Positions 1 through 48,140 of a stretch of DNA of 48,140 bases are shown in pieces. The stretch is taken from positions 1 to 48,140 of the forward strand of contig JAUHWY010000001.1 in assembly GCA_030427255.1 (NCBI GenBank). Direction: 5' to 3'. The DNA is from Bacteroidia bacterium (GTDB lineage Bacteria; Bacteroidota; Bacteroidia; CAIKAF01). A program made the position numbers and the translations under genes. The notes below the pieces were generated by a model. The model made no database searches, was not told the origin of the DNA, and saw only the letters and a program-made list of their open reading frames with translations. The first letter of the stretch is position 1. Each line of letters begins with the position of its first letter.

Positions 1-207
1 AGCGTCAGGGCCGAAGTTCCTGACTCAAAGATGCTGACAGCAGCGTCAGTACAAAGCGTCAGGGCCGAAGTTCCTGACTCAAAGATGCTGACAGCAGCGT
101 CAGTACAAAGCGTCAGGGCCAAAGTTCCTGACTCAAACATGTTGACAGCAGCGTCAGTACGCAGCGTTTTGGAGGGTGTGTCGCCAGCATTGCATGGCGT
201 CAACGGT
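1..207. repeat. 54-bp tandem repeat and right end of an interspersed GTCAGG element (copy A)
   Basis: Three consecutive units of exactly 54 bp start at 1, 55 and 109; the first two are identical and the third carries a few substitutions. Each unit carries AGCGTCAGGG, TTCCTGACTC and AGCAGCGTCAGTAC, that is, inward CCTGAC/GTCAGG half-sites. After the array, 181-207 reads CGCCAGCAT...GGCGTCAACGGT, which matches the right end of the elements at 29124-29393 and 31117-31190. The left part of this element lies outside the window. Because 54 is a multiple of three, a frame stays open through the array, but the same sequence family is non-coding elsewhere in the window, so no gene is called. Confidence 0.8.
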
Positions 208-219
208 TATCCTATTCGC

Positions 220-543
220 GCCTTGAATTTTTTGGGGTCTTTTGTGGTTAATTTCACTTGTGCAGCTCTCCGAGCCCACCCAAGGCAAAGATCGCCATTG
301 CTCCGCCGCTAGTCGTTTATTAAACGATTATAAACGTTAGGGCTGCGAAAATGAAGGGTTCCGTTCCTCAGCCTTAATGCGTTAAGAAGGTTGGGAAGGC
401 CTCAAATTTCTCTGTTTTTGGCCTTGAATTTTTTGGGTCTTTGGCGATTAATTTCACTTGTGCAGCTCTCCGAGCCCACCCAAGGCAAAGATCGCCATTG
501 CTCCGCCGCTAGTCGTTTATTAAACGATTATAAACGTTAGGGC
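220..543. repeat. Direct repeat of about 123 bp, two copies (220-343 and 421-543)
   Basis: Two near-identical copies run from GCCTTGAATTTTTTGGG to AAACGTTAGGGC. The left third differs at a few bases and by one indel; from 251 and 451 onwards the two copies are identical for about 93 bp. Each ends in a near-palindrome, TCGTTTATTAAACGA, followed by TTATAAACG. The second copy overlaps the stop codon of the peroxidase gene (537-539, minus strand), so the 3' end of that gene and its downstream region have been duplicated. The 77 bp between the copies show no gene. Confidence 0.85.
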
Positions 544-1586
544 GCAGAAAAGGCAGGGTTCTGAACAAACTCCTCGTCGGTAAGTGCTTCCATAAAGGCT
601 ATGAGCGCATCAATATCCTCTGTACTTAAATTTAGCCCTGTTCCCACATGTTTCATTAATGGATCCACCGTTGAGGAAGGGTGTCCTCCCATATTGTAAT
701 GATCCATTACTTCGCGTAAATCGGAGTGGCGACCATCGTGCATATAAGGCGCTGTTAGAGCAATGTTGCGGAGGGTGGGTACTTTAAACTGCCCAATGTT
801 GAAGGGATTGCCGCTTACTGCACCCAAACCGGAATCTTGCATCGCACCTTCCGGGTCCAAGCCATTGTTCATAAAGGAATTGGTGGTGAACAAAAAGCGT
901 TCTTCAAAGGGGTGGCAATGAAAGCAATCGCCCTCTTCGGTGCGAAACAGGTCAAAGCCCCTAAGCTCAAGGAGCGAAAGCTGCGCCTCTCCTCGAATGA
1001 ATTTGTCGAATTTGGAGTTGCCTGATATAAGTGTTCGAATAAATTGAGCCAAAGCCTTAGCTACGTGGGTAGAATCAATGCTGTAGGTGCCAAAGGCATC
1101 GTAAAACATTTCACGATAGGTTTGGTCGGCTTGCAGACGTGCCACGGCTTCCGGCCAAGACAAGTCCATTTCTATGGGATTGGGCACCGGTTCCAGCAAT
1201 TGCTCTTCCAAACTAAAGGCCCTACCGTCCCAAAACATGCGGTTCCCATAAGCCAAGTTGATTAATGCCATGGAGTTTCGGGTGCCGCTTTGGTTGTCTA
1301 CTCCTATACTGAATTGGTTGGGATCCGAAAAGCTTTTGTTTTGAGGATGACAGGAGGCGCAAGAGATGGAAAAATCTCTGCTGAGCATGGGTTCGTAAAA
1401 CAGATGCCTGCCAAGTTTTACGCCTTCTTCCGTTAAGGGATTTGAGGCAGGAATGGGGGGAGGGTTAAAGTGTTCCGGAATTTGAAGTGCGTAGGGAGTA
1501 GTTTGATGAGGAATCCCGGGGGTGTCACTTTCTTCGCTGCAAGAAAACAGCACCAAAACCATACCGAACCACCAAAGAAGCTTCAT
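537..1586 (-). CDS. Di-haem cytochrome c peroxidase (MauG/CcpA family), lipoprotein
   Basis: A 349-residue protein with two c-type haem sites, CASCH at 76-80 and CFHCH at 221-225, and a candidate axial Met in PYMHDGR (Met282), the layout of bacterial di-haem cytochrome c peroxidases. Family members reduce H2O2 to water with electrons from small cytochromes, outside the cytoplasm. The N terminus is a lipoprotein signal with Cys16 in LFSC, so it is probably tethered to a membrane. The ATG at 1584-1586 follows a TAACTTTA -7-like box (1591-1598, minus strand). The stop codon lies inside the 123-bp direct repeat. Some relatives act in cofactor maturation rather than peroxide removal; nothing here separates the two. 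Confidence 0.9.
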   Translation of the reverse strand: MKLLWWFGMVLVLFSCSEESDTPGIPHQTTPYALQIPEHFNPPPIPASNPLTEEGVKLGRHLFYEPMLSRDFSISCASCHPQNKSFSDPNQFSIGVDNQSGTRNSMALINLAYGNRMFWDGRAFSLEEQLLEPVPNPIEMDLSWPEAVARLQADQTYREMFYDAFGTYSIDSTHVAKALAQFIRTLISGNSKFDKFIRGEAQLSLLELRGFDLFRTEEGDCFHCHPFEERFLFTTNSFMNNGLDPEGAMQDSGLGAVSGNPFNIGQFKVPTLRNIALTAPYMHDGRHSDLREVMDHYNMGGHPSSTVDPLMKHVGTGLNLSTEDIDALIAFMEALTDEEFVQNPAFSAP

Positions 1587-1627
1587 CTTATAAAGTTAGC
1601 AAATTTGAATGAAGTTGCCTAAGCGTT

Positions 1628-2158
1628 TCAATAAATGGTGCGGGCTTCGCGTTTGATTAAGTCAATGGCTTTTTGGGTTGGCAATTCATCAATTTCCATG
1701 GCCAACTCCAATATAGTTTTAGAAAGCTCAATAGCGGGTGCATCTCCCGGTACTTTTGTGGCAGCAATGTTGATGAGTTTTACGGACTCCTCTTTGGCTT
1801 TTTTTACTGCTTCCCAGGCTCCTCTTGACATATAGATTTGCTGGGTAAGGTTGTGTTCGTATTCGCTACGTATGTTTTGAATCAATTGACTTTGAAACTG
1901 TTTGGCTTGCAGGCCCGGTTTGTTTAGGCGCATTACCAAATGGTTTGGGCTAATTCGGTCCAAGAGCAAAACCACCCGTTCATAGGCTTGCAATCGGGTT
2001 GGAGTAACGCTTTGCTGGTTTAGGCGGCGGATTTCGAGCTGCGATTTTTGCCATTGTTGCTCAAAAAACTGCTTTTGAATAAGAAAAACAGCAATAAATG
2101 CGACAATAGAAGGGAGGGTATATTTTATAACCTCAAGAAACACGTAGGAAGCTTCCAT
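1628..2158 (-). CDS. DUF7935-type membrane-anchored protein
   Basis: The frame is open upstream to 2404, but that part translates the GC-rich intergenic island into Pro/Arg-rich sequence unlike a protein; the ATG at 2156-2158 gives a sensible 176-residue protein starting MEASYVFLEV. A hydrophobic segment at about 10-28 is followed by a charged helical region and the motif RLQAYERVVLLLDRISPNHL, which is typical of a conserved Bacteroidota family of unknown function that I recall as DUF7935. It probably sits in the inner membrane with a cytoplasmic helical domain. Function is unknown. Confidence 0.75.
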   Translation of the reverse strand: MEASYVFLEVIKYTLPSIVAFIAVFLIQKQFFEQQWQKSQLEIRRLNQQSVTPTRLQAYERVVLLLDRISPNHLVMRLNKPGLQAKQFQSQLIQNIRSEYEHNLTQQIYMSRGAWEAVKKAKEESVKLINIAATKVPGDAPAIELSKTILELAMEIDELPTQKAIDLIKREARTIY

Positions 2159-2465
2159 ACAAGTTTTGCGCTTAATTAGGAGAAGCAAAAGTAGCAAAAT
2201 ACCAAACGCCTTAGCAAGCACACATATTGTACACGGGCGAGGGCGGAGGTGGATGCCCCTGTGCTTGGGGAGGCTATGACTGACGGCTTTGGGCGCGGCA
2301 GGCCACAGGACTGACCCGACCAAAGCCAGACAGGCAAGCCTACCCAAGTGCAGGGCAGGAGCCGTAGACCGGTGGCGGCTATAGGCCTGGCCTGCGGGTG
2401 CCACGCCCCCAAAGAAAAAGCCTAAGGATGAAGCTTTCCGTTTGGGAATTTAGTAGTATTGCCTT
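2159..2465. other. GC-rich intergenic island with long imperfect hairpin
   Basis: This 307-bp gap is much richer in G+C than the flanking genes. It contains a long imperfect inverted repeat: 2257-2275 (CCCTGTGCTTGGGGAGGCT) pairs with 2337-2355 (AGCCTACCCAAGTGCAGGG) through 16 Watson-Crick pairs, two G-U wobbles and one mismatch. Inside it, GGCTTTGG (2285-2292) pairs perfectly with CCAAAGCC (2320-2327). No convincing gene, terminator T-tract or promoter was seen in the island itself. Confidence 0.65.
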
Positions 2466-3674
2466 ATGAAATCTGAGAAACAGCGTTGGACCGCACAGCG
2501 CGTGTTGGATATGTCCGAGTCGGAGACTTTGGCCATGGCGCGCAAAAGCCGCGAATTGCAGGCTGCGGGCAAGAATATCATCAATTTGTCGCTGGGGGAA
2601 CCTGATTTTGATACCCCTGATTTTGTTAAAAAAGCGGCTATTCAGGCCATCAAAGAAAATTATTCGCATTACACCCCCGTGCCCGGTTATGCCGATTTGC
2701 TGCAAGCTATTTCCCGCAAGTTTAAGCGCGATAACCAATTGGAATACCAAGCCCATCAGATTGTGGTTTCTACCGGTGCAAAGCAAAGCATTGCCAATTT
2801 ATGTTTGGCGGTGCTTAATCCCGGCGATGAGGTTTTGGTACCGGCTCCCTATTGGGTTAGTTACCGCGAAATCATTCGTTTGGCCGGTGCAGTGGCCGTG
2901 CCGGTACTGGCCGGTGTAGCACAAGATTTTAAGGTTTCTGCAGAGCAGTTGCGTAAGGCAATAAGCCCCAAAACCAAAATGCTCTTATTTAGCAATCCTT
3001 GCAATCCCACAGGAGCCGCTTACAGCTACGATGAATTGGAAGCTTGGGCACAAGTGCTGCGCGATTATCCTAATGTGTTGGTGGTTTCAGACGAAATTTA
3101 TGAGCGCATTCGATTTGAGGGAAGCCACCAAAGCATGGCGGCATTCGAGGGAATGTACGAAAGAACCGTTACCATAAATGGGTTAAGCAAGGGTTTTGCG
3201 ATGACCGGGTGGCGATTGGGTTATTTAGCGGGTCCGACGGAAATAGCGGCCGCTTGCAGCAAAGTGCAAGGACAACTTACTTCGGCCACATGCAGCATTA
3301 GTCAGCGGGCTGCGATTGCCGCCTTGGATGCCACCGAAGAAGCGACGGCCTATATGGTAGAGGCCTTTAAACATCGCCGCGATTTGATGCATCCCCTGTT
3401 GTTGGAAATACCCGGTTGGGAAGTTCCGCTGCCGCCCGGGGCTTTTTATTTTTTCCCGGAGGTAAGCCATTATTTTGGAAAAGTTTTTGGAAACACGCCC
3501 ATAAAAGACGCTAACGACTTGTGCATGGTGCTGTTGGAAGAAGGTGGTGTGGCCACCGTACCCGGCGATGCGTTTGGCATGCCGGGTTGCCTTAGGCTTT
3601 CGTATGCCACCGACGAAGCTACCTTACGTGAGGCCGTGCGCCGCATAAGGGAAACCTTAGCTTTATGCCGGTAA
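2466..3674 (+). CDS. aspC: Aspartate aminotransferase (class I PLP-dependent)
   Basis: A 402-residue fold-type I aminotransferase of the AspAT subgroup I-beta type. It transfers the amino group between aspartate and 2-oxoglutarate using PLP in the cytoplasm. Visible landmarks are the N-terminal LSLGEPDFDTP, the NPCNPTG motif around 177-183, SDEIYERIRFEG with the PLP-binding Asp at 209, and the Schiff-base Lys242 in SKGFAMTGWRLGY. The length is normal for the family. The ATG at 2466 lies just after the GC-rich island. The stop overlaps the start of the K+ transporter gene by 10 bp, so the two are probably cotranscribed. Exact substrate preference (Asp, or aromatic or Ala relatives) cannot be read from sequence alone. 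Confidence 0.9.
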   Translation: MKSEKQRWTAQRVLDMSESETLAMARKSRELQAAGKNIINLSLGEPDFDTPDFVKKAAIQAIKENYSHYTPVPGYADLLQAISRKFKRDNQLEYQAHQIVVSTGAKQSIANLCLAVLNPGDEVLVPAPYWVSYREIIRLAGAVAVPVLAGVAQDFKVSAEQLRKAISPKTKMLLFSNPCNPTGAAYSYDELEAWAQVLRDYPNVLVVSDEIYERIRFEGSHQSMAAFEGMYERTVTINGLSKGFAMTGWRLGYLAGPTEIAAACSKVQGQLTSATCSISQRAAIAALDATEEATAYMVEAFKHRRDLMHPLLLEIPGWEVPLPPGAFYFFPEVSHYFGKVFGNTPIKDANDLCMVLLEEGGVATVPGDAFGMPGCLRLSYATDEATLREAVRRIRETLALCR

Positions 3675-5509
3675 AAGCCTTAATTCGAGCGCTGAGGGAG
3701 CGGATTAATGTCCGTATATACTCCTCCAAGCAGCGGGTTATCAATCTGCTGAGGGGCTTACGTTTTTTGGTTTCTTTTGGCATGATAGGCCTGTTGGTTT
3801 ACGTGCATGGTTTTCCCAACTCGGTGCTGAGTTTTGAAACCTATCAATGGTGGATAAGCGGTAGTTTTTTATTTTTTATCGTTAGCTTTTTAATACGTCT
3901 GTTTTTTGATTTTGAGCCACGAAGGTTTCTTCGGGGCAACTGGTTGGAGGGCAGCTTGTTGTTGGTGGTGACGGCCGATTTGGTCAGTCGAATTATTTAT
4001 CGAAAGCCATTGATTGCCCATTTCATGGCTAATTTGCCCGCCGAGGCGGCTAGTCAGGTGTTCTTTGTGTTTTCCCAACTGGTGCTTTTGTTGATTGTGC
4101 TGTTGGAGTTGGGCAAGTTTTCGCAGCGTTTGTCGGTGCTTAAGCTCAATCCCTCCTTGTTATTTGTGGGTAGCTTTTTGTTGTTGATTGGGGTTGGTAC
4201 CGGCCTGCTTATGTTGCCGGCCATGACACAAGCCCAGGTCTCCATGCCCTTTTTGGATGCCTTGTTCACCTCTGTCAGTGCCTCCTGCGTTACCGGATTG
4301 ATTGTGGTGGATACGGCCACCTATTTTTCAATGAAAGGTCAATTGGTGATTTTGGTGCTGATTCAATTGGGAGGCTTAAACATCATTTCTTTTGCCAGCT
4401 TTTTTGGTACTTTTTTACGGAGAGGAATGGGTATTCGTCAGCAGCGCATGATTAAGGATTTTATGAGCTATGATTCCTTAAACAGCACCCGAAGCTTGCT
4501 AAAGCGGGTTATCGTGTTTACGCTGCTTTTTGAGAGTTTGGGCGCGGCCTATATTTTTTTGACCTGGGATCCGTCGGTTCCTTTTGCCCATGCCGGAGAA
4601 CGCTTGTTTCACAGCGTGTTTCATTCCATTTCAGCCTTTAATAATGCCGGTTTTAGCACCTTTTCGGGAGGCTTATTTGAACCGGGTGTGCGCAACAGCT
4701 ACATCATGCATTTGGGCATTGCTGCCTTGGTATTTTTTGGAGGGATTGGCATAACGGTGTTGAACGATTTATTTGATCCGGTGCGTATGCGTAGGCGCTT
4801 GCGCGAGCCTTGGCGGCGCTTGGAGCCCGGCAGTCGCCTGGCCTTGTATACCGGCTTGGTGTTGTTGCTTGCCGGGGCCTTGGTATTTGGTTTGGTGGAG
4901 GCCAGGAATCCTGCGCAGCTGGTAGAAGGTGGTTTTAGGCAGCAAAACTGGTTTGAACAAACCATTACCGCTGTTTTTCAAAGTATGATAACCCGAACCG
5001 CGGGCTTTAATACCACAGATATAGGCATTTTAGCCACCCCGACCTTACTCTTTTTTATTTTCCTCATGTTTATTGGTGCCGGGAGTGGCGGTACCGGCGG
5101 GGGGGTAAAAACCTCTACTTTTTCTGTGATTTTTTTGTCTGCCTTGAGCACCATACGCGGAAAGCGATTGGTAGAAATTTATCGGCATACCATTTCTTCC
5201 GAGTTGTTGAATAAGGCCTTTTCAATTTTCTTGTTTTCTGTTTCCGTAATATTTGCCGGCTTGTTTGTGCTCACCTTTACAGAGCCCGACGTTCCTTTTT
5301 TGCAATTGCTTTTTGAAGAGGTTTCGGCTTTTGCCACGGTGGGCTTAAGTACCGGAATAACCTCAGACTTATCCGAAGCCGGTCGGTTGGTGCTTATGGT
5401 TTCTATGTTTTTGGGTAGAGTAGGTGTGCTGACTTTGGCCGTGGCCGTAAGCCGCAAAGCCATTACCAACAATTATAAGTACCCCGATGCCTACCTAATG
5501 TTGGGTTAA
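3665..5509 (+). CDS. trkH: TrkH/KtrB-family potassium uptake membrane protein
   Basis: A 614-residue polytopic protein with the four pore-loop repeats of the TrkH/KtrB/HKT family, visible as SASCVTGL, SAFNNAGFST, ITRTAGFNTTD and SAFATVGLSTG, each carrying the selectivity-filter Gly. The first 130 or so residues add several extra hydrophobic helices before the core. It imports K+ (often with Na+ or H+) across the inner membrane. Its usual cytoplasmic gating partner TrkA/KtrA, with NAD-binding RCK domains, is not next to it: the next gene is menG. It overlaps the aminotransferase gene by 10 bp. Confidence 0.88.
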   Translation: MPVKALIRALRERINVRIYSSKQRVINLLRGLRFLVSFGMIGLLVYVHGFPNSVLSFETYQWWISGSFLFFIVSFLIRLFFDFEPRRFLRGNWLEGSLLLVVTADLVSRIIYRKPLIAHFMANLPAEAASQVFFVFSQLVLLLIVLLELGKFSQRLSVLKLNPSLLFVGSFLLLIGVGTGLLMLPAMTQAQVSMPFLDALFTSVSASCVTGLIVVDTATYFSMKGQLVILVLIQLGGLNIISFASFFGTFLRRGMGIRQQRMIKDFMSYDSLNSTRSLLKRVIVFTLLFESLGAAYIFLTWDPSVPFAHAGERLFHSVFHSISAFNNAGFSTFSGGLFEPGVRNSYIMHLGIAALVFFGGIGITVLNDLFDPVRMRRRLREPWRRLEPGSRLALYTGLVLLLAGALVFGLVEARNPAQLVEGGFRQQNWFEQTITAVFQSMITRTAGFNTTDIGILATPTLLFFIFLMFIGAGSGGTGGGVKTSTFSVIFLSALSTIRGKRLVEIYRHTISSELLNKAFSIFLFSVSVIFAGLFVLTFTEPDVPFLQLLFEEVSAFATVGLSTGITSDLSEAGRLVLMVSMFLGRVGVLTLAVAVSRKAITNNYKYPDAYLMLG

Positions 5510-5533
5510 TGGCGGCAATTGCTGCGAAGCTTG

Positions 5534-5541
5534 TATCTTTG
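5534..5541 (+). promoter_or_regulatory. Bacteroidota-type -7 box for the menG-porT operon
   Basis: TATCTTTG matches the Bacteroidota -7 consensus TAnnTTTG, 39 bp before the GTG start at 5581. No clear TTTG at the expected -33 position was found, so the assignment rests on the -7 element and on its placement in the 71-bp gap after the transporter gene. Confidence 0.5.
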
Positions 5542-5580
5542 CCCACCTCAACATTCCGCAATCCCTCTTGTTAAGTTGAC

Positions 5581-6300
5581 GTGCAAGTAAAACCATACGA
5601 CCGCGAAGGGTCAAAAAAAGAACAAGTAGCCGAAATGTTCGATAACATTTCCGGCCGCTACGATGCCTTAAACCGCATCCTTAGCATGGGAATTGATATC
5701 CGGTGGCGCAATAGGGTTATGCGTGAGGTAGCTCGGCAGGCTCCAAACAATCTCTTAGATGTAGCCACAGGAACCGGAGATTTGGTGCTGGCTCTGGCCA
5801 AAGTAGTGCCGGGGCCTTTGATTGGGCTGGACCTTTCTCCGGGTATGCTTGAGCGCGGCAAACAAAAGGTGCAACGAAGCCGTTTTCACGAACGCATTGA
5901 AATGATGGTGGGCGATAGCGAAAACCTCCCTTTTGAAAAGGAGCGTTTTGATGCGGTGAGCGTGGCCTTTGGGGTGCGAAATTTTGAAAACCTCGAAGCA
6001 GGGCTTGCCGAAATGCAGCGGGTTACTCGTCCCGGAGGCATGGTGTATGTATTGGAGTTTAGCAAACCCAAAAACCGGCTTTTTTCCAAGGTATACCTTA
6101 GCTATTTTAAGCATATACTCCCTCGTTTGGGCAAACTCATAAGTGGGGACGCTTCGGCTTATACCTATTTGCCTGAAAGTGTACAGGCATTTCCGGATGG
6201 AGATGCTTTTTTGGCATGTTTGCATGAAGCCGGCTACAAAGATGGCCGTTCCATTCCTTTAACGGGAGGCATTGCCACCCTTTATGTGGCTAAAAAATAA
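5581..6300 (+). CDS. menG: Demethylmenaquinone methyltransferase (UbiE/MenG)
   Basis: A 239-residue class I SAM methyltransferase that carries out the C-methylation step making menaquinone from demethylmenaquinone. Motif I is LLDVATGTGDL; the family signatures YDALNRILSMGIDIRWR near the N terminus and FGVRNFENLEAGLAEM in the middle are clear. The start is GTG at 5581. The stop is followed at once by the ATG of porT with no gap, an order (ubiE/menG then porT) that I recall as common in flavobacteria. Because these bacteria use menaquinone, menG is the better name. Confidence 0.95.
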   Translation: MQVKPYDREGSKKEQVAEMFDNISGRYDALNRILSMGIDIRWRNRVMREVARQAPNNLLDVATGTGDLVLALAKVVPGPLIGLDLSPGMLERGKQKVQRSRFHERIEMMVGDSENLPFEKERFDAVSVAFGVRNFENLEAGLAEMQRVTRPGGMVYVLEFSKPKNRLFSKVYLSYFKHILPRLGKLISGDASAYTYLPESVQAFPDGDAFLACLHEAGYKDGRSIPLTGGIATLYVAKK

Positions 6301-7062
6301 ATGAAGACTAGCCACGTTATACCTATTATGATGCATAGGCATTGGTGGCTACTTATGGTCTTGGTTTTATGCGTCGGTCAGGCAAGCGTTCATGCGCAAC
6401 GAACCACTAAACGCCGCGCGCAACCCACCATCCGTACCGAAAATATGCCTAAATACGACCGGAGGCGTTTCCACTTCGGCATCAATTTGGGTATTGCCCA
6501 CTCCGGCTTGGCCATTCGGCCTATTCCGGAACTTAGGGATTTGTTGCCGGATACTTTGTACGGCGTTCGTTCCATTTGGCAACCCGGTTTTTCCATGGGC
6601 ATTGAGTCCAATATGCGCTTGAGCGACCATTGGGATTTACGCTTTACCCCAACCCTTACCCTTGCTTCGCGATTGTTGGAGTTTGATCGGCCGGGTGGGG
6701 AAGTAGATCAATTTCAATTTGAGTCTACCCTCGCCGAGTTTCCGGTATACTTTAAGTTTAAATCCGTGCGCTTGGTGAACTTCCGGGTCTATGTTATAGG
6801 TGGATTTAAGTATACTTTTGATTTATCCAGCAAAGTAGGCGCCGACGATGCCGCCTCTTATCCGGTAAAGCTTCGTCCTCACGATCTTTTGGCTGAGTTG
6901 GGCTTTGGAATGGACTTTTATACCGGCTTTTTTAAGTTTTCCCCACAGCTCAAAGTATCTTGGGGTATGATGGATTTGCATTATCCGGAGGGCAACCTTT
7001 ACAGTAGATCTATTGATATGATGCAAACCCGAACGGTATACATTTCTTTTTTGTTCGAGTAA
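6301..7062 (+). CDS. porT: Type IX secretion/gliding protein PorT (SprT)
   Basis: A 253-residue protein with a signal peptide of about 33 residues ending near VHAQ, then a beta-strand-rich sequence with PIPELRDLLPDTLYG, TPTLTLASRLLEF and FKYTFDLSSK, ending in a C-terminal strand VYISFLFE typical of outer-membrane barrels. PorT/SprT is required for the type IX secretion system of Bacteroidota. It starts directly after the menG stop and ends directly before the next ATG, so it is part of a tight operon. The assignment rests on these patterns and on the position after menG. Confidence 0.85.
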   Translation: MKTSHVIPIMMHRHWWLLMVLVLCVGQASVHAQRTTKRRAQPTIRTENMPKYDRRRFHFGINLGIAHSGLAIRPIPELRDLLPDTLYGVRSIWQPGFSMGIESNMRLSDHWDLRFTPTLTLASRLLEFDRPGGEVDQFQFESTLAEFPVYFKFKSVRLVNFRVYVIGGFKYTFDLSSKVGADDAASYPVKLRPHDLLAELGFGMDFYTGFFKFSPQLKVSWGMMDLHYPEGNLYSRSIDMMQTRTVYISFLFE

Positions 7063-8625
7063 ATGAGGCATCAACACCTTCAATTGCAGCTTAGTCCGGA
7101 CCAAGCTTCCGGCGAAGCCTTGGAAGGCATAATTAAAGCCAAATTGGGCTGGGACCATATCTCTGGATATGAAATCTTGAAGCGCTCCATAGATGCCCGA
7201 GCCCGTAGGGTGAAATACCAGCTTTCGGTTCTGGTTTGGCAAGGAGAAGCTCCCGAACGAGACGCTGTCGCCAAGCCTCAAGCCAAACAAACTGATGCGG
7301 CACCCGAGGTACATATTGTGGGGGCAGGCCCGGCAGGATATTTTGCCGCTTTGCGTTTGTTGGAGCTGGGCTTTAAGCCCATCGTTTTGGAACGAGGAAA
7401 ACCGGTGCGGGAACGCCGCCGCGATTTGGTTCAAATTACCAGACACGGCCAGGTAAACGAAGAGTCTAATTACTGCTTTGGAGAAGGGGGCGCTGGAACA
7501 TATTCAGATGGGAAGCTTTACACCCGTAGTGGAAAGAGAGGGAGCGTTAAGCAGGTCTTGGATTGGCTCATATATTTTGGAGCACCGACGGATATTCGGG
7601 TGGATGCGCGGCCACATATCGGCACCAACAAACTGCCCGGACTTCTAACGGAAATGCGGGCCTACATTGAGGCACACGGTGGTGAGGTGCGCTTTGAAAC
7701 CAAAGTAACCGGATTTGAGCGGCAAGGCAACCGCATTAAGGCCCTGTTGGTCAATGGTGGAGAGCGGCTTCCCGTATCTCAGACTATGTTGCTTACCGGA
7801 CATTCGGCACGCGGTATTTTTCGTTTGTTGGTAGAGTCCGGCATTGAGGTGCAAAACAAAGCCTTTGCCATGGGGGTGCGGATTGAACATCCGCAGGAGC
7901 ATATCGACCAAATGCAGTACCATGGATGTCAAAAGGAGTATGCGCTTCCTCCGGCTTATTATAGCCTGCAAACACAGGTGAAGCAATTGGGCGTTTACAG
8001 CTTTTGCATGTGTCCCGGTGGCATAATTGCCCCTTGTTCTACAGAGCAAAATGCCGTAGTCACCAATGGATGGTCGCCAAGCAAGCGCAACAATCCATTT
8101 GCCAATTCAGGTTTGGTAAGTGAAGTGCCTTTGAGCGAAACGGCCGGTATAAAAACCAAGGATGGCTTGCATGCCTTGGCTTTTCAGGAAAGAGCAGAGC
8201 AAGAAGCGTCTTTGGCGGGCGGGGGCATGCAGGTGGCTCCGGCCCAAATGCTCGGAGATTTTTTGGCACGAAGGAGCAGCAACACCATTGGTCCTTGCAG
8301 CTACCGACCGGGGGTTCAGCCGAGCAATCTGCACCAAGTGCTTTCCAAGCCCATAGCAGAAAGGCTGTGGCAGGCCTTTAAACATTGGGAGAAACACCTT
8401 CCAACCTTTGCGCATAAGGAGGCGGTTTTGGTGGGCGTTGAAAGCCGTACTTCCAGTCCGGTGCGGATTCCTCGCGACCCCAAAATGCTGAATCATCCGC
8501 AGATTGAGAATTTGTATCCCGGTGGGGAAGGGGCTGGCTATGCCGGTGGCATTGTATCGGCGGCGATGGATGGCATTCGCTTGGCCGAGGCCCTGGCAAA
8601 GAAAGAACCTAACAAAGGAAGCTGA
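7063..8625 (+). CDS. FAD-dependent dehydrogenase (COG2509-like)
   Basis: A 520-residue flavoprotein of the uncharacterised COG2509 dehydrogenase family. An N-terminal domain of about 80 residues precedes the dinucleotide-binding VGAGPAGYFAALRLLELG motif. The family-typical EESNYCFGEGGAGTYSDGKL and ARPHIGTNKL follow, and the C-terminal NLYPGGEGAGYAGGIVSAA closes the FAD site. It probably oxidises or reduces an unknown small substrate in the cytoplasm. It begins with no gap after porT, so it is presumably cotranscribed with menG and porT. Confidence 0.8.
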   Translation: MRHQHLQLQLSPDQASGEALEGIIKAKLGWDHISGYEILKRSIDARARRVKYQLSVLVWQGEAPERDAVAKPQAKQTDAAPEVHIVGAGPAGYFAALRLLELGFKPIVLERGKPVRERRRDLVQITRHGQVNEESNYCFGEGGAGTYSDGKLYTRSGKRGSVKQVLDWLIYFGAPTDIRVDARPHIGTNKLPGLLTEMRAYIEAHGGEVRFETKVTGFERQGNRIKALLVNGGERLPVSQTMLLTGHSARGIFRLLVESGIEVQNKAFAMGVRIEHPQEHIDQMQYHGCQKEYALPPAYYSLQTQVKQLGVYSFCMCPGGIIAPCSTEQNAVVTNGWSPSKRNNPFANSGLVSEVPLSETAGIKTKDGLHALAFQERAEQEASLAGGGMQVAPAQMLGDFLARRSSNTIGPCSYRPGVQPSNLHQVLSKPIAERLWQAFKHWEKHLPTFAHKEAVLVGVESRTSSPVRIPRDPKMLNHPQIENLYPGGEGAGYAGGIVSAAMDGIRLAEALAKKEPNKGS

Positions 8626-8722
8626 GGGTTTATTCACCATTGTGTAAAACTTTTTAAGGATTCATTTATACCAAAAGGGGCTAAAATGCGTATATTGAAG
8701 TGTTAACCTAAAAACGAGGCTT

Positions 8723-8911
8723 ATGGAAGATCCTATGCTGAGTTTTTGCAAAAAAGTTCTTCAGCGCGTTAGCTTTGACGAAGGACTTTTTAGGCATGAG
8801 CTCCACAAATCGCTTCGCCGCCTCAACGAGGATCAGGCGGCCAAACTCAAAGATTGGGTGACCCAAACCTTTGGGGAACGCGAGTTTGCAGCCAACCCGA
8901 ACCCATCGTAA
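8723..8911 (+). CDS. Small conserved-looking cytoplasmic protein, unknown function
   Basis: A 62-residue protein, not recognised. It has no signal peptide or membrane segment, and is helical and charged (RHELHKSLRRLNEDQAAKLKDW). A candidate promoter box TATATTG lies at 8691-8697, and a strong rho-independent terminator follows 21 bp after the stop, so the gene is a self-contained transcription unit; this supports it being real despite its size. It could be a small regulator or adaptor, but nothing in the sequence shows which. Confidence 0.6.
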   Translation: MEDPMLSFCKKVLQRVSFDEGLFRHELHKSLRRLNEDQAAKLKDWVTQTFGEREFAANPNPS

Positions 8912-8931
8912 ATTTTACGTTTGTAATTTTC

Positions 8932-8962
8932 GCAGCCTTTCGGTGGAAAGGCTGCTTTTTTT
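8932..8962 (+). terminator. Rho-independent terminator of the small gene
   Basis: A perfect 10-bp stem, GCAGCCTTTC (8932-8941) with GAAAGGCTGC (8946-8955), with a GGTG loop and a run of T from 8956. Confidence 0.93.
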
Positions 8963-9229
8963 TGCGTTTTGGATAGCGGTTTTTGGGCCTCGGTTCCATA
9001 GGTAGTTCCCCTATCCTATGCGGCCCTTGTTCCGGCCAGCCTTGCCGCTGCCTGGTTTGGGGGGCCTGCGGTGGCTTCCGTTGGTCGCCTCCTCGGCCTC
9101 CCCAAACCTAGGCAGCGGCTGCGGCGGGTCCTCCCTTAGGGCCTTGGAGGCCATTCTAGCCGGTTTCCCTAAATTATAGGAGCCCCGGGTTGAAGCCCCA
9201 GATTGAAATCTGGGGTTGAGGTACGGGGA
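8963..9229. other. GC-rich intergenic island with two inverted repeats
   Basis: This gap holds no convincing gene. GCCGCTGCCTGGTTTGGGG (9044-9062) pairs with CCCCAAACCTAGGCAGCGGC (9100-9119) apart from a single bulged base, making a hairpin with a stem of about 19 bp. Nearer the ATPase gene, CCCCAGATT (9196-9204) and AATCTGGGG (9207-9215) form a perfect 9-bp stem just past its stop codon; it lacks a T-tract and may be a processing or transcript-end structure. Confidence 0.7.
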
Positions 9230-10351
9230 TTATTCAATGATCACAAATTCTCTGAAATTTTCTTTATCAATTATTTTTGTCTCAGCACGGTAGGCCTCAG
9301 TGAAGGTTTTTGGCAGTTTCCGATTGTTTTTTTTCTTCCATTTGAATCCAAATCCAAAGATGTTTCCTCCAACCTCCTCTACGAAATCAACCTCCTGTTG
9401 TTGTTTTGTTCTCCAAAAATAGGGACGAGCAAGACTTTCCTTGTACTCAAGCTGTTTCATTCTTTCCGATATTAAAAAATTCTCCCAAAGCGCGCCTTTG
9501 TCCGTCCTGAGTTCTATGGGGTTGAAATTACCAATCACCATGTTTCGTATTCCATTGTCATAGAAGTAGATTTTTTTATTGGTTTTTATTTCATTCCTTA
9601 GGTTTCGACTAAAACTACTCAACTTAAAAATGATGTACCCTTTTTCTAAGATGTCAATGTATTTGCTAACCGTATTCTTGTCTACGTTAAGCATTTGAGC
9701 CAATTCCGAATAGTTAACTTCACTACCAACCTGGAGAGCAAGCGCTTGAACAAGCTTATCGAGAACCTCCGGCTTGCGAATATCGGCATAGGACAGAATG
9801 TCTTTGTACAAATAGCTGTTCACCAAATTCCGGAGGACCCCAATTTCATCACCCACGTGATTTAAAACATCCGGGTAAAAGCCAAAGAGTAGTCTATGCT
9901 CTAAACTCTGCTCTGCATATAAAAAACCGTGATGGTTTTCATACTCTTCCCAAGAAATAGGGAATAGCTGATATTCCCATTTCCTGCCGGTTAAGGGTTC
10001 ATTGATTTTATTGGTTAAATCAAAAGAGGAGGAGCCGCTGGCAAACAATTGAACGTTTTTGAATCTATCGGTTACTATTTTCATTGTAAGCCCAATTCCC
10101 TCAATTCTTTGAGCTTCATCTATGAAAACGTATCTGTAATTCCCTATTATCCTGCGAATCTGTTCGGTGTTCGGCTCAGTTAATAAAGTTCGTGTTTTAG
10201 GATCATCTCCGTTTAGCAGTAAATAGTCTTTTGATTCAAGAATCGATTCGAGGAGCGTTGTTTTCCCCACTTGCCTAGGACCAATTACAACAATAGTCTT
10301 GCCTGAATCTATGCGTTTCTTAATTCGTGTACTAAGGTACCTTGAGTACAT
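9230..10351 (-). CDS. ATP-binding protein with AAA_14 and DUF4143 domains
   Basis: A 373-residue P-loop ATPase of the AAA/DUF4143 family. Walker A is GPRQVGKTT, Walker B is YVFIDEAQ, and a sensor-like SGSSSFDL follows. A winged-helix-like segment (NYSELAQMLNVDKNTVSKYI) is followed by the DUF4143 region, which ends in a nuclease-like EVDFVEE...FGFKWKKK pattern. The ATG at 10349-10351 is preferred because a TACCTTTA box lies immediately upstream on the minus strand; an in-frame ATG at 10393 would add 14 residues. The gene is clearly more AT-rich than its neighbours and sits between repeat-containing gaps, suggesting acquired DNA. The biological role of this widespread family is unclear. Confidence 0.82.
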   Translation of the reverse strand: MYSRYLSTRIKKRIDSGKTIVVIGPRQVGKTTLLESILESKDYLLLNGDDPKTRTLLTEPNTEQIRRIIGNYRYVFIDEAQRIEGIGLTMKIVTDRFKNVQLFASGSSSFDLTNKINEPLTGRKWEYQLFPISWEEYENHHGFLYAEQSLEHRLLFGFYPDVLNHVGDEIGVLRNLVNSYLYKDILSYADIRKPEVLDKLVQALALQVGSEVNYSELAQMLNVDKNTVSKYIDILEKGYIIFKLSSFSRNLRNEIKTNKKIYFYDNGIRNMVIGNFNPIELRTDKGALWENFLISERMKQLEYKESLARPYFWRTKQQQEVDFVEEVGGNIFGFGFKWKKKNNRKLPKTFTEAYRAETKIIDKENFREFVIIE

Positions 10352-10393
10352 GGTTTTTTTGTAAAGGTAATAACTTTCGATTATTATATTCAC

Positions 10394-10823
10394 TAATAGT
10401 TATGTTTTTTGGTGATTGAATGCCGAATATATTTTGAGGACCCCTCTTTGTTGCTTTATGGACATCTTTTTGTCTTTTGCCCATTGGGGCATCTCTTGCC
10501 AACGGAAGCCGCTCCTTTTTAAACCCAAGTTTCTGAGGTGCAGACACCCGCACTAAGGGCTAGGGTCGTTATTTCAGCGGCAGTTTAGCGTGATCTACCA
10601 TGCATTGGTCCGATCTGTTTTTGACTTAGCGCGCCTTAATGCTGTGCAGCACCCTTCAACGGTTTGAGCAATCTAAGGTTGTTTGAATTCTTTTTTTTTG
10701 CAAATTAAAGATACTTAAGGTATGTTTGACTGATGTTTGGCATGTAAACCTAAAGGTTAGGGCACAATAAATGGCCACATCAATTGTTTATATGAACTGC
10801 AGTTGAATCCTTAATGTTTTTGC
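10394..10823. other. Intergenic gap of 430 bp; promoter region of lipoprotein copy 1
   Basis: No coding pattern is visible. The right end carries the promoter described separately and a leader of about 90 nt. The middle (10440-10690) has mixed composition, and I see no clear repeat or hairpin in it. Confidence 0.5.
10697..10728 (+). promoter_or_regulatory. Promoter of mini-GldJ/K lipoprotein copy 1
   Basis: TTTG (10697-10700), a 20-nt spacer and TATGTTTG (10721-10728) match the Bacteroidota sigma consensus closely. Transcription would begin near 10735, giving a leader of about 90 nt before the ATG at 10824. Confidence 0.65.
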
Positions 10824-11450
10824 ATGATGCTTAGATACTTGGCTCTGGTATGTTTATTTGGCCTATTCGCTTGTGGCTCCGCTCGGAAAACCCCTTATCA
10901 TTGGGGCTTATCCATGGCAGATAGCACTTTTTTGGATAAACAGCCCATTCCTTTAACAGGTTATAATGAGTTTTTGACGTATTTCCTGTTTTTTAGAGGA
11001 GACACCGCTGCTTTTAAAGACAATTTTCCGGATACCATGCTGATACATAAAAAATACCCGGGCATGACCAACTCCTATAGGATCTTAAGGAATCCGATTT
11101 TAATAGACTCCGCTATAGTTGGTGTTACGTATTCTTCAGCCTTGGCATACAATAAGTGGAGAACCGAAATTGTGCGGGTAACGGACCCTAAATCAAGAAG
11201 GATTCTTTATAACCTTCCCGGTCCCGAAGACTTTAAAAAAGCAGAACGTCTGGCTGCAGGGCGAAACGATAAGGCAAACTGGAAGCACCTATTCGAAGGT
11301 CCTCCCGAATGGACCAATATTCCCGGCTACGTTTGGGTAAAATCCAATGAAGGCGGTCGTTTGGTTCAGGCTTCGGAAGTTCCGGCACATGAAATTACCT
11401 TTAGGTGCAAAGCGGAATTGCGACCTCCCATTTTGCCTCCTATCTTTTAA
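10824..11450 (+). CDS. Short GldJ/GldK-like (FGE-fold) lipoprotein, copy 1
   Basis: A 208-residue lipoprotein (lipobox GLFAC, Cys17). After the signal it reads TFLDKQPIPLTGYNEFLTYFL, FPDTMLIHKKYP, SAIVGVTYSSALAYNKWRTE, YNLPGPEDFKKAERLAAG and ends HEITFRCKAEL. These blocks match, in order, the pattern of the formylglycine-generating-enzyme-like domain of gliding lipoproteins GldJ/GldK (DE.EVTN..Y, LPDT..W, VVGVSW.QA..YC.WR, RLPTEAEWEYAARGG, GFRC), but those proteins are two to three times longer, so the central core is missing. It has its own promoter. Catalytic FGE activity is unlikely; a structural or binding role at the cell envelope is inferred. Similarity was judged by eye. Confidence 0.7.
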   Translation: MMLRYLALVCLFGLFACGSARKTPYHWGLSMADSTFLDKQPIPLTGYNEFLTYFLFFRGDTAAFKDNFPDTMLIHKKYPGMTNSYRILRNPILIDSAIVGVTYSSALAYNKWRTEIVRVTDPKSRRILYNLPGPEDFKKAERLAAGRNDKANWKHLFEGPPEWTNIPGYVWVKSNEGGRLVQASEVPAHEITFRCKAELRPPILPPIF

Positions 11451-11589
11451 GGACTTGGATTGAAAATAATCCCATGCGCTGTTGGTACTTCGGCAAGATT
11501 AAGCACACCTATTTTGTGTAGTCTTGAACCTCAAAGTCCTTAAACCTCATTTTTGGCTACGCTCTCTTTGGCGCAGGGACTGAGCCGGT
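11451..11589. repeat. Copy of an interspersed segment shared with 16321-16390
   Basis: 11523-11592 aligns with 16321-16390, beginning CTTGAAC and ending in an identical stretch, TCTCTTTGGCGCAGGGACTG, plus AGCCG. It abuts the decayed lipoprotein copy 2 precisely where homology to the intact paralogs starts, so it has replaced the promoter and signal peptide of that copy. Confidence 0.7.
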
Positions 11590-12192
11590 GCCTCCTACGC
11601 TTCAAGCCGGAGCTATACGGATAGGTATAATGCATTCCTAGCAGACAGCTTGTTTTTGGATAAGGCTCCGGTGCGAAACTTAGGATATCAGTTTTTTTTG
11701 TTTTCCCTTCAATATTACCGTGCAGACACCGCAGCTTCTGTAGAACATATACCGGACTCCTCCTTGATTCATCGGCGATACCCAAGCATTCATTCTCGCG
11801 TCCTGCCCTTCTTAAATTCTGCCTTTTTTGACTCCTCCATTGTGGGTGTATCTTTTGAAAAGGCCCAATCCTATTGCAGGTGGAGAGCAGAAGAAAGTCG
11901 TAGGGAAGTGTACCGCGAGTCAAAGGCCAGAAAAGTTTTGTTGGTTAAATACAGCCTGCCCGGTCCCGAAGACTTTAAAAAAGCAGAACGTTTGGCTGCG
12001 GGGCGAAACGATAAGGAAAACTGGCAATACCTATTTGAAGGCCCTCCCGAATGGACCAATATTCCCGGCTACGTTTGGGTGAAATCCAAAGAAGGCGGTC
12101 GTTTGGTTCAGGCTTCGGAAGTTCCGGCGCATGAAATTACCTTTAGGTGCAAAGCGGTACTGGTGCCTTGGACAGGTGCACCTGTGCTGTAG
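11590..12192 (+). pseudogene. 5'-truncated mini-GldJ/K lipoprotein, copy 2 (chimeric)
   Basis: From 11590 the sequence is homologous to the copy at 14077, starting at GCCTCC just before the lipobox Cys; everything upstream (start codon, signal peptide) is absent and the frame is closed by TGA at 11581. The lipobox Cys codon TGC has become TAC (Tyr, 11596-11598). The rest is open to the stop at 12190-12192. The front half (to about 11955) is nearly identical to copy 4 and the back half nearly identical to copy 1, so it is a recombinant. A TTG at 11650 could at best start a 180-residue cytoplasmic fragment. I regard it as a decayed or donor copy rather than an expressed lipoprotein. Confidence 0.8.
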
Positions 12193-12356
12193 ATTCAGCA
12201 AATTACCCTCTTTAAAACCGGTAGTGCTGACGTCTTGAGTTTCTATCTGTAGTGTTGAGTATATTTCTACTGTTGGACTGCCAAATAGCGTTAGAGCTGC
12301 GATTTAAATAGTAGAAGTAGTGATTCTGCTCTATTTCAACTTTTTTTTAGATTCTA

Positions 12357-12387
12357 TTGTTTTTTCAACCAAGGATTTTTAACTTAG
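12357..12387 (+). promoter_or_regulatory. Candidate promoter of the 12416-13959 operon
   Basis: TTG (12357-12359), a 20-nt spacer and TAACTTAG (12380-12387), close to TAnnTTTG, lie 28 bp before the ATG at 12416. The -7 box has one mismatch to consensus. The rest of the gap 12193-12356 shows no gene. Confidence 0.4.
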
Positions 12388-12415
12388 CAATAATAACATT
12401 CAATCTTAATTACTT

Positions 12416-13021
12416 ATGGCAACTATCCAAAGAAAAATCAATCCATACCTTCATGTAGGTACGTTAATGGAAGAAGGTTTAGGGTATGTTGGTACAAATC
12501 TTGGAACTCTATCTGTTGACAATTTGATTTCAGCAATAGGGGAATACATAAATACAATTGAGTTTAGTACCGACAATAGATTTGATGCCAACCTTATCAA
12601 TACCATAGGCTTATCAGCTATTGCATTGAATTCTTTTGATGAAAGTATTGATATGGATGATTTCGATAATGACGGCATTTATCAACTATTATCCAATGAC
12701 TCCGACAGCTTTACTAAGTATGAAGGTAATATTGAAACTATTGAAAATCGGTCTTTTCAAGATTGTGAAAATCTCGATATTGGTGCTCTTCAATTAGCTT
12801 GCATTATAGGAAAGTCATCCGCAAATTATTGGAAAGCACAGATAGACACTCCAGGTAGTTCACCCTGGCAAACGTATTTGCCTGGATCGTTTTCATCAGT
12901 TTATTCAAATGAGGCGATAAGAGGAGCCTTATTGTTTGTAACCAAAGGTTCTGGGCTAATGGGGATTCTTGCAGCTGCGCTTACTTTTTCGAGTTATGAA
13001 ATGGTTAAAGGATCCTTGTAA
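12416..13021 (+). CDS. Unrecognised acidic protein, first gene of a three-gene operon
   Basis: A 201-residue protein that I do not recognise. It has no N-terminal signal; the middle is rich in Asp/Glu/Asn (FDESIDMDDFDNDGIYQLL) and the C terminus holds one hydrophobic segment (GLMGILAAALTFSSYEMV, about 178-195) that could be a membrane anchor or an amphipathic helix. Base composition is distinctly AT-rich compared with the housekeeping genes. It is followed after 39 bp by the 95-residue gene, which overlaps lipoprotein copy 3, so all three are probably one transcript. Whether it is a cargo, immunity or effector-like protein cannot be told. Confidence 0.65.
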   Translation: MATIQRKINPYLHVGTLMEEGLGYVGTNLGTLSVDNLISAIGEYINTIEFSTDNRFDANLINTIGLSAIALNSFDESIDMDDFDNDGIYQLLSNDSDSFTKYEGNIETIENRSFQDCENLDIGALQLACIIGKSSANYWKAQIDTPGSSPWQTYLPGSFSSVYSNEAIRGALLFVTKGSGLMGILAAALTFSSYEMVKGSL

Positions 13022-13060
13022 CTTTATGCAAAAATTTTTAAATAAATAAAAATTGAAATC

Positions 13061-13348
13061 ATGGCAAAACCCTATAGAATAAGAAAAACAGAAACGGGCA
13101 CTACTGGTGGTGCTGTTTACACATGGTGGTGCAGGGATAACCCAGATATATGGGGTGAGACCGATTCTAAAGAGGTGGCAATTGCACAAGCAGAAGCAGC
13201 ATGTGGAGATAGATATGATATTGACAATCCAATTGCTAATATTGCACCTATTTCTTCGGTAAACCCTTCATTTAATTCTTGTGCGTCCTGTTCGAGAAAA
13301 ATTTCGCTTAAGAGCTCAAAATCAGATTTTCAATTTTTGTCGCCATGA
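13061..13348 (+). CDS. Unrecognised 95-residue protein coupled to lipoprotein copy 3
   Basis: A small protein without a signal peptide, starting MAKPYRIRKTETGTTGGAVY. It has two Trp in tandem (YTWWCRDNPDIWGE), an Ala/Glu helix with a Cys (AIAQAEAACG) and a C-terminal SCASCSRK. Its TGA overlaps the ATG of the lipoprotein gene (13345-13348, ATGA), the classical layout for translational coupling. It is AT-rich like its upstream neighbour. No family was recognised. The Cys-rich tail does not fit the CxPxR target motif of formylglycine-generating enzymes. Confidence 0.6.
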   Translation: MAKPYRIRKTETGTTGGAVYTWWCRDNPDIWGETDSKEVAIAQAEAACGDRYDIDNPIANIAPISSVNPSFNSCASCSRKISLKSSKSDFQFLSP

Positions 13349-13959
13349 TTATGCGCCTTTTACTTTTTACCATTGTTGTTTTTGCTGCTTCTTGCGTTTC
13401 AAACAGGAAAAGTGCTGAAGCCTATGGGCTATCCATGGAAGACAGTTTGTTTCTGGACAAACAACCCCTAAGGCATGTTGCCTACTTGGAGTATTTGCAC
13501 TACCTGAAGAGGGTGCGGTGCGACACAGCCGGCTTTTGGACTAGCCTTCCTGATACCATGTTGGTGAAACAAAGGCACCCCGGCTTAAACGCTCGCTTCA
13601 TTTTAAGGCATCATTCCTATTACGACACTTCTATAGTAGGTATTTCTTATGCCAATGCTATGGCCTACTGCAAGTGGCGTGGCGAAGTCGTGCGAAAAGA
13701 AGGTGGGCAGATTTATTACGATTTACCCGGTCCGGAAGATTTTAAAAGGGCCGAACGCCTAGCTTCCGGTAGAAAGGACAAAAACAACTGGAAATACTTA
13801 TTCGAAGGGCCGCCCGAATTGACCAATATTCCCGGCTACGTTTGGGTAAAATCCAAAGAAGGTGGTCGTCTGGTAGAGGCTTCGGATGTTCCGGCGCATG
13901 AAATTACCTTTAGGTGCAAAGCAGAGCTAATGCCTTATTCCGGAACTACTTTCTTTTGA
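13345..13959 (+). CDS. Short GldJ/GldK-like (FGE-fold) lipoprotein, copy 3
   Basis: A 204-residue lipoprotein (lipobox AASC, Cys17). It has the same blocks as copy 1: SLFLDKQPLRHVAYLEYLHYL, LPDTMLVKQRHP, TSIVGISYANAMAYCKWRGE, YDLPGPEDFKRAERLASG, FEGPPELTNIPGYVWVKSK and the terminal HEITFRCKAEL. The front half has diverged from the other copies while the last 60 residues are nearly identical to copy 4. It starts inside the stop of the 95-residue gene, so it is expressed as the third gene of that operon rather than from its own promoter. A second in-frame ATG at 13351 is also possible. Confidence 0.7.
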   Translation: MIMRLLLFTIVVFAASCVSNRKSAEAYGLSMEDSLFLDKQPLRHVAYLEYLHYLKRVRCDTAGFWTSLPDTMLVKQRHPGLNARFILRHHSYYDTSIVGISYANAMAYCKWRGEVVRKEGGQIYYDLPGPEDFKRAERLASGRKDKNNWKYLFEGPPELTNIPGYVWVKSKEGGRLVEASDVPAHEITFRCKAELMPYSGTTFF

Positions 13960-13984
13960 TGGTAGCACTTAGTCGGAAGGATTA

Positions 13985-13992
13985 TAACTTTG
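13985..13992 (+). promoter_or_regulatory. -7 box of lipoprotein copy 4
   Basis: TAACTTTG fits TAnnTTTG. The leader of about 78 nt contains a hairpin, CCAAAAAA (14007-14014) with TTTTTTGG (14022-14029). A TTTG at 13955 is too far upstream (26 nt) to be a good -33 box. Confidence 0.45.
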
Positions 13993-14076
13993 AATTCAAA
14001 TTTCAGCCAAAAAATTGGTGCTTTTTTGGTTGTTTAGCTTAAACATTAGTCTTTATTCATCCTAACATAAATCTCC

Positions 14077-14721
14077 ATGATTATTCGCTTGTTCCTCTTA
14101 TGTACTTTGATATTTTTTGCCTCCTGCGCTTCTAGCCGGAGCGATACAGACAAGTACAACGCAGCCTTAGAAGACAGCTTGTTTTTGGATAAGGCTCCTG
14201 TGCGAAACTTAGGATATCAGTTTTTTTTGTTTTCCTTCGAATATTATCGTGCAGACACCGCAGCTGCTGTAGAGCACATGCCGGACTCCTCCTTGATTCA
14301 TCGGAGATACCCAAGCATTCATTCTCGCACCCTGTACCGCATGAATTCTGTTTTTTTTGATTCTTCCGTGGTGGGTGTATCTTTTGAAAAGGCCCAAGCC
14401 TATTGCAGGTGGAGAGCAGAAGAAAGTCGGAGGGAAGTGTACCGCAAGTCAAAGGCTAAATGGACTTTGGTGGTTAAATATAGCCTACCTGCTCCTGAGG
14501 ATTTCAAAAAAGCCGAAGCCTTAGCAGTAGTAAACAAGGACGAAAACAACTGGAAATACTTATTCGAAGGGCCGCCCGAATTGACCAATATTCCCGGCTA
14601 CGTTTGGGTTAAATCCAAAGATGGTGGTCGTTTGGTGGAGGCTTCAAAAGTTCCGGGGCATGAAATTACCTTTAGGTGCAAGGCGGAGTTGCTACCTCGC
14701 AGCTTGCCTCCTATTTTTTAA
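14077..14721 (+). CDS. Short GldJ/GldK-like (FGE-fold) lipoprotein, copy 4
   Basis: A 214-residue lipoprotein (lipobox FASC, Cys17) and the best match to the FGE-like pattern: SLFLDKAPVRNLGYQFFLFS, MPDSSLIHRRYP, SSVVGVSFEKAQAYCRWRAE, KYSLPAPEDFKKAEALA and the terminal HEITFRCKAEL. In full-length FGE-fold proteins the segment after RLPTEAEWE runs another 100 or more residues before GFRC; here it is only about 60. It has its own -7 box and leader. It is probably exported and lipidated, facing the periplasm or cell surface. Its front half is the parent type of the decayed copy 2. Confidence 0.72.
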   Translation: MIIRLFLLCTLIFFASCASSRSDTDKYNAALEDSLFLDKAPVRNLGYQFFLFSFEYYRADTAAAVEHMPDSSLIHRRYPSIHSRTLYRMNSVFFDSSVVGVSFEKAQAYCRWRAEESRREVYRKSKAKWTLVVKYSLPAPEDFKKAEALAVVNKDENNWKYLFEGPPELTNIPGYVWVKSKDGGRLVEASKVPGHEITFRCKAELLPRSLPPIF

Positions 14722-14762
14722 GTTGCGGTTTTGGTTCGAAATAAGCCAATCCTTTTTGAGCT

Positions 14763-16292
14763 TTACCTAGGGTATTCCAAACGCACAGGGGAATAGGTTT
14801 TTTGGGTCGGCTTGTTTAATCGCTTTATGTAATGCCAGGTGCCCACCGCCTTCTCATTGGTTAAATCTATCCGAAGGTACCCATGGCGTTTTAGGTCCAG
14901 GTATTCGGCATGCGGATTCAATTCTTTGTTTCTGAGTTTCTTTTCGAGTATACTTACCTTCCACCCGGCAATGTATTCGTCCAAATTTGCAGAGCTAATG
15001 CTTGGGGTAACCCATTCGGCTCCAAAGGTGGTTTGGGCACTATCCAAATGGCTCCTCAATTCAAAGGCAAATGAGGCATGCACATCACCCGTCAATACGA
15101 GCAAACCGGATACTCCGGATGTTTGTAAGGTATCTGCAATAAAATCTCGTTCCACAGGATAGCCCTCCCACATATCCATGCTCTTGGGATTGGTTTCTTC
15201 CAGTTTGGGCGGCAATCGGTACGACGAAAAAATAACCTGGTTGCCTACCAATTTCCAATGTGCTTTGGATTGGGTCAAACCATCAATCAACCATTGGGTT
15301 TGGGCTTTTCCAAGCATGGACCGTTCGCTCAGAAAACGTGCCGAGTCTTCCGGAGAATCCGCTTGAGGGCTGCGCCCCTCCAAACGGCCATCCAGCATAA
15401 ACAACTCAGCGAAATCCCCAAAGCTGAACTTCCGCCTTACTCCACCCTGTGTGCCTTCCTCAATAGGAAGCCAAGAAAAGTATACTTTTTTGGCAACTTC
15501 TTTTCTTACTTCCCATGAGCCTTCGGTTTCGGGTTGATGGTTTTGGGCACCGCTAAGATGCGCATCGTTGGCAATTTCGTGGTCGTCCCAAACGGTGATG
15601 AAGGGGTGCATACGGTGCGCTTCTTGGAGGTCTGCATCCAGCCGGTATTGAGCATAGCGACTTTCGTAGTCTGCGCGGGTTACAATTTCGTAGCTCGGAA
15701 TGTGTTTTCTTGGCAATTTTTCGTCGCCGTATTTTCCCACGCCATATTCATAAATATAATCTCCTAAATGAATAACGGCTTGCAGGTTCTTTTCCTTAGC
15801 GATAAGTCTGTAGGCATTAAAATAGCCCCATTCGTAATTGCTGCAGCTGGCCACGGCAAAACTCAGGCTATCTGTATGTGAAGAAGCGGTTCGGGTTCGG
15901 CCTATGGGACTGCAAGCGTCTTCGGTACAGAACCTGTAATAATAGGTGGTTCCGGGCATTAAATCCGAGGCCAAAAGCTTGACATTGTAAAAGTTTTTCC
16001 GTTCGGCCACCAAAGGTCCGGTGGATGTAACGTCCTTAAAATTGCTGTCTAAAGCCACCTGAAACCTCAAGGTTAAGGTTTCGGCGGAAGGATGCCAAAG
16101 GCGCGTCCACAGAACCACTTGATTTTCTTTTGGGTCGCCGGAGGCAAGTCCAAAAGGGAAACGGAGCTGTTTTTCGGCAAGCAAAGAATCCATAGCAGGC
16201 ACATACAGCGGAGTGCTTTGCTGTGCCTGAACAAAAACACATAGGCAGTAGAAGGGAACAATCCAACGCATGTACAAAGAACTAAAGTGCAT
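14763..16292 (-). CDS. phoD: PhoD-like alkaline phosphatase
   Basis: A 509-residue secreted phosphatase or phosphodiesterase of the PhoD family, which hydrolyses phosphate esters outside the cytoplasm with a Ca/Fe centre. The signal peptide ends near FVQAQQ; an N-terminal beta-sandwich (FGLASGDPKENQVVLWTRLW) precedes the metallophosphatase core with SCSNYEWGYFNAY, VIHLGDYIYEYG, TVWDDHEIANDAH and VLTGDVHASF. The length is typical. The start is uncertain: ATG at 16292 gives eight extra residues before MRWIVPFYCLC, and the ATG at 16271 also gives a good signal peptide. No Pho box was recognised. It runs convergent with lipoprotein copy 4. Confidence 0.9.
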   Translation of the reverse strand: MHFSSLYMRWIVPFYCLCVFVQAQQSTPLYVPAMDSLLAEKQLRFPFGLASGDPKENQVVLWTRLWHPSAETLTLRFQVALDSNFKDVTSTGPLVAERKNFYNVKLLASDLMPGTTYYYRFCTEDACSPIGRTRTASSHTDSLSFAVASCSNYEWGYFNAYRLIAKEKNLQAVIHLGDYIYEYGVGKYGDEKLPRKHIPSYEIVTRADYESRYAQYRLDADLQEAHRMHPFITVWDDHEIANDAHLSGAQNHQPETEGSWEVRKEVAKKVYFSWLPIEEGTQGGVRRKFSFGDFAELFMLDGRLEGRSPQADSPEDSARFLSERSMLGKAQTQWLIDGLTQSKAHWKLVGNQVIFSSYRLPPKLEETNPKSMDMWEGYPVERDFIADTLQTSGVSGLLVLTGDVHASFAFELRSHLDSAQTTFGAEWVTPSISSANLDEYIAGWKVSILEKKLRNKELNPHAEYLDLKRHGYLRIDLTNEKAVGTWHYIKRLNKPTQKTYSPVRLEYPR

Positions 16293-16320
16293 GTGTTTTA
16301 ATCGTTACCTTAACTTTAGT

Positions 16321-16480
16321 CTTGAACAATCAACCCGTTAACCGGATTTTGGGCTGCAATCTCTTTGGCGCAGGGACTGAGCCGATACCCCCTGCACTGT
16401 GTGCCCCTGTGCCAAGGGCGGACGGAGCGACCCCCTACGCTTCGGTAGGGGTCTATGGAAAAGGAAGCTCCCGTGCGCCC
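16321..16480. repeat. Interspersed segment plus small hairpin upstream of phoD
   Basis: 16321-16390 matches 11523-11592 (see that entry). Downstream, GACCCCCTAC (16429-16438) and GTAGGGGTC (16445-16453) form a 9-bp stem with one bulged C and a GCTTCG loop. The segment is GC-rich and non-coding. Confidence 0.65.
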
Positions 16481-16483
16481 TAT

Positions 16484-16727
16484 GGAGACTGTTGATGCAT
16501 TGCGTTTTCAAGACGCAGTTCCTGACCTAAGCGTCAGGGGTTTAAGGCGCAGGCAAATAGAAAGGCCACTGACGCTGCGGTCAGGGCAGGCCGCAGTTTA
16601 CTAATTGTAAATGAGGACCCCTGACGCTGCGGTCAGGATAAAATACTTGAAATTTGCCCGTAACGCAAACCCTGACGCCTTGGTCAGGGCAGGTATGCCG
16701 CCAGAATAGCCTCCCTGAAAGGGTCTC
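16484..16727. repeat. Interspersed GTCAGG element, copy B
   Basis: This copy opens with GGAGACTGTTGATGCATTG and contains four CCTGAC/GTCAGG-type hairpins (16521-16538, 16569-16584, 16620-16637, 16671-16688). It shares GTAAATGAGGACCCCTGACG and CCGTAACGCA with copy C near 29.25 kb. Its right inverted end is degraded (AGAATAGCCTCCC...GGGTCTCC). No gene is present. Confidence 0.75.
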
Positions 16728-16772
16728 CTTAGGGCGCCCCAAATCAAAAAACACCCCAATTGCGAGCCTAAA

Positions 16773-17915
16773 TTACCCTTCCAACGCTTGCTTTAAATCG
16801 GCTACCAAATCCTCTCCATCTTCTACACCAACCGACATGCGAATTAGGCCGTCGGTAACTCCTGATTTTTCGCGGATTTCTCTGGGAATGCTGGCGTGGG
16901 TCATGCTGGCCGGATGGGAGATGAGGCTTTCCACACCACCCAAGGATTCGGCCAGGGTAAAGACCTTGGTGCGCGTCATGAGCCTTTGGCTATCGCCCAC
17001 AAACTCCGGCTTAAGTTCAAAGGACACCATACCTCCAAAACCGCGCATTTGGCGTTTGGCAATTTCGTGGCCGGGGTGGCTTTCCAAACCCGGATAAAAT
17101 ACTTTTCCTACCCTTGGGTGAGACAGCAGCATGTCCACAATGGCTGCGGCGTTTTTTTCATGGGCTTGCATGCGCAAATGCAGGGTTTTTATTCCCCTAA
17201 GTGCCAAAAAGCAGTCCATGGGACCGGGGGTTGCTCCGGTGCTTTTTTGATTAAAGAAAATCTGTTCGGCCAGGGCTTCGTCGCTGGTGATTAGTGCGCC
17301 CATGATTAGGTCGGAATGGCCGCCCAGGTATTTGGTGGCGGAATGCATAACCACGTCTGCTCCCAAATCCAATGGGTTTTGCAGCCAAGGCGAGGCGAAG
17401 GTATTGTCGGCTACCAAAATTAGGCCATGTTGCTTCGACAAGTTTCCGCAAGCTTCTATGTCTATGATTTTAAGGGTGGGGTTGGTGGGGGTTTCTATCC
17501 AAATCATTTTGGTGTTTGGATTCACTAAATTGGCCACCGCATCCATATCGTCGAAAGACACAAAGTGGAATTTGATGCCGTAAGCCGCAAAGGTTTGGCT
17601 GAATAAGCGGTAGGTGCCGCCATACAAATCGTTGGTGGCAATGACCTCATCGCCGGGCTTTAGGCATTTCAGCATGGCGTCTACTGCGCCCATTCCACTG
17701 GAAAAGGCAAAGCCGAATGTGCCGTTTTCTATAGCGGCTAAATTGTCTTCTAGGGCTTTACGTGTGGGGTTTCCGGCACGTGAGTAGTCGTAGCCTTTGT
17801 GTTGGTCAGGAAATTCCTGAGCATAGGTTGAGGTAAGGTATACGGGAGTCATTACTGCACCGGTAGAAGGGTCCGGATGCTGTCCTGCGTGAATCAACTT
17901 GGTTGCTAACTTCAT
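16773..17915 (-). CDS. metB: Cystathionine gamma-synthase/lyase (trans-sulfuration PLP enzyme)
   Basis: A 380-residue PLP enzyme of the Cys/Met metabolism family. Landmarks are YDYSRAGNPTRKALE, the Tyr/Gly-rich NDLYGGTYRLF, IETPTNPTLKI, VADNTFASP and the PLP Lys195 in HSATKYLGGHSD. It acts in the cytoplasm, either making cystathionine from an O-acyl-homoserine or cleaving cystathionine. An ATG at 17936 also exists but lies inside the promoter box TACCTTTG, so the ATG at 17913-17915 (MKLATKL) is the start. It forms a single-gene unit downstream of the envelope-protein operon. Synthase, gamma-lyase and beta-lyase members cannot be separated safely by eye. Confidence 0.85.
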   Translation of the reverse strand: MKLATKLIHAGQHPDPSTGAVMTPVYLTSTYAQEFPDQHKGYDYSRAGNPTRKALEDNLAAIENGTFGFAFSSGMGAVDAMLKCLKPGDEVIATNDLYGGTYRLFSQTFAAYGIKFHFVSFDDMDAVANLVNPNTKMIWIETPTNPTLKIIDIEACGNLSKQHGLILVADNTFASPWLQNPLDLGADVVMHSATKYLGGHSDLIMGALITSDEALAEQIFFNQKSTGATPGPMDCFLALRGIKTLHLRMQAHEKNAAAIVDMLLSHPRVGKVFYPGLESHPGHEIAKRQMRGFGGMVSFELKPEFVGDSQRLMTRTKVFTLAESLGGVESLISHPASMTHASIPREIREKSGVTDGLIRMSVGVEDGEDLVADLKQALEG

Positions 17916-17933
17916 AAATATTGAGGCTTTGTA

Positions 17934-17964
17934 CAAAGGTATAAGGCTTGAGCAGACCGCTAAA
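17934..17964 (-). promoter_or_regulatory. Promoter of metB
   Basis: On the minus strand TTTA, a 19-nt spacer and TACCTTTG (17934-17941) fit the Bacteroidota promoter with one mismatch in the -33 box. It excludes the longer start of metB. Confidence 0.65.
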
Positions 17965-18475
17965 AAATTTGGGAAGAATCGGTCGATGGATTTTTTTTTG
18001 GAATGCTTTCCAGGTTGGTGAATAAGGCCTCCAGATTGGTTTGGGCCTTGGGAACTTCCGGATGGTTTGGGTATTGGGTAATAAAGTGCTGATAAGCTTC
18101 GGCCGCAGCTTCTTTTTGGTTGAGCAGGGCATCGAAAACCAAGGCCTTAACAAAGAGCGCGTCGGCCATTTTGGGGTATTGAGGATATTGGTTTTCGAGC
18201 GTTTGAATGCAGGCCAAGGCCGAATCGCCTTTGTCCAAACTCATATAGAGTTGTGCCGCATTGTAGAGTAGGGGAGCGCAGGCAGAATCTTCGGGGAACT
18301 CGCGCACAAAAGCGGTAGCTTCTTGGGTAAAGGCCTCCGCCGCCGCGACATTGTAATTTTCTTGCAAGGCATTTCTTTGCTCCCTTAGCTGCTGGAGCCG
18401 CTCGGCTTTTCCGGGACCGCAGGCCGGTCCAAATAGGCTAAGCATAAGCAAAAGGGCGGCATAAAGGGTACGCAT
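17960..18475 (-). CDS. TPR-like lipoprotein
   Basis: A 171-residue lipoprotein (signal ending GPAC, Cys19). The mature part is all-helical with tetratricopeptide-like repeats (LLYNAAQLYMSLDKGDSALACIQTLENQYPQ, ADALFVKALVFDALLNQKEAAAEAYQHFITQYPNH; Tyr-Pro turns at helix ends), as in BamD/YbgF-type proteins. It is probably a protein-protein interaction module on the periplasmic side of a membrane. It is last in a four-gene minus-strand operon, 3 bp after the preceding stop. BamD itself is larger, so I do not call it that. Confidence 0.75.
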   Translation of the reverse strand: MRTLYAALLLMLSLFGPACGPGKAERLQQLREQRNALQENYNVAAAEAFTQEATAFVREFPEDSACAPLLYNAAQLYMSLDKGDSALACIQTLENQYPQYPKMADALFVKALVFDALLNQKEAAAEAYQHFITQYPNHPEVPKAQTNLEALFTNLESIPKKNPSTDSSQIF

Positions 18476-18478
18476 AAT

Positions 18479-19942
18479 TTACTCTTTGGTTTGAATGCAA
18501 AGGAAACGAACGAGGGTGTCTTCCCTCGAAAGAAGCAACAGATAGCTGCTGTGTTCGGTGCTGATTTCGGGCACTAAGCTGCCTTCGGCCTTTAGTTGCA
18601 CGTTACTTTGTTGCAGCAATTTTCCGTCCAAGCCAAGCCAGCGGGCTTCCCAAAGCCCTTCCAGGCCAAGGATGGTTCTTTGGCTTCCGGATTTGGCGGG
18701 GTTAGGTAAGATTTGTGCTGTTAGCACTTGGCTGCTGAGGTTTGGGTTGTTCATCACAAAGCCATTTACGCCATCCCCCAAAGGTCCAAGTCTTTCGATA
18801 TAAGCTGCCACTTGACCCAAGCCAATGTCGTTGGTGTGCCCCGTAAGCAGATAGCCTCCGTTAAGGCTTAGACTCACTTGAGCCAATTCTTGGTTGCCAT
18901 TGCGCACAAAGGTTTTGGAAAGCTGAGGAAATAAACCGGAAATGCTATCGTATACGGTATTCCAGGAACCGAAATTCACATCATAAAAGTTGGAAAGTAC
19001 GGCATGGCTTGCTCCTGCTGCCAGAAAAAAGGCATGGCTGTTTTTTCGCTCTACGGCTTGGCTTAGTCCAAGGTCTATTCTAGAAATATCGACTCCTGAA
19101 GTATCTATACGCCAAAAGAAGTTTTTCCAACGGTCTTGGCTGTCTTTAAGGTTGCCGGAAATCAAAAAATAGGGTTGGTTGGCCGCATTTCGGTACGGAC
19201 AAATCGTTTGCACCATTTCGTCGCCTGCTACGCCGCTTTGGCTTAGGAATAAAAGGCTATCTGCTTGAGTGTCCCAGCCCATGGCCCAAACGTCTTTTTC
19301 GCCTTCAGGTCCCGGAAAAAGAGTGCCGGTAGCATACAACTGTTCCCGGTAATCGATGAGCAAATCTTCTACAGCCATGTCCTGACCGGCAAAATGCAAA
19401 CTGGTATCTTTTAGTACGGTGCCGTTGGGATCCAACAAAATCAGCCTCAAGGACCCGCTCTGATCGTAGGACGAGTAATCTTGAATCCCCAGCCAAAAGT
19501 TGCCGGCGCTGTCTCGAACCATGGCTTTGCCTAAATCCCATGCATTTCCTCCAAAGCGTTGGGTACGCAAGGTATCTCCCTGGGGCGAAAAAACCACCAG
19601 TAGAGCGTCGTAGCCGCCTTGTCCCAAGCTGTTGGTGCTTCCCAAGGCCCAAAGCTCCGTTGAGTCTTTGTTCCAACTAGCTTGACTGAAGGTTTCCTGG
19701 CCTTCCCAACCAAAGGGTTTAAAGCTGATGTAGGGCCCACCGGCCTGAATTTCGGCCGCAAAAAGATCTCCACCTTGCTGTCCGGCTACGCCCAAAAGCA
19801 AAAGAGTGCTGTCGGGGCGCTCTAAAACCACCTGACCTTGGGTAAATCCAAGCCAAGAATAGGTGCGGAACCAAGTCTGCTGCCCTGCGGCATTCGAAAC
19901 CAAAGCAAAAAGCGCCAAGAGACCCAAAACGAACTGCTTCAT
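18479..19942 (-). CDS. Secreted beta-propeller-like protein with possible T9SS sorting tail
   Basis: A 487-residue protein with a signal peptide ending near NAAGQQ. The body has repeating strands of the kind found in T9SS cargo with beta-propeller or delta-60-like repeats (SQASWNKDSTELWALGSTNSLG, DSAGNFWLGIQDYSS, YREQLYATGTLFPG, SLSLNGGYLLTGHTND). The last 80 residues (ILPNPAKSGSQ ... SSYLLLLSREDTLVRFLCIQ) resemble a type A sorting domain, with a PNP motif and closing strands, so export by the type IX system is plausible. It overlaps the previous gene by 4 bp (ATGA). Function is unknown. Confidence 0.7.
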   Translation of the reverse strand: MKQFVLGLLALFALVSNAAGQQTWFRTYSWLGFTQGQVVLERPDSTLLLLGVAGQQGGDLFAAEIQAGGPYISFKPFGWEGQETFSQASWNKDSTELWALGSTNSLGQGGYDALLVVFSPQGDTLRTQRFGGNAWDLGKAMVRDSAGNFWLGIQDYSSYDQSGSLRLILLDPNGTVLKDTSLHFAGQDMAVEDLLIDYREQLYATGTLFPGPEGEKDVWAMGWDTQADSLLFLSQSGVAGDEMVQTICPYRNAANQPYFLISGNLKDSQDRWKNFFWRIDTSGVDISRIDLGLSQAVERKNSHAFFLAAGASHAVLSNFYDVNFGSWNTVYDSISGLFPQLSKTFVRNGNQELAQVSLSLNGGYLLTGHTNDIGLGQVAAYIERLGPLGDGVNGFVMNNPNLSSQVLTAQILPNPAKSGSQRTILGLEGLWEARWLGLDGKLLQQSNVQLKAEGSLVPEISTEHSSYLLLLSREDTLVRFLCIQTKE

Positions 19943-21201
19943 GGCTTAACAAAGTATTTGGTGAAGGTAATGCCTGCCCCCAATCCGGTAGAAAAGCTGT
20001 TGGGGATTAAGCCTTCCAGATTTCCTGTGCGCAATTGGAGGGTATAGCCTTTGCCAAAATTGAACCCTAAATCTAACCCGGCTTGAAAGGTCCCGTAACC
20101 GCCATAGCCCAAGGTTCCGGCTAGGCGTAAGGGGATTTTCTCAGGACTCCAAAGAAGTCCAAGCGTGCTCAAGGGCAACCAAGGGCTCAAAGGCCGCCAT
20201 CGGATTTGCCCATAACAAGCCAAAGGCAGGCTCTGGAAATTATAGCCATACGAAATATTGAACTGCATGGGCAATGCAGTGCTAAATGCTCGGTTTGGGT
20301 TTTCGGTAAGGTAATCGCCTTGCAAACTGTCGGCATAATCCTCAAAAAAGCCCTCGGAAATGTTGGTAATGTTGGGCAATACAACGCCTTCCCAACGGAT
20401 ACTTCCGTCCAAATTAGAGGAACTGCTTTTTTGACTCCAACGGATAAATCCTACATCGTTGGCCGAAAATGCCAGCATATGGCGTTTTTTCCAATGCCAT
20501 TCGTATTGAAAAGAAAAAGAAACTCCGGTGCCATTCGGGAAAAAGAACCCGTTTTCTTCGGGGTTGCTGGTTTCAAAGCGCCAATCCTCGGCTTCAAGGT
20601 CTATGTAACTCCCGATGGGGTCGGTATACCAAGTTCCGGAAGGAGCATCGAATCCGCGGTACCAATTGGCATTCACAAAACCTACCGAAAAGGCCATAGA
20701 AGCCGATGCTTTTTCCGAAACCCAAGATTTAACCATACCTACTTCCACTTGCTGGTACATATAACTTTGCGCAAAAGCATCGCCCACTTGCAAGGTTTCT
20801 CCGGCCGTGGGAGCATTGCCATCCAACAACAGGTTAAAAGCATCGCCATGGTAGCGGGACTCTGCAATGAGTCGATTGCTAAAAGCAAGCGTATAGCCCC
20901 AGCCTTTCCCTCCAAAGGCAGAGTCGTTTAAGTTGGTGTATCTGAGTTGGGTATTCCAATCGCCTCCCAAACGCTGTCCGGGGCCTGAGGCGCGCAGGCT
21001 GTTTTTCAAGGCCTCATCTACCACTCCACCTTGGAGCAAAAGGTACATGCCATCGGTAGACAAGTGCGAAGACTGCACCGAAGCTTCGGTATGAAAACTC
21101 AACAGTTGGTCGGCTTGGCGGTACTGATCCCTCCACAGCAAAGGACTTTGGTTGCTGTTGAGAAACATAAAAAAAGGAAGAAAAATGGGAACAGGATTCA
21201 T
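19939..21201 (-). CDS. DUF5723-like outer-membrane beta-barrel protein
   Basis: A 420-residue protein of alternating hydrophobic strands with aromatic ends and a C-terminal strand ITFTKYFVKP, the pattern of Bacteroidota outer-membrane proteins I associate with DUF5723. ATG at 21201 is chosen because it overlaps the upstream stop as ATGA; the longer frame to 21279 would run through the upstream coding region. The signal peptide is weak (MNPVPIFLPFFMFLNS). Second gene from the 3' side of the operon with the 535-codon lipoprotein frame and the secreted protein; possibly they form one surface complex. Confidence 0.68.
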   Translation of the reverse strand: MNPVPIFLPFFMFLNSNQSPLLWRDQYRQADQLLSFHTEASVQSSHLSTDGMYLLLQGGVVDEALKNSLRASGPGQRLGGDWNTQLRYTNLNDSAFGGKGWGYTLAFSNRLIAESRYHGDAFNLLLDGNAPTAGETLQVGDAFAQSYMYQQVEVGMVKSWVSEKASASMAFSVGFVNANWYRGFDAPSGTWYTDPIGSYIDLEAEDWRFETSNPEENGFFFPNGTGVSFSFQYEWHWKKRHMLAFSANDVGFIRWSQKSSSSNLDGSIRWEGVVLPNITNISEGFFEDYADSLQGDYLTENPNRAFSTALPMQFNISYGYNFQSLPLACYGQIRWRPLSPWLPLSTLGLLWSPEKIPLRLAGTLGYGGYGTFQAGLDLGFNFGKGYTLQLRTGNLEGLIPNSFSTGLGAGITFTKYFVKP

Positions 21202-22796
21202 TCGTTCTGTGCTGCTTGAGACTGAATCAAGGCTTGAACAATCACTTGTATGTCCAAACCGTAGTCTTGGTACATCCAAAGCCGATTTCCGGGAGGGAGC
21301 GTGCTTACTTCGGCTTGAATCAAAAAACGCGTAGTTTGCTTTAATGCTTGCACTTGAGAAGGCCCAAGTACGCTGCTTAGTATGCTTTCACGCGGCTGAT
21401 CTACTTTTAAGTTGGCATTCAAGGCTGCGGCATCTATTCGTTGGTTTAGCATTAGGGTGTCCAAAATATGGGTATTGGCATCTAAAGCAATCAAATTCAA
21501 GGTCATCTCCATGGGAAATTGGTTCAGTGCCCTTAGTCTAATCTCTCCCTCTACCAAATGGTTGAGTTCTTTTATTTGCGCCAAATCCGCATCAATGGTG
21601 TCTTGCAACTTTAGGTCTTGCAAAGAAAACTTTATGGGCACTTCGGCATCCACTCTGAGCTGGGGTAAGTAGGCCGGATAAATAAAGTCTTGCAAACCCG
21701 CAGTATTTCCCAAAGGGTTCACCGTAATTCCCAGGTCAAAAATCAGTTGATCCGGAAGCAATTCCAACCAAGGCACTAGATTGGAGTTTTGGTCGTTTAT
21801 ATACCAATCTGCCCTGCTGGGCGTAGGCGCAGTATTCGCAACTCCCTCGGTGGCTCGATCCAAAAATACCGTGCTGCCCACCAGGCTGTGCTGCAAATTC
21901 AGGCTTTCTCCTGTGCGACTATTGGTTGCGCTAAGCTTTGCCGGTCGAATCCTTAATTCTGCCCCTAAGGTATTGATCAGGGATAATTGCAATTGTGCAG
22001 ATTCTAAATCCAATATCCCTGCATGTACGTTCTTTAGGAGATCTAAGTTTAGGGTGTCCAGCTGAATATCCAATTCCTGTGTGGCCAGTGCTCCTCTTAA
22101 ATAACTCGCCTCCAGTCCTTTTAGTTGGTTCTCTACCGAAAATAGCTCCATGTTTTGGGTCAACAGCAAGCTGTCTTCCCCCGCAGCTATGGTCGGAACC
22201 ACCGAAATTTGAATACGATTCGATGAAATCAGCTGCTGGCCTCTTAAATCCAATGCATATCCACCCAAAGGAAAGGAACGGGTAAAGGTTTGGGGGTTCG
22301 GTCCTCCATCCCAAGCCGGCAATTCATCTTCAAAACGAAGTGGCTGACCGTTTTTGGTTGCTAAGGGAATGCTGTAGGTGAAGCGTACTTTTCTGGGTAT
22401 CTTGGATTTAAAGGTGATATCGGCACTCCCACTTTTTAATAGCGCGTAAACCACCTCGGCTTCCGGTACATCAAAGCGCACCTCAATAGGGTCCAAAGGA
22501 ATAGCGATACCGGGCGGTATGGCAATTTGCCCAAAATTCCAAACAAAGGTATCTTCACTCGCAATGGCGTCGAGCCTGGCCAAGGTATCCAAAGCCAAAT
22601 CCAACACATCGCCGCGGTAACGCAACACCAACTGGTCGGATTCGTTGGCTTTTAAGAGGGTGTCGCCCGTAAGCTGCTGCAAAGTCAGCCGGGATTTAGC
22701 CAATGGCGCCAACCACTCCGACTCCCATTGGGTGGTTTCCGGAGTACAGGCACTCAAAACTATAAGCCACAAAAGGGCAAAGCGTAGCATCTTCAT
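21198..22796 (-). CDS. Large lipoprotein, unknown function
   Basis: A 532-residue lipoprotein starting at the ATG 22794-22796 (an upstream GTG at 22805 is less likely), with lipobox LSAC. The mature part is rich in beta strands with Leu/Asp repeats (LDLALDTLARLDAI, TLNLDLLKNVHAGILDL) and looks like a set of immunoglobulin-like or LEA-like strands. I do not recognise the family. It is the first gene of a four-gene operon (lipoprotein, DUF5723-like barrel, secreted protein, TPR lipoprotein) with ATGA overlaps, so its partners are probably the other envelope proteins. Confidence 0.7.
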   Translation of the reverse strand: MKMLRFALLWLIVLSACTPETTQWESEWLAPLAKSRLTLQQLTGDTLLKANESDQLVLRYRGDVLDLALDTLARLDAIASEDTFVWNFGQIAIPPGIAIPLDPIEVRFDVPEAEVVYALLKSGSADITFKSKIPRKVRFTYSIPLATKNGQPLRFEDELPAWDGGPNPQTFTRSFPLGGYALDLRGQQLISSNRIQISVVPTIAAGEDSLLLTQNMELFSVENQLKGLEASYLRGALATQELDIQLDTLNLDLLKNVHAGILDLESAQLQLSLINTLGAELRIRPAKLSATNSRTGESLNLQHSLVGSTVFLDRATEGVANTAPTPSRADWYINDQNSNLVPWLELLPDQLIFDLGITVNPLGNTAGLQDFIYPAYLPQLRVDAEVPIKFSLQDLKLQDTIDADLAQIKELNHLVEGEIRLRALNQFPMEMTLNLIALDANTHILDTLMLNQRIDAAALNANLKVDQPRESILSSVLGPSQVQALKQTTRFLIQAEVSTLPPGNRLWMYQDYGLDIQVIVQALIQSQAAQNE

Positions 22797-22849
22797 AGAA
22801 GCCACTAAGGTACAAAACCTAGAGGTTAACTTTTAAAAGCCTTTGCCTC

Positions 22850-23077
22850 AAATGCAAACAGGCGTCTTTTTTCAGTTTTTTTGCTTTTGGGCGCCTTTTC
22901 CGTCTCCGTTTTCAAGTCCTCAGCCCTCGGTCTGCTTTTGCCCGTCGGAAAGGGAGTTTGCTGCGCGCCACTCCTTTCCTCCTGCAAAAGCTAGCCCTCG
23001 GTCCTCCGGGCTTTCCAACTCCGCCGGGGCGCTTATCGCTCCGAAACAGGTTTTCCATCTCCATTCTTTCAGCCACT
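22850..23077. other. GC-rich intergenic island with nested hairpin
   Basis: GCTTTTGC (22934-22941) pairs with GCAAAAGC (22984-22991), and inside it GGAAAGGGAGT (22947-22957) pairs with ACTCCTTTCC (22970-22979) with one bulge. The motif AGCCCTCGGT occurs on both sides. It lies between the tail of rarA and the start of the lipoprotein operon, both on the minus strand; there is no T-tract. No gene is visible. Confidence 0.6.
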
Positions 23078-24373
23078 TTAGACCTCTTCTTCTCCCGGAT
23101 GATCTATTTTTTTTCGCCAATCCAACCAACGCTGTATTTCTTGCTCCCTTTGGCTGTCGCCCGGAACAAAAAAGTCGGGCAATTTCAGCCCTTCCGGGTC
23201 GTAGGATTGGGCCACCACGTGCTGCGGGTAATTGTGCGGATACAAATAGGCCTCGCCATAGCCCAGCTCCTTCATAAGTTTGGTAGGCGCATTTCTTAAA
23301 TGCAAAGGAACGGGCGCATCGGCATGGTTTTTTACAAAATCGAGGGCTTGGTCAATGGCCAAATAGCTTGCATTGGATTTGGGGCTGCTGCTGAGGTAAA
23401 CGCAAACCTGCGCTAAAATTATTCGGGCTTCGGGCATTCCAATTTGACGCACGGCATCAAATCCGGCCGAAGCCACAGCCAAGGCCGTGGGATTGGCCAA
23501 GCCAATATCCTCCGAGGCCAAAATCAACAATCTTCGAGCAATAAACACCGGGTCTTCTCCTCCATGAATCATGCGTGCCATCCAATACAAAGCCGCCTGA
23601 ACCGCTCCACCGCGCACCGATTTAATAAAGGCCGAAATGATGTCGTAGTGCATCTCTCCTCCTTTGTCGTATCTGGGCACACGTTGCTTTATGGTTTCTT
23701 GAACCAGCGTATTGCTCACACTTACTTTTCCCTCCTTTTGGTGCGTGGCCACCGTCCATTCCAAATAATTCAATAATTTTCTTGCATCCCCTCCCGATAG
23801 AGCCAGCAAAGCTTCGTCTTCCAAAACCTTAACCTCAAAATTTTTAAGCCAAGGGTCTTTTTCAAGGGCTTGATGGTACACACTGCGGAGCTCATCGGCA
23901 CTTAGGGCTTCCAAAACCAGTACTTGGCAACGACTAAGTAAGGCGGGGTTTACTTCAAAGGAGGGGTTTTCTGTGGTAGCACCTATAAGAGTACAGTCGC
24001 CTCTTTCTACCGCTGATAATAGACTGTCTTGTTGGCCTTTGTTGAATCGGTGGATTTCGTCAATAAAAACAATGGCTTTGCCGCCTTTATCTAATATGTG
24101 AGGTTTTGCCGCCTTTTCTAAGGTTTCACGCACTTCCTTTACTCCGGAAGAAACCGCATTTAAAGCAAAAAAACGACGCCCTGATTCTTCGGCCAATACT
24201 TTAGCCAAGGTAGTTTTACCCACTCCGGGCGGCCCCCAAAATATGATGGAAGGCAGCATGCCGCTTTGGAGCATGTGTTGCAAATTGCCAATAGCCGCTG
24301 CCTGACCTGCTATTTCTGCAATTTTTTTTGGACGCATGCGTTCCGCCAGAGGTACATCAGGAACTTGAACCAT
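23078..24373 (-). CDS. rarA: Replication-associated recombination protein A (RarA/MgsA)
   Basis: A 431-residue AAA+ ATPase related to clamp loaders, acting at stalled replication forks. Walker A is WGPPGVGKTTLAKVLA, Walker B VFIDEIHRF, sensor ATTENPSFEVNPALLSRC. The C-terminal domain carries the family-typical MARMIHGGEDPVFIARRLL and ASEDIGLANP, and YPHNYPQHVVAQSY. ATG at 24373 is chosen over the TTG at 24382, since a good promoter lies directly upstream. It is monocistronic and divergent from gldA. Confidence 0.95.
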   Translation of the reverse strand: MVQVPDVPLAERMRPKKIAEIAGQAAAIGNLQHMLQSGMLPSIIFWGPPGVGKTTLAKVLAEESGRRFFALNAVSSGVKEVRETLEKAAKPHILDKGGKAIVFIDEIHRFNKGQQDSLLSAVERGDCTLIGATTENPSFEVNPALLSRCQVLVLEALSADELRSVYHQALEKDPWLKNFEVKVLEDEALLALSGGDARKLLNYLEWTVATHQKEGKVSVSNTLVQETIKQRVPRYDKGGEMHYDIISAFIKSVRGGAVQAALYWMARMIHGGEDPVFIARRLLILASEDIGLANPTALAVASAGFDAVRQIGMPEARIILAQVCVYLSSSPKSNASYLAIDQALDFVKNHADAPVPLHLRNAPTKLMKELGYGEAYLYPHNYPQHVVAQSYDPEGLKLPDFFVPGDSQREQEIQRWLDWRKKIDHPGEEEV

Positions 24374-24379
24374 AGGTGT

Positions 24380-24411
24380 CAAAAATAGAGAATTGCCTGC
24401 TAGTAGCTAAA
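24380..24411 (-). promoter_or_regulatory. Promoter of rarA
   Basis: On the minus strand TTTA, a 20-nt spacer and TATTTTTG (24380-24387), six bases before the ATG, fit the Bacteroidota promoter. The message would have almost no leader. Confidence 0.6.
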
Positions 24412-24508
24412 GCCTTAGTTTCAATATGGCCTGTAATGGCTTCAATGCTTCTTTTTTGTTCCTTTGTTATTGATTCAGGACATTCAAAAACCTTCTTTTT
24501 CAGCACTT

Positions 24509-25432
24509 ATGTCCATAGTAGTTAATGAGGTAAGCAAAAGTTACGGCAGTCAATTGGCCCTAAACAAGGTTTCGTTTGAGGTACACCCCGGAGAAATTGT
24601 TGCATTTTTAGGCCCCAACGGCGCAGGTAAAAGCACCCTAATGAAAATCCTTACCGGATTCATTCCTCCAAGTTCCGGAGGAGCTCAAGTGGCCGGCTAC
24701 TCGGTGCGCACCAAATCCATGGAAGTCCGGAAAAGGGTAGGTTACTTGCCGGAACATAATCCATTGTATCCGGATATGTATGTCCGCGAATATCTGTCGT
24801 TTACCGCAGCACTTCACGGTATTGGAAAAGGTAAAAAGGATAGGGTAGAGGCCATGATAAAAGAAACAGGCCTGAGTCTGGAAGCCCACAAAAAGGTAGG
24901 AGCCTTATCTAAAGGTTACCGCCAAAGGCTTGGCTTGGCCGCTGCAATTATTCATGATCCCGAAGTGTTGATTTTAGATGAACCCACTTCCGGCTTAGAC
25001 CCCAATCAGCTGGTGGAAATTCGACAACTAATACGCAACTTGGGCCAAAACAAAACCTTGCTTTTGTCCACACATATTTTGAAAGAGGTGGAGGCCGTTT
25101 GCCATCGTGTACTCATCTTGGACAGAGGGCAACTTAAAGCCAACGAAAGACTCGAAAACCTGAGCAAATCAAACCAAACCGAAGGCAGTAGGGTTTGGGC
25201 GGTAGGTTTTGATACGCCTCTTGCATTAAGCCAAATCAAAAAGATTGCAGGAGTAGACCGTGCCCAACAATTGGATGAGCAAAACTTCCTTATTGAGAGT
25301 GCGTCGGGTAAAGCATTTCAATTGGAGCTTAGCCGTTGGGCATTGGATCAAGGAATAGCCCTCAATACCCTCACCGAGCACAAACAAGATTTGGAAGAAG
25401 TGTTTAGAAAATATACCGGACCTAAGTCTTAA
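24509..25432 (+). CDS. gldA: Gliding-motility ABC transporter ATP-binding protein GldA
   Basis: A 307-residue ABC ATPase. Walker A is LGPNGAGKSTLMKIL, the signature is ALSKGYRQRLGLAAA, Walker B is VLILDEPTSGLDP and the switch His lies in LLSTHIL. The start MSIVVNEVSKSYGSQLALNKVSF and the C-terminal extension (TLTEHKQDLEEVFRKYT) match GldA of flavobacteria, where GldA with GldF and GldG forms an ABC transporter reported as needed for gliding in some species. gldF and gldG are not adjacent. ATG 24509 is preferred; an upstream start at 24464 would add 15 residues. The 3' end overlaps the convergent gene by a few bases. Confidence 0.82.
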   Translation: MSIVVNEVSKSYGSQLALNKVSFEVHPGEIVAFLGPNGAGKSTLMKILTGFIPPSSGGAQVAGYSVRTKSMEVRKRVGYLPEHNPLYPDMYVREYLSFTAALHGIGKGKKDRVEAMIKETGLSLEAHKKVGALSKGYRQRLGLAAAIIHDPEVLILDEPTSGLDPNQLVEIRQLIRNLGQNKTLLLSTHILKEVEAVCHRVLILDRGQLKANERLENLSKSNQTEGSRVWAVGFDTPLALSQIKKIAGVDRAQQLDEQNFLIESASGKAFQLELSRWALDQGIALNTLTEHKQDLEEVFRKYTGPKS

Positions 25433-26121
25433 CGAGTAGGCCTGTTTCTTCGGGTAATAATTCCACCCAAACCTTTGGTGAGCATGTATTGAGGCACGTT
25501 CGGCTGGCAAATGATTTCCCCGGCGGTATTCACCTTGCCTTCAATTTTTTGCTTAGGATACACAATGATTTTTCCATTGGTATTGGCCGTTACGGAAGCC
25601 TCGGATACATCATAATCCGCTAAGTCTACAATGCCTCCTGTATTGGCAACAGCCACCATTTTCATGGTTCCTCCCTTCAAAAGAATGGAAGCACCACTTT
25701 CGGCAGTGCAAAACACATGTTCTGCAGCAAGCATAAGGTTAACTTGACCATCTCCAACGCTAACAATACGAATGGTTCCTGCTTGCAAAGGAATATCGCT
25801 AACAATTACTCCACCCGAGGAAGCCCCCAAATAATATAACTCGTCAGGAATACCCATGCGCACCTCTCCTTTAGGACCGTCAATAAGCTCTCCGGTGGAG
25901 ATGGTTAGTTTGTCTTGCTCTTGCTTGGTTTGCACTTCATACGCACCACCTTGAACCATGTTGATTTTGATTTGTCCGGGGGAGAGTTCAGAATCAAAGA
26001 CCAAACGCAGGTTGTTTTTTACCTCAATGCGGGTAATTCCCTCGAACTGTCGCTCTTCACCTTGGCTGTAAAGCTGTCCAACGCTAAAAAAGACCCCTAA
26101 GACCAAAAGTAAACTTCGCAT
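25429..26121 (-). CDS. Head-GIN domain (DUF2807) secreted protein
   Basis: A 230-residue protein starting at the ATG 26119-26121 with a signal peptide (MRSLLLVLGVFFSVGQLYSQ). The mature part starts RQFEGITRIEVKNNLRLVFD and continues with parallel-beta-helix-like repeats (GGVIVSDIPLQAGTIRIVSVGDGQVNL, VANTGGIVDLADYDVSEASVTANTNGKI), the pattern of DUF2807/auto-transporter-adhesin head GIN domains, common in Bacteroidota and of unknown function. It ends in convergent overlap with gldA. Its promoter (TATCCTTG on the minus strand near 26142-26149) is weak. Confidence 0.75.
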   Translation of the reverse strand: MRSLLLVLGVFFSVGQLYSQGEERQFEGITRIEVKNNLRLVFDSELSPGQIKINMVQGGAYEVQTKQEQDKLTISTGELIDGPKGEVRMGIPDELYYLGASSGGVIVSDIPLQAGTIRIVSVGDGQVNLMLAAEHVFCTAESGASILLKGGTMKMVAVANTGGIVDLADYDVSEASVTANTNGKIIVYPKQKIEGKVNTAGEIICQPNVPQYMLTKGLGGIITRRNRPTR

Positions 26122-26286
26122 AATGTTTTTAGCAGTATACAACAAGGATAGTGCCAAAACCAAGTATTTTTCAGGAGAATTTTCAGCTTTTACGATTTTT
26201 TCTGTTCATTTTTTGCTGCTATGGCAATGCTACCCTAAATCCGGATTCCTTCTGTAAGTGAACAGAGCGATGCCAATCCTTATGTG

Positions 26287-26294
26287 TATTTTTG
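26287..26294 (+). promoter_or_regulatory. -7 box directly before the 26299 gene
   Basis: TATTTTTG fits TAnnTTTG and ends 4 bp before the ATG, so the transcript would be nearly leaderless. No clear -33 box. Confidence 0.4.
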
Positions 26295-26298
26295 ACCT

Positions 26299-26724
26299 AT
26301 GGCAAAGAGTACCAAATTTTGGCTGGCAAGCCCCTTTCTTTTGATTTTTGTAGTCATAGCCTTGTTTCCCATTCTTTACGTGCTGTGGGGAGGCATTGGA
26401 TCCGCAATTGGTCTTATAGGTCAAGGAATGTCTAAGGACCCGGAAACCAAAAGGCAATTGAGTACCCACGCCTTTTTGAGTACCGGAGACCAAGGTGCTA
26501 CCCTGTATTTGGAAATTGGTCTAATAGATAAAGCAATTTTAGAACAAGTAGATTCTCTTGGGCAGCACGAAGATATTATTGTAGCCTATGGAAAGGGAAC
26601 CTGGCTGGTGCTTTCCGACAAAGGGGCTTCGCCTAAGTTTCTTACAGCAAAGAACTACCCTGAATTCTTAACGCTTAAAACGCAGATGCTGGTCCCGGAG
26701 GAGGCTAGCCTTAGACCACTGTAA
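26299..26724 (+). CDS. Small membrane protein, unknown function
   Basis: A 141-residue protein with one N-terminal membrane span (about 8-29, WLASPFLLIFVVIALFPILYVLWG) and a soluble domain with SKDPETKRQLSTHAFLSTGDQGATLYLEIG and IIVAYGKGTWLVLSDKG. Not recognised. It is short, single-gene, and lies 72 bp before metK, which has its own promoter. Confidence 0.65.
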   Translation: MAKSTKFWLASPFLLIFVVIALFPILYVLWGGIGSAIGLIGQGMSKDPETKRQLSTHAFLSTGDQGATLYLEIGLIDKAILEQVDSLGQHEDIIVAYGKGTWLVLSDKGASPKFLTAKNYPEFLTLKTQMLVPEEASLRPL

Positions 26725-26763
26725 TTCGCTCCCTTAAGCTTTATCTCCTCCCAATTATTCTGC

Positions 26764-26771
26764 TATATTTG
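26764..26771 (+). promoter_or_regulatory. -7 box of metK
   Basis: TATATTTG fits TAnnTTTG and lies 25 bp before the ATG. A TTTA 20 nt upstream is a weak -33 box. I saw no SAM riboswitch in the short leader. Confidence 0.6.
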
Positions 26772-26796
26772 TCGCCTGAATTTTTGACTTTTAGAT

Positions 26797-28053
26797 ATGC
26801 CTTATTATTTCACCAGTGAGTCCGTTAGTGAAGGACATCCCGACAAAATCGCCGATCAGATTTCAGATGCGCTAATTGACCACTTTTTGGCATTTGATCC
26901 CAACTCTAAAGTGGCTTGTGAAACTTTGGTAACCACCGGGCAGGTCGTACTCGCAGGTGAGGTCAAAACCAATACCTATCTCGATGTTCAAGAAATTGCA
27001 CGGGAAGTTATTCGCAAAATTGGCTACACCAAGTCCGAATACATGTTCGAAGCCGACTCCTGTGGAGTGCTTTCGGCCATTCACGAACAATCACAAGATA
27101 TCCGCCAAGGAGTAGACCGAGCATCTGCAGAAGAACAAGGTGCCGGAGACCAAGGTATGATGTTTGGTTATGCCTCAAACGAAACCCAAAACTTCATGCC
27201 TTTGGCCTTAGATATGTCTCATGCTATTCTTAAAGAATTGGCAGACATTCGCCGCCAAGGTGACAATGGCCCCATGCCTTACCTTCGTCCGGATGCTAAG
27301 GCGCAGGTGACCCTTGAGTACAACGACGACAACAAGCCGGTTAAAATCAAAGCCATTGTTATCTCTACCCAACACGATGCCTTTGGCGATGATCAGACCA
27401 TGATGGCCACCATCCGTAAAGACATGTTGGAAGTCCTTATGCCTCGTATCAAGGAAAAGTACAGCCGTTATGCCTCCTTCTTTAACGACGATATCGATTA
27501 CCACATCAATCCTACCGGTCGTTTTGTTATTGGTGGACCCCACGGAGACACCGGGCTAACCGGCAGAAAAATTATTGTTGATACCTACGGAGGTAAAGGA
27601 GCACATGGTGGCGGCGCATTCTCCGGGAAAGATCCCAGTAAGGTGGACCGTTCCGCAGCTTACGCAACCAGACATATAGCTAAAAATATGGTGGCTGCCG
27701 GTATTTGTGAGGAAGCCTTAGTTCAGGTAGCTTACGCCATTGGCGTAGCACAACCAATGAACCTGTATGTGAATACCTATGGCACCGCTAAGGTCAATAT
27801 GTCTGACTCGGCCATTGCAGAGAAGTTGATGGAGATTTTCCCCATGACGCCTTATGCCATTGAGACTCGGTTAAAGCTTAGGAATCCTATATATACCGAA
27901 ACCGCTGCCTATGGCCATATGGGGCGTAGCAACGAAGTTGTTTCCAAAACGTTCAAAAATCCCAACGGGGAAACCGTTACCAGGGAAGTCGAATTGTTTA
28001 CTTGGGAGAAACTAGATTTTGTAGATAAAATCAAAAGCGCTTTTGGAATCTAA
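26797..28053 (+). CDS. metK: S-adenosylmethionine synthase
   Basis: A 418-residue enzyme that makes SAM from methionine and ATP in the cytoplasm. Diagnostic blocks are [36 protein letters not shown], the methionine/ATP-site [21 protein letters not shown] and [19 protein letters not shown]. The length is slightly above the E. coli enzyme, as usual in Bacteroidota. It has its own promoter and a perfect terminator, so it is monocistronic. Confidence 0.97.
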
Positions 28054-28078
28054 AGCAACGCTTTTTACACAATTCGGA

Positions 28079-28105
28079 AGCCGACGCAGCTGCGTCGGCT
28101 TTTTT
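28079..28105 (+). terminator. Rho-independent terminator of metK
   Basis: A perfect 22-bp palindrome at 28079-28100 (half-site AGCCGACGCAG) is followed by six T from 28100, the only sharp stem-plus-T structure before the next gene. Confidence 0.93.
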
Positions 28106-28129
28106 ATTCTCTTTCCCTGTAGATTCAAA

Positions 28130-28148
28130 ATATTGTTTTGAACAATAT
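28130..28148. promoter_or_regulatory. Palindromic operator candidate upstream of the MerR gene
   Basis: ATATTGTTTTGAACAATAT is a perfect inverted repeat of 8 bp on each side of a 3-bp spacer (19 bp in all), ending 54 bp before the GTG start. MerR-family proteins bind such palindromes, often at their own promoter, so autoregulation is likely but inferred. Confidence 0.5.
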
Positions 28149-28202
28149 AGGCCGGTAGCCTGTTTCATCCACGTTATTTATCCTTATAGCTTAGGCAAAA
28201 CG

Positions 28203-29108
28203 GTGGGACAGTATTCTATAAAAGAAATTGAACAGCTAACGGGCATCAAAGCCCATACCATTCGTATATGGGAACAGCGGTATGGTTTTGTGGAGCCACA
28301 CCGCACCGAAACCAATATCCGGTTTTACGATGATGAGCAACTTAAGCTCCTACTCAATATTAGTGCCCTTATTCGAAACGGAAGGAAAATTTCCCATGTT
28401 TCTAAGCTAAGCAAAGACGACATAAAGCAAGAGCTACAGCAGCTTACAAGCCAAAGCGACCAAGAACAAGACTATTACTCTCTGCAGGTGGATGCCTTGA
28501 TCGTGGCCATGATAGACATCGACGAGGCTCGTTTTGAAAAGGTAATCTCAAGCTGCACTTTAAGGTATGGATTTGAATCGGTAATGATTCACCTCCTCAT
28601 TCCTTTTTTGCATAAGGTGGGTTTGTTATGGACTACCGGCGAGATTAATGTTGCCCAAGAGCATTTCATTACCAACCTCATCCGCAGAAAGCTATTGGTA
28701 GCCATAGATGGTCATGTGGGCAAAAGACTTCAAAAGCAAAAGTTTATTTTGTTTTTGCCCGATGGAGAACTTCATGAAATTGGCCTGCTGTTTGCAAAAT
28801 ATCTAATCCGTAGCCGTGGTTTTCCCTTAATTTATTTAGGTCAATCGGTTCCAATGCATGACCTGCACGCCATCTGCAAAAGTTACAATCCAGATTTTTT
28901 GCTTACCTATTTCACCGTAGGATATAAGGCAGATCAGGTTAGGGAAGTGGTTCAAGAGATCTCAGAAACCTATCCCAAAACAAAATTCATTATTTCGGGG
29001 CCATTGGCCGGAGCCGCCGGTAAAACCTTACCCGATAACGTGTTTCGCATTGGACAAATCGAGGAAATGATTGCTTTTTTGAATAACATAACATTAAAGG
29101 AAGCCTAA
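28203..29108 (+). CDS. MerR-family regulator with cobalamin-binding domain (CarH/LitR-like)
   Basis: A 301-residue regulator with three parts. Residues 1-70 are a MerR winged helix (YSIKEIEQLTGIKAHTIRIWEQRYGF). Residues 90-170 match the four-helix cap of CarH/LitR with the W-x9-EH motif (Trp143, Glu153-His154), which in CarH shields adenosylcobalamin. Residues 180-300 are a B12-binding Rossmann domain with ELHEIG (E-x-H-x-x-G; His191 as the expected lower cobalt ligand) and YLGQSVP. CarH/LitR proteins repress genes in the dark and are released by light. The start is GTG at 28203. A perfect palindrome lies upstream. No carotenoid or photolyase gene is adjacent; two ECF sigma genes follow. Confidence 0.82.
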   Translation: MGQYSIKEIEQLTGIKAHTIRIWEQRYGFVEPHRTETNIRFYDDEQLKLLLNISALIRNGRKISHVSKLSKDDIKQELQQLTSQSDQEQDYYSLQVDALIVAMIDIDEARFEKVISSCTLRYGFESVMIHLLIPFLHKVGLLWTTGEINVAQEHFITNLIRRKLLVAIDGHVGKRLQKQKFILFLPDGELHEIGLLFAKYLIRSRGFPLIYLGQSVPMHDLHAICKSYNPDFLLTYFTVGYKADQVREVVQEISETYPKTKFIISGPLAGAAGKTLPDNVFRIGQIEEMIAFLNNITLKEA

Positions 29109-29123
29109 GTCTTTCTTATACAC

Positions 29124-29393
29124 GGAGACCGTTGACGCGTTGTGTTTTCAAGCTTTTTGTCCTGACCGTAGCCTCCGTGCGAATTAAGGCACGGTTAAAA
29201 TAAAAGTCTCCTGACGCTTCGATCAGGATAGTCTAAAGTTCACTGGTTGTAAATGAGGACCCCTGACGCTTAGGTCAGGACAAAGTGTTTGAGATTTGGC
29301 CGTAACGCAGACCCTGACGTTACAGTCAGGGTTTATAATCCTTACCGCAGCGTCAGGGCAGGATCGCCGCCAGAATAGCAACGGGTCAACGGT
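29124..29393. repeat. Interspersed GTCAGG element, copy C, with matching inverted ends
   Basis: The best-preserved copy, 270 bp. The ends ACCGTTGACGCGTTG (29128-29142) and CAACGGGTCAACGGT (29379-29393) are inverted repeats matching at 14 of 15 positions. Inside are CCTGACGCTTCGATCAGG, CCTGACGCTTAGGTCAGG and CCTGACGTTACAGTCAGG hairpins. There is no open frame of note; the element does not encode a transposase. Confidence 0.8.
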
Positions 29394-29469
29394 CGCACAC
29401 TGCTCCCATTAATTTATTGGTTATTAAGCGATGGTGCATACTGCGGTTCAATCGCCTCCTATTGCCAAG

Positions 29470-29565
29470 GGAGACTGAGAGCTGTGACGCATTGTGTTAT
29501 TGTGGATAAGCCTGACCTTACTCTTAGGACAAGATGGCAGACAGAATCGCATCGCATCAACAGTG
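29470..29565. repeat. Interspersed GTCAGG element, copy D (degenerate)
   Basis: It begins GGAGACTGAGAGCTGTGACG and ends GAATCGCATCGCATCAACAG; the ends are weakly inverted, and a single GCCTGACC half-site remains inside. It directly follows copy C. Confidence 0.55.
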
Positions 29566-29692
29566 TAAAGCGGTGTGCTTTTAACCTCTCCAGCTTGATC
29601 CTAAAATTGGCTGTTGGAAGGATTCCGTAAAACCGTACCTATGTTAAGAAAATGAAATTCGGCCTTTAGAGCCACTTTTCTTGTTTAATCAA

Positions 29693-29725
29693 TTTGGATA
29701 AATATTAAACAAAAGCATATCTTTG
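29693..29725 (+). promoter_or_regulatory. Promoter of the first ECF sigma gene
   Basis: TTTG (29693-29696), a 21-nt spacer and TATCTTTG (29718-29725) closely match the Bacteroidota consensus. GGAGG at 29730-29734 is a ribosome-binding site 7 nt before the ATG at 29742. Confidence 0.75.
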
Positions 29726-29741
29726 AAATGGAGGTATGGTT

Positions 29742-30263
29742 ATGAAAACAACAGCATTTAATTTTCAGAATGAAGTAATAGCACTTAAAGATCCCCTTAG
29801 GTACTTTGCTTTAAGTCTCACACACGACGATAATGATGCCGACGACCTGGTGCAAGAAACCATGTTGAAGGCGCTCATTTATAAGGACAAGTTCGCAGAG
29901 AATACCAATCTCAAAGCTTGGCTGTTTACCATTATGAAGAACCTCTTTATCAACAATTACCGCAAAAAGACTAAGGTGCGCATGATTTTTGATGGAAGTA
30001 AGGAGCTCTTTCAGCTAAATGTTCCCGAAACTAAAAAAGCTTATGACCCTGATGCACAAATCAATTACAAGCAAATTCAAGAAGCAATGGACGCTTTGGA
30101 TGAAGAGTATAGAAAGCCGCTTCGCTTGTATTTTGAAGGGTACAAATACAAGGAAATTGCGGATATGTTGGAACTACCCATTGGAACGGTAAAGAGCAGA
30201 ATCTTTTTAGCCCGCAAGCAATTGGTTCAACCTTTAAAAGCCTTTGTTCATGAGCATTCTTGA
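29742..30263 (+). CDS. ECF-type RNA polymerase sigma factor (paralog 1)
   Basis: A 173-residue group IV sigma factor. Region 2 reads DPLRYFALSLTHDDNDADDLVQETMLKAL and NTNLKAWLFTIMKNLFINNYRK; region 4 reads YFEGYKYKEIADMLELPIGTVKSRIFLARKQL. ATG 29742 is chosen because GGAGG is 7 nt upstream; ATG 29736 is too close to it. No anti-sigma gene is adjacent, so control is probably at transcription. It is a close paralog of the next gene and is followed by a terminator, so the two are separate units. Sigma factors of this type are often found near MerR-B12 regulators in Bacteroidota, to my recollection, which would fit light control. Confidence 0.9.
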   Translation: MKTTAFNFQNEVIALKDPLRYFALSLTHDDNDADDLVQETMLKALIYKDKFAENTNLKAWLFTIMKNLFINNYRKKTKVRMIFDGSKELFQLNVPETKKAYDPDAQINYKQIQEAMDALDEEYRKPLRLYFEGYKYKEIADMLELPIGTVKSRIFLARKQLVQPLKAFVHEHS

Positions 30264-30351
30264 TACTGTTTAACCTTTTAACGTTTTTTGACCATTATGG
30301 AGACTCAAGGTTAAACACATACAAGTTACTGTAAATAGGGTACTTAGTTTG

Positions 30352-30379
30352 AAAAAGCGGCTTTTTAGCCGCTTTTTTT
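30352..30379 (+). terminator. Rho-independent terminator after sigma paralog 1
   Basis: AAAAAGCGGCT (30352-30362), a TTTT loop, AGCCGCTTTTT (30367-30377) and further T. Confidence 0.92.
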
Positions 30380-30444
30380 GATTGTAGGTACTTTTATTGT
30401 GTTTAACTTTTTATATCTTAGCTGTAAACAAAAGCGCAACAGTT

Positions 30445-30981
30445 ATGGCACAGTCTTCTTTCAATTTTTCAGCAGAAGTTATTGCATTCCGGGAGCCTTT
30501 AAGGTACTACGCTTTAAGTCTCACCTCAAGTAGAGAAGAGGCAAATGACTTGGTTCAAGAAACCATGCTTAAGGCATTTACCTACCAAAAGCGCTTTAAG
30601 GCCAACACCAATTTGAAAGCGTGGCTGTACACCATCATGCGCAATATCTTTATAAATAATTACCGAAGAACTCAAAAGTTTCGCACCATTGTAGATACCA
30701 CCAAAGAGTCTTACTACTTAAACATTCCTCAATCTACCAAAGATCCTAACAATCCGGAATCAGCCCTCCGATATAAGGAAGTGTACCGCGAAATGAATGC
30801 CCTTACCGAAGATTTCAGAGTTCCACTCATTATGTACTTCGAAGGCTTTAAATACAAGGAAATTGCCGAAAAGCTGGATTTGCCTATTGGCACCGTAAAA
30901 AGCAGAATATTTTTGGCTAGAAAACAAGTGGCTCTCGCTTTGCAAGACACGGAGAAGCTTCCGGTAGCTCAAGCTTCATAA
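30445..30981 (+). CDS. ECF-type RNA polymerase sigma factor (paralog 2)
   Basis: A 178-residue group IV sigma factor, closely similar along its length to the previous gene (EPLRYYALSLTSSREEANDLVQETML, NTNLKAWLYTIMRNIFINNYRR, YFEGFKYKEIAEKLDLPIGTVKSRIFLARKQ). The most variable part is the linker between regions 2 and 4. ATG 30445 (MAQSSFNF) is preferred over an upstream GTG at 30397, whose added residues do not match paralog 1. It is flanked by terminators, and a TATCTTAG box at about 30414-30421 may be its promoter. No anti-sigma gene is adjacent. Confidence 0.9.
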   Translation: MAQSSFNFSAEVIAFREPLRYYALSLTSSREEANDLVQETMLKAFTYQKRFKANTNLKAWLYTIMRNIFINNYRRTQKFRTIVDTTKESYYLNIPQSTKDPNNPESALRYKEVYREMNALTEDFRVPLIMYFEGFKYKEIAEKLDLPIGTVKSRIFLARKQVALALQDTEKLPVAQAS

Positions 30982-31001
30982 CTGAGCTCTTTTCGCTTTT
31001 G

Positions 31002-31035
31002 GCTCTATGTTGTTTACAGCATAGAGCTTTTTTTT
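31002..31035 (+). terminator. Rho-independent terminator after sigma paralog 2
   Basis: GCTCTATG (31002-31009) pairs with CATAGAGC (31020-31027), followed by eight T. Confidence 0.92.
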
Positions 31036-31116
31036 GCCCCAAACCCAATCAAATTTACTTAAGGTCCTGCTTCCTATTTTCTTTGGGTACTTGTATGCTT
31101 AACTCCAAAGAATTAG

Positions 31117-31190
31117 ACCGTTAATACCTTGTGTTTTTAAGTTTTTAATCCTGACCGGAGGACCGCCGCCAGCATAGCAAGGCATCAACA
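31117..31190. repeat. Interspersed GTCAGG element, copy E (internally deleted)
   Basis: The ends ACCGTTAATACCTTG (31117-31131) and CAAGGCATCAAC (31178-31189) are inverted, and AATCCTGACCGGAGG and CCGCCGCCAGCATAGCAA remain inside. The central hairpins of the longer copies are missing, leaving 74 bp. Confidence 0.7.
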
Positions 31191-31370
31191 AACTCAGAAT
31201 TTCAATCGGAATAAACCAACATCCTACCTGCTTAAAAGTAGACGACTCTTTTAGGGAATGCTTAGGACTTGACTGTGTCAAATAAGTGACCACTCCTTTG
31301 AAAAGATACAGTGGCAAACCCACTTAGGCTTTCAGGGACATCCCAAAAGCAAGCGGTTTTAAGCATGTTA

Positions 31371-33482
31371 TTAACGGTTCGATTTTCTAAACTGGGCAGC
31401 TCGGAAACGGTAGCGAACCTGAACTTTAAAATCACTACGTGTATTTCCCTGTATTTCATCTAGGCCGGAACCTACGGTTTCCCTGTCAGGGAAATAGGTT
31501 TGAGACCACCTGAGCCATAGGGTTAAACTGCGACTGATCTCCCATTTAGCATTCAAATAGGTACGCATTCCCTCTCCGGAAAAGCCCGGTACAGTGAAAC
31601 TATACAGCACATCGTTTTCGTAGGTATAGACTCTGGTGTCGAAGCCGTCGGTCTGAAAAAAGGCAATTCTACCCGAAAAATCCACAGGAATCTTACGAGG
31701 CTTGTACACTACATCTTGGTAAACCAAAAAACCAAACTCATCTGCCGGGCGATCGGGGCGGGACTGATGCACCAATTCCAAGCGGTTTCTCAGTTGCAGC
31801 GTGCGCGAAACCCTAAAGGTGAAATTGAATCGGTAATTGGTTCTCCCAAACTGTACGGTTTCTGGAGTGATTGGGTCGCGTTCGTCATCGTCGGGACGAT
31901 ATTGATGCCTCACCCGAATGTAGGACTCCAATTTGTTATTGGGAATGAAAGAGGCTTGAAACAAATACTCATAGCCTTTAGATGGAGTAGATATGCCAAA
32001 CCTTGCCCAAGGATAGCTAAAGAGGTCAAAATAGCCCTGAAATTTGAAATACTTAATGGGCGTAGTTTCAAAACCGATGTACAAGCCTTCCTCGTTTTGA
32101 GTTCCAAACCTATCCGATATAGCATTCGAATTTAAGTTCTGATAATCTCGGGCAAAGTTTCGATACAAAGCGGCAAGACTAAAGTTGGGGTGTAGGGAGG
32201 CCTGCATGCCCTGCAACATGGCCAAGCCCCCATTATCGCTCATGGAAATTTCGCCAAACAAATAAAACTTGTTTAACAATAAATCGTAATCTACACCGGC
32301 ATTAAACAGTTTGTCTCCTGCAAACTCGTACAAATTATATATCTGGTCATTCGGTGTAATGGGTGCAGAAAACTGCGTGCTGTAGGCCGTGGCTCCCAAA
32401 TTGAACTTTCCTGCTCTCCAGGTTACGTTCCCTCCAAACATGGTTTCGTCCAATGCATTCTTCTTGCTCAACTCCGATTCGGTACGGTGCAATCCGGACA
32501 ATAAAAAGGAACTGAACTCCAAAGCCTCACCGGTGAGGGTATCTAATTGCGCAATTCCTCCGTCGATGGGTTTATGGCTTACAAAGGCAGTTACATCTAC
32601 AGGGCCCAAGCGCACTTCTGCTGCTGCTCCACGGTTAAAGGTAAATTGATTGGTGGCCGTATATTGCCTCAGACCAACGGCAAAACGTTTAATGTTCATG
32701 GTATAGGCAGTTTTTCTAAAACCAATACCTGTCCACATTGTTAGGCCCTGCCCAAATTGCAACTGGTAGTCTCCAATGGCAATTTTTCTAAAAATGCCAA
32801 CGTCCCTTAAAAAAAGGTGGGCTGAATAAAAGTCAAAGCCCTGCGGCTGAGTGCCTCCAAACCAATCTTCTCCTCGGTCTTTTTCAGCTGTGAAGCCAAG
32901 GCTTACTTTATCCTTATAACGAAAGCGATACCGCAAAAATGTTTGGTAAGAGGGCCCTAAATATCCATCGGTTGGGTCTTCTTCGTTTCTTCGAAATCCC
33001 TCTTGTTGTTCCAATACATCGTAAAACCTGGCTACGAGTTCGTGCTTGCCGTAAAGCCAAACACTTTTTAATTTGGTTTTCTTTTTTTCTTCTACCGGCG
33101 CCACCTCCAAAAAGGGCAGCAACATATACACCATTTCGTTGTCCCAGCCTCGGATATAATTAATTTCATATATAGAGAGCAGAGGACCATTAATAGAAAG
33201 GTAGGTTTGAAGATTCTTAATTTGCAGTTCTGTAATTAAATTCAGCCTACGTAAATCGTCGGCATCTGCTGCATTAAGGTTGATAGGGTGGTCGTAAAAA
33301 TAATTGAGGTCTTCCACAAAAGTGGTATAGTCAATTTCATTTTCGGCGTTTTCCGAGATGGTTTCAATCAACCGCTCAATGATGTTTTCTTTTAGCGGGT
33401 CATTACTGCCACCGCTTTGCCCCCATAGGCTTGAAGACCCTAGGCAAAGCATAACGCTTAAGCAAACAATAAGGTACTTCAT
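31371..33482 (-). CDS. Outer-membrane protein with helix-hairpin-helix segment
   Basis: A 703-residue protein starting at ATG 33482 with a signal peptide ([22 protein letters not shown]). Residues 60-120 contain a ComEA-like helix-hairpin-helix (INLNAADADDLRRLNLITELQIKNLQTYL), followed by a long run of amphipathic beta strands with aromatic ends, ending VRYRFRAAQFRKSNR. This looks like a barrel with an N-terminal periplasmic HhH. Its start overlaps the stop of the upstream gene by 4 bp (ATGA). Function is unknown; a link to DNA uptake is only suggested by the HhH. Confidence 0.72.
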   Translation of the reverse strand: MKYLIVCLSVMLCLGSSSLWGQSGGSNDPLKENIIERLIETISENAENEIDYTTFVEDLNYFYDHPINLNAADADDLRRLNLITELQIKNLQTYLSINGPLLSIYEINYIRGWDNEMVYMLLPFLEVAPVEEKKKTKLKSVWLYGKHELVARFYDVLEQQEGFRRNEEDPTDGYLGPSYQTFLRYRFRYKDKVSLGFTAEKDRGEDWFGGTQPQGFDFYSAHLFLRDVGIFRKIAIGDYQLQFGQGLTMWTGIGFRKTAYTMNIKRFAVGLRQYTATNQFTFNRGAAAEVRLGPVDVTAFVSHKPIDGGIAQLDTLTGEALEFSSFLLSGLHRTESELSKKNALDETMFGGNVTWRAGKFNLGATAYSTQFSAPITPNDQIYNLYEFAGDKLFNAGVDYDLLLNKFYLFGEISMSDNGGLAMLQGMQASLHPNFSLAALYRNFARDYQNLNSNAISDRFGTQNEEGLYIGFETTPIKYFKFQGYFDLFSYPWARFGISTPSKGYEYLFQASFIPNNKLESYIRVRHQYRPDDDERDPITPETVQFGRTNYRFNFTFRVSRTLQLRNRLELVHQSRPDRPADEFGFLVYQDVVYKPRKIPVDFSGRIAFFQTDGFDTRVYTYENDVLYSFTVPGFSGEGMRTYLNAKWEISRSLTLWLRWSQTYFPDRETVGSGLDEIQGNTRSDFKVQVRYRFRAAQFRKSNR

Positions 33483-34306
33483 TTCTTTTTCCGGAATTTG
33501 TACGAAAGCCCTATTTGGGGAGAAAAACCAAGGGTTTGGTGCCAAGCAGAGGCCACGTCTAAATCAAATTGCTTAAGCTTTAAACCCAATCCAAAACTGG
33601 GCGATACCGGGTTTGTGTTGAGGCCTCCCCTCAAATATACCGGATCCGCTAAATGATATTCCAAGCCAATGCGAACCGTAGGATCCCGTTCCAGATCTTT
33701 TTCCATTTCGGCTGTGGCTACCAACTTATCGTCAAAGTTATAGGCTGTACCTATCCTAAATATGGTGGCTATTTTTTCTCGATCAAAACTATTCAGAGGT
33801 GTTCGGGTGGGGTTAAACACATGGGCCGCAATGGTCCAGTCCTCGGTGGCTTTTACCAAAAAGGAAAGCTCTCCCGAGGCGGTAAATAAGCTGCCAAAAT
33901 CTTCACCCATCTGAAAAAAATGGAGGTTTAGCTGCAAGCCTGCCGAAAAAATCTCTCCAAACTTGCGGCTGTAGGCAAAGCCCATTTTATTTTCGTTGTA
34001 ATTGCTGTAGCCAAAACGGTACAGATTTATACCAAAGGTGCCCATCTGTTTTACCGGAAGAGCAAATGCGGCTCCCTGAGCACCAAGCTCCGGAGTTAAA
34101 AAGCGGTTTTCATAAAATGCGCCTACGGTGGTTTCCTCCAACCATGCCAGGCCGGCCTGATTGTTAAAGCTCGACCAAATATCGGTAAGTCCAACCGAGG
34201 CATGCCCCATGGCGGCTGACCGAACTCCGGCCGGCCAGTTTTGTGCTGCCAAATTTGCCAGGCCAAGCCATGCGGCCAAGAGAACAAGGAGTAGTTGTTT
34301 TTTCAT
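33479..34306 (-). CDS. PorV/PorQ-like outer-membrane barrel protein
   Basis: A 275-residue protein with a signal peptide ending near LAAQNW. The start of the mature part ([31 protein letters not shown]) is the PorV/PorQ/FadL-like motif AAMGGASVA..D....NPAGLA, and the body is beta-strand rich with C-terminal ...YKFRKKK. PorV-type proteins belong to type IX secretion (attachment complex). I cannot tell PorV, PorQ or a looser relative apart. It overlaps purE (ATGA at 34303-34306) and the barrel gene (33479-33482), so all are in one operon with purK. Confidence 0.65.
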
Positions 34307-34857
34307 TCCTTTGTTTTGTTTTGGAATGCGGTTTCAGGAACCGGCACTTGTTGCGAATAGTCAAAGGAATGGAAAGCAGATTGGCTTTCCATAACTTTTT
34401 GCGTTAATCCTTTTTTAAATACTTCTATCCTTTCTTGTAGATCATGTCTATGGCTGCCCAAAATTCGGGCGGCCAACAGACCGGCATTTTTTGCGCCATT
34501 CAAGGCTACGGTGGCCACCGGGATTCCTGCCGGCATTTGCAATATGCTCAGCACCGAATCCCATCCATCCATGGAGTTGGAGGAGTGAATAGGTACGCCT
34601 ATTACCGGTAAATTGCTCATGCTTGCCACCATCCCCGGTAGGTGCGCTGCTCCTCCGGCGCCGGCAATAATAACCTCTATACCACGAGAGGCCGCCTGTT
34701 GCGCATAGCCATACATTCTTTCAGGAGTGCGGTGCGCCGATACTACCGTCATTTCAAAGGCAATGCCCAACTCTTCGAGCACTTCGGCTGCCTCTTGCAT
34801 AACAGAAAGGTCTGAACTGCTGCCCATAATGATGGATACCAAGGCCTTTTTTTCCAT
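34303..34857 (-). CDS. purE: N5-carboxyaminoimidazole ribonucleotide mutase (PurE)
   Basis: A 184-residue class I PurE that converts N5-CAIR to CAIR in purine synthesis. It has [43 protein letters not shown] and [34 protein letters not shown], the standard family blocks. ATG 34857 (MEKKALVS) is preferred over a TTG at 34866. It lies 22 bp after purK (its partner enzyme) and its stop overlaps the barrel gene, an unusual coupling. The sequence just before it, TACATTTG (34864-34871 on the minus strand), is a possible extra promoter. Confidence 0.95.
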
Positions 34858-34879
34858 AGCCTCCAAATGTAAGCAAAAG

Positions 34880-36019
34880 CTATTTGCCTGCCGTCACTTT
34901 TACCTTGGTCGAAATTTCTCTTGCTTTTTGCTCTAAGCCCTTGATATCATGGCTTAGTAAGCATATGTGTCCCATTTTGCGGTAAGGTTTTACCTCTGTT
35001 TTTCCGTAGAGGTGCAGGTAGCAGGCCTCTTCTTTAAACAAGGCTTCTAATGCACTATAATCCGGTTTCCCTTGTGCATTCGGGGCGCCAAGTAGGTTCA
35101 CCAAAGCTGAGGCCCCCGTACTTTTTGTAGCGCCTGGAGCTAATCCAAGCAAAATCCTTAGGTATTGTTCAAATTGCGAGGTGTAGCTCGCCTCAATCGT
35201 CTGATGCCCTGAATTATGCGGACGAGGAGCCATTTCATTAATCCAGAGTTCTCCATCTTTCAGCAAAAAGAATTCTACGGCCAACAAACCAATTAGCCCC
35301 AGCTTTTCCGCTGCCTCAGCCGCTAATTCCTGAGCTTTTTGTGCCTGTTCGCCGCTTATTCGTGCGGGGCAAAGCTGAAAAGCCAGCATATTGGCCTCTT
35401 CATGAAACACCATTTCGGTGGGGTCCCAATAGCGTAGGCTCCCATTTGGAAACCGGGCTACCATAACCGAAATTTCCCGATCAATATCTGCCAGTTCTTC
35501 AATCAATAATTCCCCCGAAAATGGCGGCCATTGCTCGGCTTTTGGAGCTTCCTTGTATACCTTAACACCATATCCATCGTAGCCTCCTTTCCGCAATTTT
35601 ACTACGCAGGGGCCATCCGGCACAGAACTTCCCTCTTTCAATAAATGAAAAGGTGCGGTAGGAAGACCGCTTTCCTCCAAAAACTGCTTTTGTTTGCCTT
35701 TGTCTTGAATAATGCGCAGCACTTTTGAGCCCGGATAGCAGGCAATTCCTTTGGCCTCTAAGCGCTCCAAACCTTCCAATGAGATGGCCTCAAACTCCAG
35801 TCCCACTACATCCATGGTAGAGCCAAAAGCTTCTACTGCATCTGCCGATTGCCAGTCGCCTTGCACGAATTGCTTACTTAAGCCGGAAACAGGAGCATCT
35901 GCTTGGGGATCTAAAAAATGCAAATCCACCGCCCAGGGGTTTGCTGCTTCTTGCAGCATGCGTGCCAACTGGCCTCCTCCAATTATTCCAACCCGTTTTT
36001 TATTCCATTGCCTTGCCAT
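34880..36019 (-). CDS. purK: N5-carboxyaminoimidazole ribonucleotide synthase (PurK)
   Basis: A 379-residue ATP-grasp enzyme that carboxylates AIR to N5-CAIR using ATP and bicarbonate. The N-terminal [16 protein letters not shown], the ATP-grasp [23 protein letters not shown] segment and [29 protein letters not shown] are diagnostic. The start at ATG 36019 (MARQWNKK) is preferred over ATG 36106, which lies inside the divergent sigma gene. It is the first gene of the purK-purE-barrel-barrel operon and is divergent from the ECF sigma gene. Confidence 0.94.
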
Positions 36020-36078
36020 AAAACAAATTTGCGTCAAAAAATTTGAACCTTTGTATAGCTGAGGTGTAAACCCTATGC

Positions 36079-36708
36079 ATGATGGCCATACAATTCCCTT
36101 GGGCAAGAAAGCAATCCATTGATTTAGAGGAATGCAGCGACGCAGTCCTCATGGAACGCCTATGCAAGTCCGGAGAGCATTTGGCCTTTCAAGCACTGTA
36201 TTTACGTTATGGAAAGAGAATTCTTGCCTTTTTGCACCGTATGCTTCCGGGAAAACCCGACTTGGTCGAAGATTTGCTTCAAGAAACCTTTGCCAAGGTT
36301 TGGGAAAATCCGGGTAGCTATACGCCGGGCAGACCTCTTGCCCCCTGGCTTTTTACCATTGCCGCAAACTTGGCCAAAAATGAGTGGCGCAAAATGAATG
36401 TGCGTGCCAAAGTGCACAGCGGTGAATCGGCTCAAGAGCAGCACCAGATTAAGGACTCAGCCCCAAATCAAGAGCGATTGGTGGACTTGCAGCAATTCAA
36501 CACCTCCCTTCAAAAGGCACTAAATCAATTGGAAGAAGCCCACCGTGAAGTTTTTCTCTTGCGCTACCAACAGGAATTCTCCGTCAAAGAAATAAGTGAG
36601 GCACTTCAAGTACCCGAGGGAACCGTAAAATCCAGACTTTTTTACGCCTCTAAAAAATTGGCCGCTATGCTCCAGCATTTACAAAACCTTCAATCCGAAA
36701 GCCTATGA
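36079..36708 (+). CDS. ECF-type RNA polymerase sigma factor, module 1
   Basis: A 209-residue group IV sigma factor. Region 2 has LVEDLLQETFAKVWENPGSYTPGRPLAPWLFTIAANLAKNEWRK and region 4 EAHREVFLLRYQQEFSVKEISEALQVPEGTVKSRLFYASKKL. Its stop overlaps the start of the next gene (ATGA, 36705-36708), which encodes a single-span membrane protein with anti-sigma layout, so they are cotranslated. An ATG at 36082 is an equal alternative. It is unrelated in detail to the 30-kb pair. Confidence 0.9.
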   Translation: MMAIQFPWARKQSIDLEECSDAVLMERLCKSGEHLAFQALYLRYGKRILAFLHRMLPGKPDLVEDLLQETFAKVWENPGSYTPGRPLAPWLFTIAANLAKNEWRKMNVRAKVHSGESAQEQHQIKDSAPNQERLVDLQQFNTSLQKALNQLEEAHREVFLLRYQQEFSVKEISEALQVPEGTVKSRLFYASKKLAAMLQHLQNLQSESL

Positions 36709-37625
36709 ATCCGGAACTCGATTGGGACTGGTTCGAAGATTGCCTTAAACATAAGGCTTGGCAACAGCTTTCAGCAGAGGACAAGGAAAAAATCCGTGAG
36801 CACTTTACCGAAGAAAGCTATGAAGCTGCGCGCCGACAGTTGTTGCGCTCTTGGCAATTGCTTTCGGAGGATGCTCAAAACCAAGCCTCTTTGCCTCCCC
36901 TTCGAAAAACCGGTGCCAAGCCACTGCCTTTTTTGGGAATGGCCGCAGGTTTTCTTTTGGTTTTGGGACTCGCCTGGATGCTTTGGCCCAAAAGCCAAGA
37001 TGCCCATATGCTTTCTTATGCTCCGGACTCCTCCCTTAAAAAGCCCGCTCCTGTGCAGAGCAATTCAATGGAGGAGAGTAGAGTGGAGGAAAGTGAGTCC
37101 CTCGCCATTCCGGAAGCATCCGATGAAGCAACTCTTAAGATAGCAGAAGAAAGCGACAAGCAGTTTCAAGATTCGGAGGAGTCTACACCGGTAGCCCAGG
37201 GTCCATCAAAACGCCTCAATTCTTCCGGTCAAGAAAACAGCATTTTTGGGCCGGGTGCCGCCGGTTCCCGGAACGGTACAACTCAAGCTTTTTCTACAAA
37301 TCCGGAGGGTGAGGTGCAAGCCTTTGACGCTAAGGAGCCTGCGCCAATTCCGGTGACAGATATTCAGGAACGGTATATGGAAACTGCCGACGTGGAACAA
37401 GCGTCACATGCATCCAACTCAGGTGCTGCTCCGGCGGTAGCTTCCTCAACAAATGTGCGGGCAACTATGGAGAAATCCATGGTGCCTAAGCAAAGGATTT
37501 CCACCCAACGCGATACGTTTTGGCGGGCAGACACCCTTTGGGTACGGTTTGGTTCTGCCCAAAATCCCGACAGCCTCATTTTTCTTAAGACCATTCCAGA
37601 GCACTGGAAAAAAAGAAAACCTTAG
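36705..37625 (+). CDS. Putative membrane-bound anti-sigma factor, module 1
   Basis: A 306-residue protein with a soluble N-terminal helical region (1-70, DWDWFEDCLKHKAWQQLSAEDKEK), one membrane span at about 76-94 (FLGMAAGFLLVLGLAWML), and a long Ser/Glu/Pro-rich, low-complexity periplasmic tail that ends with a short domain (TFWRADTLWVRFGSAQNPDSLIFLKTIPEHWKK). With the 4-bp overlap with the sigma gene, this is the topology of an anti-sigma factor, but the N-terminal ZAS zinc motif is not visible, so it is not a classical ZAS protein. Function is inferred. Confidence 0.65.
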   Translation: MNPELDWDWFEDCLKHKAWQQLSAEDKEKIREHFTEESYEAARRQLLRSWQLLSEDAQNQASLPPLRKTGAKPLPFLGMAAGFLLVLGLAWMLWPKSQDAHMLSYAPDSSLKKPAPVQSNSMEESRVEESESLAIPEASDEATLKIAEESDKQFQDSEESTPVAQGPSKRLNSSGQENSIFGPGAAGSRNGTTQAFSTNPEGEVQAFDAKEPAPIPVTDIQERYMETADVEQASHASNSGAAPAVASSTNVRATMEKSMVPKQRISTQRDTFWRADTLWVRFGSAQNPDSLIFLKTIPEHWKKRKP

Positions 37626-37664
37626 CTTTAAACCTCGGCGCACTTCTTTTGGTCAAACCTTTGC

Positions 37665-38195
37665 ATGGATTCGGATGCCTACATGGTGGAATGTCTTAAA
37701 GACCCCAAGCGGGCCAACGAGGGCATGCGCTTACTGCTACGCAACTATGGACCCAGATTATATGGCCTGCTAAGGCCCATGTGCCAAAGCCACGAAGATA
37801 CAGACGAGGTGTTGCAACGCACCCTAATTAAAGCCTGGAAAGGGGCCGCAAGTTTTCGTGGAGAAAGTCAAATGTATACTTGGTTGCACCGAATTGCGCT
37901 GCGTGAAGCTTGGACATTTCTTAAACGAGAAAAGAAAAGCCTCTCCATGCATGGCATGGAGCTAGGCGAAGCGCAAAGCACAGCTTCCCAAAGTTCTACC
38001 GAAATTCAGCAGCTCTTTTTGCAATCCTTGGCGCAGTTGCCGGCTCGCCAGCGTTTGGTGTTTTTGCTTAGGTACTACGAAGAAATGCCCTTTGAAACCA
38101 TGGCCGGCATTACCGGAACTTCGGAGGGGAGCTTAAAGGCTTCATTTCATCATGCAAAACATAAGATTCAAGCATTTTTAAAGGCTCAAGCTTAA
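37665..38195 (+). CDS. ECF-type RNA polymerase sigma factor, module 2
   Basis: A 176-residue group IV sigma factor: region 2 DTDEVLQRTLIKAWKGAASFRGESQMYTWLHRIALREAWTFLKRE, region 4 LPARQRLVFLLRYYEEMPFETMAGITGTSEGSLKASFHHAKHKI. It starts 39 bp after the preceding gene and is followed at 33 bp by a short membrane protein gene. CCTTTG just before the ATG resembles the 3' half of a -7 box, without the TA. The region 4 helix differs from both other sigma types in the window. Confidence 0.88.
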   Translation: MDSDAYMVECLKDPKRANEGMRLLLRNYGPRLYGLLRPMCQSHEDTDEVLQRTLIKAWKGAASFRGESQMYTWLHRIALREAWTFLKREKKSLSMHGMELGEAQSTASQSSTEIQQLFLQSLAQLPARQRLVFLLRYYEEMPFETMAGITGTSEGSLKASFHHAKHKIQAFLKAQA

Positions 38196-38228
38196 ACCTT
38201 TCTCTCTTTTGTTCGTCAAACCAATACC

Positions 38229-38612
38229 ATGAAGGATAAGGAAGCACATAAAATACCCAAGGAATGGCCGCAAATGCAGCCTCCATCGGGTTATTGGAAT
38301 GAACTCGAGGGCAAAATGGAGCAACGGATGCAAAGCGAGGCTCCTAACAAACGAAGGCTTTGGCCTGTCCTGGCACTTCCCTTGGCTGCCGCAGTGGCCT
38401 TGTTGCTTTGGTTCGGTTTCCCGCAAAGCTCAGAAAGCAATGCCGACCCGGATTTGGCCGCTTACTTGCTTGAGGAAGAGGGCTTAAGCGAAGACATGCT
38501 CACTACCGCGCTTTTGGAGGCGGAATGGGAGCAGCACACCGAAGCCATCTTGCCCATGTTGTTGGAAGAGGATCAACTGTCTGAAGATGAATTAGAAACA
38601 TTATTGTTATGA
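38229..38612 (+). CDS. Putative membrane-bound anti-sigma factor, module 2
   Basis: A 127-residue protein with a cytoplasmic N-terminal part (PKEWPQMQPPSGYWNELEGKMEQRM), a membrane span at about 44-62 (LWPVLALPLAAAVALLLWFGF) and an acidic periplasmic tail ending in LSEDELETLLL. Position after a sigma gene and before a CpxP-like gene is the standard layout for a membrane anti-sigma factor. The FPSGYW(N)ELEGKM motif resembles that of other short Bacteroidota anti-sigma proteins. No zinc motif is visible. Its stop overlaps the next ATG by 4 bp. Confidence 0.72.
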   Translation: MKDKEAHKIPKEWPQMQPPSGYWNELEGKMEQRMQSEAPNKRRLWPVLALPLAAAVALLLWFGFPQSSESNADPDLAAYLLEEEGLSEDMLTTALLEAEWEQHTEAILPMLLEEDQLSEDELETLLL

Positions 38613-39091
38613 AAGCAATGACTTATGTGTTGGGCTGCCTAATTTTTTTGGGGTTTAGCCAGCACACTTTTGCCCAGCGCGGCGAGTTTTTGAAAGAGCG
38701 TAGGGCCGAATTGGAGGCCGAAAAGCAGGAATTTGTGAACCAAAGGGCCAATTTTAGCGAGACGGAGGCGCGCTCTTATTGGCAACTTAAGGCGGCTTAC
38801 GAACAGCAGCGTAGAGATTTGCTACAAGCCGAGCGAAAGCAGCGAAAAGCAAGGGCAAAAACCGAGGATTTAAGCGACGAGGAGGCACGAACCTTGATTT
38901 TGGCCAAAATGGCGCATCAACGCAGCTTACTGGATTTGCAAGAGGCGCATCTGATGCTGGCCATGGACCAAATGGGCGCTGCGGCCGTGCTCCGCGGATT
39001 GGCTGCCGAAAAGGCTTGGAAGCGCGAGTTGCTCAGGCGTTTGCGCGATAAGCGCAGCCTGGAAGAAGAAGAGCAAGAGCTTGATTTTTAG
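38609..39091 (+). CDS. Periplasmic CpxP/Spy-like helical protein (sensor of ECF module 2)
   Basis: A 160-residue secreted helical protein (signal ending TFAQRG). Charged, Glu/Arg/Gln-rich helices (FLKERRAELEAEKQEFVNQRANFSETEARSYWQLKAAYEQQRRDLLQAERKQRK) match the Spy/CpxP (LTxxQ) pattern; the FSETEARSYWQ segment substitutes for the usual LTPEQ. Such genes after sigma/anti-sigma pairs in Bacteroidota are often annotated as sensor of ECF-type sigma factor. It may bind misfolded proteins or metal and relieve the anti-sigma. The three genes overlap or abut and form one operon. Confidence 0.75.
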   Translation: MKAMTYVLGCLIFLGFSQHTFAQRGEFLKERRAELEAEKQEFVNQRANFSETEARSYWQLKAAYEQQRRDLLQAERKQRKARAKTEDLSDEEARTLILAKMAHQRSLLDLQEAHLMLAMDQMGAAAVLRGLAAEKAWKRELLRRLRDKRSLEEEEQELDF

Positions 39092-39460
39092 GGCCCTGCT
39101 TCCACTTTTGTTTTTTTAAATTATCCGCGTCTTGCGGCGGCCTGCCTTGCCGGTGCAAGCACTGCCAAAGCCCTTGTGGGCGCTTTGCCTAAGGCACCGC
39201 GTCCTCAGGGCGGCAGATGCATGCACCGTCTGCGGCCGGGCCTCTGCTGCCGCGGGGGGCCAAACTAAGAAACAGGTATTCCAGAAAGGAGGCACCCGGC
39301 CGGCCGGATGCAGGGCAAAGCCAAAGCCTTAGGGCGGAAGGCTGAGGAGGCGTACCTTTGGGGAGCCACCACAAGCCTTTTCCGCCCTTGGCTTTGGCGA
39401 AGACCGGCAGCAGGCATGGGCCGGAAAGAATACCCGATGCCTTATTGAAAGAAAGCCCCC
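39092..39460. other. GC-rich intergenic island of 369 bp with long hairpin
   Basis: No gene or terminator T-tract was seen. 39320-39343 (GCCAAAGCC, TT, AGGGCGGAAGGCT) pairs with 39374-39398 (AGCCTTTTCCGCCCTTGG, CTTTGGC) over about 22 of 24 positions, giving the longest stem in the window. Other small GC-rich palindromes such as CGGCCGGCCG (39298-39307) lie nearby. Confidence 0.65.
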
Positions 39461-40285
39461 TTATTGCGACCACATGTCGGACTCGAAGAGCCTTAAATCT
39501 TCTTTGAGTTCGTTGGCTTCGAGCAGGGCTTCCGTGCCTTTGGCGTAGCTTGCGATGTGCCTGTCCATGGCGTTGTCTTTTTTGTAAATCAGCGCTTGGA
39601 ACATGCGGTTTTTAAAGATGTCTTCGAAGCTGAGCGGCTTGCTGAGGTTCCAAGGGTTGTAGCATAGGTATGCCGCAAGTACCGGTCGCAGTTCCTCAAA
39701 TGGAATCCAGAACATCTCTTTTCTATAACGCAGTTCGCCGGTGGAGGGGTCATGCACGTTCATAACCGGCGCTATGGCAATGATTCGGAAATCGAGCATG
39801 GAACGGCTGCGGTCGAAGAACCATTCTTCTTTGATTTTAAAGAATTGTACGTCTTCGGGATTGAGCGGCGTGTGCACGGCTTTGGGTTCCGGGGTGTAGG
39901 GTGGGTCCTTTTTGGGAATCATGAAGGTGTCGGTGCGGCTGCCCACGGCCAAGGCTTCGGCGGCGGTCATGGGTTCTTTGAAGTCGTCGCGGGCAAAGGT
40001 GCGGACTTTCTCTTGCCGAATGGCTTCCTTAAGCACCCAAAGCAGGTTGTAGCGCCCGTCGGTGGGTTCAAATGGGAAATACAGCGGCTGGTTGATTTTT
40101 TGCCTAAGGTCTATGATTTGCCAGTAGCGTCCGGCCCAGGTAACGTCGGCCTCGCGCACATAGGGTGCCGGGATTTTACGCTGGGGCAGATTATCGCCTT
40201 GATAGCTGCCATCGGGCAAGGTGATTTGTGCATGTAGGGAGGTGCAGAGCAAGGCCACACCCAGATATAGAGCTTGAGTCTTCAT
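39461..40285 (-). CDS. gldN: Gliding motility/type IX secretion protein GldN (PorN)
   Basis: A 274-residue protein with a signal peptide (MKTQALYLGVALLCTSLHAQ). The mature sequence opens GDNLPQRKIPAPYVREADVTWAGRYWQIIDLRQKINQPLYFP, which is diagnostic of GldN/PorN; FDRSRSMLDFRIIAIAPV, MFWIPFEELRPVLAAYLCYNPWN and SFEDIFKNRMFQALIYKK follow. In the type IX system GldN/PorN forms a periplasmic ring with lipoprotein GldK/PorK. It is usually the last gene of gldKLMN; here it stands alone with no gldK, gldL or gldM in sight, so it may be a second copy. Confidence 0.88.
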   Translation of the reverse strand: MKTQALYLGVALLCTSLHAQITLPDGSYQGDNLPQRKIPAPYVREADVTWAGRYWQIIDLRQKINQPLYFPFEPTDGRYNLLWVLKEAIRQEKVRTFARDDFKEPMTAAEALAVGSRTDTFMIPKKDPPYTPEPKAVHTPLNPEDVQFFKIKEEWFFDRSRSMLDFRIIAIAPVMNVHDPSTGELRYRKEMFWIPFEELRPVLAAYLCYNPWNLSKPLSFEDIFKNRMFQALIYKKDNAMDRHIASYAKGTEALLEANELKEDLRLFESDMWSQ

Positions 40286-40362
40286 GGCTAAATTGAAAAT
40301 AGTGGGGTAGCTTTGCTTCTAATCAACAAACGAGCCTGAGGGCTGTTTTATTGTGAAATGCC

Positions 40363-41268
40363 ATGGAGCCCTGGATAGCTTGGTCTGAAATTTATGCGCA
40401 TCCTTTGCCCGAAAACCACAGGTTTCCTATGGAAAAGTATCAATTGCTGCCGGAGCAATTGTGCTTTGAGGGAACGGTAGCGGATTCGGCTTTTTTTTCG
40501 CCCAAGGCTTTGGAGGAGCCGCTCATTTCGGAGGTGCATTCCGAGGTTTATTTACACAAAATCAAAGAGGGTAAATTGAGTCCACAAGAAGAACGCAGGA
40601 CCGGTTTTCCTTGGAGTCCGGAGCTTTTTCATCGCGAAGTGGCCATTATGGGAGGCACGGTAGAAGCAGCGGAGCGTGCGCTTCGATTAGGGGTAGGCAT
40701 GAATATTGCGGGAGGTACCCATCATGCCTTTAAAGATAGGGGAGAAGGTTTTTGCTTACTCAACGATTTGGTTTTGGCGGCGCATTGGTTGTTGAAAGGG
40801 GGTCATGCCCGACGCATTTTAATTGTGGATTTAGACGTGCATCAGGGCAATGGAACGGCGGCCTTGTGTGCTGAGCTTCCGGAGGTATTTACCTTTAGTA
40901 TGCATGGCGAAAAGAATTACCCCTTTCATAAAGAAAGGTCTGATTTGGACATTGGTTTGCCCAAGGGTATGACCGATACGGCCTATTTGGCCTTACTCGA
41001 CGGGCATTTAAACCGGGTGTTGGATTCCTTTGAACCGGATTTTATGCTTTACCAAAGCGGAGTAGATGTGTTGGCCACAGACAAACTGGGCCATTTGGGC
41101 TTAAGCTTGGAAGGGTGCAAGCAGCGGGATAAGCTGGTGCTTGGTGCAGCACACAGACACGGCATACCCTTGGTGGCCTCTATGGGTGGTGGTTATTCTC
41201 CACACCTACGAGACATTGTGGAAGCCCATGCCAATACCTTTCGTTTGGCTTGCTGGTATTGGTTTTAG
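40363..41268 (+). CDS. Histone deacetylase-like amidohydrolase
   Basis: A 301-residue zinc amidohydrolase of the HDAC/AcuC/Apah family, nearest by eye to HDAC11-like proteins. It has GGTHHAFKDRGEGFCLLND (general-base His pair), ILIVDLDVHQGNGTA with the zinc-binding Asp/His, and GVDVLATDKLGHLGLS and SMGGGYSPHL. It probably removes acetyl or acyl groups from small molecules or protein lysines in the cytoplasm. The substrate is unknown. It is divergent from gldN and ends in a 4-bp convergent overlap with the DUF3467 gene. Confidence 0.87.
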   Translation: MEPWIAWSEIYAHPLPENHRFPMEKYQLLPEQLCFEGTVADSAFFSPKALEEPLISEVHSEVYLHKIKEGKLSPQEERRTGFPWSPELFHREVAIMGGTVEAAERALRLGVGMNIAGGTHHAFKDRGEGFCLLNDLVLAAHWLLKGGHARRILIVDLDVHQGNGTAALCAELPEVFTFSMHGEKNYPFHKERSDLDIGLPKGMTDTAYLALLDGHLNRVLDSFEPDFMLYQSGVDVLATDKLGHLGLSLEGCKQRDKLVLGAAHRHGIPLVASMGGGYSPHLRDIVEAHANTFRLACWYWF

Positions 41269-41606
41269 GCCATGCCCTGCGGGCCTCTAAAAGGAAAAGG
41301 GAAGCTTTGTTCGTTACCGCCTTCGGGGGTTCCGCCTCTAATTTCGCCGAAGGAGTTTTCGTAGCGTTGAATGTTGTCGCTAAGGGCGGCTAAAAGGCGT
41401 TTGGCGTGCTCCGGAGTCATTACAATGCGTGACCTCACTCTTGCCTTGGGCATGCCGGGCATAACGTTTACAAAATCAATAACAAACTCACTGGGAGAAT
41501 GCGCAATAACGGCTAAATTGGCATAGATGCCTTCGGCCACATCTTCGGTGAGTTCGATATTTAACTGTTGCCCTTGTGGGTTATCGTTGTTGTTTTGATT
41601 TTCCAT
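41265..41606 (-). CDS. DUF3467 protein
   Basis: A 113-residue protein with an N-terminal Asn/Gln-rich tail and the DUF3467 core: GQQLNIELTEDVAEGIYANLAVIAHSPSEFVIDFVNVMPGMPKARVRSRIVMTPEHAKRLLAALSDNIQRYE. It is widespread in bacteria, of unknown function, usually cytoplasmic. A TAACTTTA -7-like box lies 4 bp upstream of the ATG on the minus strand. The C-terminal Pro/Gly-rich end (FPFPFRGPQGMA) is disordered. Confidence 0.87.
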   Translation of the reverse strand: MENQNNNDNPQGQQLNIELTEDVAEGIYANLAVIAHSPSEFVIDFVNVMPGMPKARVRSRIVMTPEHAKRLLAALSDNIQRYENSFGEIRGGTPEGGNEQSFPFPFRGPQGMA

Positions 41607-41635
41607 GTTGTAAAGTTAGGGAAAGCTTGTCTTTG

Positions 41636-41643
41636 TACCTTTA
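41636..41643 (+). promoter_or_regulatory. -7-like box before the methyltransferase gene
   Basis: TACCTTTA fits TAnnTTTG with a last-base mismatch, 27 bp before the ATG at 41670. Confidence 0.35.
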
Positions 41644-41669
41644 TTTGATCAAATTTTTAGGGAACCCTT

Positions 41670-42371
41670 ATGGAAAGCTCAGATGCCGAAAGGCTAGGAC
41701 AGCAGCTGGCAAAGCCAAGCGGTGCATTTGGATTGGAAGTAGCTCAGATGATGCACAAGGGCAATGCCGCCATTTGCCATGATGCTTTTAAGGCCTTGGA
41801 GGCTTTTGTCCCCAATCGCGTATTGGAACTTGGCATGGGCAATGGGCAACATAGTGCAGCTTGGGCCGAAAAGTTAAAGGTGGGGCAATGGTTGGGTTTG
41901 GATCATGCGCCGGACATGGTTAAGGAAGCGGAGCGGCTTCAGGCAGTACAAGTGGCTTCGGGGCGCATGGGTTTTTATTTGGCACAAGCAGAAGGCATGG
42001 TGGAGGTATTGGAGGCCAAGGCCCAATTAAAGACAGGCTTTGACGCTGCAATTTCGGTGAACACCTTATATTTCTGGGAAAATCCGGAAGAGGTATTGGC
42101 TCAGTTTTTTTCCTTATTGAAGCCGGGCGCTCCTTTGATTTTGGCCTTTAGAAGTGCGGGCCTGATGCGTCAATTGGAATTTACCCGCAAGGGATTTAGG
42201 TTTTGGGAAGCCGATGCACTTTGGCGGCTGTTGGAAAAGGCCGGGTTTGTACCTGAGCCTATGCAGTATTGGGTAGAACCTGAATTTGAGTTCAAAGGAA
42301 AGCCTTTGGCTATGGATCATTGGGTTGCCAAAGCCCTTAAACCCGCGGATTTCTCCGGAGCGGAATTTTAG
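41670..42371 (+). CDS. Class I SAM-dependent methyltransferase
   Basis: A 233-residue soluble enzyme. Motif I is VLELGMGNGQHSAAWAEKL and the acidic residue of motif II lies in WLGLDHAPDMVKEA; post-I VNTLYFWENPEEVLAQFFSLLKPGAPLILAFRS matches small-molecule methyltransferases of the Methyltransf_11 type. The substrate is not identifiable. Its 3' end overlaps the convergent PAP2 gene by 35 bp. Confidence 0.85.
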   Translation: MESSDAERLGQQLAKPSGAFGLEVAQMMHKGNAAICHDAFKALEAFVPNRVLELGMGNGQHSAAWAEKLKVGQWLGLDHAPDMVKEAERLQAVQVASGRMGFYLAQAEGMVEVLEAKAQLKTGFDAAISVNTLYFWENPEEVLAQFFSLLKPGAPLILAFRSAGLMRQLEFTRKGFRFWEADALWRLLEKAGFVPEPMQYWVEPEFEFKGKPLAMDHWVAKALKPADFSGAEF

Positions 42372-42969
42372 GACTTTTTACTCTGCCACAGCCTCCGGCG
42401 TCTGCCCATTTTCGCCAGAGCAAACCGCTTAAGCTGCCGCATAGGATGCCCAACAAAAGGCCTCCTACCACATCCGAGGGATAATGAACGCCCAAATAAA
42501 TGCGGGAGTAGGCATTGAGTAAGGGATAGCTAAGGAGGAGCAAAAAGAAAAAGAATTTGCGGGTTAGCGGCATGTCGTAGCAAAGAATGCCCGTAAACCA
42601 CACAAAGGTGGCAAGTCCCATGGTGTTGGCTGCATGGCTGGAAACAAACCCATACAAACCGCCACAGCCCGTTGGAGTAGACACCAAATGGCCAAACAGT
42701 AAATTATGGCAAGGCCTGTACCTCTGTATGGTTTCTTTGAACAGATGAACACTTGTTAGGTCGGTAAGGGCAAAAGTACCGAAGGCAAAAAGCAGAAACA
42801 GCAGCACCCTAAAGCCGTACTTTCTAAAGGCCATGCCCATTAGGAAAAGGTAAAACCAAATCCAGGCATACTTGTTGCTTACCATGGCCATGAACACATC
42901 GAGTAGGGCATGGTGTGCCCCATTGATTATGAAAAAAACATCTCTATCGATCGCCTCAATCCACGACAT
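42337..42969 (-). CDS. PAP2-family membrane phosphatase
   Basis: A 210-residue protein with five or six membrane spans and the three acid-phosphatase motifs: [20 protein letters not shown] (normally PSGH) and [16 protein letters not shown]. Such enzymes dephosphorylate lipid phosphates (undecaprenyl pyrophosphate or phosphatidic acid types) on the outer face of the inner membrane. It overlaps obgE by 14 bp at its start and the methyltransferase gene by 35 bp at its end. Confidence 0.87.
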
Positions 42970-43963
42970 GGCTTGGTGCGTTTAGCATGTGCCACAGTTG
43001 GTCTTTAAGGGCCTGGACTCCTTGTTGACTAACCGAGGAAAGAAAAACCGGATGGAGGTCTTTTAATTCTTGGGCCAGTTCTGTTTGTAATTCTTGGTCA
43101 AGCAAATCGGACTTACTTATGGCCAATAAGCGATCTTTGGCGAGCAATTCGGGGTTGTGTCTTCTGAGCTCATCCAACAGGATTTCGTAGGTTTTTCGGT
43201 GATCCATTTCGTCGGCAGCCACCATAAAGAGCAACACCGAATTTCGTTCTATATGTCTAAGGAATCTACTGCCTAATCCTTTGCCTTCGGCTGCGCCTTC
43301 AATGATACCCGGGATATCGGCCATAATAAAGGATTGATGGTCGCGGTAGGAAACAATGCCAAGGTTTGGCACAAGGGTGGTGAAGGGGTAGTCGGCGATT
43401 TCGGGTTTAGCAGCAGATACGACGCTAAGCAAGGTAGATTTTCCGGCATTTGGAAAGCCCACCAATCCTACATCGGCAAGCACTTTAAGTTCGAGCACCA
43501 TCCATTCTTCTTGTCCCGGTTCTCCGGGTTGTGCATAGCGAGGAGCTTGGTTTGTGGGTGATTTAAAATGGTCGTTGCCAAGGCCGCCTCTTCCTCCGGA
43601 TACCAGGATTTTTTCTTCGCCATCTTCGGTTATTTCGAAGAGAGGTTTCATGGATTCGGCATGTTTGGCTACCGTGCCCAAGGGTACTTCAAGGACAATG
43701 TCTTTGCCATTTTTCCCATGCTTTAAGGCTCCAAGTCCCATGCCTCCGGCCTCTGCAATTACATGTTTTCTATATTTTAGGTGCAAGAGTGTCCACAGCT
43801 GTTTATTTCCTCGAAGGATGATATGTCCACCTCTTCCACCGTCGCCGCCATCGGGTCCGCCTTTGGCTGTTTTTCGGTCTCTGTGAAAGTGCACAGACCC
43901 TGCGCCCCCTTTTCCGGATCTGCAGCAGATTTTAACATAATCTACAAAGTTACTACCCGCCAT
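42956..43963 (-). CDS. obgE: Obg-family GTPase
   Basis: A 335-residue ribosome-associated GTPase. The glycine-rich Obg fold at the N terminus ([35 protein letters not shown]) is followed by the G domain: G1 [12 protein letters not shown]3 [10 protein letters not shown]4 ISKSD, G5 SVSQQ. The length suits the short form, without the C-terminal OCT domain. It lies 3 bp after the upstream gene and overlaps PAP2, so it is in a three-gene operon. Confidence 0.96.
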
Positions 43964-43966
43964 GGC

Positions 43967-44815
43967 TTAAGGTTCATTGGTTTTATTGGGGGTGGTTTGT
44001 AGGGAGTCGTTGGGTGCCAATTCGGGAAAGGCTTTTACGAATTCGTCATGGCAGCGCCCCAAGGCTATCATTAAATCGTAGGTGGTTGCTGTAGCCACAA
44101 ACTCTTTGCCCATATCGCAAAAGCGCACAAATTCATCCAAATCTTCTTTACTCAGACCGGTAACGGATTCAATCAACTCAGGCGTAAGTTTGGATTGGGC
44201 CACGGCAGCCTGATTTTCGTTATTGAGTAGCTCTTGAAGTTTGGCCATTTCTCGAGCTTGGCGGCTAAACTTATTGTACAAGCGCGTAAAAGGGCCGGAA
44301 AGCAAGATACCTGTTCCGGGCCGAGATAAATAAACTCCTTTAGCCAAGTTTTCATCGGTTAGGGTTGCTGCTTTTTCGTCTACCCCCATTTGTCGAATTT
44401 TCTCGACCACTCGCGCATAGTTGAATTGATTAAAATCGTAGGTTTCTAAATCGTAGCGGATGGGCTTAAGCAATACATTGTAAGAAAAGTAATCGGAGCT
44501 AAGTCCCGGAGGAAGCCCAAAGTGAACAACTTCAAAGCCAATGGCACTAAATTCTAGGCTGTCTTTCGCCTCAATAAGTATGTTATAAAAGCCACTGGCA
44601 TCAGAAATAACGCCTAATCGGGTGCTTGGAATAAGCACATGGGCAAAAGGAATAGGTCTTAAGGTTTCGCTTTCGAGAATGAAGCCGCTAACCTGAATAA
44701 AATGTTTTTGGTTTTCGGTTTGTTGGGCATGCAAGCTATTTGTAATACACAACCAGCCGGAAATGAGAAAAAGTAAAGCGCCAATAAACGCCTTATGAAA
44801 TGAAAACGCGTGCAT
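43967..44815 (-). CDS. Secreted protein with carboxypeptidase-regulatory-like domain
   Basis: A 282-residue protein with a signal peptide ending LHAQQ. Residues 35-115 form a CarboxypepD_reg-like beta sandwich (VSGFILESETLRPIPFAHVLIPSTRLGVISDASGFYNILI ... LEFSAIGFEVV), the plug-like domain common in TonB-linked receptors, followed by a helical part with FTRLYNKFSRQAREMAKLQELLNNENQ. ATG 44815 (MHAFSFHK) is chosen because the promoter TAATTTTG (44837-44844) contains the upstream ATG at 44839. It leads the operon with obgE and PAP2. Confidence 0.72.
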   Translation of the reverse strand: MHAFSFHKAFIGALLFLISGWLCITNSLHAQQTENQKHFIQVSGFILESETLRPIPFAHVLIPSTRLGVISDASGFYNILIEAKDSLEFSAIGFEVVHFGLPPGLSSDYFSYNVLLKPIRYDLETYDFNQFNYARVVEKIRQMGVDEKAATLTDENLAKGVYLSRPGTGILLSGPFTRLYNKFSRQAREMAKLQELLNNENQAAVAQSKLTPELIESVTGLSKEDLDEFVRFCDMGKEFVATATTYDLMIALGRCHDEFVKAFPELAPNDSLQTTPNKTNEP

Positions 44816-44836
44816 ATGAATCTTTGGCCTAGGCTT

Positions 44837-44844
44837 CAAAATTA
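44837..44844 (-). promoter_or_regulatory. -7 box of the 43967-obgE-PAP2 operon
   Basis: TAATTTTG on the minus strand fits TAnnTTTG and overlaps the alternative ATG at 44839, so it decides the start at 44815. The -33 position has TTAT. Confidence 0.5.
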
Positions 44845-44865
44845 CGTATAATAAGAACAGGGTAT

Positions 44866-44888
44866 AAAAAAAGCCCGAAAATTCGGGC
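44866..44888 (-). terminator. Orphan rho-independent terminator, minus strand
   Basis: Read on the minus strand, GCCCGAA, a 2-nt loop, TTCGGGC and seven T (44866-44872). No minus-strand gene lies upstream of it before 46.7 kb, so an unannotated transcript is implied. Confidence 0.75.
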
Positions 44889-45113
44889 CTTTAATACAAA
44901 GTGTTTCGCCAAAAACAGTTGCAATTTAGTCCACTAGGCCCTTTTAGGCAAGGGTAAATGGCGGCCTGTTGATAAGTTGCTTCTCTCATTTTTAGTAATC
45001 CATTGTTTTTTAAATGATTATACCTAGAGCTTTATGTGATTTGTGTTTCTTGTTGAAAACTTTAGCCCTGTAGGGTTTGTTTGATGCCCAGATAAAGCTG
45101 TGGTGCCTTTTTT
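44889..45113 (-). other. Possible small RNA region between terminator and lipoprotein gene
   Basis: This 225-bp gap has no open frame. On the minus strand it could encode an RNA that ends at the terminator above; hairpin-forming segments such as CCCTTGCCTAAAAGGG (near 44940-44955) and pairs of GCCGCCA with TTTTTGGCG are seen. No TAnnTTTG promoter was found for it, so it may instead be antisense read-through termination. Only the terminator is firm. Confidence 0.3.
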
Positions 45114-45121
45114 TACTTTTG
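45114..45121 (+). promoter_or_regulatory. -7 box of the lipoprotein-SCO1-cytochrome c operon
   Basis: TACTTTTG fits TAnnTTTG and ends 4 bp before the ATG at 45126. No clear -33 box. Confidence 0.5.
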
Positions 45122-45125
45122 TCCT

Positions 45126-45560
45126 ATGACGATTAAATCCTCTCTTTTACTCCTGAGCCTGCTGGGTCTTTTTGCGGCATGTGGACCCAAAGCAACCAAG
45201 GACACAAATCCCTTAACAGAGTCTGATATTCAACTTTTGGAAGAAGAGGTGATGCGTCTCCACGATTCTGTAATGCCTCAAACTTCTGAAATTATGCGTT
45301 ACAAGCGGAAGTTTCAGGAACAGGCCGAGCTTTCAGAAGACTCTTTAAGCGCAGAATCCTTTAAAAATGCCGCCTTAGAACTCGAGCAAGCCTACCACCT
45401 CATGATGGATTGGATGCAGGCCTATCATGCGCCGGATCCCCAAAGCTCTTTGGAGGCACGTGAGGCTTATTTGTTGGATGAATTAAATAAAGTGCAAGAG
45501 GTTGTTGATGCCTACACTAAGGCGCTAAACAATGCCCATGATTTAGATAGTTTGCGATGA
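45126..45560 (+). CDS. Helical lipoprotein, unknown function
   Basis: A 144-residue lipoprotein (lipobox FAAC, Cys19). The mature part is a long helix-rich domain (DIQLLEEEVMRLHDSVMPQTSEIMRYKRKFQEQ; AYHLMMDWMQAYHAPDP), a type seen in Bacteroidota next to SCO1 and cytochrome c genes. His/Met residues (HDSVMPQTSEIM, MMDW, YH) could bind copper, but this is only a suggestion. Its stop overlaps the SCO1 start (ATGA). Confidence 0.75.
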   Translation: MTIKSSLLLLSLLGLFAACGPKATKDTNPLTESDIQLLEEEVMRLHDSVMPQTSEIMRYKRKFQEQAELSEDSLSAESFKNAALELEQAYHLMMDWMQAYHAPDPQSSLEAREAYLLDELNKVQEVVDAYTKALNNAHDLDSLR

Positions 45561-46246
45561 AAATGATTCCATTCTTTGGTCTTGTTCTGCTCTTCCTCTG
45601 GTCTTGTGGAAATCCCAGTACCAATGCAGAAAAAGAACTCAAGCACCTTCCATTTATGGGTGAGCCCATGCTCATTCAAAACGACCAAGGAGGTGTGGAT
45701 ACCTTATGGCCGGCACTCCCTGCATTTACTTTAGCTTCCCAAACCGGCGATAGCATAACCCAGCTTGACTTGGCAGGCAAAATTCGAGTAGCAGATTTTT
45801 TCTTTACTTCTTGTCCTACCATTTGCCCTATGATGTCGGCTCAAATGTTGAGAATACATGAGCGCTTTGGTTCCAACGACCAAGTTGTTTTGATAAGCCA
45901 CAGTATAGATCCGGAACACGATAGCGTTTCGGTTTTGGCCGATTATGCGGAAAAGCTTGGGGCTTCTGCACCGGGTTGGTTCTTTTTGACCGGCGATATG
46001 GACCTGATTTTTTCCTTGGCCGACGCCTATGGTTCATTTGCAGAAAAGGACCCCAATGCTCCCGGAGGCTTTGCCCATAGTGGAGCTCTTACACTTGCCG
46101 ACCGGCAGGGCAGAATCCGTGGAGTATATGACGGAACCAATCCTGAGGAAGTAGATCGGTTGATTTTGGACATGGAGCGTTTGTTGGCTGAGGCACCCGA
46201 TTATGGTCCCGAAGCAGTACCTGTTGGATTAGATTATGCGCAGTAA
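45557..46246 (+). CDS. SCO1/SenC-family copper chaperone, lipoprotein
   Basis: A 229-residue thioredoxin-fold lipoprotein (lipobox LWSC). It has the metal-binding CPTICP motif in FFFTSCPTICPMM and the third ligand His in GGFAHSGALTL. SCO proteins deliver copper to the CuA site of cytochrome oxidase in the periplasm. It is cotranslated with the lipoprotein before it and overlaps the cytochrome c gene after it by 11 bp. No cox genes lie in the window. Confidence 0.9.
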   Translation: MKMIPFFGLVLLFLWSCGNPSTNAEKELKHLPFMGEPMLIQNDQGGVDTLWPALPAFTLASQTGDSITQLDLAGKIRVADFFFTSCPTICPMMSAQMLRIHERFGSNDQVVLISHSIDPEHDSVSVLADYAEKLGASAPGWFFLTGDMDLIFSLADAYGSFAEKDPNAPGGFAHSGALTLADRQGRIRGVYDGTNPEEVDRLILDMERLLAEAPDYGPEAVPVGLDYAQ

Positions 46247-46679
46247 GTCAAACCTGTTATTGATTTTAGGAGCCTTTTTCATCTTAGGCTTTGGAGCCTT
46301 GGTTTTATTCCTGCCAAAAGGTGAAGGAGCCACAGTAAAAAGAGGCGAAAAACTCTACATGGAGCAATGCATGAACTGCCATGGTAAAGACGGTAAAGGC
46401 TTAGGAAAACTCATTCCCGGACTACACCATGCGGAATTGCTTCAAAAAGAACGGCTAATTTGTGCCATTCGTTACGGAAAATCAGGCCCTTTGGAAGTGG
46501 ATGGACAAGTGTATAACGGACAAATGCCTCCAAACTTTGCCTTAGACGATGGGGAAATTCGTGATATTGTGAATTACGTGTATGCACAATTCGCGGAAGC
46601 CCCTAAAAGCTTAGATTTACCTGAAGTACAAGACCAACTGAGAAATTGTGCGCAAGCGAATCCCCGTTTACAATGGTAG
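46236..46679 (+). CDS. Membrane-anchored monohaem cytochrome c
   Basis: A 147-residue protein with an N-terminal membrane anchor (LLLILGAFFILGFGALVLFL) and one class I haem site CMNCH; the sixth ligand Met is probably in YNGQMPPNF. DIVNYVYAQF is the usual C-terminal helix. It probably passes electrons between respiratory complexes or to SCO1/oxidase outside the cytoplasm. It is third in the operon and ends 2 bp from the convergent OmpA gene. Confidence 0.88.
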   Translation: MRSKSNLLLILGAFFILGFGALVLFLPKGEGATVKRGEKLYMEQCMNCHGKDGKGLGKLIPGLHHAELLQKERLICAIRYGKSGPLEVDGQVYNGQMPPNFALDDGEIRDIVNYVYAQFAEAPKSLDLPEVQDQLRNCAQANPRLQW

Positions 46680-46681
46680 GT

Positions 46682-47821
46682 TTAGCGAATTAGCTCAATA
46701 ACTACCCGGCGATTTAAATACCTTCCCTCCGGGGTGGAATTGTCCGCTGCCGGACGGTGTGGCCCATACCATTTGGTTAAAATCCGTTCAGAGGCCAAAC
46801 CTTGAGCTAGCAAATACAGGCGAACTTGCATGGCCCTTTTCTCAGAAAGGTTCATGTTATAATCTGTAATGCCCACCGAGTCCGTATGCCCTGCCAACAT
46901 AATGCGCACCTGGGGCTGTTCGCTTAAATAGCGATACAACCGTTTCAATCTATTTTCCATTTCCGGTTCTAAATCAAACCGGTCGTGGCCAAAATGGACT
47001 TGAGTAATAAGGTCTATTTCTTGTTGGTTCTTTTTTAAATAATCAGCCATTTGGGCATCCAAGGGCCATAAAGCCACGTCGTCAATCAAGTAATAGGCCC
47101 TTTGCTTTACCTGATACATAATGTCTAAAGGCGGGTCGTTGCTTGGCTCAATGGCTTCAAACCGGGTGTCTTTATCTGTTCTAAAGTTTCCAATGGTCAA
47201 ATAGCGGTAAGGCTCGGAAAAAACCACCGTGTCAAAAAAGCGGTACCATTTCCCTTTGGTGCTAAGCAATTCGGTGCACTCAATTTGGGGGTTGAAGTCC
47301 AATGGCTTGTAGCTGCTGTGGTGGGGTCTGTCGATTGAAAAATAGAAGCCTAGGTTTCCGGAAGCAATACTGCTGGAGGGTTTTAAACAAATCCAAGCTT
47401 CAAGCAAATAGGGTTTTCCGGGTACAATGGGCATAACCAATTGCGTTTGCACATATTCCCTCCAACTACCCTGTCCTTTGCTAAAGCCATAAGTAAACAA
47501 ACCTAAGGCGGACTGCCCTCGGTGCGGTTTGAGCCCGGTTTTGTTGCCTGAACCAATATAATTAGGGCAATTGGGGCCAACAAAAGCGGAATGAATGTCT
47601 GGGGTGGTGCGCGTGGGAATGTACCAAGAGTTTACATTGAACTCATTGGGCTCAACTACCCATCCACAAGGTATTGGACCTCTAAAAACCTCAAAACCTC
47701 CATTGTTCAATAAATTTTGAGCGGCCAAGGGTAAAAAGGTGAGGCCAACAAGCGCAACAACAAAGCAAAGTAAAGGCTGCACCTTTTTAAAACGAGCATT
47801 ATGCCGGTTCGGTATACTCAA
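46682..47821 (-). CDS. OmpA-family protein with N-terminal beta-sandwich domain
   Basis: A secreted protein with two parts: a jellyroll-like domain (NLLNNGGFEVFRGPIPCGWVVEPNEF through the YLIDDVALWPL strand) and a C-terminal OmpA peptidoglycan-binding domain (VHFGHDRFDLEPEM, IMLAGHTDSVGITDYNMNLSEKRAMQVRLYL, NRRVVIELIR). No in-frame ATG precedes the signal peptide without running deep into rsgA. A TTG at 47821 overlaps the rsgA stop and gives 379 residues with an Arg/Lys-rich start before FKKVQPLLCFVVALVGLTFLPLAAQ; a GTG at 47782 is the alternative. The start is therefore uncertain. It probably links the envelope to peptidoglycan. Confidence 0.78.
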   Translation of the reverse strand: MSIPNRHNARFKKVQPLLCFVVALVGLTFLPLAAQNLLNNGGFEVFRGPIPCGWVVEPNEFNVNSWYIPTRTTPDIHSAFVGPNCPNYIGSGNKTGLKPHRGQSALGLFTYGFSKGQGSWREYVQTQLVMPIVPGKPYLLEAWICLKPSSSIASGNLGFYFSIDRPHHSSYKPLDFNPQIECTELLSTKGKWYRFFDTVVFSEPYRYLTIGNFRTDKDTRFEAIEPSNDPPLDIMYQVKQRAYYLIDDVALWPLDAQMADYLKKNQQEIDLITQVHFGHDRFDLEPEMENRLKRLYRYLSEQPQVRIMLAGHTDSVGITDYNMNLSEKRAMQVRLYLLAQGLASERILTKWYGPHRPAADNSTPEGRYLNRRVVIELIR

Positions 47822-48140
47822 CGCTTGTAATTGCTTTGGTTCGTTTCCAACATTTGAACATAGTTCAAATACCTGCTTTCGGCTATTTCTCCGGACTCCA
47901 CCGCTCCAATTACAGCACAATCAGGCTCATGGGTATGCAAACAATTTTGAAATTTGCAGGCCTTGCTGGCTTCAAAAATTTCCGGAAAAAAATGCGAAAT
48001 CTGTGCCGCTGCCATATCGTATAATCCAAACTCTTTTATTCCCGGGGTGTCAATAATAGCCGTGGAATCGTCTAAGAAAAACATTTCGGCAAAGGTCGTA
48101 GTGTGTTTGCCTTTATTGTGCTTGGAAGAAATACCTCCGG
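47818..48140 (-). CDS. rsgA: Ribosome small-subunit GTPase RsgA, C-terminal part (runs off the window)
   Basis: The frame is open to the window edge and gives about 107 residues. Visible are GKHTTTFAEMFFL (switch I) and IIDTPGIKEFGL (G3 DTPG), then the zinc-finger domain CKFQNCLHTHEPDC (C-x4-C-x-H-x5-C) that marks RsgA, a circularly permuted GTPase that helps mature the 30S subunit. G1 and the OB domain lie outside the window. The stop overlaps a TTG start of the OmpA gene. Confidence 0.93.
   Translation of the reverse strand, partial: GGISSKHNKGKHTTTFAEMFFLDDSTAIIDTPGIKEFGLYDMAAAQISHFFPEIFEASKACKFQNCLHTHEPDCAVIGAVESGEIAESRYLNYVQMLETNQSNYKR

Follow-up and report, generated by a model that had tools for sequence, protein, structure and literature searches.

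A tandem array of small putative FGE-like lipoproteins with alike C-lobes and variable N-lobes in a Bacteroidia genome

Organization of the array and its surroundings

The DNA analysed here (the window) spans 48,140 nt, positions 1 to 48,140 of contig JAUHWY010000001.1 of a Bacteroidia bacterium (assembly GCA_030427255.1). Between positions 10824 and 14721 of its plus strand lie four paralogs: three intact genes for lipoproteins of about 205 residues (hereafter minis) and one 5'-truncated copy. The first gene, w1 (10824..11450; 208 aa), has an N-lobe of type B and lacks the AYC cysteine; w3 (13345..13959; 204 aa) is of type C, and w4 (14077..14721; 214 aa) of type A. The truncated copy, w2 (11590..12192; also type A), has no signal peptide, and Tyr replaces Cys at its lipobox position. 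Its homology to the other copies begins at about 11589, with array-flanking sequence directly upstream, and its frame opens at 11584 and contains no start codon until a TTG at 11650; it is likely a pseudogene. At the protein level w2, w3 and w4 are 58, 56 and 50% identical to w1. As w1 used as query finds the other three at E-values of 4.9e-72 to 4.4e-65, and a 213-nt repeat occurs in four copies (the later ones 92, 82 and 78% identical to the first), the paralogy is not due to chance. An array of three intact and one decayed gene, as proposed in the sequence-only reading of this DNA, is thus confirmed by coordinates, identities and repeat, w2 being the decayed copy. The motif blocks quoted in that reading are present overall but were drawn slightly too strictly: w3 alone has an exact LPDT (FPDT in w1, IPDS in w2, MPDS in w4), the AYC motif reads AYNKWR in w1 and SYCRWR in w2, and the C-terminal ITFRCKAEL is ITFRCKAVL in w2.

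By reading, a signal peptide and a lipobox cysteine are evident in w1, w3 and w4 (Cys17) and in both intact copies (m1, m2) of the close relative G004, whereas w2 has neither; the lipoprotein nature suggested earlier is supported. The residues that follow the cysteine (GSARK, VSNRK, ASSRS, DSARK, TSNRG) contain no acidic surface export signal, though the signal of this genus may differ. From these sequences, the minis are most likely outer-membrane-anchored lipoproteins that face the periplasm.

The array is split by DNA that has no match in the G004 stretch (12193..13344, plus strand). It holds two plus-strand frames, ORF201 (12416-13021) and ORF95 (13061-13348), the stop of the latter overlapping the start of w3. 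Profile and sequence searches with both gave no informative match; outside its own genome ORF201 has no relative at E 0.001 in 395 sampled genomes of the phylum, nor any in plasmids. On the minus strand the array is flanked by an AAA_14/DUF4143 ATPase (9230..10393; PADLOC class PDC-S01), whose protein is 99% identical in G004 and whose dS against G004 is 0.061 (0.24-1.27 for nine other nearby genes). Downstream lies a PhoD-like phosphatase (14763..16292, minus strand), which in G004 is found upstream of the array, beside a mini tail fragment. The Bacteroidota promoter consensus is TTTG-N20-TAnnTTTG; a weak match to this pattern, a possible promoter, occurs about 95 nt upstream of w1 (10697..10728, plus strand), and such matches are not above chance (3 in the window vs 2.4 expected). 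The T9SS genes noticed earlier in the window were recovered by profile search: PorT (1.3e-55) and GldN (4.3e-56) matched, as did GldA (1.1e-116, just below its cut-off) and the PorV family (9e-16, below its cut-off). This gldN is a second copy; the genome also carries porP-gldKLMN and GldJ, all above the NCBIfam cut-offs.

Predicted fold and family placement

AlphaFold models of two types, w3 (pLDDT 88.3) and w1 (87.1), were built from an alignment that contained FGE-like relatives. For both, the top structural match is P. gingivalis PorK (Z 13.3 for w1, 12.9 for w3), followed by FGE-fold proteins, among them CarF, PvdO, EgtB and FGE; for w3 PorK is nearly tied with CarF (12.9 vs 12.1). Foldseek gave modest support for w1, with a best E of 1.3e-3 and nothing at 0.001; a PDB sequence profile of the minis plus the short relative L005 matched PorK at 1.1e-12. 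The minis are accordingly predicted to share a three-dimensional FGE-like fold, in line with the earlier proposal and with no sign of an unrelated fold in the two models; profiles likewise indicate relatedness. In profile searches with single families, the GldJ model finds w3 at 5.6e-9, the GldK model finds w4 at 7.8e-7, and PF03781 gives 16.2-20.6 bits in five of the six minis (Pfam gathering score 23.3) and no match in w1, so that the expected GldJ, GldK and PF03781 similarities are all present, yet none reaches its threshold.

None of the six minis has a cysteine between its AYC and FRC positions, and the FGE catalytic pair, which precedes the GFRC motif, is thus absent. A catalytic FGE, EgtB or PvdO enzyme is disfavoured by this absence and by the first rank of the non-catalytic PorK, and the minis are probably non-enzymatic. 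Their AYC.W and FRC cysteines correspond to the FGE structural pair Cys218-Cys365, the matching of the individual members being our assumption. In human FGE this pair forms a structural disulfide (PMC4505483). One unpaired cysteine is predicted for each of three types, B (position 195), C (59) and D (81), and none for type A.

Kinship with GldJ and GldK is evident, and the shortened middle relative to these proteins was borne out; descent from either one, also suggested earlier, was not. The best of the six minis scores 35.2 bits against GldJ (NCBIfam cut-off 458.2 or 382.9) and 28.7 against GldK/PorK (cut-off 350), whereas the genome's own GldJ (462.4) and GldK (571.3) pass. In our tree the minis fall outside the GldJ clade (98/99) and inside a clade (100/98) of 10 short proteins and the 6 minis, other short proteins lying outside it. 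Within this clade they are sister to L005/L039 (96/78, not starred), and their neighbour, 286 aa long, is encoded once in the source genome. The branch leading to the minis is long (2.09), and recombination also blurs the tree. A direct truncation of GldJ is disfavoured by this placement and, marginally, by the AU test against a mini plus GldJ clade (p 0.042). Judged from the tree, the minis look like offshoots of a separate, short GldJ-like family of Bacteroidota, not of GldJ or GldK themselves.

The minis were found in two of the 295 genomes of the class, the source genome and G004; the search for the array in relatives thus succeeded for G004, where it lies near porT, and for no other genome of the class. 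Four congeners with GldJ carry none; judged by a neighbouring enzyme (64-65% identity), congeners other than G004 are distant. With w3 as query, the genome contigs yielded only L007 (57%, full-length match) and, in a Lachnospiraceae MAG, a weak match limited to 65 residues (31%). Viral contigs (searched by peptide patterns) and plasmids gave no mini relative, PADLOC no defence-family match and PHROGs nothing better than E 0.037. Titles and abstract openings in the literature, with most subscription papers outside coverage, describe no such array. Strong short-family members, among the matches listed, turned up in 34 genomes and were single copies in 31 of these; since scoring covered the 6 to 10 best candidates of each genome, weak extra copies can be missed. 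Genome G182 carries two adjacent, weaker short-family matches (C134:3374-4201 and 4512-5357; E about 1e-38), possibly an array of another kind. Around the short relatives (8 loci, several of them truncated by contig ends) no neighbour recurs beside the FGE gene, except that two genomes from a single family share a sigma-factor gene plus a gene for 588/591 aa. L071 also has a sigma gene (30%), and L070 and L071 match over 118 residues (32%), both at other places within the loci.

Mosaic structure of the copies

Signal peptide and C-lobe are common between copies, and the N-lobe (about residues 30-130) occurs in four types among which synonymous divergence is mostly saturated. In w1 the variable cassette covers 10911..11210 (about codons 30-129; blastn homology ends at 10909 and restarts at 11214) and the conserved C-lobe repeat (family D1) 11208..11420, the latter with its downstream DNA being 95.1% identical to m2. 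Between w1 and m1 the signal block is 99% identical at the nucleotide level (dS 0), the middle block 52% (dS saturated) and the C-lobe 93%. Copy m1 resembles w1 at its 5' end and w3 in its final codons and the spacer behind them, and its N-lobe resembles neither: over the last 48 nt of m1, identity is 98% with w3 and 56% with w1, and the spacer between m1 and m2 matches that between w3 and w4 at 92%. The likeness to w3 is limited to these parts; taken whole, the C-lobe of m1 is nearer to those of w1 and w2. The 137 nt that follow the stop codon of w1 recur unchanged behind m2.

In max-chi2 comparisons of third positions, no more than 5 of 1000 shuffles gave a break as strong as the observed one for 12 of the 15 pairs, the exceptions being w1-w3 and w3-m2 (34 each) and w2-m2 (347); the shuffles assume exchangeable sites, and the 15 pairs share sequences. 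For the nine pairs whose dS exceeds 0.4, the dN/dS of the C-lobe is 0.08-0.25, which indicates purifying selection on this lobe. The front halves apparently differ while the tails stay alike through recombination between copies. This mosaic rests on two genomes and six genes, and since G004 is metagenome-assembled and the source genome is in 57 contigs, repeats may be misassembled.

Interpretation of the array

We consider it somewhat better than even (about 55%) that the minis are outer-membrane-anchored, non-catalytic, reduced FGE lipoproteins that form a mosaic repertoire of docking modules. The fold would be a reduced, non-catalytic FGE/C-type-lectin one, and the family would have arisen by duplication within the short GldJ-like family, an origin moderately supported by the tree. 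Recombination among the copies and across close species, of which the sequences bear traces, would keep signal peptides and C-lobes common, while the N-lobe would stay in, or be swapped among, the sharply different types that the sequences contain. The C-lobe may dock on one common envelope partner and the N-lobe may bear a variable binding face, the array then being a small set of modules that unequal recombination could expand, shrink and reshuffle.

A plainer account sees only tandem duplicates of a short GldJ-like protein under concerted evolution, with the 3' half homogenised by gene conversion and N-lobe differences that are old and of no special function. We hold this to be doubtful, though a serious competitor: it suits the confinement to two close genomes, the decay of w2, the partly homogenised C-lobes and the usual single-copy state of the short family, and N-lobe divergence may indeed simply reflect age, mismatch having halted recombination without any selection for diversity. 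The N-lobe types nevertheless retain most FGE motifs and intact frames, and m1 has the promoter region and signal of w1 with a different N-lobe, a combination for which age alone is insufficient. A T9SS or gliding role for the minis is possible. That they are accessory or decoy subunits of the T9SS/gliding track, attached to GldN, GldK or GldJ so as to tune or block it, seems to us rather unlikely, even with PorK ranked first for both models, the T9SS gene set and second gldN described above, and a 4-nt overlap in genome G033 between a short FGE-like gene (49.5 bits, PF03781) and the start of an above-cut-off gldN. In the tree the G033 gene sits on a long branch apart from the minis' clade, four congeners keep GldJ without minis, and the segment of GldK that probably holds Cys343 (PMC12635249) has no counterpart in the minis.

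A variable middle between constant ends would also suit envelope lipoproteins in conflict, that is, receptor or immunity variants for bacteriocins, toxins or phages swapped between strains. The orphan frames ORF201 and ORF95 inside the array, and the neighbouring ATPase, recently exchanged by its dS and of a defence-candidate class, would fit such a role. DUF4143 ATPases are common, however, and the failure of the minis to match PADLOC, viral contigs or PHROGs and their lack of an acidic export signal render it improbable. The target of a diversity-generating retroelement (DGR), like the FGE-fold variable protein TvpA, we reject as scarcely credible. TvpA does match the wider 36-protein profile (5.6e-20) and the w1 model (Z 10.6), but the genome yielded a single PF00078 reverse transcriptase, which is on another contig (C13) and retron-RT-like (best 2.6e-83, below that model's cut-off), and the minis vary in the N-lobe, while the variable regions of TaqVP, Mtd and TvpA are C-terminal (PMC6328139).

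The docking-module reading can be taken further, at long odds, to retroelement-free diversification on an FGE/C-lectin scaffold: the constant lipidated end and C-lobe would dock on envelope machinery, N-lobe cassettes swapped between copies and species would change the client, and the unpaired cysteines could tether clients by disulfide. If N-lobe exchange is selected, this would be a DGR-free route to diversity on a scaffold that DGRs use. GldJ and PorK/GldK were placed only recently in the moving track and the ring of gliding and type 9 secretion; stripped-down relatives with constant and variable halves would show re-use of the non-enzymatic fold and offer a natural swap set for mapping which face binds what.

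Comparison with known systems

Among known systems, the gliding track lipoprotein GldJ (TIGR03524/TIGR03530) resembles the minis in its lipoprotein nature, its FGE-like fold and its N-lobe motifs (YLEYLH, LPDT, VG.S...A..YC.WR; clearest in w3), but is much longer (about 480-580 aa), has large insertions and forms a clade of its own. The T9SS ring lipoprotein PorK/GldK (TIGR03525) offers the first structural match and a precedent for a non-catalytic FGE fold as docking hub (PMC12421860), while its insertions and middle cysteine segment are absent from the minis. In GldK, Cys343 is a reactive, track-linking cysteine (PMC12635249), and we placed its segment only by offset (Cys320 in the genome's own GldK); the disulfide tethering of SprF and PorG by GldK would be a model for tethering by the unpaired mini cysteines. 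The short GldJ-like FGE proteins (L005, L049, L051 and others) share the clade, a single FGE domain and the N[VA][SA]EM and GFR ends with the minis; they are 212-325 aa long in the tree and several have no lipobox evident by eye, whereas the minis are mostly smaller and multi-copy. TvpA and Mtd present a variable face on the same FGE-type C-lectin scaffold, varied at the C-terminus by a retroelement where the minis would vary at the N-lobe by recombination. The allelic exchange of P. gingivalis RagAB and other surface proteins is a parallel in recombination-driven envelope variation, although these are surface proteins of other kinds, the passages on them mentioning no FGE fold (PMC5266723).

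An array of short lipoproteins with a predicted FGE-like fold

The array (10824-14721, forward strand) consists of four paralogs, here called minis: w1 (10824-11450, 208 aa), w2 (homology from about 11589 to 12192, truncated), w3 (13345-13959, 204 aa) and w4 (14077-14721, 214 aa), all on the same strand, with w2, w3 and w4 being 58%, 56% and 50% identical to w1 at the protein level. A 213-nt repeat, present in four copies with 78-92% identity to the first, encodes their C-terminal part. By reading, w1, w3 and w4 have an N-terminal signal peptide and, as residue 17, a lipobox Cys; w2 has neither, carrying a Tyr at the Cys position, and its frame, open from 11584, has no start codon until a TTG at 11650. 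The three intact copies and one decayed copy described in the sequence-only reading are therefore upheld. The close relative G004 carries two intact minis (m1, m2) and one tail fragment, and the DNA 5' of w2 resembles that downstream of m2. Two ORFs of 201 and 95 aa (12416-13348, forward strand), not present in G004, keep w2 and w3 apart; the former has no relative at E 0.001 besides its own genome among 395 sampled genomes of the phylum, and the stop of the latter overlaps the w3 start in an operon-like manner.

The Pfam FGE-sulfatase model matches five of the six minis, all under its cut-off (16.2-20.6 versus 23.3 bits), and does not match w1. The NCBIfam models for GldJ and GldK give at best 35.2 bits (E 5.6e-9) and 28.7 bits (E 7.8e-7), their cut-offs of 458 and 350 lying far above; the GldJ (462) and GldK (571) of the same genome exceed them. 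A sequence profile built from the minis together with L005, a short GldJ-like protein, matched PorK at 1.1e-12. AlphaFold models of w3 and w1 (36 aligned proteins each; mean pLDDT 88.3 and 87.1, pTM 0.81 for both) have an almost identical order of helices and strands. Porphyromonas gingivalis PorK is the top match of both w3 (Z 12.9, 178 residues, 4.6 A) and w1 (Z 13.3, 179 residues, 4.3 A), with CarF a close second (Z 12.1 and 12.3, respectively), the two being a tie for w3 under the rule of the structure-search tool. CalU17, PvdO, EgtB and FGE follow at about Z 9-11, TvpA appears in the w1 list at Z 10.6, and C-type lectins reach about Z 5-7; Foldseek alone gives E 3.8e-4 (w3) and 1.3e-3 (w1). 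With these profile, model and structure matches, the FGE-like fold and the kinship to GldJ and GldK, earlier read by eye, have withstood the searches, and the predicted structures show the minis to have a reduced FGE fold.

Mosaic genes and signs of exchange in the neighbourhood

The middle of the minis (N-lobe, residues 30-130 approximately) comes in four types among the six genes: A (w2, w4, m2), B (w1), C (w3) and D (m1). Type A middles are 89-93% identical to each other; different types are 50-56% identical. Between w1 and m1, DNA identity is 99% in the signal block (dS 0), 52% in the middle (dS saturated) and 93% in the C-lobe. The w1 C-lobe and downstream DNA are 95.1% identical to the m2 counterpart, the 137 nt 3' of the two stops being the same, and w3 C-lobe, spacer and w4 together are 86.7% identical to m1 C-lobe, spacer and m2. 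As a whole the m1 C-lobe is nearer to w1 (93%) and w2 (92%) than to w3 (81%). Over its final 48 nt, identity is 98% to w3 and 56% to w1, and for the m1-m2 spacer it is 92% to that between w3 and w4 and 36% to that between w1 and w2. Hence m1 resembles w1 on its 5' side and w3 at its very 3' end and in the spacer, and its N-lobe is found in neither. In a max-chi2 scan of third codon positions, with 1000 shuffles for each of 15 pairs, 12 pairs had a break that no more than 5 shuffles reached, the exceptions being w1-w3 and w3-m2 (34 each) and w2-m2 (347). Judged from these comparisons, the minis show constant ends and divergent N-lobes with breaks between them; the C-lobe, with dN/dS of 0.08-0.25 in the nine pairs with dS above 0.4, is under purifying selection.

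Beside the array lies a DUF4143 ATPase gene (PADLOC PDC-S01; 9230-10393, reverse strand), which together with the first 29 codons of w1 is 95.6% identical to G004. Its dS to G004 is 0.061, that of nine other nearby genes 0.24-1.27, and this low value suggests that the ATPase and the w1 start were exchanged recently between the two species. Downstream of w4 is a PhoD-like gene (14763-16292, reverse strand), not found in four other congeners. Its G004 counterpart (locus L046, 3559-5088) sits on the opposite side, upstream of the array and beside the mini tail, between direct repeats of about 180 bp (2711-2883 and 5144-5321). Both assemblies are drafts, that of G004 being a MAG, so that repeated DNA in the array and its surroundings may be misassembled. 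A repeat some 195 bp long also occurs at two places in the window (16484-16677 and 29124-29319, 76% identity), and the contig start (1-561) has short direct repeats (1-113/55-167 and 220-361/421-561).

Family and distribution

In a tree of 39 proteins the six minis form one group (100/100), adjoining a 286-aa protein that both mini-bearing genomes have in single copy (96/78, not starred) and nested in a clade (100/98) with ten short GldJ-like proteins. Fourteen GldJ proteins form a separate clade (98/99), and seven further short proteins fall outside the mini-containing one. Constraining minis and GldJ together was rejected, but marginally (AU p 0.042). Among 395 genomes of the class, with six candidates scored per genome, at least 41 strong short-family matches (E 1e-45 or lower, frame no longer than 340 aa) occur in at least 34 genomes, as counted by eye among the matches listed and leaving aside five fused frames, each some 700 aa long; among those listed, this genome has five, G004 three, G182 two (on separate contigs) and the other 31 one each. 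Minis were found in two of 295 genomes, this one and G004; in four other congeners GldJ is present and a mini was not found. A shortened middle also occurs in L049 (216 aa) and L055 (212 aa), short relatives from another family.

Several other loci were seen in the compared genomes. Two adjacent weaker short FGE-like genes (E about 1e-38) in G182 (contig C134, 3374-5357) are possibly another array. A 700-aa protein of G181 (L053, 1213-3315, reverse strand), with similar frames of about 700 aa in four more genomes, has two FGE stretches preceded by an N-terminal part with, by eye, a membrane segment. At L068 (6070-9416) and L069 (3892-7027), short FGE-like genes follow a sigma-70-type gene (by Pfam) and a gene of 588 or 591 aa that has no Pfam match and is anti-sigma-like by eye. 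On another contig of the window's own genome (C13), locus L076 (1243-3386) encodes a reverse transcriptase that resembles those of retrons (2.6e-83 to a retron model, under the model cut-off), with a 295-aa gene close behind.

Proposed function and comparison with known systems

The array is real and unusual, comprising non-catalytic FGE-fold lipoproteins that the sampling used here revealed in two closely related genomes. What is said of structure and evolution stands on firm to moderate ground, and the function we infer. An FGE enzyme identity is disfavoured: there is no Cys between the AYC and FRC positions in any of the six minis, and the FGE catalytic pair is therefore absent. By motif, AYC and FRC match the structural pair Cys218-Cys365 of human FGE, which we take to be their equivalents. 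Apart from the lipobox Cys, mature type A proteins (w4, m2) have only this pair; w1 has kept the FRC Cys and lost the AYC Cys, and extra Cys residues occur in w3 (Cys59) and m1 (Cys81). The human pair forms a disulfide, according to a passage of PMC4505483.

The minis would be anchored in the outer membrane on its periplasmic side, because the residues after the lipobox Cys are without the acidic export signal outlined in part of PMC5080379. The constant C-lobe would serve a common partner and the N-lobe give variable binding. This genome has a porP-gldKLMN operon (contig position about 184160-190025) and GldJ, and apart from that operon a second, solitary gldN (39461-40285, reverse strand) over the TIGR03523 cut-off; nearness to T9SS genes is no proof of a T9SS link for the minis. 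In G033 (L041, 832-2645, reverse strand) an FGE-like gene for 280 aa (PF03781, 49.5 bits) shares 4 nt with the start of a gldN (108.7 bits, cut-off 85.9), the two being possibly a second ring-like pair.

Among known systems, PorK is described in PMC12421860 as an FGE fold that acts as a docking hub and has no enzyme activity, and the gliding track is modelled in PMC12635249 as GldJ, GldK and GldN. The latter source also gives a reactive Cys343 in GldK; the minis differ from GldK in having no counterpart of the segment that probably contains this residue, as placed by offset.

Follow-up and report, generated by a model that had tools for sequence, protein, structure and literature searches.

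The DNA analyzed here is a 48,140-nucleotide stretch (the window) of a Bacteroidia bacterium with a 3.22 Mb genome that is 99.6% complete; its nearest named relative is a congener, the Flavobacteriales MAG L007. The genes run from metK through a terminator and a MerR-family regulator gene to two ECF sigma genes (Table 1). Both sigma factors contain sigma-70 regions 2 and 4 (PF04542 and PF08281, Pfam), which places them in the ECF family. They are paralogs, and no anti-sigma gene adjoins either one. The original prediction had described the paired sigma genes in this way, and had also noted that the window lacks crt and photolyase genes, which our analysis bears out. It had further placed a near-consensus promoter 5' of the first sigma gene, but we found no sigma-70 consensus promoter upstream of ECF 1; the inverted repeat TGTTTA-N18-TAAACA lies there instead.

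Several other repeats and gene clusters were seen in passing. Dispersed intergenic repeats of the form CCTGACGC...GCGTCAGG and ...TCAACGGTC occur at window positions 29109-29735 and 31100-31400, and also 5' of a second crtI-like gene (L034). A cluster of four or more small, related lipoprotein-like genes lies at 10824-14721 of the window, with paralogs ending in ...EITFRCKAELxP.... Elsewhere in the source genome, short tandem DNA repeats between genes read ...RREASRLYLIIHH... in spurious ORFs.

Table 1. Features of the MerR-ECF locus (window coordinates) and, in the last row, tandem repeats at other loci.
Feature	Position	Strand	Remarks
Terminator-like hairpin 3' of metK, parting metK from the MerR gene	28076..28103	+	
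8+3+8 palindrome of the original prediction	28130..28148		right half TGAACAAT from 28139
CarH/LitR-like MerR regulator, 301 aa, GTG start	28203..29108	+	Pfam MerR_1 and B12-binding_2; PDB CarH, E 2e-29; model compared with 5c8e; signature residues
Proposed operator 1, TGTTTA-N18-TAAACA, 5' of ECF 1	29682..29711	.	identical in L007
ECF sigma factor 1 (ORF opens at 29736)	29742..30263	+	PF04542 and PF08281
Further half-site pair, TGTTTA at 30267 and TAAACA at 30312	30267..30317	.	also in L007
Proposed operator 2, TGTTTA-N19-TAAACA, 5' of ECF 2	30400..30430	.	arms and spacer identical in L007
ECF sigma factor 2	30445..30981	+	PF04542 and PF08281; 58% identity to ECF 1
Tandem repeats reading RREASRLYLIIHH	L030 371-1696, 16015-16365; L109 11824-12189; L031 13428-13706		

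The MerR protein and its photoreceptor-signature residues

The MerR protein has the domain plan of this regulator family, with a MerR helix-turn-helix, a helical cap, and a B12-binding domain (Pfam MerR_1, 4.5e-16; B12-binding_2, 1.2e-11; B12-binding, 30.4 bits, slightly below the cut-off of 32.1). Its closest relative of solved structure is CarH from Thermus thermophilus (PDB 5c8d, E 2e-29). An AlphaFold model of the protein (mean pLDDT 85) aligned to the CarH-DNA complex 5c8e over 270 residues, with a Z of 20.6 and an rmsd of 6.8, the high rmsd probably reflecting a different placement of domains in the model. The B12 domain of the model matched that of the light-responsive CtMerR from Chloracidobacterium (8jbs) with a Z of 20.7 and an rmsd of 3.2 over 215 aa, and rmsd values ranged from 2.5 to 3.2 across several B12 photoreceptors, CtMerR included. 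The NCBIfam CarH equivalog NF052513 scored 125.3 bits against a curated cut-off of 400; we describe the window protein as CarH-like, short of CarH proper.

The motifs named in the original prediction are present, with an intact Wx9EH (W143, E153, H154) and the form of D/ExHx2G that carries the lower-ligand His (E189-x-H191-x-x-G194). Light-responsive cobalamin domains share an experimentally validated signature, GxxW/EH/GxxH/GxxxP, defined with SignatureFinder (PMC11796333), and all four of its elements are found in the MerR protein (G140-W143, E153-H154, G188-H191, and G213-P217). The core of this signature (the Trp, the EH, and the ligand His) is retained in 123 of 126 Bacteroidia homologs. 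The structure comparison and the signature thus lend good support to the reading of the protein as CarH/LitR-like.

Other positions deviate. The classic B12 motif is degenerate in its second half (x41 SxT/V, x22-27 GG), which reads YFT and SG. A comparison with CarH at the Trp and His positions found Trp143 and the ligand His191 kept, but the residue after the Trp is Thr144 and not the His of the bis-His light state, which is common but not universal. The SxT and GG positions diverge in most Bacteroidia homologs too, and because the same positions vary in relatives encoded within carotenoid operons, we regard the deviations at SxT, GG, and the His as a property of the clade and not as the mark of a dead gene. 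The protein type is a known one, and by its residues the window protein would bind AdoCbl and respond to light. The genome encodes methylmalonyl-CoA mutase-type enzymes that depend on AdoCbl, so the cofactor should be present. A photolyase gene lies close to AdoCbl-dependent methylmalonyl-CoA mutase genes at another locus (L031 3354-8992, G000:C5).

An inverted repeat 5' of the sigma and rhodopsin genes

Pattern-based scans of the source genome recovered exactly three perfect copies of TGTTTA-N18/19-TAAACA, in the promoters of the first sigma gene, the second sigma gene, and a rhodopsin gene. Since a reversed control pattern also occurs three times in this genome, the case for the element rests on its location and conservation. 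The third copy, at G000:C21:2814-2843, lies 50 bp 5' of a gene of the bacteriorhodopsin family (PF01036, 1.6e-44), and the next gene encodes a Blh-type beta-carotene dioxygenase (PF15461); this pair is unlinked to the MerR locus. The rhodopsin stretch DWLLTVPLMCVE, read by eye, would correspond to the DTE motif of a proton pump. All six genomes of the genus carry the rhodopsin gene, as do none of the other ten genomes of the order, and in each of the six the element is found directly 5' of it with no more than one mismatch (chance ~0.007 each). In the closest relative of the source genome, the rhodopsin element has the same arms but for one change and a diverged spacer, a pattern that selection on the arms would produce. 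At this promoter the left arm follows a TAnnTT sequence exactly in the manner of the Bacteroidota -7 box (TACTTTTG).

With the same tolerance of one mismatch, the element precedes all 16 ECF genes examined from the order (chance ~0.012 per promoter) and four of four crt-linked ECF genes in relatives (chance ~0.012 each). It was retained in one genome (G001) whose ECF gene has been relocated away from the MerR gene, and in Dyadobacter it lies 5' of a MerR-crt operon. These patterns make TGTTTA-N18/19-TAAACA the likely operator. The full element is found 5' of the MerR gene itself in two of 13 loci of the order, and MerR autoregulation through it is therefore not a general rule there. In the source genome, a search at the same tolerance found no copy before crtZIBY on C17 or before the photolyase genes on C5, C13, and C44.

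The half-site TAAACA agrees with that of CarH, TnnACA (PMC9304148). We also considered a tandem direct-repeat operator in the style of CarH (nnnnTnnACAn), but 11-bp direct repeats were not enriched, with four pairs in 125 promoter contexts against 2.6 expected; the arrangement is an inverted repeat with an 18-19-nt spacer instead. Arms near MerR genes are almost always TGTTTA. In Mucilaginibacter-type loci, where the recognition helix reads RIWERRY, both arms are altered together to TGTCTA-N-TAGACA, and TGTCTA is found exclusively with this helix (two of five such loci). Because two RIWERRY proteins accompany TGTTTA, helix and arm sequence are only loosely linked, and we treat the association as suggestive, no more.

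Distribution and gene context across Bacteroidia

We searched 198 genomes spread across the class for an extended form of the element, TTGTTTAA-N16/17-TTAAACAA, and found 131 sites, compared with five for the reversed control. A profile search for the MerR protein was positive in 118 genomes. Both were present in 76 genomes, the MerR protein only in 42, the site only in two, and neither in 78 (Fisher p ~4e-21, a value that ignores shared ancestry). Thus, 76 of the 78 genomes with the extended element carry the MerR protein, while the strict extended form is absent from 42 of the 118 MerR-bearing genomes; in one of the two site-only genomes the site is intragenic.

When 30 loci were picked by pattern alone, the sites lay upstream of ECF, MerR, crtZ, crtI, folE, rhodopsin, and pterin genes, and few others; the pterin genes, which resemble 6-pyruvoyl-tetrahydropterin synthase genes, were named by eye. 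Over all loci, a set that is enriched for MerR neighborhoods, 139 promoter sites comprised 81 before ECF genes, 26 before MerR genes, eight before crtI, five before folE, and three before rhodopsin genes. The folE gene (GTP cyclohydrolase I) is preceded by the element in several genomes (L104, G011:C17, 2471-2500; L148, L190, L194, L196), and genes like that for 6-pyruvoyl-tetrahydropterin synthase in others (L146, L172, L173). At these genes the element may serve the supply of pterin cofactor to photolyases. In G001 and G002 (L090, L092) the genes near it, judged by eye, encode DUF4397-like surface proteins and are possible further members of the regulon. A photolyase/cryptochrome gene in another genome has a copy across its start codon, possibly by chance (L107, G015:C74, 2357-2386); this genome has a MerR gene and no linked ECF gene.

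The gene neighborhoods of relatives back the predicted tie between MerR and ECF genes. Among Cyclobacteriaceae, Salibacteraceae, and further relatives, the MerR gene is the first of MerR-ECF-crtI-crtB operons, and idi and photolyase genes often follow; in Dyadobacter and Mucilaginibacter it is immediately 5' of crtI. In the order of the source genome, 13 of 16 genomes have the MerR gene, usually as MerR-ECF(1-2) and often after metK, with crt genes not nearby. The carotenoid genes of the source genome lie elsewhere, as crtZ-crtI-crtB-crtY on C17, and it has three photolyase-family genes.

Competing explanations and a proposed model of light control

The original prediction proposed that the MerR protein controls itself through a perfect 8+3+8 palindrome 55 bp 5' of its gene. 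The palindrome is exact, but the window contains three such palindromes where first-order Markov sequences would give 1.9, and in the congener, whose MerR protein is 93% identical, the right arm alone survives. With about two expected per window and the left arm lost in the congener, the palindrome is probably not an operator, and the chance that the MerR protein regulates itself through it seems to us close to negligible. A genome search for ATATTGTT-N3-AACAATAT near other genes gave its best other matches inside coding sequence (C41:6642 and C5:57253), and the sole part of the palindrome that recurs 5' of related MerR genes is a TGAACAAT-like half-site. For the 30-bp element, co-occurrence with the MerR gene is no proof of binding, and the known operator of CarH is made of direct and not inverted repeats, so the element could be bound by some other regulator found in the same genomes as the MerR gene. 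We consider this highly unlikely, given that the element adjoins the MerR gene in many genomes, directly 5' of it in 26 cases, and that its half-site fits TnnACA.

The element could also be a promoter read by the ECF sigma factors, which would then govern themselves and an ECF regulon, and not an operator for the MerR protein. The many copies before ECF genes (81 of 139) fit this idea, as does its presence at 54 of the 62 MerR loci where an ECF gene is linked versus 23 of the 70 where none is. However, sigma promoters are asymmetric, whereas the element is a symmetric one whose two arms have changed in concert in Mucilaginibacter-type loci. Moreover, the element is kept in 14 of 20 crt-linked MerR loci that lack an ECF gene within ~2 kb, although those genomes may have one elsewhere, which makes the MerR protein the better candidate reader and the sigma-promoter explanation an unlikely one. 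An improbable alternative of a different kind accepts the MerR protein as regulator but takes it for a B12 or redox sensor of cobalamin supply, and not of light, in keeping with the replaced SxT and GG and the missing light-state His. Nearly all homologs nevertheless retain the adenosyl-contacting Trp, the EH, and the signature, and the genes of the regulon (rhodopsin, crt, crtZ, folE) have to do with light. CtMerR, moreover, is light-responsive through a reported light-state chemistry other than the bis-His state of CarH (PMC11796333).

We therefore return to a light-responsive MerR protein acting on the inverted repeat. From its family and signature, and from the element's locations, conservation, and co-occurrence with the MerR gene, we infer that the window protein binds AdoCbl and the element, represses, and responds to light. 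In the dark, the AdoCbl-bound protein would repress promoters by sitting on the inverted repeat, which lies at the promoter or a short way downstream; light would break the cobalt-carbon bond and release it. At 21 of 109 sites the left arm follows TAnnTT, in the way of the Bacteroidota -7 box TAnnTTTG, and the right arm is often near the start codon, so that binding should block transcription. Direct targets in the genus would be the two adjacent ECF sigma genes and the unlinked proteorhodopsin-Blh pair, and light would thus turn on a sigma cascade together with the light-driven proton pump. The sigma factors would extend the response to further genes; the carotenoid and photolyase genes of the source genome, which have no direct site, may be expressed constitutively or through the sigma factors. 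Related Bacteroidia would use this operator to control crt, folE, and pterin genes. We hold this model as a whole, a CarH-like AdoCbl-dependent dark repressor whose release in light switches on ECF sigma and proteorhodopsin genes, to be likely. With somewhat less assurance, we favor the view that the photoreceptor switches the proteorhodopsin-Blh pair of the genus directly, and that the 30-bp inverted repeat is the operator through which it acts and the mark of a light regulon found across the class Bacteroidia. The original prediction had left the target open; with the 30-bp element common to them, both sigma genes and the proteorhodopsin-Blh pair are now strong candidates.

The window protein resembles CarH of T. 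thermophilus, an AdoCbl photoreceptor and crt repressor, in domain order, fold, Wx9EH, ExHxxG, the four signature motifs, and the half-site TnnACA, and its relatives share a carotenoid/photolyase regulon with CarH. Unlike CarH, it has SxT and GG replaced and a Thr in place of the His that caps the cobalt in the light state, and its putative site is an inverted repeat, not tandem 11-bp direct repeats, with ECF and rhodopsin genes as predicted targets. CtMerR has the same combination of MerR and B12 domains and the validated signature (PMC11796333). CarA of Myxococcus xanthus shares the MerR-B12 architecture, and its operator has been described as inverted repeats (PMC9304148), but CarA is B12-independent and lacks the Trp of Wx9EH, which the window protein has. 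The arrangement at the locus, a B12-type MerR gene adjoining an ECF sigma gene without an anti-sigma partner, is like that of LitR-LitS.

In Streptomyces, the MerR/B12 regulator LitR controls the ECF sigma gene litS; here the phylum is another, the sigma gene is duplicated, and the crt genes are unlinked. Light affects the growth of some proteorhodopsin-bearing Bacteroidota. A literature search returned no paper naming a photoreceptor for rhodopsin gene control in such bacteria, and nothing direct on a link between CarH/LitR and rhodopsin or on LitR with ECF factors in Bacteroidota. By that search, the putative inverted-repeat operator with its 18-19-nt spacer, the predicted class-wide regulon, and the proposed proteorhodopsin link appear to be new. 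A candidate sensor, a precise candidate operator, and a list of target genes can now be named for the control of rhodopsin in Bacteroidota. Our results suggest that, in Bacteroidia, regulation of the CarH type works through an inverted-repeat operator and extends past carotenoids to energy capture and pterin synthesis, and they suggest how some bacteria may switch on light harvesting.
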